From: Candidatus Thalassarchaeaceae archaeon
Lineage (GTDB): Archaea; Thermoplasmatota; Poseidoniia; Poseidoniales; Thalassarchaeaceae
DNA: 41,778 bases
Reading direction: 5' to 3'
Assembly (NCBI GenBank): GCA_023700255.1
Contig: JAJPRD010000003.1
Location: 1-41,778, forward strand
Of this stretch, positions 1 to 41,778 are shown piece by piece (position 1 is the first letter of the stretch; each line of letters begins with the position of its first letter). Below the pieces are notes generated by a model, which saw only the letters and a list, made by a program, of their open reading frames with translations, was not told the origin of the DNA and did not search any database. A program made the translations under genes and the position numbers.

Positions 1-2
1 AT

Positions 3-341
3 ATAAATACAGTTGGAGCAGAATTAAACTTTGTACAAACAAATGAAAACAGGGCTTTTTACACCTCATCTACTCTAGAAAAAGGAAAATACCAATCCTT
101 AATTTTCTGAACTGTTCTAGAAAATGGAGAATGGAATAATGATAGGGCGCGTAATTATGCGCACACCTCGGAGATAAAAGACGCTTTCACACTCAGACGG
201 AATGCATACCGGGTGTTACTAACAAGAGCGAGAGATGGGATGATACTGTATCTGCCTACTAATGATTTACTCGAAGAGACGCGACAGCACCTGATCAGAT
301 GTGGCCTAGAAGATCTAAATGATGTAGATAGTCAGCAATGA
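3..341 (+). pseudogene. C-terminal fragment of a DUF2075/Schlafen-type superfamily-1 ATPase-like protein, interrupted by in-frame TGA; continues past the left edge
   Basis: Single frame reads INTVGAELNFVQTNENRAFYTSSTLEKGKYQSLIF*TVLENGEWNNDRARNYAHTSEIKDAFTLRRNAYRVLLTRARDGMILYLPTNDLLEETRQHLIRCGLEDLNDVDSQQ*; 'NAYRVLLTRARDGMILYLP' is the typical C-terminal motif; stop at 108-110. Confidence 0.5.
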
Positions 342-383
342 AAAAATTACTAGACATCCTAATAGAGGGGTATAGACTCTAAA

Positions 384-460
384 TGGTGGACGCTGGGGGA
401 TTTGAACCCCCGGCCACCTGGTTGCAAACCAGGTGCTCTTCCAAGCTGAGCTAAGCGCCC
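384..460 (-). tRNA. tRNA-Ala (TGC), CCA encoded
   Basis: Reverse complement GGGCGCT TA GCTC..GAGC A CCTGG TTTGCAA CCAGG TGGCC GGGGG TTCAAAT CCCCC AGCGTCC A CCA; full cloverleaf. Confidence 0.95.
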
Positions 461-510
461 CACGAGTCATCGGAAACGCAAGGGGTTCTTGAGTTCAACC
501 GTTAGAGAAT

Positions 511-1122
511 CTAATTCTCATCTGGTTTGATTAGTTCAATTCCAACAAATATAACTGCTAAAAATGATACGAACATAATCATTTCAAGGATTTGTTCTTT
601 ACTAGTTTTTTCAGTTATTTCACCCTCATTATCTGTTTCTCCAGTTGGAGCATTTTCATCTGCCATATGGGCATCTGGTGAGTAATTAATGTAAAAATTG
701 ACGTCAATAGTTTGATTATTTTCTTTGACACGATGAATCATAGAAATGTTACCTGGAAGTAACTTATTAGATGGTTCTAAAGGAATTAGAGCATGCTGAT
801 TACAATCTTCATCAACTTTCTCTCCAGTTTCATTTAACTCACATGAACTTGAGATCCATTCAGTTGAGAAATCATCTATTCCTTCGAATATTCCATCGCC
901 ATCTGCGTCCACTAATATCTGATGTTGAACATCTTGTCTATCATCTACATTACGGAAAAAAAGTGTATCTGTTTCGACTAAAATACCTGGATTAATTGAT
1001 GAGGGTGTTAGCCCATCCTCTGTAATTAGAATGTTGTATTCTTTTTGATCATGTGCTGAGACAATTGATGGCATTAGCAACATACAAAATATTGCAGTCG
1101 CAACCACTAGCCGCATCTTCAT
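511..1122 (-). CDS. Secreted C-terminally membrane-anchored cupredoxin-like protein; predicted mature N-terminus His
   Basis: Signal peptide ...MPSIVSA|HDQKEY, beta-rich region 'INPGILVETDTLFFRNVDDRQDVQHQI', two Cys, C-terminal TM helix. Confidence 0.7.
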   Translation of the reverse strand: MKMRLVVATAIFCMLLMPSIVSAHDQKEYNILITEDGLTPSSINPGILVETDTLFFRNVDDRQDVQHQILVDADGDGIFEGIDDFSTEWISSSCELNETGEKVDEDCNQHALIPLEPSNKLLPGNISMIHRVKENNQTIDVNFYINYSPDAHMADENAPTGETDNEGEITEKTSKEQILEMIMFVSFLAVIFVGIELIKPDEN

Positions 1123-1176
1123 AGTGAGTCCTATGTCTCCGATGACTTCAACATGACTGGTCGTCTCCGAGGCTCC

Positions 1177-2916
1177 ATGGATAATCGTAGGGTTGCTCTT
1201 GCAGGCATTCTTGTATTCTGTTTGTTCTCAGCAAGTATAGCATCAATTTTGCTTTCCGACGAAAAATCACGTTCTATTGAAGATAGTATTTCAATCCTAG
1301 ATCCACTTTTGCAAGATGAAGGTCATGATCATAGAAATGCTAGCCAACATGTCATGTACACTGAAAATATTCAACCAGTATCATTCAATGAGTTAACTGC
1401 TCCAGGTAATGCTGAAATTCAAGTTGCAGAATCTCCTGATGGGCGGACCTATGCATATATTGCAGGTTGGTCTGAATTACATATTGTTGATGTTACAAAT
1501 CCTGAAAATACTACTGTCACTGGAGTTTATGTAGACCCTAATACTCAAGTTTTAGATGTCAAATATTTACAATATAATGGAGATGAGTATGTAGTCGTCC
1601 AAAATCAATTAGTAGATCCTGGTAATGCAGATCCTAATGTTGGAGAATGGGGAGATCCTGTTCAAGTAACTGTTACTCTAATTGATGTTTCAGACAAATC
1701 CAATCCTACTTATGTGGATGCATGGTATGATGCAGATCATCCTAGTGGTCCTCATAATTTATACACTCATTTAATCGATAATGAATGGTATATTTTTGTT
1801 GCTAATCCAGATTATGAACAATGTGATGTTGGTCAAGGAGATGCCTGCGGTGGTATTACAATAGCTCATCTTAATTTCGATGGTCCTGGTGATAGTCCTC
1901 GAATATTGAAAGTAGGTGAAGCCGAAGTAAATTGGCAGAATACTCTTGGTGGTTGGATCTACATACATGATATGACAGTCCAAACATGGCCTGGTGAAGA
2001 TCAACAAGATCCTAGGTTTGGCCGAACTTACATCTATGGTGCATATTGGGAAGCTGGGCTAAGAATCTTCGATGTTAGTGATGTGCCTCATCCTCAAAAT
2101 TCCCCTATTGAGTATGCCTTTATTGCTGGTGGATGCGCTGCAACTTTGGGTACTCAATTAACTTGTAATTGGAGAGCACCTGAAGTAGGTCAGTGGATGG
2201 AATTCGCCGATCTTGATGAAGATGGGCAGATTGATTGTGGATGCACTGGAAACGAAAATGGTGGACGCGCATCATATATTCATTATGCTGAACCAATTGA
2301 CGATATGGTCGATGCATCTCACCTAGGTTATCCTGAAGGTAAAATGCATTTGACATTCCTTGCAACAGAAGTACTCGAAACGACAGTTGGAACAGGTCTT
2401 GGTTATCTATTAGATACAACTGATTATGAGATGCTCAATGGTCAAATCACATTCAAACCGAAAATCATTCATAGTTGGGAAATACCATTTGCTGAGGATC
2501 ATCATATACCTGGTGGAGAAGAGTGGCTACTATTCAGTCCTCACAATTCCGATGCACAAATCTTCCCAACAAATACTCCTGGACTTCCTGATCAAAGTTT
2601 AGGTGGCAACTGGGACGGACGAATATATCTTTCAAGTTATCATGCTGGCCTATGGATTATAGATATTGAAACTTTAATGCTAGAGGGAAAAAATTCAGAT
2701 CTAAATCGGACTGAAGTACATTCTGCTTCAACAATAGGATATCACATACCTCATGGACAAGATGGAACACCACTTTCAAGTTCTTACTATGATTTTGGCT
2801 GGACTCCATTTATTTGGGCCGCCGAGTATCATAATGGTTACACATATCTTTCTTGTATCACTACAGGTCTATACATTGTTCAGTTAGATATTGATAAGCC
2901 ATATCATGTCAGTTAA
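1177..2916 (+). CDS. LVIVD-repeat beta-propeller-like secreted protein (ORF extends to 1153; start likely ATG 1177)
   Basis: N-terminal hydrophobic signal; repeats 'ELHIVDVTNPENTTVTGVY', 'GLRIFDVSDVP', 'GLWIIDIETL', 'GLYIVQLDID'. Confidence 0.75.
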   Translation: MDNRRVALAGILVFCLFSASIASILLSDEKSRSIEDSISILDPLLQDEGHDHRNASQHVMYTENIQPVSFNELTAPGNAEIQVAESPDGRTYAYIAGWSELHIVDVTNPENTTVTGVYVDPNTQVLDVKYLQYNGDEYVVVQNQLVDPGNADPNVGEWGDPVQVTVTLIDVSDKSNPTYVDAWYDADHPSGPHNLYTHLIDNEWYIFVANPDYEQCDVGQGDACGGITIAHLNFDGPGDSPRILKVGEAEVNWQNTLGGWIYIHDMTVQTWPGEDQQDPRFGRTYIYGAYWEAGLRIFDVSDVPHPQNSPIEYAFIAGGCAATLGTQLTCNWRAPEVGQWMEFADLDEDGQIDCGCTGNENGGRASYIHYAEPIDDMVDASHLGYPEGKMHLTFLATEVLETTVGTGLGYLLDTTDYEMLNGQITFKPKIIHSWEIPFAEDHHIPGGEEWLLFSPHNSDAQIFPTNTPGLPDQSLGGNWDGRIYLSSYHAGLWIIDIETLMLEGKNSDLNRTEVHSASTIGYHIPHGQDGTPLSSSYYDFGWTPFIWAAEYHNGYTYLSCITTGLYIVQLDIDKPYHVS

Positions 2917-2988
2917 TTTTTCTAAACTATCAACCGTAGCATTCACAAGTGAAACTTTCTGTCAATGACTTGTAGCCGAGGCATTGCC

Positions 2989-4944
2989 ATGAATAATAAT
3001 TCCAAACTCCCTCTTTTTGTGATGACTCTATTAATGATAATGGCTCCATTATCTGGTTGCCTTTCTATGTTTGATGACAGCGTCTCATCTGATGAAAATA
3101 ATGATGAATGGATAGACCCTGTAATTGAAATTGAAAATGAGAATCATTCTCATAACGATCTCTTAGCCCATGCTCTATCTACTTCGAATTCTCAATTAAT
3201 TGATTATCATAACTTGAATTGTGATGGGAATGTAAAACCTCCTGCAGAGTTAGATAATGTTGCAGGAAGAGCTTGTGATAATGATTACAAAAATGTAGGT
3301 CCTACACCAGGAGATAACTCTGAAATATCAATTGAGGGTAATTTCATGGAAGATTGTGAAATTTATGCTGATGGTACAGGTGGTTGTTATGCATATGTTT
3401 CCAGTTACAATCAATTTGAAATATTGGATATCAGTAATCCTAATGATATACGTCTTTTGTCTACATATTATGCTGAAACAGCAAGAATGATTGATATCAA
3501 AGTTACAGAGGATAACAACTGGGTTTTGGTAAATCAAGAATTGACTAATAGTGAACTTGATCCCATACCTAATGATGATGATGCAAATTCTGGTGCTAAT
3601 AGACTTGATGTAATTTTTGTAGGTGACAAGACAAGTCCGGTTAAGGTGGCAGAATGGAACAACCCTCCTGCTGGATTCCATAATCAAGATTTAGCAGTGT
3701 ACTGCGACTGGGATCCTGCTGCTGACCCATCAAATGTCTGGGATGAAGAAGATTGTCATCTGTTCCTTTTTGGCGCTGATCCTTATCCAGAGATGGTCGA
3801 AGGTAGTAGCGGTACGTTCTACAAAGGCACTCAAGTATTTTATGTACCTAGAGGATTAGAATCATGGTTACCTGTTCAAAATGAGGAACAAGAAAATTCC
3901 AGTAGAGAGATTATTAGATGGGGCGGATATACTCCTGAGCCATATACTACCTGTGGTGGTTCAATTTTCAATCATGACAATGTTTATTTCGTTCACCCAA
4001 TAACTCAACAAAGACTGCTAGCAGTTTCTTATTGGGGTGCTGGTCTAAGACTTGTGGATGTCAGTGAACCTCCTCAAGTAGCAGATCCATTGGGTTTGAG
4101 TTGGCCTCCTGAAGTTGGTCGTTGGATGGGATGTCCTTCCGCAGATGATGGTTGGTACGGCCCAGAAGGAGGAGGTCATGCTAACATGGATGCTAATGAA
4201 TGGCTTGATTCTAATCAAGGCAATGATAATATCCACTACGCAGTACCTGGTGATTATTTGATTTGCTCTGGAATAAGTGAATTCGATCCAGTTGAAGAAT
4301 GGCCATCTAATTGTGGTACAGGTTTTGAAGATCCAATATTTGGAATAAATTGGCGCCATTATACTTACATCGCTCCAGAATACGGTTCAAATGAGAATCA
4401 TACAGGCTATATTTGGACAATAGATACTACAGATCCTACACAACCTTTCCTTGTTTCTAAGTGGAAACTTCCTGGTGAAGGAATGAAAGGAAACGGTTCA
4501 CATCCTCAACATTGGATACCTGGTGGATATATTTTCAGTCCACATAATGGAGACACAGGACCATCCGGTCATGTATACTACACACACTATCACGCTGGTG
4601 CTTGGGCAACCGACCATGGACAAATATGGGATGAAATAGTATGGGAAAATGGATTCCCTGAGCCAGAGAGAGGGTTCCAAGCTATTGGAGAATTAGCTGA
4701 AACTCATACTATAGGATATTTCCTTCCTGCTGGACCTCCTTGGATTGAAAATGCCTCTGATGTTTTAGGATATGATATGGCAGATTGTTGGGCCTCTTGT
4801 ATGATTCCATTTGATTGGGGTCTACAATATGACCCTCGAGGATTTGTATTTGTTTCAGATATGGTTTCAGGAGTTTATGTTGTTCAGTTTGATGAAGACT
4901 ATGACTCTAGATTCGATTATCCTCCTCTTTGGAGTATAGAGTAA
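2989..4944 (+). CDS. LVIVD-repeat lipoprotein, paralogous in architecture to the previous gene
   Basis: Lipobox 'LSGC' after hydrophobic stretch; 'QFEILDISNPNDIRLLSTYY', 'GLRLVDVSEPP', 'GVYVVQFDED'. ORF extends to 2965; ATG 2989 preferred. Confidence 0.75.
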   Translation: MNNNSKLPLFVMTLLMIMAPLSGCLSMFDDSVSSDENNDEWIDPVIEIENENHSHNDLLAHALSTSNSQLIDYHNLNCDGNVKPPAELDNVAGRACDNDYKNVGPTPGDNSEISIEGNFMEDCEIYADGTGGCYAYVSSYNQFEILDISNPNDIRLLSTYYAETARMIDIKVTEDNNWVLVNQELTNSELDPIPNDDDANSGANRLDVIFVGDKTSPVKVAEWNNPPAGFHNQDLAVYCDWDPAADPSNVWDEEDCHLFLFGADPYPEMVEGSSGTFYKGTQVFYVPRGLESWLPVQNEEQENSSREIIRWGGYTPEPYTTCGGSIFNHDNVYFVHPITQQRLLAVSYWGAGLRLVDVSEPPQVADPLGLSWPPEVGRWMGCPSADDGWYGPEGGGHANMDANEWLDSNQGNDNIHYAVPGDYLICSGISEFDPVEEWPSNCGTGFEDPIFGINWRHYTYIAPEYGSNENHTGYIWTIDTTDPTQPFLVSKWKLPGEGMKGNGSHPQHWIPGGYIFSPHNGDTGPSGHVYYTHYHAGAWATDHGQIWDEIVWENGFPEPERGFQAIGELAETHTIGYFLPAGPPWIENASDVLGYDMADCWASCMIPFDWGLQYDPRGFVFVSDMVSGVYVVQFDEDYDSRFDYPPLWSIE

Positions 4945-4966
4945 AATTTTATTTGAGGTGGATTTA

Positions 4967-5512
4967 ATGAGGAATATGGCTGTTATAGCCCTTGTAGTAA
5001 CTCTATTTCTTACCCCTATTGCTGATGCTCATGGGGCTAATTCATTTCAATTCATTATGAGGAACGAGTCTATTCAGCCAGATGATGCTCAAGTTTCTCA
5101 GAACGATAGTATTGGTTTCAATAACGTAGTTATGGATTTAAATCGTACTATAAAATTAGTAAATCCTAATAATTCTACACTTAATTGGTCTTGTACTGCT
5201 TCTGAATATAATAGTTCAGGTACTGATGATGAATGTTGGCTATGGCTTGATCCATTAAATTGGTCATCTGGTGAATATGATGTTTTAATATACTCTAATG
5301 GCACACTTTGGAAGACTGTCAATCTTACTATTACTTCTGATATCCATAATGAGACTACACCTGTATTTGTATTACCAGGTGGAGATATTGGTACAAATAA
5401 CGAAGAAAGTGACATTAATGACAATATGTTAATACTTCCATTATTGCTATTTATTGGTGCATCATATCTCACATTAAAACGTTCAAGGAAAGGGGGTAAA
5501 GATACTGTTTAG
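4967..5512 (+). CDS. Small secreted membrane-anchored protein, paralog of 511..1122; predicted mature N-terminus His
   Basis: Signal peptide ...TPIADA|HGANSF, Cys-x13-Cys, C-terminal TM and basic tail; ATG 4967 preceded by SD-like GAGGTGG. Confidence 0.7.
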   Translation: MRNMAVIALVVTLFLTPIADAHGANSFQFIMRNESIQPDDAQVSQNDSIGFNNVVMDLNRTIKLVNPNNSTLNWSCTASEYNSSGTDDECWLWLDPLNWSSGEYDVLIYSNGTLWKTVNLTITSDIHNETTPVFVLPGGDIGTNNEESDINDNMLILPLLLFIGASYLTLKRSRKGGKDTV

Positions 5513-6230
5513 ATCATGGTGTTCAATTTTACTGTCAATTTGTATTCTCACTTCTGGTTGTATTGGTTCCCAGGAAGAAGTAGATTATTTCTATGGTGAA
5601 GATATTAATCCATCAAAGATCGCAGAAAATTTCACATTATTCGATGAAAATGGTGATGAATTTTCATTATATGATTTGGAAGGAGATGTCATAGTAATTG
5701 CTTTTCTTTTTACCAGATGTCCTGATATTTGTCCAGTAGTTAGTGCTAATTTAGCTTATGTCAGTGAAGAATTAGGTGACCTTTACGGTTCTGAAGTTCA
5801 CATTCTAAGTGTGACAGTTGATCCTTGGACTGATAATTCTTCAGTTTTAGCACAGTACTCGGATGCTAGAGGTCTTGATTGGCCACATCTTACTGCTCCC
5901 CTAGAAGTCATTGAACCTGTTTGGAAAAATTTTGAAGTGGGCTTAGCAACTTATGATTCAGATCTAGATGGAGATGGCGTAGCGGATGGTTTCGATACCT
6001 GCGCTAATACTACTACTGGTGAATCTGTTGATAATGAGGGATGCAGTGATACCCAAAAAGAGGAAAATAACCAGATTAAAGTAATGCATCACCCACTAAG
6101 CTACTGGGTTGACCATACAACTGGAACTATAATTGTCGATAAACAAATGAATCAACGTGTTTGGTGGGGAGATACCGATTGGAATGCTGAATTGGTTCTT
6201 GAAGATATTAAATTATTATTGGCAGAATAA
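5505..6230 (+). CDS. SCO1/SenC-family (thioredoxin-like) lipoprotein; probable non-ATG start
   Basis: CPDICP motif, 'VDHTTGTIIVDKQ'; frame extends upstream of ATG 5676 into a lipoprotein signal 'LFRSWCSILLSICILTSGC' with CTG at 5505 preceded by AAAGGGGG. Confidence 0.8.
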   Translation: MFRSWCSILLSICILTSGCIGSQEEVDYFYGEDINPSKIAENFTLFDENGDEFSLYDLEGDVIVIAFLFTRCPDICPVVSANLAYVSEELGDLYGSEVHILSVTVDPWTDNSSVLAQYSDARGLDWPHLTAPLEVIEPVWKNFEVGLATYDSDLDGDGVADGFDTCANTTTGESVDNEGCSDTQKEENNQIKVMHHPLSYWVDHTTGTIIVDKQMNQRVWWGDTDWNAELVLEDIKLLLAE

Positions 6231-6239
6231 GGTGATTAA

Positions 6240-7358
6240 TTGCGAGTAAATATCTTTCTGTCTTTATTTATTTCATTGATCTTACTTTCTTCCGGCTGCA
6301 TTCAATCAAATAATAATATTGAGTTATTTGGAACAGAATATAAGGATCCACCTGATGCACCTGATTTCACACTTCTAAATCAAGATGGTGAATCTGTTAC
6401 TCTCTCTGATTATGAAGGGAAGGTGATAGTTGTAGCTTTCATATACACCTCTTGCCCAGATGTATGTCTTGCGATTTCTTCTAACTTAGCCTGGATAAAT
6501 GATAACTTAGGCGAATATTCAGATGATGTAGTCATTCTTTCAATCACCATTGATCCAGCCCGTGATACAGTAGAGAGATTTTCTCAATGGACAGAAGCTA
6601 ATGGTTACGATTGGGACCATCTTTCTGCTGAAAGATCCTCTACATTGGTTAATGTGTGGAAAAGTTGGAATATTGTTGTAGATAATGATCATATCAATGC
6701 TAGTCAAGCCCCTGAAGATTCAATGAATCGCTTTTCAGTACTTTATCCAGATAATAGTTCGATGATTTCAGATGTTCCTTGTTTAGATTCAGTTAATAAT
6801 CAATGTTATGATGATGCAGCTGATTTTGCAAATCATGCATTTGAGGATGCAAATATTTCGTATAATCTTACTGGCAATAGTGGTACAATAGGTGAATGGC
6901 AATCGGATGCAAATTGGTCATGGCAGTTGCACTATTGGAATAATAGTGATGAAAATTGGCAATTATCTGAATCTCAAGAATTAGGTATTATTGAAGTTAA
7001 TCTTGGTACTCATTTGGCTTGGGTGGCCAGTAATGCTAACATTACCAATCTTCAATCAGCTGTTGATTGTAATGCTAAAGGTTGGATAATGGGAACTGGA
7101 AGTAGTGCTCATTGTATGTGTGACGAAGGTTATGAAAGGACTGATGGCAATTGGCTTGGATGCTCACTCATCGGAATGACAGATGCTAATAATTCAGCAG
7201 TTAATCCACACGATAACTCACTTGGGGAATATGGTATTGGCCATTCTACTGTGACTTTTATTCTTGACAAGCAAACAAGAAAAAGAGTTGCATGGACTGG
7301 TATCGATTGGAGTGTTCAGGAATTTCTTCTTGATGTTAAAGCACTGTCTTCAGAATAA
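6240..7358 (+). CDS. SCO1/SenC-family lipoprotein with large insertion
   Basis: Lipobox 'LLSSGC'; 'FIYTSCPDVCLAISSNL', 'SITIDPARDT', C-terminal 'GHSTVTFILDKQTRKRVAW'; TTG start. Confidence 0.8.
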   Translation: MRVNIFLSLFISLILLSSGCIQSNNNIELFGTEYKDPPDAPDFTLLNQDGESVTLSDYEGKVIVVAFIYTSCPDVCLAISSNLAWINDNLGEYSDDVVILSITIDPARDTVERFSQWTEANGYDWDHLSAERSSTLVNVWKSWNIVVDNDHINASQAPEDSMNRFSVLYPDNSSMISDVPCLDSVNNQCYDDAADFANHAFEDANISYNLTGNSGTIGEWQSDANWSWQLHYWNNSDENWQLSESQELGIIEVNLGTHLAWVASNANITNLQSAVDCNAKGWIMGTGSSAHCMCDEGYERTDGNWLGCSLIGMTDANNSAVNPHDNSLGEYGIGHSTVTFILDKQTRKRVAWTGIDWSVQEFLLDVKALSSE

Positions 7359-7445
7359 ATCGCAATTTATCTTTGTAGGATTTTGCATGTTTTTTAGTGT
7401 CTCAGTTCCTATTGTTTAATACCTATTGCAATCACCATTAATTCC

Positions 7446-9566
7446 ATGCGCAATGATAAAACAGAGAATGATGGGGCCGCAAAGTCGTTATTTTTAGCTG
7501 CTCTAATGATTGGAAGCGTTCTGGTTGGAAGCTTATTCTATGACTTTGAATCTGAGGGAGCGAATCTTGCTCCGATTATTGAGAGTGATATTCCAAGTAG
7601 TATCTTAATTGGGAGCATAGATAGTTTAGAAGTTTCTTTAGTCGATGAAGACATGAGTTCATTATCTATTGAGATTACATTAGATGGTATTGCCCTAAAT
7701 GTCATACCTAATTCTACTGGAATTATTTTAATTGATATTTCAGAGGTCAGTGTTGGCGCTCATGCATTGAAAATGGTTATAGTTGATTCATTAGGACAAG
7801 AGTCTAGATTATCTGCATCATTCATTATTCATTATCCATATGAAGATCCAACCGTTATGATTGTTGATACCAATGAAATCACAGTGACTCGAGGTGATAG
7901 TGCCTCATTATCTGGAACTTTGATACATCCACAACTCGACACCTGTGATTTGGGATGGTCAGATGGTGATGTTAGTGAATTTAGTTTAAATTTACCATTT
8001 GCTGATGATGGTAAATTTACATGGGGGCCCTCTGAAATCGAATCTAATGTCACAATATCGATATTAGGTACTTGTGGAACTTGGGAAGATTCTTCTGATT
8101 TAGAAAAGATATACATTAACGTAATTGAGCCAGTACAAGGATGTACTGATTCAGAAGCTAACAATTACAATAGCACTGCTACTGAAGATGATGGCAGTTG
8201 CGAATATGATGAAGAACCAGTGAATGGTTGTACTGATGAGTCTGCTAATAATTTTGATAGTGCTGCTACAGAAGATGATGGTAGTTGCGAGTATGATGAA
8301 GAACCAGTGAATGGTTGTACTGATGAGTCTGCTAATAATTTTGATAGTGCTGCTACAGAAGATGATGGTAGTTGCGAGTATGATGAATCAAACCCTGAAA
8401 CAGGGTCTTCTGCTTGGTGGTCTAAAACTTTAATCTGCGATGAAGAACAAGTACCAGTTGTTGATGATTACAGTACTGAACAACAAGATAATCATATGTG
8501 TGATCTAAGTTTTGTTATTGAAGATGCCAATATCACAATTAGTACTAATGGCTTACCTAACCATGATTTTGAATCATCTATTGGATGCTGTGCATCCGCT
8601 CAATCTAAGAGTTATACGATACCGTTGATACCTACTGATGATTCTAACTGTAATCCTACTGTTAGTTCCGATGGTTGTGTTATGGCGGCTATTAGAGGAA
8701 CAATTGCATTCACTGTTACAGGGGTTGCAATATATGGTCCAGAAGATGGACCTGGTGGAGATGCAGTTGCTTTAGAAGAAGGTGCATATGAACAAGAAGA
8801 AGGTGAACAACCTGTGGATCTTGGAATCTGCCATGGTCATTCAGGACCTGGTGGTGAATATCATTATCATGCTGATGCAAATTGTATACATTGGCATGCT
8901 GCTGAGGATGAAACAATGTATGATTATAATTTTAATTCTCAGAGGAATCTAAGTACACATTCAAAGATTGTAGCCTTTGCATTTGATGGCTATTCAATCT
9001 ACGGATACACCGGATGGAATGATGGTGGAGAGGTTGTTGAAATGACCTCTTCGTATCAGCTTAAGGATGGAGAAGATGGATCAGGTGGTATTGATGACTA
9101 CGAATATATCCAAGGACTTGGAACACTCGATGCTTGTAATGGGATATTTAGTGCAACTCCTGACTGGCCTGAAGGAATTTATCATTATCATACAACTATG
9201 GTTAATGGAGATGGTGGAATTGGTTTCCCTTACTTCATCAATTGTTATGCAGGAGAATTACCTTCTGATGATGGTGGAGATGATGCAGATGATCCATGTG
9301 CAGGTCATGGTGAAACGTGGGGTCCTGGTATAGGACCTCCTCCAGATGATTGTAACCCTGGACCTCCTGGTGGGCAGTCTTCAGAAAATGGTCTTATTGC
9401 TACACCTTGGTTTTCAAATCCTCCGAATAGCGGAATGATTTTGCTATCATTATTAGTATTAGCAACTATTATTGGATACTTTTCTAGAGAATCGGCATCC
9501 GGCTCAATCGTTCTAAATCTGGTTGATAAAGTTCGCGGATATCGTCCAACCCTAGAACTAGCATAG
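7446..9566 (+). CDS. YHYH-domain secreted protein with 29-aa tandem repeats and C-terminal TM
   Basis: 'HGHSGPGGEYHYHADANC', 'IYHYHTTM'; three 'GCTD..ANN....ATEDDGSCEYDE' units; TM 'MILLSLLVLATIIGYF'. Confidence 0.8.
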   Translation: MRNDKTENDGAAKSLFLAALMIGSVLVGSLFYDFESEGANLAPIIESDIPSSILIGSIDSLEVSLVDEDMSSLSIEITLDGIALNVIPNSTGIILIDISEVSVGAHALKMVIVDSLGQESRLSASFIIHYPYEDPTVMIVDTNEITVTRGDSASLSGTLIHPQLDTCDLGWSDGDVSEFSLNLPFADDGKFTWGPSEIESNVTISILGTCGTWEDSSDLEKIYINVIEPVQGCTDSEANNYNSTATEDDGSCEYDEEPVNGCTDESANNFDSAATEDDGSCEYDEEPVNGCTDESANNFDSAATEDDGSCEYDESNPETGSSAWWSKTLICDEEQVPVVDDYSTEQQDNHMCDLSFVIEDANITISTNGLPNHDFESSIGCCASAQSKSYTIPLIPTDDSNCNPTVSSDGCVMAAIRGTIAFTVTGVAIYGPEDGPGGDAVALEEGAYEQEEGEQPVDLGICHGHSGPGGEYHYHADANCIHWHAAEDETMYDYNFNSQRNLSTHSKIVAFAFDGYSIYGYTGWNDGGEVVEMTSSYQLKDGEDGSGGIDDYEYIQGLGTLDACNGIFSATPDWPEGIYHYHTTMVNGDGGIGFPYFINCYAGELPSDDGGDDADDPCAGHGETWGPGIGPPPDDCNPGPPGGQSSENGLIATPWFSNPPNSGMILLSLLVLATIIGYFSRESASGSIVLNLVDKVRGYRPTLELA
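8211..8384 (+). repeat. Two identical tandem 87-bp units (29 aa), preceded by a diverged third unit
   Basis: GAAGAACCAGTGAATGG... recurs at 8211 and 8298 with the same sequence; unit encodes EEPVNGCTDESANNFDSAATEDDGSCEYD. Confidence 0.95.
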
Positions 9567-10977
9567 CTAGACGTTCTAGACCCATACCCCAAGCACATAC
9601 TGGCCATTCACTACCTAGTGGTTCTGTAACTTCTGGACGGAATATACCCGCTCCTCCTAATTCTAGCCATTTGCCACGCCAGTAAACTTCTACCTCTACA
9701 CTAGGTTCTGTATATGGGAAATATGCAGGTCTAACACGGACGTCTGGATAACCCATTTTTGTATAGAATGTTTTGAGTGTAGATATTAACATTGGAAGAC
9801 TTGCATTAGGTTCATGAATTATACCTTCAATTTGGTGAAACTCCGGTAAATGTGTTCGATCTATTGTTTCTTGTCTAAATACCCGGCCTATGCCGAATAC
9901 CCTACATGGCTCTTTTGGATTTTCAGAAATATGTTTAACTGTATTTACAGTAGTATGTGTTCTGAGGAGCCCTTTTTTTGATTCTTCTTTATCAAACTTA
10001 GCACCCCAACCTAGACTTCCAGTATCATGACCATTTTCATGTACCGATGCCCAAAGGTCAAGCATATCTTCAGAAACATCGATTTTTTCTGGTTCTTCTA
10101 GGTAGAAGGTATCTTGCATAGTCCTTGCTGGATGTGATTGAGGAATGTATAGTGCATCCATATTCCATCCTGCTGATTGTACATAATCTCCTTCAATCTC
10201 GGAGAATCCCATTTCAAGGAATACCGAGCGTATTCTTTCAATTAGTGATTGCATTGGATGAGGTCTTCCACCCATTGGTATCGGAGTGTCAGCGTTAATA
10301 TCAAACTCCTTATATTGTGCATTTTCCCATCCTTCATTCTGTAAGAACTCTGGAGTTATTTCTCCAACTAACTCAACTTCTTCTAAATATGAATCGTCTA
10401 GATCAATACCTAATTGTGTTAATTTCCATTCTCGAATCACATTTTCTTCAATATTTATCAGATTTTTTCTCCCTTTAAAATGGGTGAACATTTCCTTATC
10501 TAAATCATTCAAATTCATTTTTTTATCTAATAATTGATTAATGAAGCTAGTTCTCTCACTGATTTTACTTTCAATATCTTCTTTATTTTCAAATACAAAA
10601 GTTCCTTTTTCAATTGAAACTCCTATGGATTTTAGTAAACCAACACCAGGACCTACCTCGTATCTCTCAAATCCAGCATCAAATAATCCTTTCATAGTTC
10701 TATTAGATTCTGATTGTTGACATATCCAACTCCATAATCTGAATTCAAGTAAACCATTTTTTAGAGCTTTCTTCCCCTCATTTCCTAATGATATATTTTC
10801 ATCATTTTTCTCTATTATTTCGACTAATCCCTCTTCTGAGAGGGCCATTCCTGAACCAGCCACGTGAACTTGGTCTTTCCATTGAGTAGCTTCCAACAAT
10901 TCGTCTAATAACCAAACATGGTTTTGCTTAGTACGCATAGCCCTAAGCATATTCTTCTCGTTATTTCCGAGTGTCAT
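9484..10977 (-). CDS. pheS: Phenylalanyl-tRNA synthetase alpha subunit
   Basis: Class II aaRS motifs: 'HPMQSLIERIRSVFLEMGF', 'LLRTHTTVNTVKHI', 'RVFRQETIDRTHLPEFHQIEG', 'AWGMGLERLAMLVLGLDDIRELY'. Confidence 0.95.
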   Translation of the reverse strand: MTLGNNEKNMLRAMRTKQNHVWLLDELLEATQWKDQVHVAGSGMALSEEGLVEIIEKNDENISLGNEGKKALKNGLLEFRLWSWICQQSESNRTMKGLFDAGFERYEVGPGVGLLKSIGVSIEKGTFVFENKEDIESKISERTSFINQLLDKKMNLNDLDKEMFTHFKGRKNLINIEENVIREWKLTQLGIDLDDSYLEEVELVGEITPEFLQNEGWENAQYKEFDINADTPIPMGGRPHPMQSLIERIRSVFLEMGFSEIEGDYVQSAGWNMDALYIPQSHPARTMQDTFYLEEPEKIDVSEDMLDLWASVHENGHDTGSLGWGAKFDKEESKKGLLRTHTTVNTVKHISENPKEPCRVFGIGRVFRQETIDRTHLPEFHQIEGIIHEPNASLPMLISTLKTFYTKMGYPDVRVRPAYFPYTEPSVEVEVYWRGKWLELGGAGIFRPEVTEPLGSEWPVCAWGMGLERLAMLVLGLDDIRELYQPDLERLSRMPIL

Positions 10978-11039
10978 GACTTTTCCTCAACAGTATCGTA
11001 TGAGTGTTTACTCTTGACGCTTACTTATCCAAGTTGAGT

Positions 11040-11462
11040 TTACTCTTCCTCTTCATGCCAAAGCAATACTAAACATTTAGGACAGGTAAATGACTTAGGT
11101 TTAGTTCCCTCTTCCCAAAACAAATTAGCACATTTACCGCATAGTATTGATGTTCTAATAGGTTCAATAAGAGTAGTGTCTACTCTATACATCACCCTTC
11201 CTGAGTCTGGCATTTTCGAGTGATCTGGTTCCCATTCTGCAATTATTTTCGGATCAATTTTTTCTTCATCTTTGTATAATAATCCTATGATTAATAATAC
11301 TAGTCCTAAGACTGCAACTGGCGCCGCTAATGAAAGTACTAATGTTGATGCGCCCGAAGTGAACATCAAAAGGCTACCAAATAATATGCACAACCATCCT
11401 GAGAATACTATGTTTAATTTCATATGGTTTTGCCGAGGGTTACTATAGTCCTCCTCATCCAT
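11040..11462 (-). CDS. Small membrane protein with C-terminal zinc ribbon (ORF track start at 11585 lies inside tRNA-Thr; ATG 11462 preferred)
   Basis: Two hydrophobic helices and 'SILCGKCANLFWEEGTKPKSFTCPKCLVLLW'. Confidence 0.6.
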   Translation of the reverse strand: MDEEDYSNPRQNHMKLNIVFSGWLCILFGSLLMFTSGASTLVLSLAAPVAVLGLVLLIIGLLYKDEEKIDPKIIAEWEPDHSKMPDSGRVMYRVDTTLIEPIRTSILCGKCANLFWEEGTKPKSFTCPKCLVLLWHEEEE

Positions 11463-11557
11463 GACTCTCCGTACGTGGTTTAGTGCATCAATACACCGGA
11501 TAATCTCATCTCTCAGAGGTGTAGGGTTCAAATGCCAAACGCCGTCGCCCGGGATAA

Positions 11558-11634
11558 GCCTCAGTAGCTCAGCTTGGTAGAGCATCTGATTTGTAATCAG
11601 ATGGCCGGGAGTTCAAATCTCCTCTGGGGCTCCA
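11558..11634 (+). tRNA. tRNA-Thr (TGT), CCA encoded
   Basis: GCCTCAG TA GCTC AGCTTGGTA GAGC A TCTGA TTTGTAA TCAGA .. GGGAG TTCAAAT CTCCT CTGGGGC T CCA. Confidence 0.95.
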
Positions 11635-11701
11635 TTCTATTTTTTATTATGATAGAAACTCTTCCGTCAATGTGAAGTGCCCAGTGCCTTTCGTATGGCA
11701 T

Positions 11702-12580
11702 ATGGCTGCGACAATTTTAGATGGTCGGGAACTTGGTCGTACGATTGAAAAAGATTTGATGTCTCGAATCGATAATCTCAAAGGAAGAGGGTTACATCCT
11801 CATTTAGCAGTTGTAATTGTTGGAGATGACCCTGCTAGTCATGTATATGTAAGAAATAAAGAAATGGCTTGTGAGCGTTGTGGAATTAAGAGTACACGCA
11901 TTGATTTAGATAGTTCAGTTACAGAAATCGAGATATTAAAAGTTGTTGAAATGCTTAATTTAGATGATTCAGTCAATGGTATATTAGTCCAGAGTCCTTT
12001 ACCCAAAGGTATCGACGAGTCTCTGATAATAGATGCTATAAATCCTCAAAAAGATGTAGATGGATTCCATAATGTTAACTTAGGAAAATTAGTTCAAGGA
12101 AATACCTCTGGTCTTCTACCATGCACTCCTGCAGGTATAATGAAGATTCTTGAATTCTCTGATTTTGAAACATCGGGAAAAAATGCCTTAGTAATTGGGC
12201 GCTCGCGGATAGTTGGAATGCCGCTTTCCATACTTTTAGCCCAAAGAGGTATTGATGCAACAGTAACCATCGCTCATTCTCGTACGAAAAATTTAGCAGA
12301 AATTTGTCGTCAAGCAGATTTAGTAGTAGCGGCTATAGGGCGCGCAGAATTTGTTAAACCAGAGTGGATAAAACCTGGCGCCATGGTAATAGATGTAGGA
12401 ATTAATCGTATACCAGATTCGACACGTAAAAGTGGTTCTCGTTTAACAGGTGATGTAGATCCAGATGTAATGGATATAGCAGGTTGGATGACTCCCGTAC
12501 CAGGCGGTGTTGGTCCTATGACTATAGCGATGTTAATGTCTAACACAGTTATGGGAACTGAGCTTTTTTCTAATATTTAA
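11702..12580 (+). CDS. folD: Bifunctional methylene-THF dehydrogenase/cyclohydrolase FolD
   Basis: 'AVVIVGDDPASHVYVRNKEMAC', 'GILVQSPLPKGID', 'PQKDVDGFHNVNLGKL', 'PCTPAGIMKIL', 'VTPVPGGVGPMTIAMLM'-like end. Confidence 0.95.
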   Translation: MAATILDGRELGRTIEKDLMSRIDNLKGRGLHPHLAVVIVGDDPASHVYVRNKEMACERCGIKSTRIDLDSSVTEIEILKVVEMLNLDDSVNGILVQSPLPKGIDESLIIDAINPQKDVDGFHNVNLGKLVQGNTSGLLPCTPAGIMKILEFSDFETSGKNALVIGRSRIVGMPLSILLAQRGIDATVTIAHSRTKNLAEICRQADLVVAAIGRAEFVKPEWIKPGAMVIDVGINRIPDSTRKSGSRLTGDVDPDVMDIAGWMTPVPGGVGPMTIAMLMSNTVMGTELFSNI

Positions 12581-12644
12581 TTGACTATACTGTCAGATTT
12601 ATCCTTAGTAATCTTCATTGAGTTAATGCGTTCGAATTAGTTTT

Positions 12645-13556
12645 ATGGTTGAGATGCTATACCAGGGTAAAGTAAAGCAAGTTTGGAGTACAGAGGACCC
12701 AGATATAATTGAATTTAGGTATACTAATCAGATTAGTGTATTCGATCAGATAATTCCAAGTTTAATCCCTCGTAAAGGTGAATCTCTTAATCGAACCTCT
12801 TGCTACTGGTTCAATCTTGTAGAAAATGCAGGGATTTGTGAAACTCATGTAATCGAGATGAATGCTCCAGATAGAGTTCGAGCACGTAGATTTGACGTAG
12901 TTAGGGAACCTGGAGCAATTTCAAAGGATAGAGAAAATGTATTCGTTCCTTTAGAAGTAATTTGCAGGCATTATCTTGCAGGTTCAGGTTGGAGAAGGTA
13001 TCAACGAGGTGATGCTCCAGCAGAAGAATTTGGTTTCGATCCTGGAACAGTGCTTGAAGAAGGTGTGAAATTACCGTCTCCTTACTTGGAAGTGTCTACG
13101 AAATTCGAAAAATTTGATAGATTATTAGACAGGGAGGAAGCATTAGAAATTTCTAATTTAACTTCCGAAGAGTTTGACTCAATAATGGATATTGCAATTG
13201 AAGTCGATAAAATAATTGAATCCGAGGCTGGTAAAAGAGGCCTAATACACGTAGATGGAAAGAAAGAATTCGCATTAGGTAAAAATAGAGTTCCTGTATT
13301 AGTTGATTCTTTTGGAACTTTAGATGAAGATCGTTGGTGGGATTCTGAGAAGTATGCTGAAGGAGAAATAGTCCAGCTCTCCAAAGAATTTGTACGTAGT
13401 TACTATCTTGGAACAGGGCATCATGAAAAGTTATACCAAGCAAGAACTAATGATTCAGAAGAACCACCAATTCCTGCATTACCTCAAGAAGTAATAGATC
13501 AAACAGCCGAACTTTATTCGACAATGTTTACAAGACTTACTGGTCAAGAATTCTAG
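12645..13556 (+). CDS. purC: Phosphoribosylaminoimidazole-succinocarboxamide synthase
   Basis: 'YQGKVKQVW', 'FDQIIPSLIPRKGESLNRTSCYWF', 'PLEVICRHYLAGSGWRRYQ', 'VDSFGTLDEDRWW'. Confidence 0.93.
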   Translation: MVEMLYQGKVKQVWSTEDPDIIEFRYTNQISVFDQIIPSLIPRKGESLNRTSCYWFNLVENAGICETHVIEMNAPDRVRARRFDVVREPGAISKDRENVFVPLEVICRHYLAGSGWRRYQRGDAPAEEFGFDPGTVLEEGVKLPSPYLEVSTKFEKFDRLLDREEALEISNLTSEEFDSIMDIAIEVDKIIESEAGKRGLIHVDGKKEFALGKNRVPVLVDSFGTLDEDRWWDSEKYAEGEIVQLSKEFVRSYYLGTGHHEKLYQARTNDSEEPPIPALPQEVIDQTAELYSTMFTRLTGQEF

Positions 13557-13558
13557 AT

Positions 13559-14185
13559 TTATTGATGTTTACGCATCATTATACCGCATTTTCTTCTTTC
13601 AGCAGCTTTCAGTAATGTTAGAAGATGTCTTAGGGAATCTCGGACTCCTCCATCAATTGTCTCATTTGATTTTATGTTCCACTTGTCACCACGAATTGAA
13701 ATAAGTAATTGTTCCACTTCGTCATGGTTTAGCCAACCCAATAATTCCATTCCTGCAATTCCTTTATTGAATCCTTCTTCGCCTAAATTTTCTGGTGCGA
13801 ACCCATTGGTAAGCTTGATTAATAATTCGTGGAGATCCATTTCACCTTCTTTTTCTCTAGTGAATTCTAAAATGTACTCTATTGCATTACCACTATCGCT
13901 TGGAAATCTACCAATCCTATTTCTTGCAAGGCCGTTATCTAGAGGGATTGGTGTTCCTCCATCTTTATTCCAATCTAGAGCGGATAAAAATAGCATAGTT
14001 GCATGATCATAGGGTGATTCTTTTCCTTCTTTCAAAGAATTGATCTCATTAGAGCTTATTGTAATTTTCTTTAATTCTTCATGGTCTCCACCTATAGATG
14101 AGAGTATTGGCTCGATAAGTGATAAAGGATCATGTATGATTGGATCAAATGTGTAAAATGCAGATGGTGGTATATACTCTCCCAT
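13559..14185 (-). CDS. Hypothetical protein
   Basis: 208-aa ORF filling the gap between purC and the giant gene, coding-like composition. Confidence 0.55.
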   Translation of the reverse strand: MGEYIPPSAFYTFDPIIHDPLSLIEPILSSIGGDHEELKKITISSNEINSLKEGKESPYDHATMLFLSALDWNKDGGTPIPLDNGLARNRIGRFPSDSGNAIEYILEFTREKEGEMDLHELLIKLTNGFAPENLGEEGFNKGIAGMELLGWLNHDEVEQLLISIRGDKWNIKSNETIDGGVRDSLRHLLTLLKAAERRKCGIMMRKHQ

Positions 14186-14209
14186 AAATAGAACTCCAAT
14201 GTTTTACTA

Positions 14210-17200
14210 CTATAATTTTCCTAGACGCCTAAGTCTAAGTTCGAATTCATCTAGTTCTTCTTCAACTACATCATTAGTTGGCTTTAATTCATCTATTATT
14301 GGTTCAGAGGATTGTTCTTCTTCACTTCCTTCTATAGGTTGTTGGGCTTCATTTTTGATTATAATTTTCTTATTTGAGATATTTTGTTTTATTGCTTCCT
14401 CTGTAATTCTCATCATTTCTTTCCTTTCTCTATGGTTCTTTACAAGCCATGCCATGGTGATTGCTAATCCTATAATCAATGAAGCAGATAATAACCCTGT
14501 TTCTAAATCTTGGATACCATCATCATCTTCTCCTCCTCCTGTTAAAATTATTATGATCTGGTTATCGGTAGAATCGGATTCTATATCCCAAGGGAATGCA
14601 CAACTAAATTGTATGATTAATTCACTTCCATCTGCTAGAGGTGGCCTGTCTATTTTCGGTAAAAGGTAAACTCCCGATGGTTCAATGAGATGTGTTTCAA
14701 TATAATCATCTGAAGTGAGGATTAGTAAACAATCAGCATTACTTAGAAGATTCTGATTCTCCCTAATTGTAGTTATTTGTATTTCTTGGTTGCTCCCAGT
14801 CCCTATTAGCTCTATACCGGTCAGACCAATATTCCAATCGGTTCTCCTTATATCGAACTGTTTTTCGATACTTGTGAATTCAATCCCTCTTGAGTCAAGA
14901 GCTCTCAATATTAGCGATCTTTTCCCTGGTTTGGGATTCCAATCAATAGTTGAAAGGTTCATTTCATCTAATGACATATTATTTGCTAATGTCCCATATG
15001 ATGAGTCTAGTAACATTCCATTATCGTCTATTAGTAATAGTGTATAGTCAAAGGCTCCAGTTCCATTATTTATTGAGCAAGATGCGGTAATATCTCCTTG
15101 AATACCTGATAGTGTACAAATTCCATCTCTCAATAATGGTTGTGAGACATATGCAGTGTATACTAGTCCTTCATCTGAATTAATGGTTATTTCTCCATCT
15201 GAGATTGATTGAGAGGCAACCCATAACCAACCTCCTCTCTCATCCCAATTTAGTACTCCTTGACTGCCATCGATAACAATTGATTGAGAATTTGTTCCAT
15301 GTATTCTCAAGAGTACTTTGTCTTCACTAATTGCATTTATTATTGGTGATGTAGACCAAGAATATTTTTGTTGTGTGGTGTCAAGTAAGATTTCATCTAC
15401 ATTCCCCAATTCATCTATTGCTTCGATCTTAATTGTGTATACTTCTCCATTCCAGTTTGAACTTGGAATCACTTGTATTGGTAAACCTCTTATTTCACCA
15501 ACTGCTAAAACAACAGTTGTATCGCCTAATACAGTCCATCCAGATGGTAAACTTCTGACACTAAGGTTGATTGTAGTTGGTGCATTTCCTTCATTCAATA
15601 ATGTTGCATGAGGATATCCACCATCTGCGGATATAACCCATGGGCTTTCACCTACTAAATCGAACTGATGAATTACCGATACTCTCAATGGGACTATAGT
15701 TTCAGATAATGAGCCACCTTCTCTAAGACGGATATGTAACTCTACCGTCTTTCCATGTTGAGCATTTTCTGGTGGGATTATATTCAACGTCATAATCGCA
15801 CTTTCACCAGGTTCAAGGATTGGTAATTCATCAGGTGTTTCAACAATCCAGTTATTCGAACCATTCACATAAACGGTTGTGAAAGCTTTTGATGGTGAAT
15901 TCCCAAGTTGTACAATCTCGATATCTATAGAAGATCCTTCGGGATTTATTTCTAAATCTACCTGACTAGATATTGCATTCCATTTCTTTATCTGTGGAAC
16001 TTCTACATTGAACATGAAGGTCTCTACAACCTCACCCTTTGCAATAGCATCCACGGATATTTGCATAATTGAACCATTCCAAGAATTTTCTGGAATAAAC
16101 CAGTTTAACGAAAGATAGCCTGTTTGATTCACAGCGATATTCTCAATTGAGGTGCCAGATGCATTCCAGCCAATTGATGAATCAGAACCTGAATAAATGA
16201 TGTTGATCGATGTTTCAAGAGACATATTATCAACAAGATTACCTATGTTCTTTGCCTCTACTGTAATTTGATGTGTTTCACCCGGTTGAGAGATTATAGT
16301 ATTATTTTTAATATTTATTTCAGATTGGAAAGCATCAATCAACCATCTATGATCTTGCTTAGCTGATAGTACTAATATCTCAGAATCACTAACCTCTTGA
16401 TTCCCTTCAGATATCATTGTAATCATTATCTGAATAGGTGTAGTGGCAGGTGTGTCATCAGGCAATCTTACTATCACTGGAATAGTCTGTAGGCTCCCCG
16501 GTCCAAGTGTTACTTGTTCACTTGTAAATGATATAGTGACATCGAGATTTTCATTAATTCCTGAATCAATTATTAGTTCTGAACTTAATCTAAATGAGTC
16601 TATACCATTCCCTGGGTTTTCAAGTTTAATCATTACTAATATATCTTCTTCGACTTCAACTTCATGAGGTTGATCTAATGGGGATGTAATAGTTAAATCC
16701 GCACGATAGATTTGTAATACCTCTAATGAAAATTGTAGGTTATGGTCTGCTGATTGAGTACTTGAATCTGAAAACATATGGAATGATGGTGATGCGTCAG
16801 GAGGTAAATCAAGACTGATAGTTCCGTATACTCTCGAAGGTCCAGATCTAGTTAATATCAATATGTCATCAATAATTTCTAAGTCTCCAGATGCACTCCA
16901 AGACCAACCTGGGATTATCAATCCTGCATCAGACATTGACCATTCTAATTGGGTGTAGCCTACTGGCATATCTGCGGTAATATCCCAAGATAATACATTG
17001 TCTGGCACCGTTCTTTGGTGTACATCAGTAACTACTCCTGTTGCCATGAATGAAAGTTGAATTGTTTGGCAAACCCCCTCACTTACGCACATTTCTAGAG
17101 GTGTATTGACAGAGTCACCAAGGTTAGCCCCACTTGGCACCTGTAGTCTTGCTGTCAGATATATCATCTCATCTGGATCTAGTGTTAATGCCGATACTTG

Positions 17201-19885
17201 ATTTTCATCTAAGTCAAATAATTTTAAATCATTACCCCAAGATGTAGTATCCCAAGACATTATGATTTGATTTTCGGCAGCATTACCTAAATTATGAATC
17301 AACATCCATGCTTCTGCATATTCTCCGGTCAACCCATATCCTAAGCTATTGGCTGTTCCATCAGGACCTCTGATTGAAAGTCCTCTTGTTCTGTTTGCCT
17401 CAATTGGTAATAAAGCAGAAACACTCACGTTATTATCATCGTCTAAAGTCAACGTCAATGATAAAAATCCTGAATCGGACCCTAGTGAATTACTTGGTGC
17501 ATATACCCTTAAACTTGGATTCCAAATTTCGCCAACCCCAATTTCTATCGAACTAACTCCATTAACTGATTCATCACTCCAAGTCCACCCCTCTGGTAAA
17601 TTTGTTCCATCAATCGTAAGGCTCCATACACCAGCCATTCTTCCTGTAGAACGTATATTTGGGGATATTAATTCACTTTCACCAGGGGTGACTCTAGTAG
17701 GCTCAGTTGGGATTTCAAAACTAGCATTATACGGATTAACTATGCTCAGAATCGTTGTTTGGACATCATTATCATATCTTGATTGAGATATGTTTGAATA
17801 TGGATCTAGAACTAATGTAAATTCATGTTCACCCAGTCCTCCGGACCATTCAACAGTAAATGTTGCTAAATTACCATTACTTGTTGGATCAACAGGTTGC
17901 ATATTCCCGAATCGTTCTCTAGCAATGACCTCTCCATCAGCGTACAATACAGCATCAGTATCTTCATCTGTTTCTGCAGTTCCTGCATTCTCAAAAGATA
18001 CTGTTACAGTTACAATTTCATTTGGGTCGGGTGCAACTGGGCTAAATTCTATGCTTCTACCATCTTGTTGAGGTCTGACATCTGCAATTTTAAGTGAAAT
18101 TACTGTATCCCCTAGGATCAGATCTAATGTTGCATCACCATCAATATCTGCTAATGATGGTGATGACCATAATCGATGCCCAATAGAGATAGCCCCGTTC
18201 CACTCAGCATTTATTCCTGCCATAGTTCCAAGTTCTCCATCATAAGCCCTTAATTCACGGCCATATGGAACTATTAATTCTGGTTCATCTGAGCCATCAA
18301 TATCCATCCAAATTGGAGATGCTACCGCAATACCATCATTGAACGCGCCTTGTGGTTCTAGTATCTCTTTACTCCATGCTTCTTGTGGGCTGCTAGTATC
18401 TGTGTCCTCATGGCAACCAGTGAAACCGTCTCTGTTAGTATTCCAACTATTTGTTGCCCATGTTATCCAGCAAACTCTATCATGATCTCCATCTCCATCT
18501 GTATCGAAACTTATTGGTGCTGAGTCCGAGAATCCATTAGAGGCCTCTATTTCCCATATTTTTGTACCATCACTAATTTCTAAACCGTAGTACTCTGCAC
18601 CGTGTACCGCTGCATTACCATCGAAATCAGAAGGTATTGTTACTATCATCTCCATTGCAGCATCCGAGTCTAAATTTGATACCACAGGTCCTGGTAATCT
18701 TATATGAGGAACATCTGAATCGAATCCATTTTGATTTTCAAGAGATTTACCGTCCCAATTAGCATCACCATCATTGGCATCTAATTTCCAAACCCACATT
18801 GAGCTTGTTGAACTTTGAACTGAAGTCAGTAGAATGAAGGCTGTATTCTCATCAGTTTGAACAAATGCAGGATCGGATGGATGTGTGCCTTTATCAAGTG
18901 TTTTTTGCCATATTGAGGTGGCAGTAGTGCCAGTTATATCAAGTGCTAGAACTACAGGTTCTTCTGAATTCTTTTCGATAAGTGAGAGTACTAGTTCTGC
19001 AGTTCCATCTAAATCTAAATCCGCTAGTAATGGTTGAGCGGTTGGTTTGTGTCCACCTAATGTGCTACTTACATATGGTCCATCGTTACTTCCTATCATT
19101 AGTAACGGATCTGAATAAGTCCATAATAATTCAGTAATATGGCTGCCATAAGGTGACCAACCTGTCACAGTGCAAGTTAATTGTGGAGAATAACTTTTGA
19201 CATAGAATGTACCACTCATATCAAAAGATACGATAATTTCTTGTTTACCGTCATCATTTAAGTCTACAATGACTGGAGATGCTTTAATTTCATCAGTAGC
19301 TCCAAGATCTAATTCCCATGCTAAATCTGCATCTTCTCCTTCAATAATTCGTAAAATACTATGGCTACTCCCACTGACATCTTCGGTTTGTATTATTATT
19401 GTAAATAATGAATCGCCACCACATCGTTCACTCGAATCTTCATTCGTAGTAATAGAATTCTTCAAATCTGCAACTGGAGTAGCGAAAGAGTCCGTGGAAT
19501 AGATGTAGTCATTATATTGCCAATTAATAATTGGATCAACTATTGACATATATTCAGATGCATTATTGGGACTTCCAATTCCTGCACCTCCATCTGGACT
19601 ATGAGCTGGAGGTGTCGATTGTCTACCTGGTGTTTTACCAGATTGAGGCCATGGTTGACCTCCATCTTCCCAGATTGATTGAGAATTTGATGTATGTGAA
19701 ATCGAAACTTCATCAATGAAATCTAAATCTTGATTATTAATGTTCGACAGGTATCCTGAATGAGGCATCAATAATAATAAAAAGGTCATTAACAAGCAAA
19801 TAGACAATTTACTGGGGCGACCTAACATTGCGGGCTCTGTCATTAGGTACCAAATGCGATTCAATACCCACTTGAACATTCGCAC
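14210..19885 (-). CDS. Giant surface protein (1891 aa): signal peptide, VCBS/FG-GAP-like blades, CARDB-like domain, Ig-like repeats, C-terminal TM
   Basis: 'DLNDDGKQEIIVSF', 'DLDLDGTAELVLSL', 'DIDGDATLDLILGD'; 'VTVSFENAGTAETDEDTDAVLYADG'; TM 'TGLLSASLIIGLAITMAWLV' with charged tail. Confidence 0.8.
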   Translation of the reverse strand: MRMFKWVLNRIWYLMTEPAMLGRPSKLSICLLMTFLLLLMPHSGYLSNINNQDLDFIDEVSISHTSNSQSIWEDGGQPWPQSGKTPGRQSTPPAHSPDGGAGIGSPNNASEYMSIVDPIINWQYNDYIYSTDSFATPVADLKNSITTNEDSSERCGGDSLFTIIIQTEDVSGSSHSILRIIEGEDADLAWELDLGATDEIKASPVIVDLNDDGKQEIIVSFDMSGTFYVKSYSPQLTCTVTGWSPYGSHITELLWTYSDPLLMIGSNDGPYVSSTLGGHKPTAQPLLADLDLDGTAELVLSLIEKNSEEPVVLALDITGTTATSIWQKTLDKGTHPSDPAFVQTDENTAFILLTSVQSSTSSMWVWKLDANDGDANWDGKSLENQNGFDSDVPHIRLPGPVVSNLDSDAAMEMIVTIPSDFDGNAAVHGAEYYGLEISDGTKIWEIEASNGFSDSAPISFDTDGDGDHDRVCWITWATNSWNTNRDGFTGCHEDTDTSSPQEAWSKEILEPQGAFNDGIAVASPIWMDIDGSDEPELIVPYGRELRAYDGELGTMAGINAEWNGAISIGHRLWSSPSLADIDGDATLDLILGDTVISLKIADVRPQQDGRSIEFSPVAPDPNEIVTVTVSFENAGTAETDEDTDAVLYADGEVIARERFGNMQPVDPTSNGNLATFTVEWSGGLGEHEFTLVLDPYSNISQSRYDNDVQTTILSIVNPYNASFEIPTEPTRVTPGESELISPNIRSTGRMAGVWSLTIDGTNLPEGWTWSDESVNGVSSIEIGVGEIWNPSLRVYAPSNSLGSDSGFLSLTLTLDDDNNVSVSALLPIEANRTRGLSIRGPDGTANSLGYGLTGEYAEAWMLIHNLGNAAENQIIMSWDTTSWGNDLKLFDLDENQVSALTLDPDEMIYLTARLQVPSGANLGDSVNTPLEMCVSEGVCQTIQLSFMATGVVTDVHQRTVPDNVLSWDITADMPVGYTQLEWSMSDAGLIIPGWSWSASGDLEIIDDILILTRSGPSRVYGTISLDLPPDASPSFHMFSDSSTQSADHNLQFSLEVLQIYRADLTITSPLDQPHEVEVEEDILVMIKLENPGNGIDSFRLSSELIIDSGINENLDVTISFTSEQVTLGPGSLQTIPVIVRLPDDTPATTPIQIMITMISEGNQEVSDSEILVLSAKQDHRWLIDAFQSEINIKNNTIISQPGETHQITVEAKNIGNLVDNMSLETSINIIYSGSDSSIGWNASGTSIENIAVNQTGYLSLNWFIPENSWNGSIMQISVDAIAKGEVVETFMFNVEVPQIKKWNAISSQVDLEINPEGSSIDIEIVQLGNSPSKAFTTVYVNGSNNWIVETPDELPILEPGESAIMTLNIIPPENAQHGKTVELHIRLREGGSLSETIVPLRVSVIHQFDLVGESPWVISADGGYPHATLLNEGNAPTTINLSVRSLPSGWTVLGDTTVVLAVGEIRGLPIQVIPSSNWNGEVYTIKIEAIDELGNVDEILLDTTQQKYSWSTSPIINAISEDKVLLRIHGTNSQSIVIDGSQGVLNWDERGGWLWVASQSISDGEITINSDEGLVYTAYVSQPLLRDGICTLSGIQGDITASCSINNGTGAFDYTLLLIDDNGMLLDSSYGTLANNMSLDEMNLSTIDWNPKPGKRSLILRALDSRGIEFTSIEKQFDIRRTDWNIGLTGIELIGTGSNQEIQITTIRENQNLLSNADCLLILTSDDYIETHLIEPSGVYLLPKIDRPPLADGSELIIQFSCAFPWDIESDSTDNQIIIILTGGGEDDDGIQDLETGLLSASLIIGLAITMAWLVKNHRERKEMMRITEEAIKQNISNKKIIIKNEAQQPIEGSEEEQSSEPIIDELKPTNDVVEEELDEFELRLRRLGKL

Positions 19886-19970
19886 TAAACTCTCGCCCAG
19901 ACCTATGGTCTGCTAGGAGATTGGCATTTACCGGCAATAATCACCATCCGTTGTGCTTATACAGGAGTGG

Positions 19971-20078
19971 TAGGTCGGCGAGTCAACGGACTTCTCCTCT
20001 GGAGGCTTTGCCGATGAGGGACGGGGGGTCATCCGCCTTCCTCCGACAAACCTCGGAGCGGTCCGTTAATAGGAGGAA
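19971..20078 (+). promoter_or_regulatory. Candidate structured leader / cis-regulatory RNA of the rpo7 operon
   Basis: GC-rich island in AT-rich DNA; helices TCGGC/GCCGA, AACGGAC/GTCCGTT, CTCCGA-CAAACC-TCGGAG; TTCCTCC (20038-20044) exactly complements SD GGAGGAA (20072-20078). Confidence 0.45.
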
Positions 20079-20086
20079 GAATACCA

Positions 20087-20635
20087 ATGTACAGTATAGT
20101 CACACGTGAAGACACAATACGCATACCAGCAGAGTATATCCGAGCAGGACGTAACCTAGTTGACCATATCGATGAATTAGCAAATGATGCTTTTGAGGGT
20201 CGTTTTGATACAGATGAAAATTATACTCTTCTAACATTTAACCATGAACCAATGGGTCGTGGTAAAATTATCCATGGCGATGGTGCAATATACCAAAGAG
20301 TTAGATTTAAGGCATTACTTTTCAATATGGAAAATAATGAAGTTGTAGATGGATATGCATCAGAAATCTCTGAATATGGAGCATTCGTAAGAATCGGACC
20401 AATGGAAGCATTATTGCACAAATCTCAAATCCTCGATGAACCTATTAATGTCAATTTAGGTATCAAAAGAATTGAAGGTGCTTCAACCGGTAAATTCTTG
20501 GAAGAAGGTTCATACATCCGTTCTCGAGTTGTATCTAAAGCAATAAACCAAAACGATCCAAGAGCAAGTAAAATTGGTCTTAATTGTAAAATGGATGGAC
20601 TTGGCGCTTATAATTGGATACAGGAGCAGGATTAA
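20087..20635 (+). CDS. rpo7: DNA-directed RNA polymerase subunit E' (Rpo7)
   Basis: 'MYSIVTREDTIRIPAEYI', S1 domain 'VDGYASEISEYGAFVRIGPMEALLHKSQI', 'GLNCKMDGLGAYNWI'. Confidence 0.93.
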   Translation: MYSIVTREDTIRIPAEYIRAGRNLVDHIDELANDAFEGRFDTDENYTLLTFNHEPMGRGKIIHGDGAIYQRVRFKALLFNMENNEVVDGYASEISEYGAFVRIGPMEALLHKSQILDEPINVNLGIKRIEGASTGKFLEEGSYIRSRVVSKAINQNDPRASKIGLNCKMDGLGAYNWIQEQD

Positions 20636-20636
20636 A

Positions 20637-20855
20637 ATGGCTAAACAACCATTTGCTTGTGGTGAGTGTAATCGCATTCTTCCCGACCCTGAGAATAAGG
20701 GCGATATTGTTCAATGCAAACACTGCCCTAATGCACCAATAACTACTGATTGGCAAGGATATGTGATTATTCTTAATCCTGAGAGATCAGAAGTAGCTGC
20801 TAGACTTAATGTAAAGAGTCCAGGTACTTACGCTTTGAAGGTAAACATCAGATAA
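20637..20855 (+). CDS. spt4: Transcription elongation factor Spt4 (RNAP subunit E'')
   Basis: 'KQPFACGECNRILPDPENKGDIVQCKHCPNAPITTDWQGYVIILNPERSEVAARLNVKSPGTYALKV'; ATG at 20637. Confidence 0.93.
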   Translation: MAKQPFACGECNRILPDPENKGDIVQCKHCPNAPITTDWQGYVIILNPERSEVAARLNVKSPGTYALKVNIR

Positions 20856-20867
20856 GGAGGAAAAAAC

Positions 20868-21173
20868 ATGCAAATAATTGAAAGAAAAGAAAACCCGCTT
20901 CTCGGTCGAGTCGAACTAACCTTTGAGTGGAATCATGTGAATATGCCAACACCTACACTTTCCGAAATGGTCACTTCTGCTGCAAAGGCAGAGCCTGGCG
21001 CAAATCGTGAATTAGTATTCGTTAAGAATGTCAGTACAAGATATGGGCGTCCATTTACAACAGGTCTCGCTCTTGTTTATGATTCTGCTGAATCAGCTGC
21101 TTTTGAACCTAAATTTGTTCAGGATAGGCATCAAAAAACACGTACATCTACCGAAAAAGGAGGCGATGAATAA
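20868..21173 (+). CDS. rps24e: 30S ribosomal protein S24e
   Basis: 'MQIIERKENPLLGRVELTFEWNH...KNVSTRYGRPFTTGLALVYDSAESAAFEP'; SD AAGGAGG upstream. Confidence 0.92.
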   Translation: MQIIERKENPLLGRVELTFEWNHVNMPTPTLSEMVTSAAKAEPGANRELVFVKNVSTRYGRPFTTGLALVYDSAESAAFEPKFVQDRHQKTRTSTEKGGDE

Positions 21174-21340
21174 TGACTGAAGGACCGAGCCCAAATGCAA
21201 AATGGTCAAAATATACTATTGACGGAGATTCACTTGTAAGAAAAGGTGAGTTCTGCCCAACATGTGGACCTGGAGTATTCTTAGGGGTTCATAATGACCG
21301 CAAAGTTTGCGGTAAATGTGGACACAGCACAAGTGAATAA
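21173..21340 (+). CDS. rps27ae: 30S ribosomal protein S27ae (not in the supplied ORF track)
   Basis: MTEGPSPNAKWSKYTIDGDSLVRKGEFCPTCGPGVFLGVHNDRKVCGKCGHSTSE; zinc-ribbon CxxC pairs; overlaps the rps24e stop (TAATGA). Confidence 0.92.
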   Translation: MTEGPSPNAKWSKYTIDGDSLVRKGEFCPTCGPGVFLGVHNDRKVCGKCGHSTSE

Positions 21341-21349
21341 GAATAATAA

Positions 21350-22249
21350 TTAAATTCTTAATTCATCCCACTTACCATTATTAGTAAGTACAATATTGTC
21401 GATAATTCCGACTCCAATGTCTGGTCTTGACTTGGTTATGATGACTCCCTCATTCATCATTCCATCATGCCTCCATCCAGTCCATTTCCAGGTCCCATTT
21501 TCAGATATTACGTGATAAATAGGTCCAATGGTACGGTGAATCTTTGGTTTTTCCTGAATTGATTCTATAGTGGCGAAACATTTCCCATTTAATTTAATGA
21601 ACCACCCATTCTTTTCATCATAAGTGAATCCAGTAATTATTTCCGGTAAATTTATTATTTTTGTTTGAATTAAAACTCCATTTGCATCAAATATTGCAAC
21701 ACCACCTGCCTGTGAAATTGATACAATACCTTCTTTGGTTTGAACAAAGCCAACAATCAGATCTTGGTTTTCTATTTTTTTATCACTCCACCATTTTGGA
21801 ATTTCTGCCCTCCATATTTCTTTACTATCACTGTTGATTTTGTAAATTCCTTTACCCGATGACGAGAAACAAAGATCTCCGCCTATTTCAGAAAGTGCAG
21901 TTGGTATGGTATCTAATAATTGAGACCAACTATTAGATTCAGGGTGCAGTTGGCTCTTTCTGTTACTATTTCTTAGTTCAGCCTTTGATACTCCATCCTG
22001 CCACTCATTAGTTATATCGAGTGCTGCCATTCTTGCCTGTCTAAGTTCTCCTTCAACCCATGCTCCGATCCATTTATCTCCCAATATAGCACTTGAAATA
22101 ATTGAAGATGGAAATGGTTTAGAGATATCGCCAATTGCTTCTAGGTCATTATTTAATTTTATTAATTCACCAGAAACTCCTGTGACTACGTGTATGTTTT
22201 TACCGGAGTCGATTTTTAGAGGTGGGAATCCTACATCTAATCGTTTCAT
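21350..22249 (-). CDS. Hypothetical protein with beta-propeller/PQQ-like repeats
   Basis: Recurring 'GDLCFSSSGKGIYKINSDSKEIWRAEI', 'GVAIFDANGVLI' style strands. Confidence 0.55.
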   Translation of the reverse strand: MKRLDVGFPPLKIDSGKNIHVVTGVSGELIKLNNDLEAIGDISKPFPSSIISSAILGDKWIGAWVEGELRQARMAALDITNEWQDGVSKAELRNSNRKSQLHPESNSWSQLLDTIPTALSEIGGDLCFSSSGKGIYKINSDSKEIWRAEIPKWWSDKKIENQDLIVGFVQTKEGIVSISQAGGVAIFDANGVLIQTKIINLPEIITGFTYDEKNGWFIKLNGKCFATIESIQEKPKIHRTIGPIYHVISENGTWKWTGWRHDGMMNEGVIITKSRPDIGVGIIDNIVLTNNGKWDELRI

Positions 22250-22323
22250 ATTATGTCCTATTATGTCGAGTGTTTGAAGGTGTGGTTCAGAGGATTGAAA
22301 GTTCGATGCCTTCAGGATTCATC

Positions 22324-23262
22324 ATGGTCGTGCTTATTGTGGCTTCTAATTCAGACATAGCTTCAATGACATTGTATCATTCTATGCTTCGGTTAGAGGG
22401 TTGGAGTTTTCCCTCTAATTGTACAGTAGGAGAACACAGAACTCATGAATCAGGTTTAGTTAATTTATTGTTGATTGATACACTTCATATTAGAGCTGAC
22501 AACATAGATGTTGAATATATGGAATCTACGGGGGTGCCAGTGGAGGGAGTTTTGATACTATCTCGTCATGTATCCTCTTCCGAAACTCCTGCAATGACTT
22601 TGCACGCAATAGGGATACCGGGGATATTGCCTTTTGGTGAAATCGGTAACTCGGGCGGTTTAAATGGGGTTTTGGTTCCACCTAATCCATTTTTCGCACC
22701 ACTTTTCAGAACTATGACTAAGTTCGCTAAAGAAAGAAAAATAGATGATGAATTTGATCTTACCTTAGAAACAACTCACCACGGTCCAGTATTGAATACG
22801 CCAACTCTTTACATTGAGATTGGATCTACTGAAAAGGAATGGATACGAGATGATGTAGCAGACTGTTGGGCTGCAACAATATCACACGTATTGGGTTTAT
22901 TTACGTCTGAAAAACCCTATATTGACAATAATCTCGATGTAATGATTGGATTTGGTGGTGGGCATTATGCACCTAGGCATAAAGCAGTGATTCTTGAATC
23001 TAATATTAATCTCGGTCATGTAATTGCTAACTATTCATTATCATTCGATGATTTTGATGAATCTAAGACTCCTTCTGGTCCCTGGATCAGTTCTGTAGTT
23101 GCCGCAGTTGAATCAACAAAGATTTCATACCCTAATAGTAATATTTTCGCTCATTTAGATAGAAAATCATTCAAAGGTTGGCAACGTTCAGCAATTATTC
23201 AGAAATTAGGTGAATTGGGCATTGAAGTTAGAAGAGGTAAGGAAATCTTACAAAGAGAATAG
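22324..23262 (+). CDS. dtdA: D-aminoacyl-tRNA deacylase (archaeal/plant GEK1 type)
   Basis: 'VASNSDIASMTLY', 'SRHVSSSETPAMTLHAIG', 'TTHHGPVLNTPTLYIEIGSTEKEW', 'GFGGGHYAPRHKAVILES'. ORF extends to 22222; start 22324 preferred. Confidence 0.9.
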   Translation: MVVLIVASNSDIASMTLYHSMLRLEGWSFPSNCTVGEHRTHESGLVNLLLIDTLHIRADNIDVEYMESTGVPVEGVLILSRHVSSSETPAMTLHAIGIPGILPFGEIGNSGGLNGVLVPPNPFFAPLFRTMTKFAKERKIDDEFDLTLETTHHGPVLNTPTLYIEIGSTEKEWIRDDVADCWAATISHVLGLFTSEKPYIDNNLDVMIGFGGGHYAPRHKAVILESNINLGHVIANYSLSFDDFDESKTPSGPWISSVVAAVESTKISYPNSNIFAHLDRKSFKGWQRSAIIQKLGELGIEVRRGKEILQRE

Positions 23263-23290
23263 TCAAATCTCTCATTCACTTCGTAGGCAT

Positions 23291-24262
23291 ATGGGTGTCA
23301 TTGGTCAATTCATAGTTGGGATGCTACCCCTTGCTCCTAAATTTGTAGTTAAACGCATTGCTGGAAGGTATGTTGCCGGCTCAGATATCCATTCTGCAAT
23401 TACTTTAATGAAAGAAATGCATGAAGAAAATACTTGTTTTACAATTGACGTATTGGGTGAAGAAATTACAAATTTAGATGAAGCGAGATTTTTTGTTGAT
23501 GAATATTCTCGTGTTCTCGATGCAATTGTTAAGAATGAAATCGATGCAAATATTTCACTTAAACCGACTGCTTTGGGGTTATTGTTGAATAGAGATGTTG
23601 CCATTGAAAATATTAAAGAAATTTTAAAGAAAGCAGCGATTAATGATATATTTGTTCGTCTAGATATGGAAGATCACAGAGTAACTCAAGAAACAATAGA
23701 TATTGTCTTATTAATGCAGGAGATGGGCTTTGAGAATATTGGTACTGTATTGCAAGGTCGACTTTTTAGAACTGAAGAAGATATCAAGAAAATATGTACA
23801 TTACTGGGGCCACTCTCAGATTTTCGAATATGTAAAGGAATTTATCTTGAACCTCAAGATATCTCACATACCAGCTATCAAGACATCGTAAATGCTACCA
23901 ATGATTGTATTGATGTTATGCTGGAATCAGGTTCTTACACTGCAATTGCCTCTCATGACTATCCGGTAATAAATCATAGTCTTGATAAATTAAAAGAACT
24001 TCAGATGTCTTTTGAAAATGACCCTCGTATTAACTCCGCTGATTCCAGGGTTGGTAAAGGATCAGGATATGAGTTTCAATTTCTTTTAGGCGTAAGAGGG
24101 GACCTTCGAAGAAAGTTATCTGCTCAGGGTCATCTGACCAGAGTATATGTCCCATATGGTACGAAATGGTATGAGTATGGGATTAGAAGGATTCGTGAAA
24201 ACCCAGATATTGCATGGCATGCTACGAAAACTCTGCTTTTCCCTTGGACCAATAGAAGATAA
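23291..24262 (+). CDS. Proline dehydrogenase
   Basis: 'NISLKPTALGL', 'IFVRLDMEDHRVTQETID', 'NIGTVLQGRLFRTEEDI', 'FQFLLGVRGDLRRKLSAQGHLTRVYVPYGTKWYEYGIRRIRENP'. Confidence 0.92.
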   Translation: MGVIGQFIVGMLPLAPKFVVKRIAGRYVAGSDIHSAITLMKEMHEENTCFTIDVLGEEITNLDEARFFVDEYSRVLDAIVKNEIDANISLKPTALGLLLNRDVAIENIKEILKKAAINDIFVRLDMEDHRVTQETIDIVLLMQEMGFENIGTVLQGRLFRTEEDIKKICTLLGPLSDFRICKGIYLEPQDISHTSYQDIVNATNDCIDVMLESGSYTAIASHDYPVINHSLDKLKELQMSFENDPRINSADSRVGKGSGYEFQFLLGVRGDLRRKLSAQGHLTRVYVPYGTKWYEYGIRRIRENPDIAWHATKTLLFPWTNRR

Positions 24263-24265
24263 TTC

Positions 24266-24931
24266 TCATCTTCGATAGTTCGTCTTGGAAGATTCATTCT
24301 CATCCTCAGGAACATGTAGGTAAATTCTTCTTATTTCGTTAGCCACTCTTTTTCCATTAAGAGTCCTTCCTTTCCCAGTGTGTAGAGCCCTTATTCTCCA
24401 CCTTCTTCCATTCATTTGCATTATCGCACCACAAGAAAACATTTTGTCAGGATCACATTCAATGCTACCAGCAACGCTTATTTCACCTTGAGTCATTGTC
24501 AGCGGAACTATTGTTCTATCAACTCTTACTGCCCACATTGCTGAAATTTTTGAGGCTTCAAGTTTTTTTGCTTCTTTAGATGTCGAATCTTCTATTCTTG
24601 TTATTTTGTAAGTAAGTTCATCATGCTGGAAATAATCGTCTTTGCAGATTAATTCATCATCATCGGAATCAACTAATGCAAATTTACTATCCATTCGGTC
24701 TGACAAGGTAGTTTTTATAAATACGGGTTTTGGTGGTCTTAGTTGGAGATTTTGGACATTACTACATTGAACACATCTTGCCAACAAATCTTCACCGTTA
24801 CCCTTCATTGTTCTTCTTAGTACCTCATGTTCAGTCATTTTCGAACATTTAGGACAAACTGCGACATCGACGAGTTCTTCATCGACATCGGTATCGGTAT
24901 CGGTATCTTCCACGTCTCTTCGGAATGACAC
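24266..24931 (-). CDS. HVO_0476-like zinc finger protein
   Basis: 'VCPKCSKMTEHEVLRRTMKGNGEDLLARCVQCSNV' zinc ribbon and 'RWRIRALHTGKGRTLNGKRVANEIRRIYL'. Confidence 0.75.
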   Translation of the reverse strand: MSFRRDVEDTDTDTDVDEELVDVAVCPKCSKMTEHEVLRRTMKGNGEDLLARCVQCSNVQNLQLRPPKPVFIKTTLSDRMDSKFALVDSDDDELICKDDYFQHDELTYKITRIEDSTSKEAKKLEASKISAMWAVRVDRTIVPLTMTQGEISVAGSIECDPDKMFSCGAIMQMNGRRWRIRALHTGKGRTLNGKRVANEIRRIYLHVPEDENESSKTNYRR

Positions 24932-24991
24932 CCTTTATTGAAGCCATCCTTGCATGGGATGATTGAAATTAGAGTTAATATAGCCCTAACC

Positions 24992-25783
24992 ATGAGCGGG
25001 ACAGGCGGATTCGGTTTACCTCAAATGTCTGAACGTGAAATGTTTGAAAAATTACTTTCTGCAGATTCAGATTATAGTGGCGATGAACCAGCAATTGCTG
25101 CTAGTATCGGCGAACAAATGTTACACATGAATCTCATACCTCTAACTCGTTCATTTAGAGTTAGGATTAGGGACATTACCTCTAAAATACCTGCTAAAAA
25201 TGTAGTATTAGTGGGTGGTGGTATTGGTCATCTTACTGCTTGGTTACTTGATTTATGGACTGGAGATCCCGCAAATCCTCCCGTAGACCCTCGTTCAAGG
25301 CCAGATTCTTTTAGAATAATTGAGCCCGCGGGTAAGTTTGGAATTATTATCGACCGTCTTGTTCGCCGCCATTCAGCCGAGCAGTGGACTCAAATTTTAA
25401 CTCGCCCATGGCAAGAAATTACTGCTGAAACCTCTTCTTGGTCGGCCGCAGCAACAGCTTTACCTTCCAGTGCTCAACCTTCACCTCTACCTCAACCGAT
25501 TGATCTAATCATCATTGATACCCCTGAGATAGATCGTCCATCTGCAACTTTAGCTGCTTTGCAAATAGTCTCTATTGGAGGATTTATATTAATTAAAGAG
25601 CCAGAGGTTCCTACGGGCGATGTAGGTGTCCCTGAAGAAGGTCAAGAACCTAATGATGCTCAAAAGAAAGTAAATTCATTTAATCAATGGATGGAACTTA
25701 TTCATGATTGTAATGTCAATCATTCAATGGCATTTGCAGAATTATCTGGTGGTACATTAGCAGTAATTCGTCGCTCTATTTGA
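24992..25783 (+). CDS. SAM-dependent methyltransferase-like Rossmann protein
   Basis: 'KNVVLVGGGIGHLTAWLLDLW', 'RIIEPAGKFGIII', 'IDLIIIDTPEIDRPSATLAALQIVSIGGFILIKEPE'. Confidence 0.6.
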   Translation: MSGTGGFGLPQMSEREMFEKLLSADSDYSGDEPAIAASIGEQMLHMNLIPLTRSFRVRIRDITSKIPAKNVVLVGGGIGHLTAWLLDLWTGDPANPPVDPRSRPDSFRIIEPAGKFGIIIDRLVRRHSAEQWTQILTRPWQEITAETSSWSAAATALPSSAQPSPLPQPIDLIIIDTPEIDRPSATLAALQIVSIGGFILIKEPEVPTGDVGVPEEGQEPNDAQKKVNSFNQWMELIHDCNVNHSMAFAELSGGTLAVIRRSI

Positions 25784-27030
25784 AAAATATCAAGAATACT
25801 AGATTCATAAATTGGTTCTACTGAATAATTTTTAATGATTGGTGATTTATTAGATGAATTATTAGGTGAATTATTTACAGAATTAATTAATAGATCTATC
25901 CTCAACATACCATAACCAAAACGATCATCATGTTGATTTTGTCCATCTTTCATTTGTGAGTTTTGAGTAATTAGTTGTTTAATCTCTTCAACTTTACTCG
26001 AATCACTATCTGGATTACGTTGGTATTCTGGATGCTCTTCAAGGAATAATGCGAGTCCACCTGAGACCCATGCGGTTGAAGCCGAAGTGCCACTTGACCA
26101 TCCCCACCATGTTCCTGAAACACCAGTTTGAATCAACACCGGGACTTCATGCCCTGGTGCTACAATTTCTGGTTTTTTGTCAGGATCGTTTCTTGGGAGT
26201 TTTGGTGGCCATAATTGCCCATTATTATCTCCTTCTGAGCTTCCAGACCAAAGTTTACCAAGTCTAGTAATACCTCCTACACAAATAACATCGTTTACTG
26301 AACCAGGTGATGATACATCTCCATCATCATCCTCTCCGTCATTTCCTGCTGCGGCTATAACATATACTCCACTATCTATTGCGTTTTCAACTGCAATTTC
26401 AAGAGTATCTGTCGTTATTATTCCCGCTCCTAAACCTTGTCCTCCCCCTAGGCTCAATGAAATTATATCTGCATCTTGCGCCACACACCAATCCACTGCT
26501 TCAGCAATTCCTTCATCTGTTCCTGATCCAGTTGCATCAATCGCCTTAGCAACTAATAAGTCTACATTTTTAGATATCCCATTAAGTCCCCCATCTGCTA
26601 CAATTATTCCTGCCATAGCAGTACCATGACCATCATCATCATATGGTTCATCAACAGAATTAATTACATCGTTCCAACCAATCAGATTAATATTTGCTAA
26701 ATCTGGATGACTAATATCAATCCCTGAATCTACTATACATAATGATACTCCGGTTCCATCTAAACCATCCAGTGAATTAACACCAGTAAGGTCTCTATAT
26801 TCATCTTCCCAAGTTAACAATGCTTGTGGTGGATTGAGGCCTAATATACCTCCACTTATTGATGACCAAGCCCAGAGAAGAATTACAAGAAAAACAAAAG
26901 TAGTAACTAATGTGACTGAAATACCTATTACAATACCAATGGCATCCTTACTTTTAGAAATATCTTCAGAATTATCTAATTCGCTATTCTCGATAGATGT
27001 ACCAATAGAATCAGACATTGAATTCACCAA
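25720..27030 (-). CDS. Signal-anchored subtilisin-like (S8) serine protease
   Basis: N-terminal TM; catalytic motifs 'VDSGIDISHPDL', 'GHGTAMAGII', 'VIAAAGND', 'SSGTSASTAWVSGGLALFL'. Confidence 0.92.
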   Translation of the reverse strand: MVNSMSDSIGTSIENSELDNSEDISKSKDAIGIVIGISVTLVTTFVFLVILLWAWSSISGGILGLNPPQALLTWEDEYRDLTGVNSLDGLDGTGVSLCIVDSGIDISHPDLANINLIGWNDVINSVDEPYDDDGHGTAMAGIIVADGGLNGISKNVDLLVAKAIDATGSGTDEGIAEAVDWCVAQDADIISLSLGGGQGLGAGIITTDTLEIAVENAIDSGVYVIAAAGNDGEDDDGDVSSPGSVNDVICVGGITRLGKLWSGSSEGDNNGQLWPPKLPRNDPDKKPEIVAPGHEVPVLIQTGVSGTWWGWSSGTSASTAWVSGGLALFLEEHPEYQRNPDSDSSKVEEIKQLITQNSQMKDGQNQHDDRFGYGMLRIDLLINSVNNSPNNSSNKSPIIKNYSVEPIYESSILDIFQIERRITANVPPDNSANAIE

Positions 27031-28163
27031 GCATCTTGTCGATTAAAATGACTTGAGATAGTAGTACTAGATTTACAATTCGTGCATTCAATTCTAGTGG
27101 GAAGTGTCATTTCACATTCAACACAGATAGTCCCTGGTTTTCCTAAACCATTGCATTGATATTGCTTGCATGGAACTGTTATATCTCCCGAAGGATGCCT
27201 TGTAGCAGTAGTTTCTTCATCACAAATAGGGCATTTCCCTTGTATATTTTCTTTTGAAATGACATTCAGTTCCCCTGAGACTTCCCTTGCCCTTACAGAT
27301 TGGATTCTATCACCAGCTGCACCAAGCATAAATTGAGGATACCAAATTATGTGAATTAATAAAAATATAGAAACCATGCTAAAAATCAGGTAAATCCAAG
27401 GGAAGCTATACCCGGTTGTCTCACCCAAAATAGTTACGGCTGGATTTAGTGCGACTGCATTTGCTCCTGACCAAGCAAATAAGTTCACCGAAATCATCCA
27501 AAATCCTAGTCCGATACTCCAGAGTTTAAGGCTATGATCTCGCCATGCAATATCTACAATTCTCGGGTCGGGATGAGAATGTCTTTCAACTACATGAACA
27601 TCTCTTGTTTCAATAACTGCTCTATGCACTACAAAAACCGTTAAGAAAAAGAAAATTCCATTTGTTAATATTACTCCTGGAGTAATCATTGAAGACAATA
27701 GTGTCAGGTCAGGTGTTTTAGCATAAGAATCTATGTAACCTATTTGTATTGCTATCATTCCAAGAAACATATATACTAAATTTTCTCTCATTATTGGGAA
27801 ACGTATGAATAATTGAATCACGAAACCGAACCATGCAATGATTGAAAGAAGTGTTAATATTAATGATAAATCACTAAGGAATAATATTCCTTCTAAACTA
27901 TTTCGATTATAATCACCGCCACCTACTAGTTCTCCTATTCCATAGTCCCAAGCTCCTAGGATTATTGCTAGTACGCCTACTCCAAATGCCGAAAATTCAA
28001 ATTTCCCCCAAACTTTAGAAATCATTTTAAAATGAAATTTAGATTCCTCTCTTAATGTATCTAATTTCCACAACTTTTCATTATAGTCTGAAATTCGATA
28101 TTTTAAGGAGATTTCACTCAGTCTAATGGGCTCCATTCTATTATTTTCTTCATTCTCAGTCAT
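27024..28163 (-). CDS. Multi-pass membrane protein with C-terminal zinc ribbons
   Basis: Several hydrophobic helices; 'CPICDEETTATRHPSGDITVPCKQ' and 'CVECEMTLPTRIECTNC'; 7-nt overlap with the protease gene. Confidence 0.7.
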   Translation of the reverse strand: MTENEENNRMEPIRLSEISLKYRISDYNEKLWKLDTLREESKFHFKMISKVWGKFEFSAFGVGVLAIILGAWDYGIGELVGGGDYNRNSLEGILFLSDLSLILTLLSIIAWFGFVIQLFIRFPIMRENLVYMFLGMIAIQIGYIDSYAKTPDLTLLSSMITPGVILTNGIFFFLTVFVVHRAVIETRDVHVVERHSHPDPRIVDIAWRDHSLKLWSIGLGFWMISVNLFAWSGANAVALNPAVTILGETTGYSFPWIYLIFSMVSIFLLIHIIWYPQFMLGAAGDRIQSVRAREVSGELNVISKENIQGKCPICDEETTATRHPSGDITVPCKQYQCNGLGKPGTICVECEMTLPTRIECTNCKSSTTISSHFNRQDAW

Positions 28164-28302
28164 TGAATCGGCGCCCCCTATGATGTATGCGAGATGAAAT
28201 CATCCATTAAGTGACATGCTTAGTTGAATCGAAATAGATATTTCTAATAGCTATTAAGTCAATTAGTGATTACTTTGTAAATTAGTTATGATTTAATTTT
28301 AA

Positions 28303-28388
28303 TGGCGCCGAGAGAGAGATTTGAACTCCCGAGGGAAAATCCCACATGATTTCCAGTCATGCGCAATACCAGGCTATGCGATCTCGGC
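28303..28388 (-). tRNA. tRNA-Ser (GGA), long variable arm, CCA encoded
   Basis: Reverse complement GCCGAGA TC GCA..TGC G CATGA CTGGAAA TCATG TGGGATTTTCCCTC GGGAG TTCAAAT CTCTC TCTCGGC G CCA. Confidence 0.93.
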
Positions 28389-28497
28389 TACGTTACCTCG
28401 GACTCTTGTTTACAATTTGAGCCTGTTGCTTTGAAAATGTGAGTTTTGATTCTTCTTCCGTAGTCATTAAATCGAAATTGTTACTGGAGTATCTGTC

Positions 28498-28572
28498 GCC
28501 ACTGTGGCTTAGGGGTATAGCATCCCATTGGTAATGGGAAGGTCGGGAGTTCAAATCTCCCCAGTGGCTCCA
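28498..28572 (+). tRNA. tRNA-Thr (GGT), CCA encoded
   Basis: GCCACTG TG GCTTA GGGGTATAGC A TCCCA TTGGTAA TGGGA AGGTC GGGAG TTCAAAT CTCCC CAGTGGC T CCA. Confidence 0.95.
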
Positions 28573-28662
28573 TTTTTTACTAGGTGGTAAATAGAAGCTA
28601 TTTGTCAACTCTAGCAGTTTAACGGAAATAGGTTCATAATCTAACAAACAAACGAGACGACT

Positions 28663-31600
28663 ATGTCTGACCGCCGTAGGACTGCACTTGCTCTAGTGTT
28701 ACTGATGATAATTGCCCCGCTAACATCCGCTGCTACCTCTTCTTGGACTGGTCCGAGTTCAGTGAATCCTCCTGATGAGGGTATAACTTTGACTGGTTTT
28801 AGAGCGCCAGGTAATGCAACAATTCAAGATGGCTGGCTTCATATAACTGACTCCGAAATGGCGACCTCTCTCGAACCTGGAATTGTTTGGGAAGGTACTG
28901 ATTTAGATGCTGGACGTTTTTTTGGTACAACCTTCGAAGATAGTCTCGAGCAGATTACTCTCCTAGATGATGGTACTAGGTCTAATATAAGCACCTTTGA
29001 TACAGGAGATATTACAGTATCAATGAATTCAGACTATACTTATGCTCCTGGGTGGCAGCACGTATATTCAGTTGATTCTTCTACATCTGTTACAGAATGT
29101 AATAATCTTTCAGGTACATGGGTTGATCATGGGTATGACAATAATTTCGATAATAATCTAGATAATAATGAAATTACTGGTACAATTATGTATTGTAGTG
29201 ACAATGCCTTGGAAGATAGTATCACGTCTCTTAGCGTAGTATCTGGTGGATATGATTATTCTGCTGGGACTTTGTCAGCAACTAGTACTTCAGGAAGTGG
29301 TTTCTCTGGAACTTATAGTATTAGTTCCGCTATTGCAAGTATTACGGTTTCCAGTGGTGGTTCAGGATATGTTGTAGGTGACTCACTTTCATTTGTTTGT
29401 CCAGGTGGATGCACGGGTAGTGGAGCATCTGCTTCAGTAGGATCTGTTGCATCAAATGGTTCAATTATTACAGTGACGTTAACAAATGGCGGTTCAGGAT
29501 ATAACTCTCAACAAACAATGTATGTCCTCATTACTAGTACTGCAGGATCCGGTGCTCAACTATCTTCAGTTCTTGAGACAACAGGTTCCATCTATACTGC
29601 TTTAGTTACAGATGGAGGTAGTGGTTACACTAGTTCTCCAACTATAGTTCCAAGTTCTTCGGGTGGTTCTTCTGCCAACATTACTGCCACATTAGGCGGT
29701 TTCTTTGATTATGAAGTGGAAGTCAATTCTATGTCAGTCGGCGCTTCTGCAAATTGTATGTTAGGCGGGTACGTTGTAACAGCAGGAATGGATACAGATG
29801 AAGATTCAGTTCTTGACTCAAATGAAATATCCGATACTAATTATTTATGTAATATCGAAGAATTGTGGCAAGCTACAACATTCAACCTTAATGGTACAAA
29901 TTTAGGCAGTGAGCAAACAATGTCGTATGGGACAGTTCCTTCATCTTCAACAGAAGGTATTGTTTCAGTCGGGACAATGCCTGGTTCAGCGGTACCTCGT
30001 GGAACAAGTGGTTATTTCCTATTACCAATGGTGAATCTGCCCAATGCAGAAACTTTCAATGGATTATACATGACTTTTGATCATTGGTATCATCTAGATA
30101 GTACTAGTTTAGGAGGCGGTGATGGTGCTTGGGTAGAGTATCGAATTAATACTGGAACTTGGGATGATTGGACATATATTGCCCCTGATGGTGGATATAC
30201 TAGTACTATGTCTACTGATGCACCATCGCCAAATGGTGCACCTAGCGGGGCAGTACCTGTTTTCGCATCGCCTACTCATAGTGGTTGGCAAAGCGAGAAT
30301 TTGAGTATTTCATCCATCCCTGACATTAATAATGCCTCAAAAATACAGTTTAGATTCCATATTTGGACCTCACCCGATGCCTCTTATGAGAGACCAGGTT
30401 GGTTTTTGGACAATATTGATGTCAATAATGATGGTTTAGATTTTGGTGTATGGCATCATGGCTGTATATCGACTACATCTGCATCCTGTAATTATGCTGC
30501 TAGTGCATATGGGGCACTGCAAAGAACTATTGATTTATCAGGGACTAATTCTACATCTAGTATTGAGATAGATATGGAGTGGGATCTACAAGGTAGTACC
30601 CAAGACAACGCATGTATCGAATTATCTCTAAACAACAATACTTGGTATGACCTTTCATCTACTGGTACTACCTCAACTGCTACTGCTTGTGAAGATCGAA
30701 ATGGGGCAATACCTGGCTATCCTACTTATGATGGAGTTGCTGGTGACCAAAGTAATGGAATTAGAACTGTTGAATACAGTATTCCCTCTGCATACCAAAA
30801 CCAGGCTAATGTATATATTAGATTCGTAGTAGATACTGATGCATTTACAAATTATGGTGGAAGCTATCCTGGTGATTCAATGGAAGGTTTTACTCTTGAA
30901 GATATTAGAGTCACTGATAATTCAGGTACAATATTATTCAGAGATGACTTAGAAAATCCTTTGTCAATGTATCATTATGGTACTAATGTAGGTACACTTG
31001 CTGCTGGTTATGATGATTGGTCATATTATACCTTTACTGGTGGAGTATTGGAACAAATTTTTGGTTTCGAAGATTCCACTGCTTCTAGTCCTAGTGCTAA
31101 TAATGCAATAGGTTGGTCTAAACAATCGGCATGGAGTTATGGGCAACTTGGTAGTGCCGCTGGTCCTACAGATGAACCCTCTTTCCCGTATTTGTATGGT
31201 ACTAATCTAAATGGTAATTATGCAAATAATCAGAACTCTCTCCTAACTTCACCTACATTTGATATACCTAGTGATGGATTAGCATATGTTACATTTGACA
31301 AATGGATATGTACTGAGAATTCTTGGGATGCAATCGGTTTACAAATTCAAGTAAATGGGGGCACTTGGAGTTACTTCGATCCTCAAATCGCTGGTTGGTA
31401 TGATGGTTCACCAGGTTATTCTGGAAATCAAATGTATGGTCATGATGCATGGATGGGCGGAGATTGTGGCCAGACTGATTTTGAGAATAGACAAGCACCA
31501 TTGTCCAGTTATGCTGGCGATGAAGTTAGATTTAGATTTAGATTATCTACTGATACTTCAGTGACCTATCAAGGTGGATATATCGATAATTTTGGTATTC

Positions 31601-34600
31601 TAATTGCAAATTATGGTCAAGGTGGCTATTGGTTAAGTAATTCTATAAATATGGGAGATATTGATATTTTCAATTATGGTTGGGTGGATATCGAATCATC
31701 TATACCTGAAAATACATCAATAAGAGGTTCATTATTGGATTCATCTGAGGTGTTAATTCCTGGATATGATAATATATCATTCCCATTCTCTCTTGCTGGA
31801 GTTGATTCAGAACAATATCCGTCTATTAGGCTGAAAGTTATACTAGATACAAATGATGTAGAAGCTTCTCCTATGCTTAAGAAAGTAAGCATTGGTGGTA
31901 AGAGATATTTAGCAGCAACCAGTTCTGACTTCAATGGTTGGGAATTTAGCCCTAGTGTAGAGGTTTTAGATGATTTGTTAAATGCTACAAGTGTTGCAGG
32001 TACGATAACTTCAGATTACATTCATTCATCACGACCAATCAAAAGTATTACTCTTTCAGGTAACTTTTCATCTGGTTTGACAATTACAGCGTTTTCATCA
32101 ACTGGTGCGACCTTAGGTCAAACATCTCAAGGTTCAATTCCTTTCTCAGTACCACAGACTGGTTTTGCTCTATCTATCTCGCTCCCTACAAATGGGTGGA
32201 TCGATAGGATGGTAATTTCTTCCAATTTCGCTGAACCTGCAGTTAACCCATCGATAGATGTTCTTAATGATGGATCTACTGAATGGTCTTTCCCTATTGG
32301 CTTAGATTATGGCCATTATGGTTGGCAATCATTAATTTCTGATTCTCAAGACTCCTTCACTACTAGCGCAATCCTAGATCTAGAAGCAGGTGTGTCTAAT
32401 TCAATAATGGTTAGAGTCCCTTCTTTAGCAGCAGTTAGTAATGGTATGATTTCGATATCTCCAGATTCCAATGGATTCGAATCTCCAGTTAGCTTAACTG
32501 TAGGTTCTTCTAGCCAAACTGGTCCTTCAGGAGATAGTGTATATTACTGTATATTAGATTATAGTCAGGTTGCTGGAATTAATTCTCTAGCTACTTCTCA
32601 TACTGATTCCGATACGGGAAGGCAATGGCGCGATGTATCATTAACACTTGAATCAACTACTGCTCAAACAGTATCAGTATCAAGTATTGGAATAGGATAT
32701 TTAATATTTGAGAATGTTTCAGGTTTAGGCTCATCAATTGCTTCTTATCATACTTTGATGACTCAAGACGACCCTCCACCAAATCAAGTTTCAATTCCAG
32801 TCAATATTACTGCTGAGCAAGGCTCAGTTTCCATAGATGGTGACCTACAGTATGATTATATTGTGACAAATAGAGATTTCCAAGTACCTAATACTCTGTA
32901 TCCTAATGGTGAATTAGTAGAAATAACTACTAAGCATCACCATCTATATGATAACTCAAATCTTGAAACAATATCTCTTCGAGGTATTGCATCTGATGGT
33001 GAAATATTGATGTTTGAAGTATCTAATAGTAATGATGGTTTATGGGGTCAAGGTTCCGAACCAATTTCTTTCAATCAAATATCTGGTTCATCAGTGGCTC
33101 CAATGGATTCTTCAACATCATTAGAAATCACAACACATAATGATGGATATGATGATGTCACCATACATTGGAAGTTCGAAGTAAGTTGGATGTGGGATGA
33201 TGTTGGTTCAATCCGTTGGGTATCACAAGCATTTGAATCATCAGGAGAGTCTGTATGGCCTGCTGTATCTCATAGTGGACACTCAGGTAAGAATGCAGTA
33301 GAAAATGATCTTACTATCGATTCCTTTGAAGTAAGAGATGAATATGGGAGACTTCTTTCTAATCAATATTCCTCGTTCTATCCATATACAATGATGGATG
33401 CAGGGGCACTTAATGTCACAGGGTCTGTTAAATTCCAAGATTCTATTGCTGTAAGGCCAATGTCTGATCATTATACTGTAGGACTTAATATCTCGGGACT
33501 TAGTTATCTCTTGACATCTGGAGCAGATGGATATTCTGGCATTATCACTGCACCTAGTGGGATTTCTAGCGTATATTTGTCACCTATGATGAATACTGTT
33601 GGTCCAACAGGTTATAGCTTGGGTGCAGAAGATGTTACTGGAACACCTCCATTAGTAAATATTCGAATTGACCATGAACCTCCAGTGGCAGGTCCATTGG
33701 AAGTTAATACTCCATCTGGTTTGAAAGCGGCTCATGGTAAAGTTTGGGATCCTAATACCCCTCTTTCTCTATTCGTTACAGTGGATGAATCTGAATCTAG
33801 AGGTGAACTGTTGACACTTAATTATTGGAGAGGTTCTATCGATGATATTAATGGTGATGATATTGCTGATGAAGATGAATATTTGTCGGTTTTCCAGCCA
33901 TTAACACCTGGTATGACCGGACAACAGCAAGTTAATTTCATTGGAATTGATGTTTCACAGCAATCATTTAACTCTCCTGTTCATATGTATCTTGAAGGTA
34001 CAGACTGGGCAGGTCTTAGTTACCAAGAAGGAGGTACAGGAGGAGGTCCTGGTGCTTCTAATTCTTGGGCTACTGTTGTTGTAGCAACTGATGAACCAAC
34101 GAGTCTTAAATCTGCAGGATATTCTTTAGATCGTGATTTAGGTTTCTTACTACCAGGTAAACAGCACACATTTACAATGCAAATTGAAGAAGCAAATGGC
34201 CTAAATACATTAGATAATATCTCAATTATGCTCTGTGGGGACGGAATTACCGAGCTTGGTAAAATGAGTTATGATGCTTCAAGAGGTACATTATGGACTG
34301 ATGAAACTACTAGTTTCGTCACACCAATATCTGTTCAAACAATACAAAATCAAGATATTACTGAATTATCATTATTATTCGAAGTTTCTTGGGATTTCCC
34401 TTGGGAAGATGGTCAAAACTCTTGTAAACCTAGTGTCTCAGTAATTGATGATTTTACAACTGTAGCTTATCAAAATAATATAGGTGAACTATCTTGGTAC
34501 CTTGATAATAAATATGTTGCAATACCAGATGAAATAGAGGATATGACTCCCCCTCAAGCCTCTCCAGTGGGTGTATCTGTATTCTTAGGCCAAGGTGATG

Positions 34601-35823
34601 AATTTAGGATGTCAGGGCAAATATATTACTCCGGTTCAGGCGCTATTGCTATCGATATTCCTGATGAACTTAAAGTTGAATACACTGTAGTTTATGGTAC
34701 TCAAAAGATTCAGATAACAACTGATGTTAATGATGATGGAAGTTTCGATACTTCAATGGTTTTGCCATCTAGAGTTCCATTAAATCCAACAATGGATGTA
34801 TCTACTGAGGTACTAAATATGCCAGGTTCAGGTATTTCTGAAATTAATTCTGATGCTACAGTAACTGTAGATACGAAAGCTCCTACTGTATTATTCGATC
34901 AATCTACATATCCAGATTCATCATTGGTAATATTAGAATCAGATTTGATTAATGACGTTCTTGTAACTGTTACTATGGTTGATGAAATCGGTATGATTGA
35001 CGGTCCACTAGATGTATCTTGGGTAGTACTAAGATCAGGTGTTGCAGTTGCAGGTTCTGAAAATACGGGTCAATTAATAATGATAGAAGATGGTGATTCA
35101 AAAGATATTTATCAAAGTCGTTTAGATTTTACTCCTTTGAACGGTATGACTATTGAACAAGGTGATCAAATTGCATTTTGGGTGACCTCTACTGATAAGG
35201 CAGGGAATACAGTCACAGGTCTTGGTAGCGAGTCAGCACCAAGGATGCCTACTTTGAGAATAATGAAGTTTAATCCGGAGTTCACTCGTGTGGTAATTAA
35301 TCCATCAAGCACACCTATGGCAGGTGAAATGCTAACTCTTCAAACATTCTGGGAGAATGATGGTAAGAGAGATGGTTCAATTAAAGTTGGTTTATATGAA
35401 TTAAATCCTGTGAGTAATGCTTGGACACCTGCTCAGACAACATTCGCTGATGGAGAAACCGTGATAAATCTAGATTCTCAGTCATCTAGTGTAGTGGCTA
35501 CTTTCTTATGGGAGTCAAGAGAACAGGGACAACCTTTACTCGTATTAATATGGGAAGATCCAGATACTGGTGAGATGGATTGGCAAAATTCAAATGGAAT
35601 GAATATCGATATAACTGGTATCAATGTAAAGCCCATACCAATCTCAGAGGAGTCAAATAGCGCATTATACATGGTTATTGGTGTAGCTGTAATTGCAGTT
35701 GCAGTTGTTGCAATTCTTGTAATGAGAAGTCGTGGTGAGGATGATTATTACTACGAAGATGACGATACTGAATACGCAGAAGATGATTGGGAATATGAAA
35801 ATGACGAAGGTAACGATGAGTGA
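28663..35823 (+). CDS. Giant surface protein (2386 aa): signal peptide, lectin/MAM-like and Ig-like domains, C-terminal TM and acidic cytoplasmic tail
   Basis: 'MSDRRRTALALVLLMIIAPLTSAA'; repeated 'TFDHWY...GWFLDNIDV' / 'TFDKWI...GGYIDNFGI' modules; TM 'ALYMVIGVAVIAVAVVAILVM'; tail 'DDYYYEDDDTEYAEDDWEYENDEGNDE'. Confidence 0.85.
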   Translation: MSDRRRTALALVLLMIIAPLTSAATSSWTGPSSVNPPDEGITLTGFRAPGNATIQDGWLHITDSEMATSLEPGIVWEGTDLDAGRFFGTTFEDSLEQITLLDDGTRSNISTFDTGDITVSMNSDYTYAPGWQHVYSVDSSTSVTECNNLSGTWVDHGYDNNFDNNLDNNEITGTIMYCSDNALEDSITSLSVVSGGYDYSAGTLSATSTSGSGFSGTYSISSAIASITVSSGGSGYVVGDSLSFVCPGGCTGSGASASVGSVASNGSIITVTLTNGGSGYNSQQTMYVLITSTAGSGAQLSSVLETTGSIYTALVTDGGSGYTSSPTIVPSSSGGSSANITATLGGFFDYEVEVNSMSVGASANCMLGGYVVTAGMDTDEDSVLDSNEISDTNYLCNIEELWQATTFNLNGTNLGSEQTMSYGTVPSSSTEGIVSVGTMPGSAVPRGTSGYFLLPMVNLPNAETFNGLYMTFDHWYHLDSTSLGGGDGAWVEYRINTGTWDDWTYIAPDGGYTSTMSTDAPSPNGAPSGAVPVFASPTHSGWQSENLSISSIPDINNASKIQFRFHIWTSPDASYERPGWFLDNIDVNNDGLDFGVWHHGCISTTSASCNYAASAYGALQRTIDLSGTNSTSSIEIDMEWDLQGSTQDNACIELSLNNNTWYDLSSTGTTSTATACEDRNGAIPGYPTYDGVAGDQSNGIRTVEYSIPSAYQNQANVYIRFVVDTDAFTNYGGSYPGDSMEGFTLEDIRVTDNSGTILFRDDLENPLSMYHYGTNVGTLAAGYDDWSYYTFTGGVLEQIFGFEDSTASSPSANNAIGWSKQSAWSYGQLGSAAGPTDEPSFPYLYGTNLNGNYANNQNSLLTSPTFDIPSDGLAYVTFDKWICTENSWDAIGLQIQVNGGTWSYFDPQIAGWYDGSPGYSGNQMYGHDAWMGGDCGQTDFENRQAPLSSYAGDEVRFRFRLSTDTSVTYQGGYIDNFGILIANYGQGGYWLSNSINMGDIDIFNYGWVDIESSIPENTSIRGSLLDSSEVLIPGYDNISFPFSLAGVDSEQYPSIRLKVILDTNDVEASPMLKKVSIGGKRYLAATSSDFNGWEFSPSVEVLDDLLNATSVAGTITSDYIHSSRPIKSITLSGNFSSGLTITAFSSTGATLGQTSQGSIPFSVPQTGFALSISLPTNGWIDRMVISSNFAEPAVNPSIDVLNDGSTEWSFPIGLDYGHYGWQSLISDSQDSFTTSAILDLEAGVSNSIMVRVPSLAAVSNGMISISPDSNGFESPVSLTVGSSSQTGPSGDSVYYCILDYSQVAGINSLATSHTDSDTGRQWRDVSLTLESTTAQTVSVSSIGIGYLIFENVSGLGSSIASYHTLMTQDDPPPNQVSIPVNITAEQGSVSIDGDLQYDYIVTNRDFQVPNTLYPNGELVEITTKHHHLYDNSNLETISLRGIASDGEILMFEVSNSNDGLWGQGSEPISFNQISGSSVAPMDSSTSLEITTHNDGYDDVTIHWKFEVSWMWDDVGSIRWVSQAFESSGESVWPAVSHSGHSGKNAVENDLTIDSFEVRDEYGRLLSNQYSSFYPYTMMDAGALNVTGSVKFQDSIAVRPMSDHYTVGLNISGLSYLLTSGADGYSGIITAPSGISSVYLSPMMNTVGPTGYSLGAEDVTGTPPLVNIRIDHEPPVAGPLEVNTPSGLKAAHGKVWDPNTPLSLFVTVDESESRGELLTLNYWRGSIDDINGDDIADEDEYLSVFQPLTPGMTGQQQVNFIGIDVSQQSFNSPVHMYLEGTDWAGLSYQEGGTGGGPGASNSWATVVVATDEPTSLKSAGYSLDRDLGFLLPGKQHTFTMQIEEANGLNTLDNISIMLCGDGITELGKMSYDASRGTLWTDETTSFVTPISVQTIQNQDITELSLLFEVSWDFPWEDGQNSCKPSVSVIDDFTTVAYQNNIGELSWYLDNKYVAIPDEIEDMTPPQASPVGVSVFLGQGDEFRMSGQIYYSGSGAIAIDIPDELKVEYTVVYGTQKIQITTDVNDDGSFDTSMVLPSRVPLNPTMDVSTEVLNMPGSGISEINSDATVTVDTKAPTVLFDQSTYPDSSLVILESDLINDVLVTVTMVDEIGMIDGPLDVSWVVLRSGVAVAGSENTGQLIMIEDGDSKDIYQSRLDFTPLNGMTIEQGDQIAFWVTSTDKAGNTVTGLGSESAPRMPTLRIMKFNPEFTRVVINPSSTPMAGEMLTLQTFWENDGKRDGSIKVGLYELNPVSNAWTPAQTTFADGETVINLDSQSSSVVATFLWESREQGQPLLVLIWEDPDTGEMDWQNSNGMNIDITGINVKPIPISEESNSALYMVIGVAVIAVAVVAILVMRSRGEDDYYYEDDDTEYAEDDWEYENDEGNDE

Positions 35824-35831
35824 CCTAATCT

Positions 35832-35863
35832 ATTAGTTGGGGGGAATTGAACCCCCTTCTAAT
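35832..35863. terminator. Strong inverted repeat 9 bp after the giant-gene stop; also carries a tRNA T-arm/B-box sequence on the minus strand
   Basis: ATTAG-TT-GGGGG...CCCCC-TT-CTAAT palindrome; minus strand 35840-35856 reads GGGGGTTCAATTCCCCC. Confidence 0.5.
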
Positions 35864-35955
35864 CACCATATCCTAGTTAGATGTACCATTTGTCTTTATA
35901 GACTATTTAGCGACGAAGTTGCAATTGAGGAAGTAATTCCTTGGATGGGATTGGG

Positions 35956-36126
35956 ATGAATACAGATAGCGAAGCGATTACAGTAGAAGAACTAAAAAAT
36001 GAAGTAGATGACCTGAAAGTACTGGTTAATACTTTACTAACGGTCATTATGGAAGAAGCCGATGGTGTGCAATCAGGTGCTGCACCTACTATTCCTAATC
36101 AACCACGTCGTGGTTACTGCATGTAA
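35956..36126 (+). CDS. Small acidic coiled-coil-like protein
   Basis: MNTDSEAITVEELKNEVDDLKVLVNTLLTVIMEEADGVQSGAAPTIPNQPRRGYCM; ORF extends to 35941. Confidence 0.5.
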   Translation: MNTDSEAITVEELKNEVDDLKVLVNTLLTVIMEEADGVQSGAAPTIPNQPRRGYCM

Positions 36127-36753
36127 TTAATATTCGACTTGTTCCGGATCAACTGTTCGCCACATGTAGCAACAAGCAACGGTTCTCCATGGTTTCCATT
36201 TATCTGATAATTTGTATATCTCTTCTGTGGTCATTTTTTCACCTGAGTTGTAGATTTTTTCTATACCTCTAATCATCCCAATATCTCCTATCGGAAATAT
36301 ATCTGGACGTAATAGGGTGAAAATCAAAATCATTTCTGCAGTCCATTTCCCTACTCCTCTGAGTTGAATTAATTTATTAATAATATCTTCATCATTCATT
36401 TGATCCCATTCATAATGTTTAAATTCATCCCATGATGATGCAATTCCTCTGACATATTCTACTTTTCTTTGTGATAAACCACAACTTCTCAACTCTTCAA
36501 ATTCTTTCGATAAAATATTCTCAGGAGTTATGTCACCTACTTTTTCACTAAGTCTCGTCCATACAGTCGCTGCTGCCTTAACCGATATTTGTTGCCCTAC
36601 TATCGATCTAATTAAGGTGAAAAATAAATCTCCACGCGAGATTAATTCTAAATCTTGATATTCTTCTATAATCTGTGCTATTTTTTCATCATTTTCTGAA
36701 AGTACTTTTTTAGCTAAATCCCAGTATTTAGGTTTTTCACCGAATGATACCAT
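36127..36753 (-). CDS. DNA-3-methyladenine glycosylase II / HhH-GPD family
   Basis: 'FFTLIRSIVGQQISVKAAATVWTRL', 'LIQLRGVGKWTAEMILIFTLLRPDIFPIGDIGM'. ORF extends to TTG at 36804; ATG 36753 preferred. Confidence 0.88.
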   Translation of the reverse strand: MVSFGEKPKYWDLAKKVLSENDEKIAQIIEEYQDLELISRGDLFFTLIRSIVGQQISVKAAATVWTRLSEKVGDITPENILSKEFEELRSCGLSQRKVEYVRGIASSWDEFKHYEWDQMNDEDIINKLIQLRGVGKWTAEMILIFTLLRPDIFPIGDIGMIRGIEKIYNSGEKMTTEEIYKLSDKWKPWRTVACCYMWRTVDPEQVEY

Positions 36754-36805
36754 GCCTATGGCTAAGACCTCATAGTTCAAGACGACTACCTTTCTCGGAT
36801 TCAAT

Positions 36806-37294
36806 ATGGGCTTAGAGAAAATTATGTACGGTGCTGCTATATTTTCAACTATTGCATTTGTAATTCTAAATGTAACCGGTAATACTGAGTTAATTGAAAA
36901 CGAATCTTGGGCTATTGAAGAAACCTGTCTTAGTAGTCATTCAAGCGATATAAGTCATACTCATAGTAACTTGGCTATATTTATCGATGGTGCTGAACTA
37001 ATTCCTCAGAATATTGGTATTCAAGATGAATCTTGCCCTAATGGTATGAGGGGCATACATACCCATGATGATACTGGGAAATTGCATATTGAAACCCCAA
37101 GTCAGATTGAAGCTCCTATTGGTGCATTCTTCAACATCTGGGGTGAGGTATTTAATTCAGAGCAGATTCTTGGTAATGTGGCAGACTCAGATTATGAAAT
37201 TGTAATGTATGTTAATGGCGATATTAATAATGAATTTGAAAACTATGTTATGTCAGATAATGATGATATTGAAATTTATTATCGCCAAAAATAA
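36806..37294 (+). CDS. Secreted/anchored His-rich hypothetical protein
   Basis: N-terminal TM; 'SHTHSNLAIFIDGAELIPQNIGI', 'GIHTHDDTGKLHIETP', 'GAFFNIWGEVFNSEQILG'. Confidence 0.65.
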   Translation: MGLEKIMYGAAIFSTIAFVILNVTGNTELIENESWAIEETCLSSHSSDISHTHSNLAIFIDGAELIPQNIGIQDESCPNGMRGIHTHDDTGKLHIETPSQIEAPIGAFFNIWGEVFNSEQILGNVADSDYEIVMYVNGDINNEFENYVMSDNDDIEIYYRQK

Positions 37295-38767
37295 TTACCC
37301 TTTAATTACAGCGAATGGTTTCATCCTAGCGACAGGTCTTGCTAATCTTGCCTCATGTGTTAGTCTGATTACCTCGTCGACATTTTTGTAGGCGTTTGGA
37401 GCCTCTTCGGAAAGAACATTCGGAGTTTTAGTATGTACATTTATACCGGCTGCTTCAAGTTGTTCTCTCAATTTTTCTGAATCTATCTGTTCCCTTGCAG
37501 CAGTTCTTGATAGTCTTCTTCCTGCACCGTGGCAGGATGATGAAAAAGCGTCATTTCCTCCGCTTTCTGGACCTGCTAATATCCATGATGCAGTGCCCAT
37601 ATCTCCTGGTACAAGTACTGGTTGTCCTATACCTGAAAATCTCGAAGCCAACTCAGGATGGTCCCCCCCTAGTGCCCTAGTGGCTCCCTTCCTATGTACA
37701 CAACATTTACATGAAACACCGTGGACCTTATGATCTTCAATTTTAGCAATATTATGGCTTACATCATAGATGACTTCCAAGTTACTATCTATTCCAATTT
37801 CTTCTCTCAATGAATTCCTAAGTCTTTGAGTTAGTGCTGAACGATTCGCGAATGCAAAGTTACCTGCTGCCGACATTGCATCAAAATATTCTTTTCCTTC
37901 TTTGCTGAATATAGGTGCAGAGGCGAGTTGACGATCTGCTATTGTCATGTCCCATTTTTTAGCATACCAACTACCATCTTTTTTAGAATAATTTTGTTCA
38001 ATCTTTGATACATGATCTGAGCAAACTTGGTGACCCAAGCCTCTTGACCCAGTATGTATCATTGCAGTTACTTGGCCTTTTCGTATTCCAAAAGCTTTAG
38101 CAGCTTTTTCATCAACTATTGTATCTACTACTTGTAATTCTAGGAAATGATTCCCTGAGCCTAGAGTTCCTAATGATTTACTTCCTCTTTTCATTGCTCT
38201 TTCTCCAATATCTCTTTCATAAGTATCTAGTTTACCATTAGATTCTATTGCAGACAAATCTCTTGACTCACCCCAACCCATCTCAATAGCTGCATTAGCT
38301 CCTTCTGAAAGTATGTAGTCAATATTTGTTGAATCAAGTATAACTCCACCCTTGCTAGTAGCTCCTGCGGGTATTGATTCAGCGAGTTTTTTTGCTAAGC
38401 TTTTAGCATTAATTTCTTTAAATTCTACATCTAATGCGCACAATCTGACTCCACAATTAATGTCAAAACCAACTCCACCTGGTGAGATTGCACCCCCTTC
38501 GCTTCCAGCATTTACATCGGTAGCAACAACACCTCCTATTGGAAAACCATAACCAAAATGCCAATCAGCCATAGCCCAAGCATTTCCTACAATTCCATCT
38601 AATGATGCAGTGTTCACTAATTGACTTGGTGAACGATCATCTGTATGTTCTCCAAGGTGACTCGGATCAGCAACTAATATTGCATCTGTCTTCATTGAAC
38701 CGTGTTTACGGATACGGATTCTTCCCGGGCCATCTGATTGCAGATGTTCTCTCCATACTGCAGACAT
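37295..38767 (-). CDS. rtcB: RNA-splicing ligase RtcB
   Basis: 'GGVGFDINCGVRL', 'GSGNHFLELQ', 'MIHTGSRGLGHQVCSDH', 'CCVHRKGATRALGG', 'SCHGAGRRLSRTAAR'. Confidence 0.95.
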   Translation of the reverse strand: MSAVWREHLQSDGPGRIRIRKHGSMKTDAILVADPSHLGEHTDDRSPSQLVNTASLDGIVGNAWAMADWHFGYGFPIGGVVATDVNAGSEGGAISPGGVGFDINCGVRLCALDVEFKEINAKSLAKKLAESIPAGATSKGGVILDSTNIDYILSEGANAAIEMGWGESRDLSAIESNGKLDTYERDIGERAMKRGSKSLGTLGSGNHFLELQVVDTIVDEKAAKAFGIRKGQVTAMIHTGSRGLGHQVCSDHVSKIEQNYSKKDGSWYAKKWDMTIADRQLASAPIFSKEGKEYFDAMSAAGNFAFANRSALTQRLRNSLREEIGIDSNLEVIYDVSHNIAKIEDHKVHGVSCKCCVHRKGATRALGGDHPELASRFSGIGQPVLVPGDMGTASWILAGPESGGNDAFSSSCHGAGRRLSRTAAREQIDSEKLREQLEAAGINVHTKTPNVLSEEAPNAYKNVDEVIRLTHEARLARPVARMKPFAVIKG

Positions 38768-38871
38768 AGTTCACCGTATTAACCAATACATTTCAATAAG
38801 TCGGACAGGACTTTCAACAATCGCATTCAAGATAGTTTAACCATTCCGAGACATGTAAGGTCGTGCAGGAG

Positions 38872-41745
38872 ATGACGTTTGGTGAGGTTCATATTCCATT
38901 TTGGGAAGAATCAGGACATATACGTAGAACTTGTTCAGTGACCGGTTTATACTTCTGGACTCGTGATATTTCAAGGTCAACTTCAGGTGATACTCATGAA
39001 GATCCTTACACTTTCATTGGAAGCCCTATAATTGATGGATATCCTATGAGGGGGAAGGATTTGAAAGATGAAATGAGAAAGTCATTCCTTAATTATTTTT
39101 CAAGTAATAATCATACGGTAATAGAACCATATCCTGTAATCGCCAGATGGAGAGACGATATTCATTTGACAATAGCTAGTATTGCAGATTTCCAACCTCA
39201 TGTTACGAGTGGACAGGTTCCTCCTCCAGCAAATCCATTGTGTATTTCTCAACCATGCATTAGATTGACAGATGTTGCAGCAGTTGGACGTTCAGGGAGG
39301 CATTTGACTACTTTTGAAATGATGGCACATCATGCATTTAATCGACCGAATGACGGTGAAGTAGTATATTGGATTGATCAGTGTGTGCGCTTCTGCGATG
39401 ATATGTTAGTAGATACCTTCGGAATTAATCCGATGGAAATAACTTATGTTGAAAATCCTTGGTCTGGTGGTGGTAATGCAGGAGCCGCTCTTGAAGTAAT
39501 TGTAGGTGGTTTAGAGTTGGCAACCCTCGTATTTATGAATTTGGAAGAACATGAAACTGGTGATGTTATTATCAAAGGTCTGAGTTATCGTGAAATGGAT
39601 TTACAAATTATCGATACTGGATATGGTCTTGAAAGATTTTGTTGGGCTGCCGCAGGAACTCCAACAATTTATGAAGCAATTTATCCTGAATCGGTTTCTT
39701 GGTTAAAAGAAACAATAGGCTTTGAATCAATGGTTGAGGATTTATGTCTAGATGTCGATACATCTGCTTTGTTATCCGAATTATCCCGGTTAGCAGGTAT
39801 ACTAAATATTGATGTTGGGACTGATGTAGAATCATTATACACTAAATTAATTGAACGATTACATGAATTAAATATAAATATTTCAGTATCGGAATTAAAA
39901 CGTTTAACTGAACCACTTTCAGCTATTTATGCGATACCAGATCATATGCATGCATTATGTAACATGCTAGGTGATGGTTTAGTTCCGAGCAATACCAAAT
40001 CGGGTTATTTAGCTAGGATGCTTGCTAGGAGGGTGTGTCGAATGAAATCAAATTTAAATCTCAATATAACTTTGTTGGAATTAGGAAAACACCATATGGA
40101 AACAAACCTAGATATGGGTAATTTCATGCAAACAGAGGAGGGAATATTAACTCTTCTAGATTTAGAAGAATCACGTTACCATGAGATGTTAAGGAAGGGT
40201 GAATCTGCTGTTAAAACTGCATTCCAAGGTATTTCTAAAGATTCTTTAGAAGTACCTGATTCTATTCTATTTCGATTATCTGAAGAAAGGGGTATTAATC
40301 CAGATATGGCTATCTCAATATCACATGAACTTGGCTGGAAGAATCTTTCTGTAAGGGTGGGATTATCTGCAGATATGGCAGATAGAAATGCCAGATTAAC
40401 CAAAGATGCTGCTAAAATCAAGGCTAAAAAATCAATTCTTTCTATAGACTTAGCAAAAACTTCTCAAGATTATTATTTAGATACAAGTAAAACTAATTTC
40501 AACGCTCAAGTCTTGTATTGTGAAGAGATATCTGCTGAACAATATTCTTCCTTGTCATTCTCTAATGAGGTTTCTGAAACTCCGACTCATATGGTAGTTC
40601 TTGATCAAACTTTGTTCTATCCTGAGGGTGGCGGTCAACTTGGTGACCAAGGTTTATTTATTTTAGATTCGGGACATCGGATAAATGTTCTAGATACAAA
40701 GATAGAGGATGAGGTAATAATTCATTTTACCAATAGTGAATTGAATGTTGGACCGATTAATGCTGAGGTCAATTCTTTACGTCGAATTCAATTGATGGAT
40801 CATCACACTGCTGTCCATATAGTGGGAGGAGCTGCTAGGAAAATTTTAGGCCCACACATACGTCAAGCGGGTTCTAACAAAGGGCAAAAATATGCGCGTA
40901 TTGATTTAACTCATCATTCTAGAATGTCTAGGGAGTTACTTGACTTAATAGAAGATGAAGCAAATAATCTAGTTCTTTCTAATCCTGTTATCGAAAAAAT
41001 CGTACTTAGTAGGGCTGATGCTGATTCTAAGTTTGGATTCGACATATACCAGGGTGGTCCTCCTAAACATGATTTGATTCGTATAATCAAAATAGGTGAC
41101 TTTGATACACAAGCATGTGGAGGTACACACCATGATAAGGCCGGGGAAATAGGTGAACTAAGGATAGTTAGGTCTAGTCAAGTCCAAGACGGGGTAGAGC
41201 GTCTGCAAATCGTGGCAGGGGATACGGCGCGTGAGCACGCAAGACAACAAGAGCGAATTCTTAGTGAAGCATCAGATATACTTGGGGTTCAAACCGATGA
41301 TCTTCCCAGAGCGGTTTTGAAGTTCTTTGAAGAATGGAAATCTCAGCAAAAGATAATTTCAAATTTAGAGGCTGAAATTGTGAGATTAAGGACTAGTGGT
41401 GGAGGGGATGAAGCGTTAGAGAGAGATGGTGTAAGATACGTCATAATGGAGTCATCAGGTGATTCAAAACAGCTTATGAAAATGTTATCTGAGTTAACTA
41501 GAGATAAATCTAAACCCACCTTGGCAATCATAGGAAGTCGAGATGGTGGTGGTAAAATTATTGTAGCTACAACTGAAAATACAAAAGCATCTGAGATGTA
41601 TAACTCAGTAGAAATCCTCAACACAATATCGTCTCATATCAATGGTGGTGGTGGCGGGAGACCAACTTTTGCACAAGGCGGTGGCTCAAATTCTGAGGGG
41701 ATTCCTGATGCGCTTGATGCAGCGAGAAAATTACTAGATATTTGA
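38872..41745 (+). CDS. alaS: Alanyl-tRNA synthetase (archaeal type)
   Basis: 'IARWRDDIHLTIASIADFQPHVTSGQVPPPANPLCISQPCIRL', 'TGYGLERFCWAA', 'FYPEGGGQLGDQG', 'DHHTAVHIVGGAARKILG', 'ACGGTHHDKAGEIG'. ORF extends to GTG 38863. Confidence 0.95.
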   Translation: MTFGEVHIPFWEESGHIRRTCSVTGLYFWTRDISRSTSGDTHEDPYTFIGSPIIDGYPMRGKDLKDEMRKSFLNYFSSNNHTVIEPYPVIARWRDDIHLTIASIADFQPHVTSGQVPPPANPLCISQPCIRLTDVAAVGRSGRHLTTFEMMAHHAFNRPNDGEVVYWIDQCVRFCDDMLVDTFGINPMEITYVENPWSGGGNAGAALEVIVGGLELATLVFMNLEEHETGDVIIKGLSYREMDLQIIDTGYGLERFCWAAAGTPTIYEAIYPESVSWLKETIGFESMVEDLCLDVDTSALLSELSRLAGILNIDVGTDVESLYTKLIERLHELNINISVSELKRLTEPLSAIYAIPDHMHALCNMLGDGLVPSNTKSGYLARMLARRVCRMKSNLNLNITLLELGKHHMETNLDMGNFMQTEEGILTLLDLEESRYHEMLRKGESAVKTAFQGISKDSLEVPDSILFRLSEERGINPDMAISISHELGWKNLSVRVGLSADMADRNARLTKDAAKIKAKKSILSIDLAKTSQDYYLDTSKTNFNAQVLYCEEISAEQYSSLSFSNEVSETPTHMVVLDQTLFYPEGGGQLGDQGLFILDSGHRINVLDTKIEDEVIIHFTNSELNVGPINAEVNSLRRIQLMDHHTAVHIVGGAARKILGPHIRQAGSNKGQKYARIDLTHHSRMSRELLDLIEDEANNLVLSNPVIEKIVLSRADADSKFGFDIYQGGPPKHDLIRIIKIGDFDTQACGGTHHDKAGEIGELRIVRSSQVQDGVERLQIVAGDTAREHARQQERILSEASDILGVQTDDLPRAVLKFFEEWKSQQKIISNLEAEIVRLRTSGGGDEALERDGVRYVIMESSGDSKQLMKMLSELTRDKSKPTLAIIGSRDGGGKIIVATTENTKASEMYNSVEILNTISSHINGGGGGRPTFAQGGGSNSEGIPDALDAARKLLDI

Positions 41746-41778
41746 TTATTCATCCGTTTGGTTCATGAGACTTCACGT

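Follow-up and report, generated by a model that had tools for sequence, protein, structure and literature searches.

Organization of the rpo7 locus

The window, that is, the whole 41,778-nucleotide stretch of DNA analyzed here, belongs to a genome of 1.43 Mb (81% complete), the closest named relatives of which are Candidatus Thalassarchaeum/Thalassarchaeaceae (Marine Group IIb, order Poseidoniales). The leader under study is flanked by a divergent gene on the minus strand (14210-19885) and by the rpo7-spt4-rps24e-rps27ae operon, the third and fourth genes of which encode the ribosomal proteins eS24 and eS31 (Table 1). As already noticed in an earlier note made from the sequence, the leader is a GC-rich island, with a GC content of 0.59 at 19950-20049 versus about 0.35 around it. 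Rpo7 was sought in 60 relatives from two families (hereafter designated the window's family and the sister family) and found in 58, and more than 100 distinct leaders were available for comparing the region upstream of the gene. The gene order of the operon is unchanged in all relatives with a long enough contig.

The divergent open reading frame encodes 1891 amino acids, with a hydrophobic N-terminal segment and a membrane-like C-terminal segment, and has this divergent orientation relative to rpo7 in almost every relative checked. Just upstream of its start (19885, minus strand), a perfect palindrome, CAGACCTATGGTCTG, occupies 19899-19913; since relatives keep the palindrome with different letters (GGGTTACATAGTAACCC in L027 and GTGACCCTACCGGGTCAC in L028), it probably serves as an operator or forms a hairpin in the 5' UTR. 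The 23S rRNA gene is unlinked to that of 16S rRNA and, in two sister-family genomes (L055/L054; G037, G047), is encoded on the same strand as rpo7, some 9 kb upstream.

Table 1 Features of the rpo7 leader and operon in the window, with helices given as pairs of strands.
Feature	Position	Strand	Remarks
TATA box CTTATAC of the rpo7 operon	19956-19962	+	Near-constant spacing to the conserved GAGG anchor
Promoter-spacer element GGTCGGCG	19973-19980	+	Between TATA box and start; contains TCGGC (19975-19979); DNA element outside the RNA fold
Predicted transcription start	19985	+	First T of TATA + 28; from TATA spacing
P1 (basal helix), 5' strand AACGGACU	19985-19992 with 20060-20067	+	
P1b, CUCC/GGAG	19994-19997 with 20055-20058	+	Model helix 2, with 83% of its cells paired
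Conserved unpaired UC and two variable bases	19998-20001	+	5'-strand bulge; top-base frequency U 0.98, C 1.0
P2, GAGG/CCUC	20002-20005 with 20051-20054	+	Helix 3; 91% paired; GAGG invariant
P3a, 5' strand UUGCCG	20008-20013 with 20044-20049	+	Compensatory pair types UA/CG/UG and AU/UA/GC in alignments
2-nt bulge [A/G]U	20014-20015	+	Invariant U, always preceded by A or G
P3b/c, 5' strand GAGGGACGGGGG	20016-20027	+	Helix 7; bulged C20022 at 0.98 though unpaired
P3b	20016-20021 with 20038-20043	+	Per-sequence folding on alignment
P3c	20023-20027 with 20033-20037	+	Per-sequence folding on alignment
P3, 3' strand	20033-20043	+	Holds most of the 'anti-SD' UUCCUC; pairs with 5'-strand GAGGGA and GGG in modelled relatives
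3' strands of P3a, P2, P1b and P1, ending GGTCCGTT	20044-20067	+	Sequence variable, complementarity kept
Shine-Dalgarno GGAGGAA of rpo7	20072-20078	+	72% unpaired in the window's predicted ensemble
rpo7 (RNA polymerase subunit Rpo7/RpoE1)	20087-20635	+	Directly 3' of the leader
spt4, rps24e, rps27ae	20637-21340	+	Downstream in the rpo7 operon

Promoter and predicted transcription start

In nearly all leaders of the window's family, the first T of the TATA box stands 43-46 nt from the GAGG anchor of the RNA (full range, 41-49 nt); in the sister family, the spacing is 48-50 nt. The promoter is thus locked to the RNA core. The suggestion that a TATA-like sequence near 19958 could set the start is supported by this near-constant spacing, which makes the first base of P1, the basal helix, the predicted start, about 102 nt before the rpo7 ATG. 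Because TCGGC lies upstream of this position, it is most likely not transcribed. The pattern CTTATA-N7-13-GKTCGSC, which describes the promoter with its spacer element, occurs at exactly two places in each of the five genomes searched, namely, the rpo7 leader and a second operon, identified as rps12-rps7-EF2 in the genomes where it was read.

The spacer element GGTAGGTCGGCG (19956-19980), common to these two operons (rps12-operon copies: L207 from 881, and L208-L210) and found nowhere else in the five genomes, is a candidate binding site for a transcription regulator that would act on both sets of gene-expression genes. The rpo7 mRNA of the sister family is predicted to begin with a hairpin closed by a UNCG tetraloop, UGAC-UUCG/UACG-GUC(A/G), which replaces P1 (L032, L034-L037, L039-L041, L043-L047, L050, L051, L196-L206). 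This hairpin begins at the same 28-29 nt from the TATA box and was recognized in 24 of the 26 sister-family leaders by automatic parsing and in the remaining two by visual inspection. The basal architecture is therefore not fixed.

Structure of the leader and evidence for its selection

Per-sequence folding mapped on the alignment predicted that the leader (about 19985-20080) forms one long irregular hairpin, nearly all bulges of which are on the 5' strand. Its basal helix, P1, is the AACGGAC/GTCCGTT pairing pointed out in the earlier note, and it indeed covaries across lineages, for example as CGGACC/GGUCCG, AAGGAACUC/GAGUUCCUU, and CGGGA/UCCCG. A local hairpin between CUCUCCUC and GAGG in the 5' part was also considered and rejected, as it essentially never appeared in the predicted ensembles except in one sister-family sequence.

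The fold of the single sequence has a z value of -1.5 relative to shuffles, which is weak evidence taken alone. Since the 3' strand slides, plain MAFFT alignments yielded no more than fragments of the structure with RNAalifold, which was replaced by per-sequence folding combined with a covariance model. In the resulting alignment of 71 sequences, which is fitted to the structure and hence leans towards it, 84% of the cells are paired, 24 of the 31 pairs are changed on both sides (versus 16.1 in shuffles; 0/500), and the covariation score is 0.297, as compared with 0.055-0.084 when the strands were slid. An unfitted MAFFT alignment of 23 sequences was also above the controls on most measures.

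A chimera test, which needs no structure model, was also performed by exchanging 5' and 3' parts between lineages, folding all combinations among 23 lineages, and scoring the native combinations after removal of row and column effects. Lineage representatives were used in the permutation tests because sequences within a lineage are not independent. The native halves folded 3.33 kcal/mol better than the chimeras (permutation sd, 0.65; 0/10,000), and the effect was gone in a composition control with shuffled 3' parts (-0.21 ± 0.41). In the sister family alone, it was weaker but present (-1.29; 90/10,000), and the co-adaptation of P1 within the window's family gave a permutation p of 0.001. From these comparisons, the leader is almost certainly a real structured RNA. 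It shares with ribosomal-protein leaders (r-leaders) both a covarying 5' UTR structure and a consistent position upstream of a ribosomal-protein operon.

The constraint is unevenly distributed between the two strands. The mean top-base frequency is 0.64 in the 3' strand, as against 0.83 for paired and 0.82 for unpaired bases in the 5' strand, where the unpaired U, UC, U, and C reach 0.95-1.0. Across the leaders compared, the 5' strand is near-fixed, including its bulges, whereas the 3' strand is free to change while pairing is kept, an asymmetry suggesting that the 5' strand is recognized as such and that more than stability is at stake.

Distribution of the leader

Both families keep the core CUCUCC-UC-nn-GAGGC-nnn-GCCG-AUGA-n-GGACGG, and a copy of GAGG-N7-9-RTGANGGACGR lies just upstream of rpo7 in almost all genomes. 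A fuller strict pattern ending at the rpo7 start was found in 255 of 293 Poseidoniales genomes, with one copy per genome and no control match among the genomes listed; the genomes lacking it were mainly those of genera with a GGACGA variant and incomplete ones. The covariance model R1 gave matches in 25 of 243 Thermoplasmatota genomes, at one place in each, all in Poseidoniales and all at rpo7, with the reservations that its E-values are rough and that nearly all the genomes are draft assemblies. Outside Poseidoniales (Marine Group III and other Thermoplasmatota), 19 genomes were inspected, and none has the core motif upstream of rpo7. The long leader thus seems to have arisen within Poseidoniales, and comparison across its genomes supports a conserved, structured, single-copy RNA at a constant position. 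In Marine Group III (L168-L171), rpo7 starts about 30 nt after the TATA box, so its mRNA would be nearly leaderless.

Relationship to the Shine-Dalgarno sequence

The earlier note had proposed a switch in which the Shine-Dalgarno (SD) sequence is sequestered. Every segment it named was located correctly in the window, and all four complementarities are exact; three of the four pairings fared less well in the comparison with relatives, which supported the structured leader and P1. The TCGGC/GCCGA pairing, thought to interleave with P1 as a pseudoknot or a mutually exclusive helix, is possible in only 27 of 101 relatives. It is unsupported because TCGGC lies upstream of the predicted start, in the promoter element shared with rps12, and does not covary; indeed, the pre-start region (the 22 nt before P1, which hold TCGGC) showed no co-adaptation with the rest of the leader in the permutation test (-0.21; p about 0.31). 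The match of TTCCTCC to the SD is perfect in the window, but a 7-nt anti-SD occurs in only 37 of 101 relatives, and sequestration is unsupported because, in the conserved stem, the partner of this strand is GAGGGA, and its pairing with the SD does not co-evolve. Likewise, the CTCCGA/TCGGAG hairpin is exact in the window but has a local 6-bp counterpart in only 25 of 101 relatives.

Judged as chance matches within a single sequence, these elements are modest. In 3000 dinucleotide shuffles, a 7-nt anti-SD arose in 3.0%, a 7-nt inverted repeat in 25.7%, and a 6-bp hairpin in 20.7%; all three occurred jointly in 0.33%, which is suggestive, but the elements were picked after the fact. Permutation tests revealed no co-adaptation of the SD with the rest of the 3' part (p about 0.18) or with the 5' part (p 0.93), and thus no alternative SD helix maintained by co-evolution, the hallmark of an SD-sequestering switch, was found. 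In the predicted dominant fold, the SD adjoins P1 but stays outside it, being mostly open in the window's family and less so in the sister family.

Comparison with known RNAs

The earlier statement that no known riboswitch class, SRP, or RNase P RNA is recognizable agrees with a search of the window against Rfam 15, which includes these families and published r-leaders and gave no match even at E 10. Nothing credible was found in the relatives, where only a sub-threshold lncRNA match appeared, in 12 of them. Mimicry of 16S or 23S rRNA was sought by linear comparison and by covariance model, with nothing convincing beyond chance; one isolated 14-nt rRNA match was found by linear comparison, in the sister family only. 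Likeness to the ligand's rRNA site, which is frequent but not obligatory in r-leaders, was accordingly not detected. The leader segment GCCGAUGAGGGACG resembles the conserved 5' motif of LSU rRNA; mimicry through this segment was rejected, as the relatives' own LSU rRNA has GCCGAAGAAGGUCG and the scores are at chance.

A K-turn consists of a 3-nt bulge followed by tandem G-A/A-G pairs. In the leader consensus, the bulge is of 2 nt and the pairs after it are G-C and A-U, and a K-turn/L7Ae leader was therefore rejected. Regulation by L7Ae through 5' leaders in archaea is described in PMC6298567, and the L7Ae leaders of PMC5539422 and PMC6298567 resemble the present one in being structured archaeal 5' leaders of a ribosomal-protein mRNA with proposed translation control. 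Here, unlike in those leaders, the G-A after the bulge is paired in Watson-Crick or wobble fashion, and the 3' strand offers no partner G-A. The leader thus matches no catalogued RNA family, and no report of an rpo7 leader or of rpo7 autoregulation was found in the literature searched.

Discussion

Archaeal r-leaders have been described for S15, eL15, and L4 (Eckert and Weinberg 2020, PMC7247131), and the present RNA is like them in being a lineage-restricted, covarying 5' UTR structure directly upstream of a ribosomal-protein operon. It differs from them in having rpo7 as the first gene, in occurring in Poseidoniales, and in the lack of detected rRNA mimicry and of an Rfam match. A regulatory or autoregulatory role is plausible. 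Our preferred reading, to which we assign a rough probability of 0.45, is that the leader is a cis-acting structured 5' UTR acting as the autogenous protein-binding leader of the rpo7-spt4-rps24e-rps27ae mRNA. This reading is favored because eS24 and eS31 are among the operon's products, and the ligand of a known r-leader is encoded in the operon that the leader precedes, in most cases by a gene other than the first (PMC7247131). The archaeal r-leaders and the L7Ae regulation of 5' leaders (PMC6298567) serve as precedents.

The start site, ligand, direction of regulation, and translational step in the following scheme are what we infer. Transcription would begin with the 5'-most base of P1, and approximately the first 83 nt of the transcript would fold into the imperfect hairpin P1-P1b-P2-P3, ending a few bases before the SD. 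When in excess, a protein encoded by the operon, more likely eS24 or eS31 than Rpo7 or Spt4, would recognize the bulged hairpin. Since the SD adjoins P1 without being part of it in the dominant predicted fold, the bound protein would sit beside it and might block access of the 30S subunit or, alternatively, alter mRNA stability.

The main rival, which we consider rather unlikely, is a constitutive 5'-terminal structure that shields the mRNA from decay and presents the SD, with neither ligand nor switching. The helix does start at the predicted first base in the window's family, where the sister family has its UNCG-loop hairpin, and the SD is predicted to be largely open in the former; yet the invariant unpaired bases and the near-fixed 5' strand exceed the needs of a stabilizer, which would also be expected on other mRNAs, whereas this RNA occurs once per genome. 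Clearly unlikely is a riboswitch or thermosensor, as the on/off switch of the earlier note would suggest, in which a metabolite, an ion, or temperature determines whether the SD is accessible. Conserved unpaired bases, together with pyrimidine-rich and purine-rich segments capable of other pairings, would suit such a device, and the hairpin lies just upstream of the SD as in SD-sequestering riboswitches. Unlike in these, the folds predicted for the window's family leave the SD mostly open, no anti-SD co-evolves with it, no alternative helix involving the upstream strands or the pre-start region is maintained, and neither the window nor its relatives gave a credible match to a known class.

It is also improbable that the hairpin is the binding site of Rpo7 or Spt4, an arrangement by which the supply of polymerase would feed back on the ribosomal proteins co-transcribed with it, the shared promoter element tying in the rps12-rps7-EF2 operon. 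If true, it would constitute an archaeal circuit balancing the transcription and translation machineries through one leader RNA.

Attenuation by a short upstream open reading frame (uORF), the translation of which would control rpo7, is quite improbable. The GAGG of P2 is SD-like, and it is followed by AUG or GUG at 7-9 nt in all 105 leaders, forming the GAGG-N7-9-[A/G]UG arrangement within the hairpin; nevertheless, the frame relative to rpo7 is random (43/32/30), the peptides are not conserved beyond MxDG, and GAGG is paired in most predicted folds. Moreover, codon 3 is always GAC and never the synonymous GAT in all leaders, while codon 2 changes its amino acid, a pattern that fits an RNA constraint and not a coding one. 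A conserved coding frame or peptide was sought and not found, and the leader-peptide attenuator was rejected.

A processed or stand-alone small RNA merely overlapping the rpo7 promoter region is very improbable. Thalassarchaea do have a highly expressed noncoding RNA, Tan1, an abundant 229-nt MGII species reported from the Red Sea (PMC5069720), of which the hairpin could be a part; the tight promoter-hairpin-SD-ATG arrangement leaves no room for 229 nt before rpo7 (Tan1 was compared by length only). Finally, the switch exactly as first proposed (TCGGC/GCCGA, TTCCTCC/GGAGGAA, and CTCCGA/TCGGAG) is scarcely credible, for, despite the exact complements in the window and a compensatory change of the last hairpin in one congener (CTCCAA/TTGGAG in L007), its elements recur in only a minority of relatives, show no co-adaptation, and include in TCGGC a piece of promoter DNA common to the rps12 operon.

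On the preferred reading of an autogenous leader, the RNA probably lets the cell tune the rpo7 operon, though not through a pseudoknot and a trapped ribosome-binding site. If autoregulatory, it would be, to our knowledge and as far as the literature searched goes, the first such leader described for an archaeal rpo7. Its order-wide, single-copy occurrence, with nothing found in neighboring lineages, means that its origin can be dated and that a covariance alignment is at hand for experiments. Archaea have few known or predicted cis-regulatory RNAs (PMC7247131); the present one spans an order of uncultivated archaea abundant in the surface ocean, standing once per genome before an operon that joins RNA polymerase and ribosomal genes.
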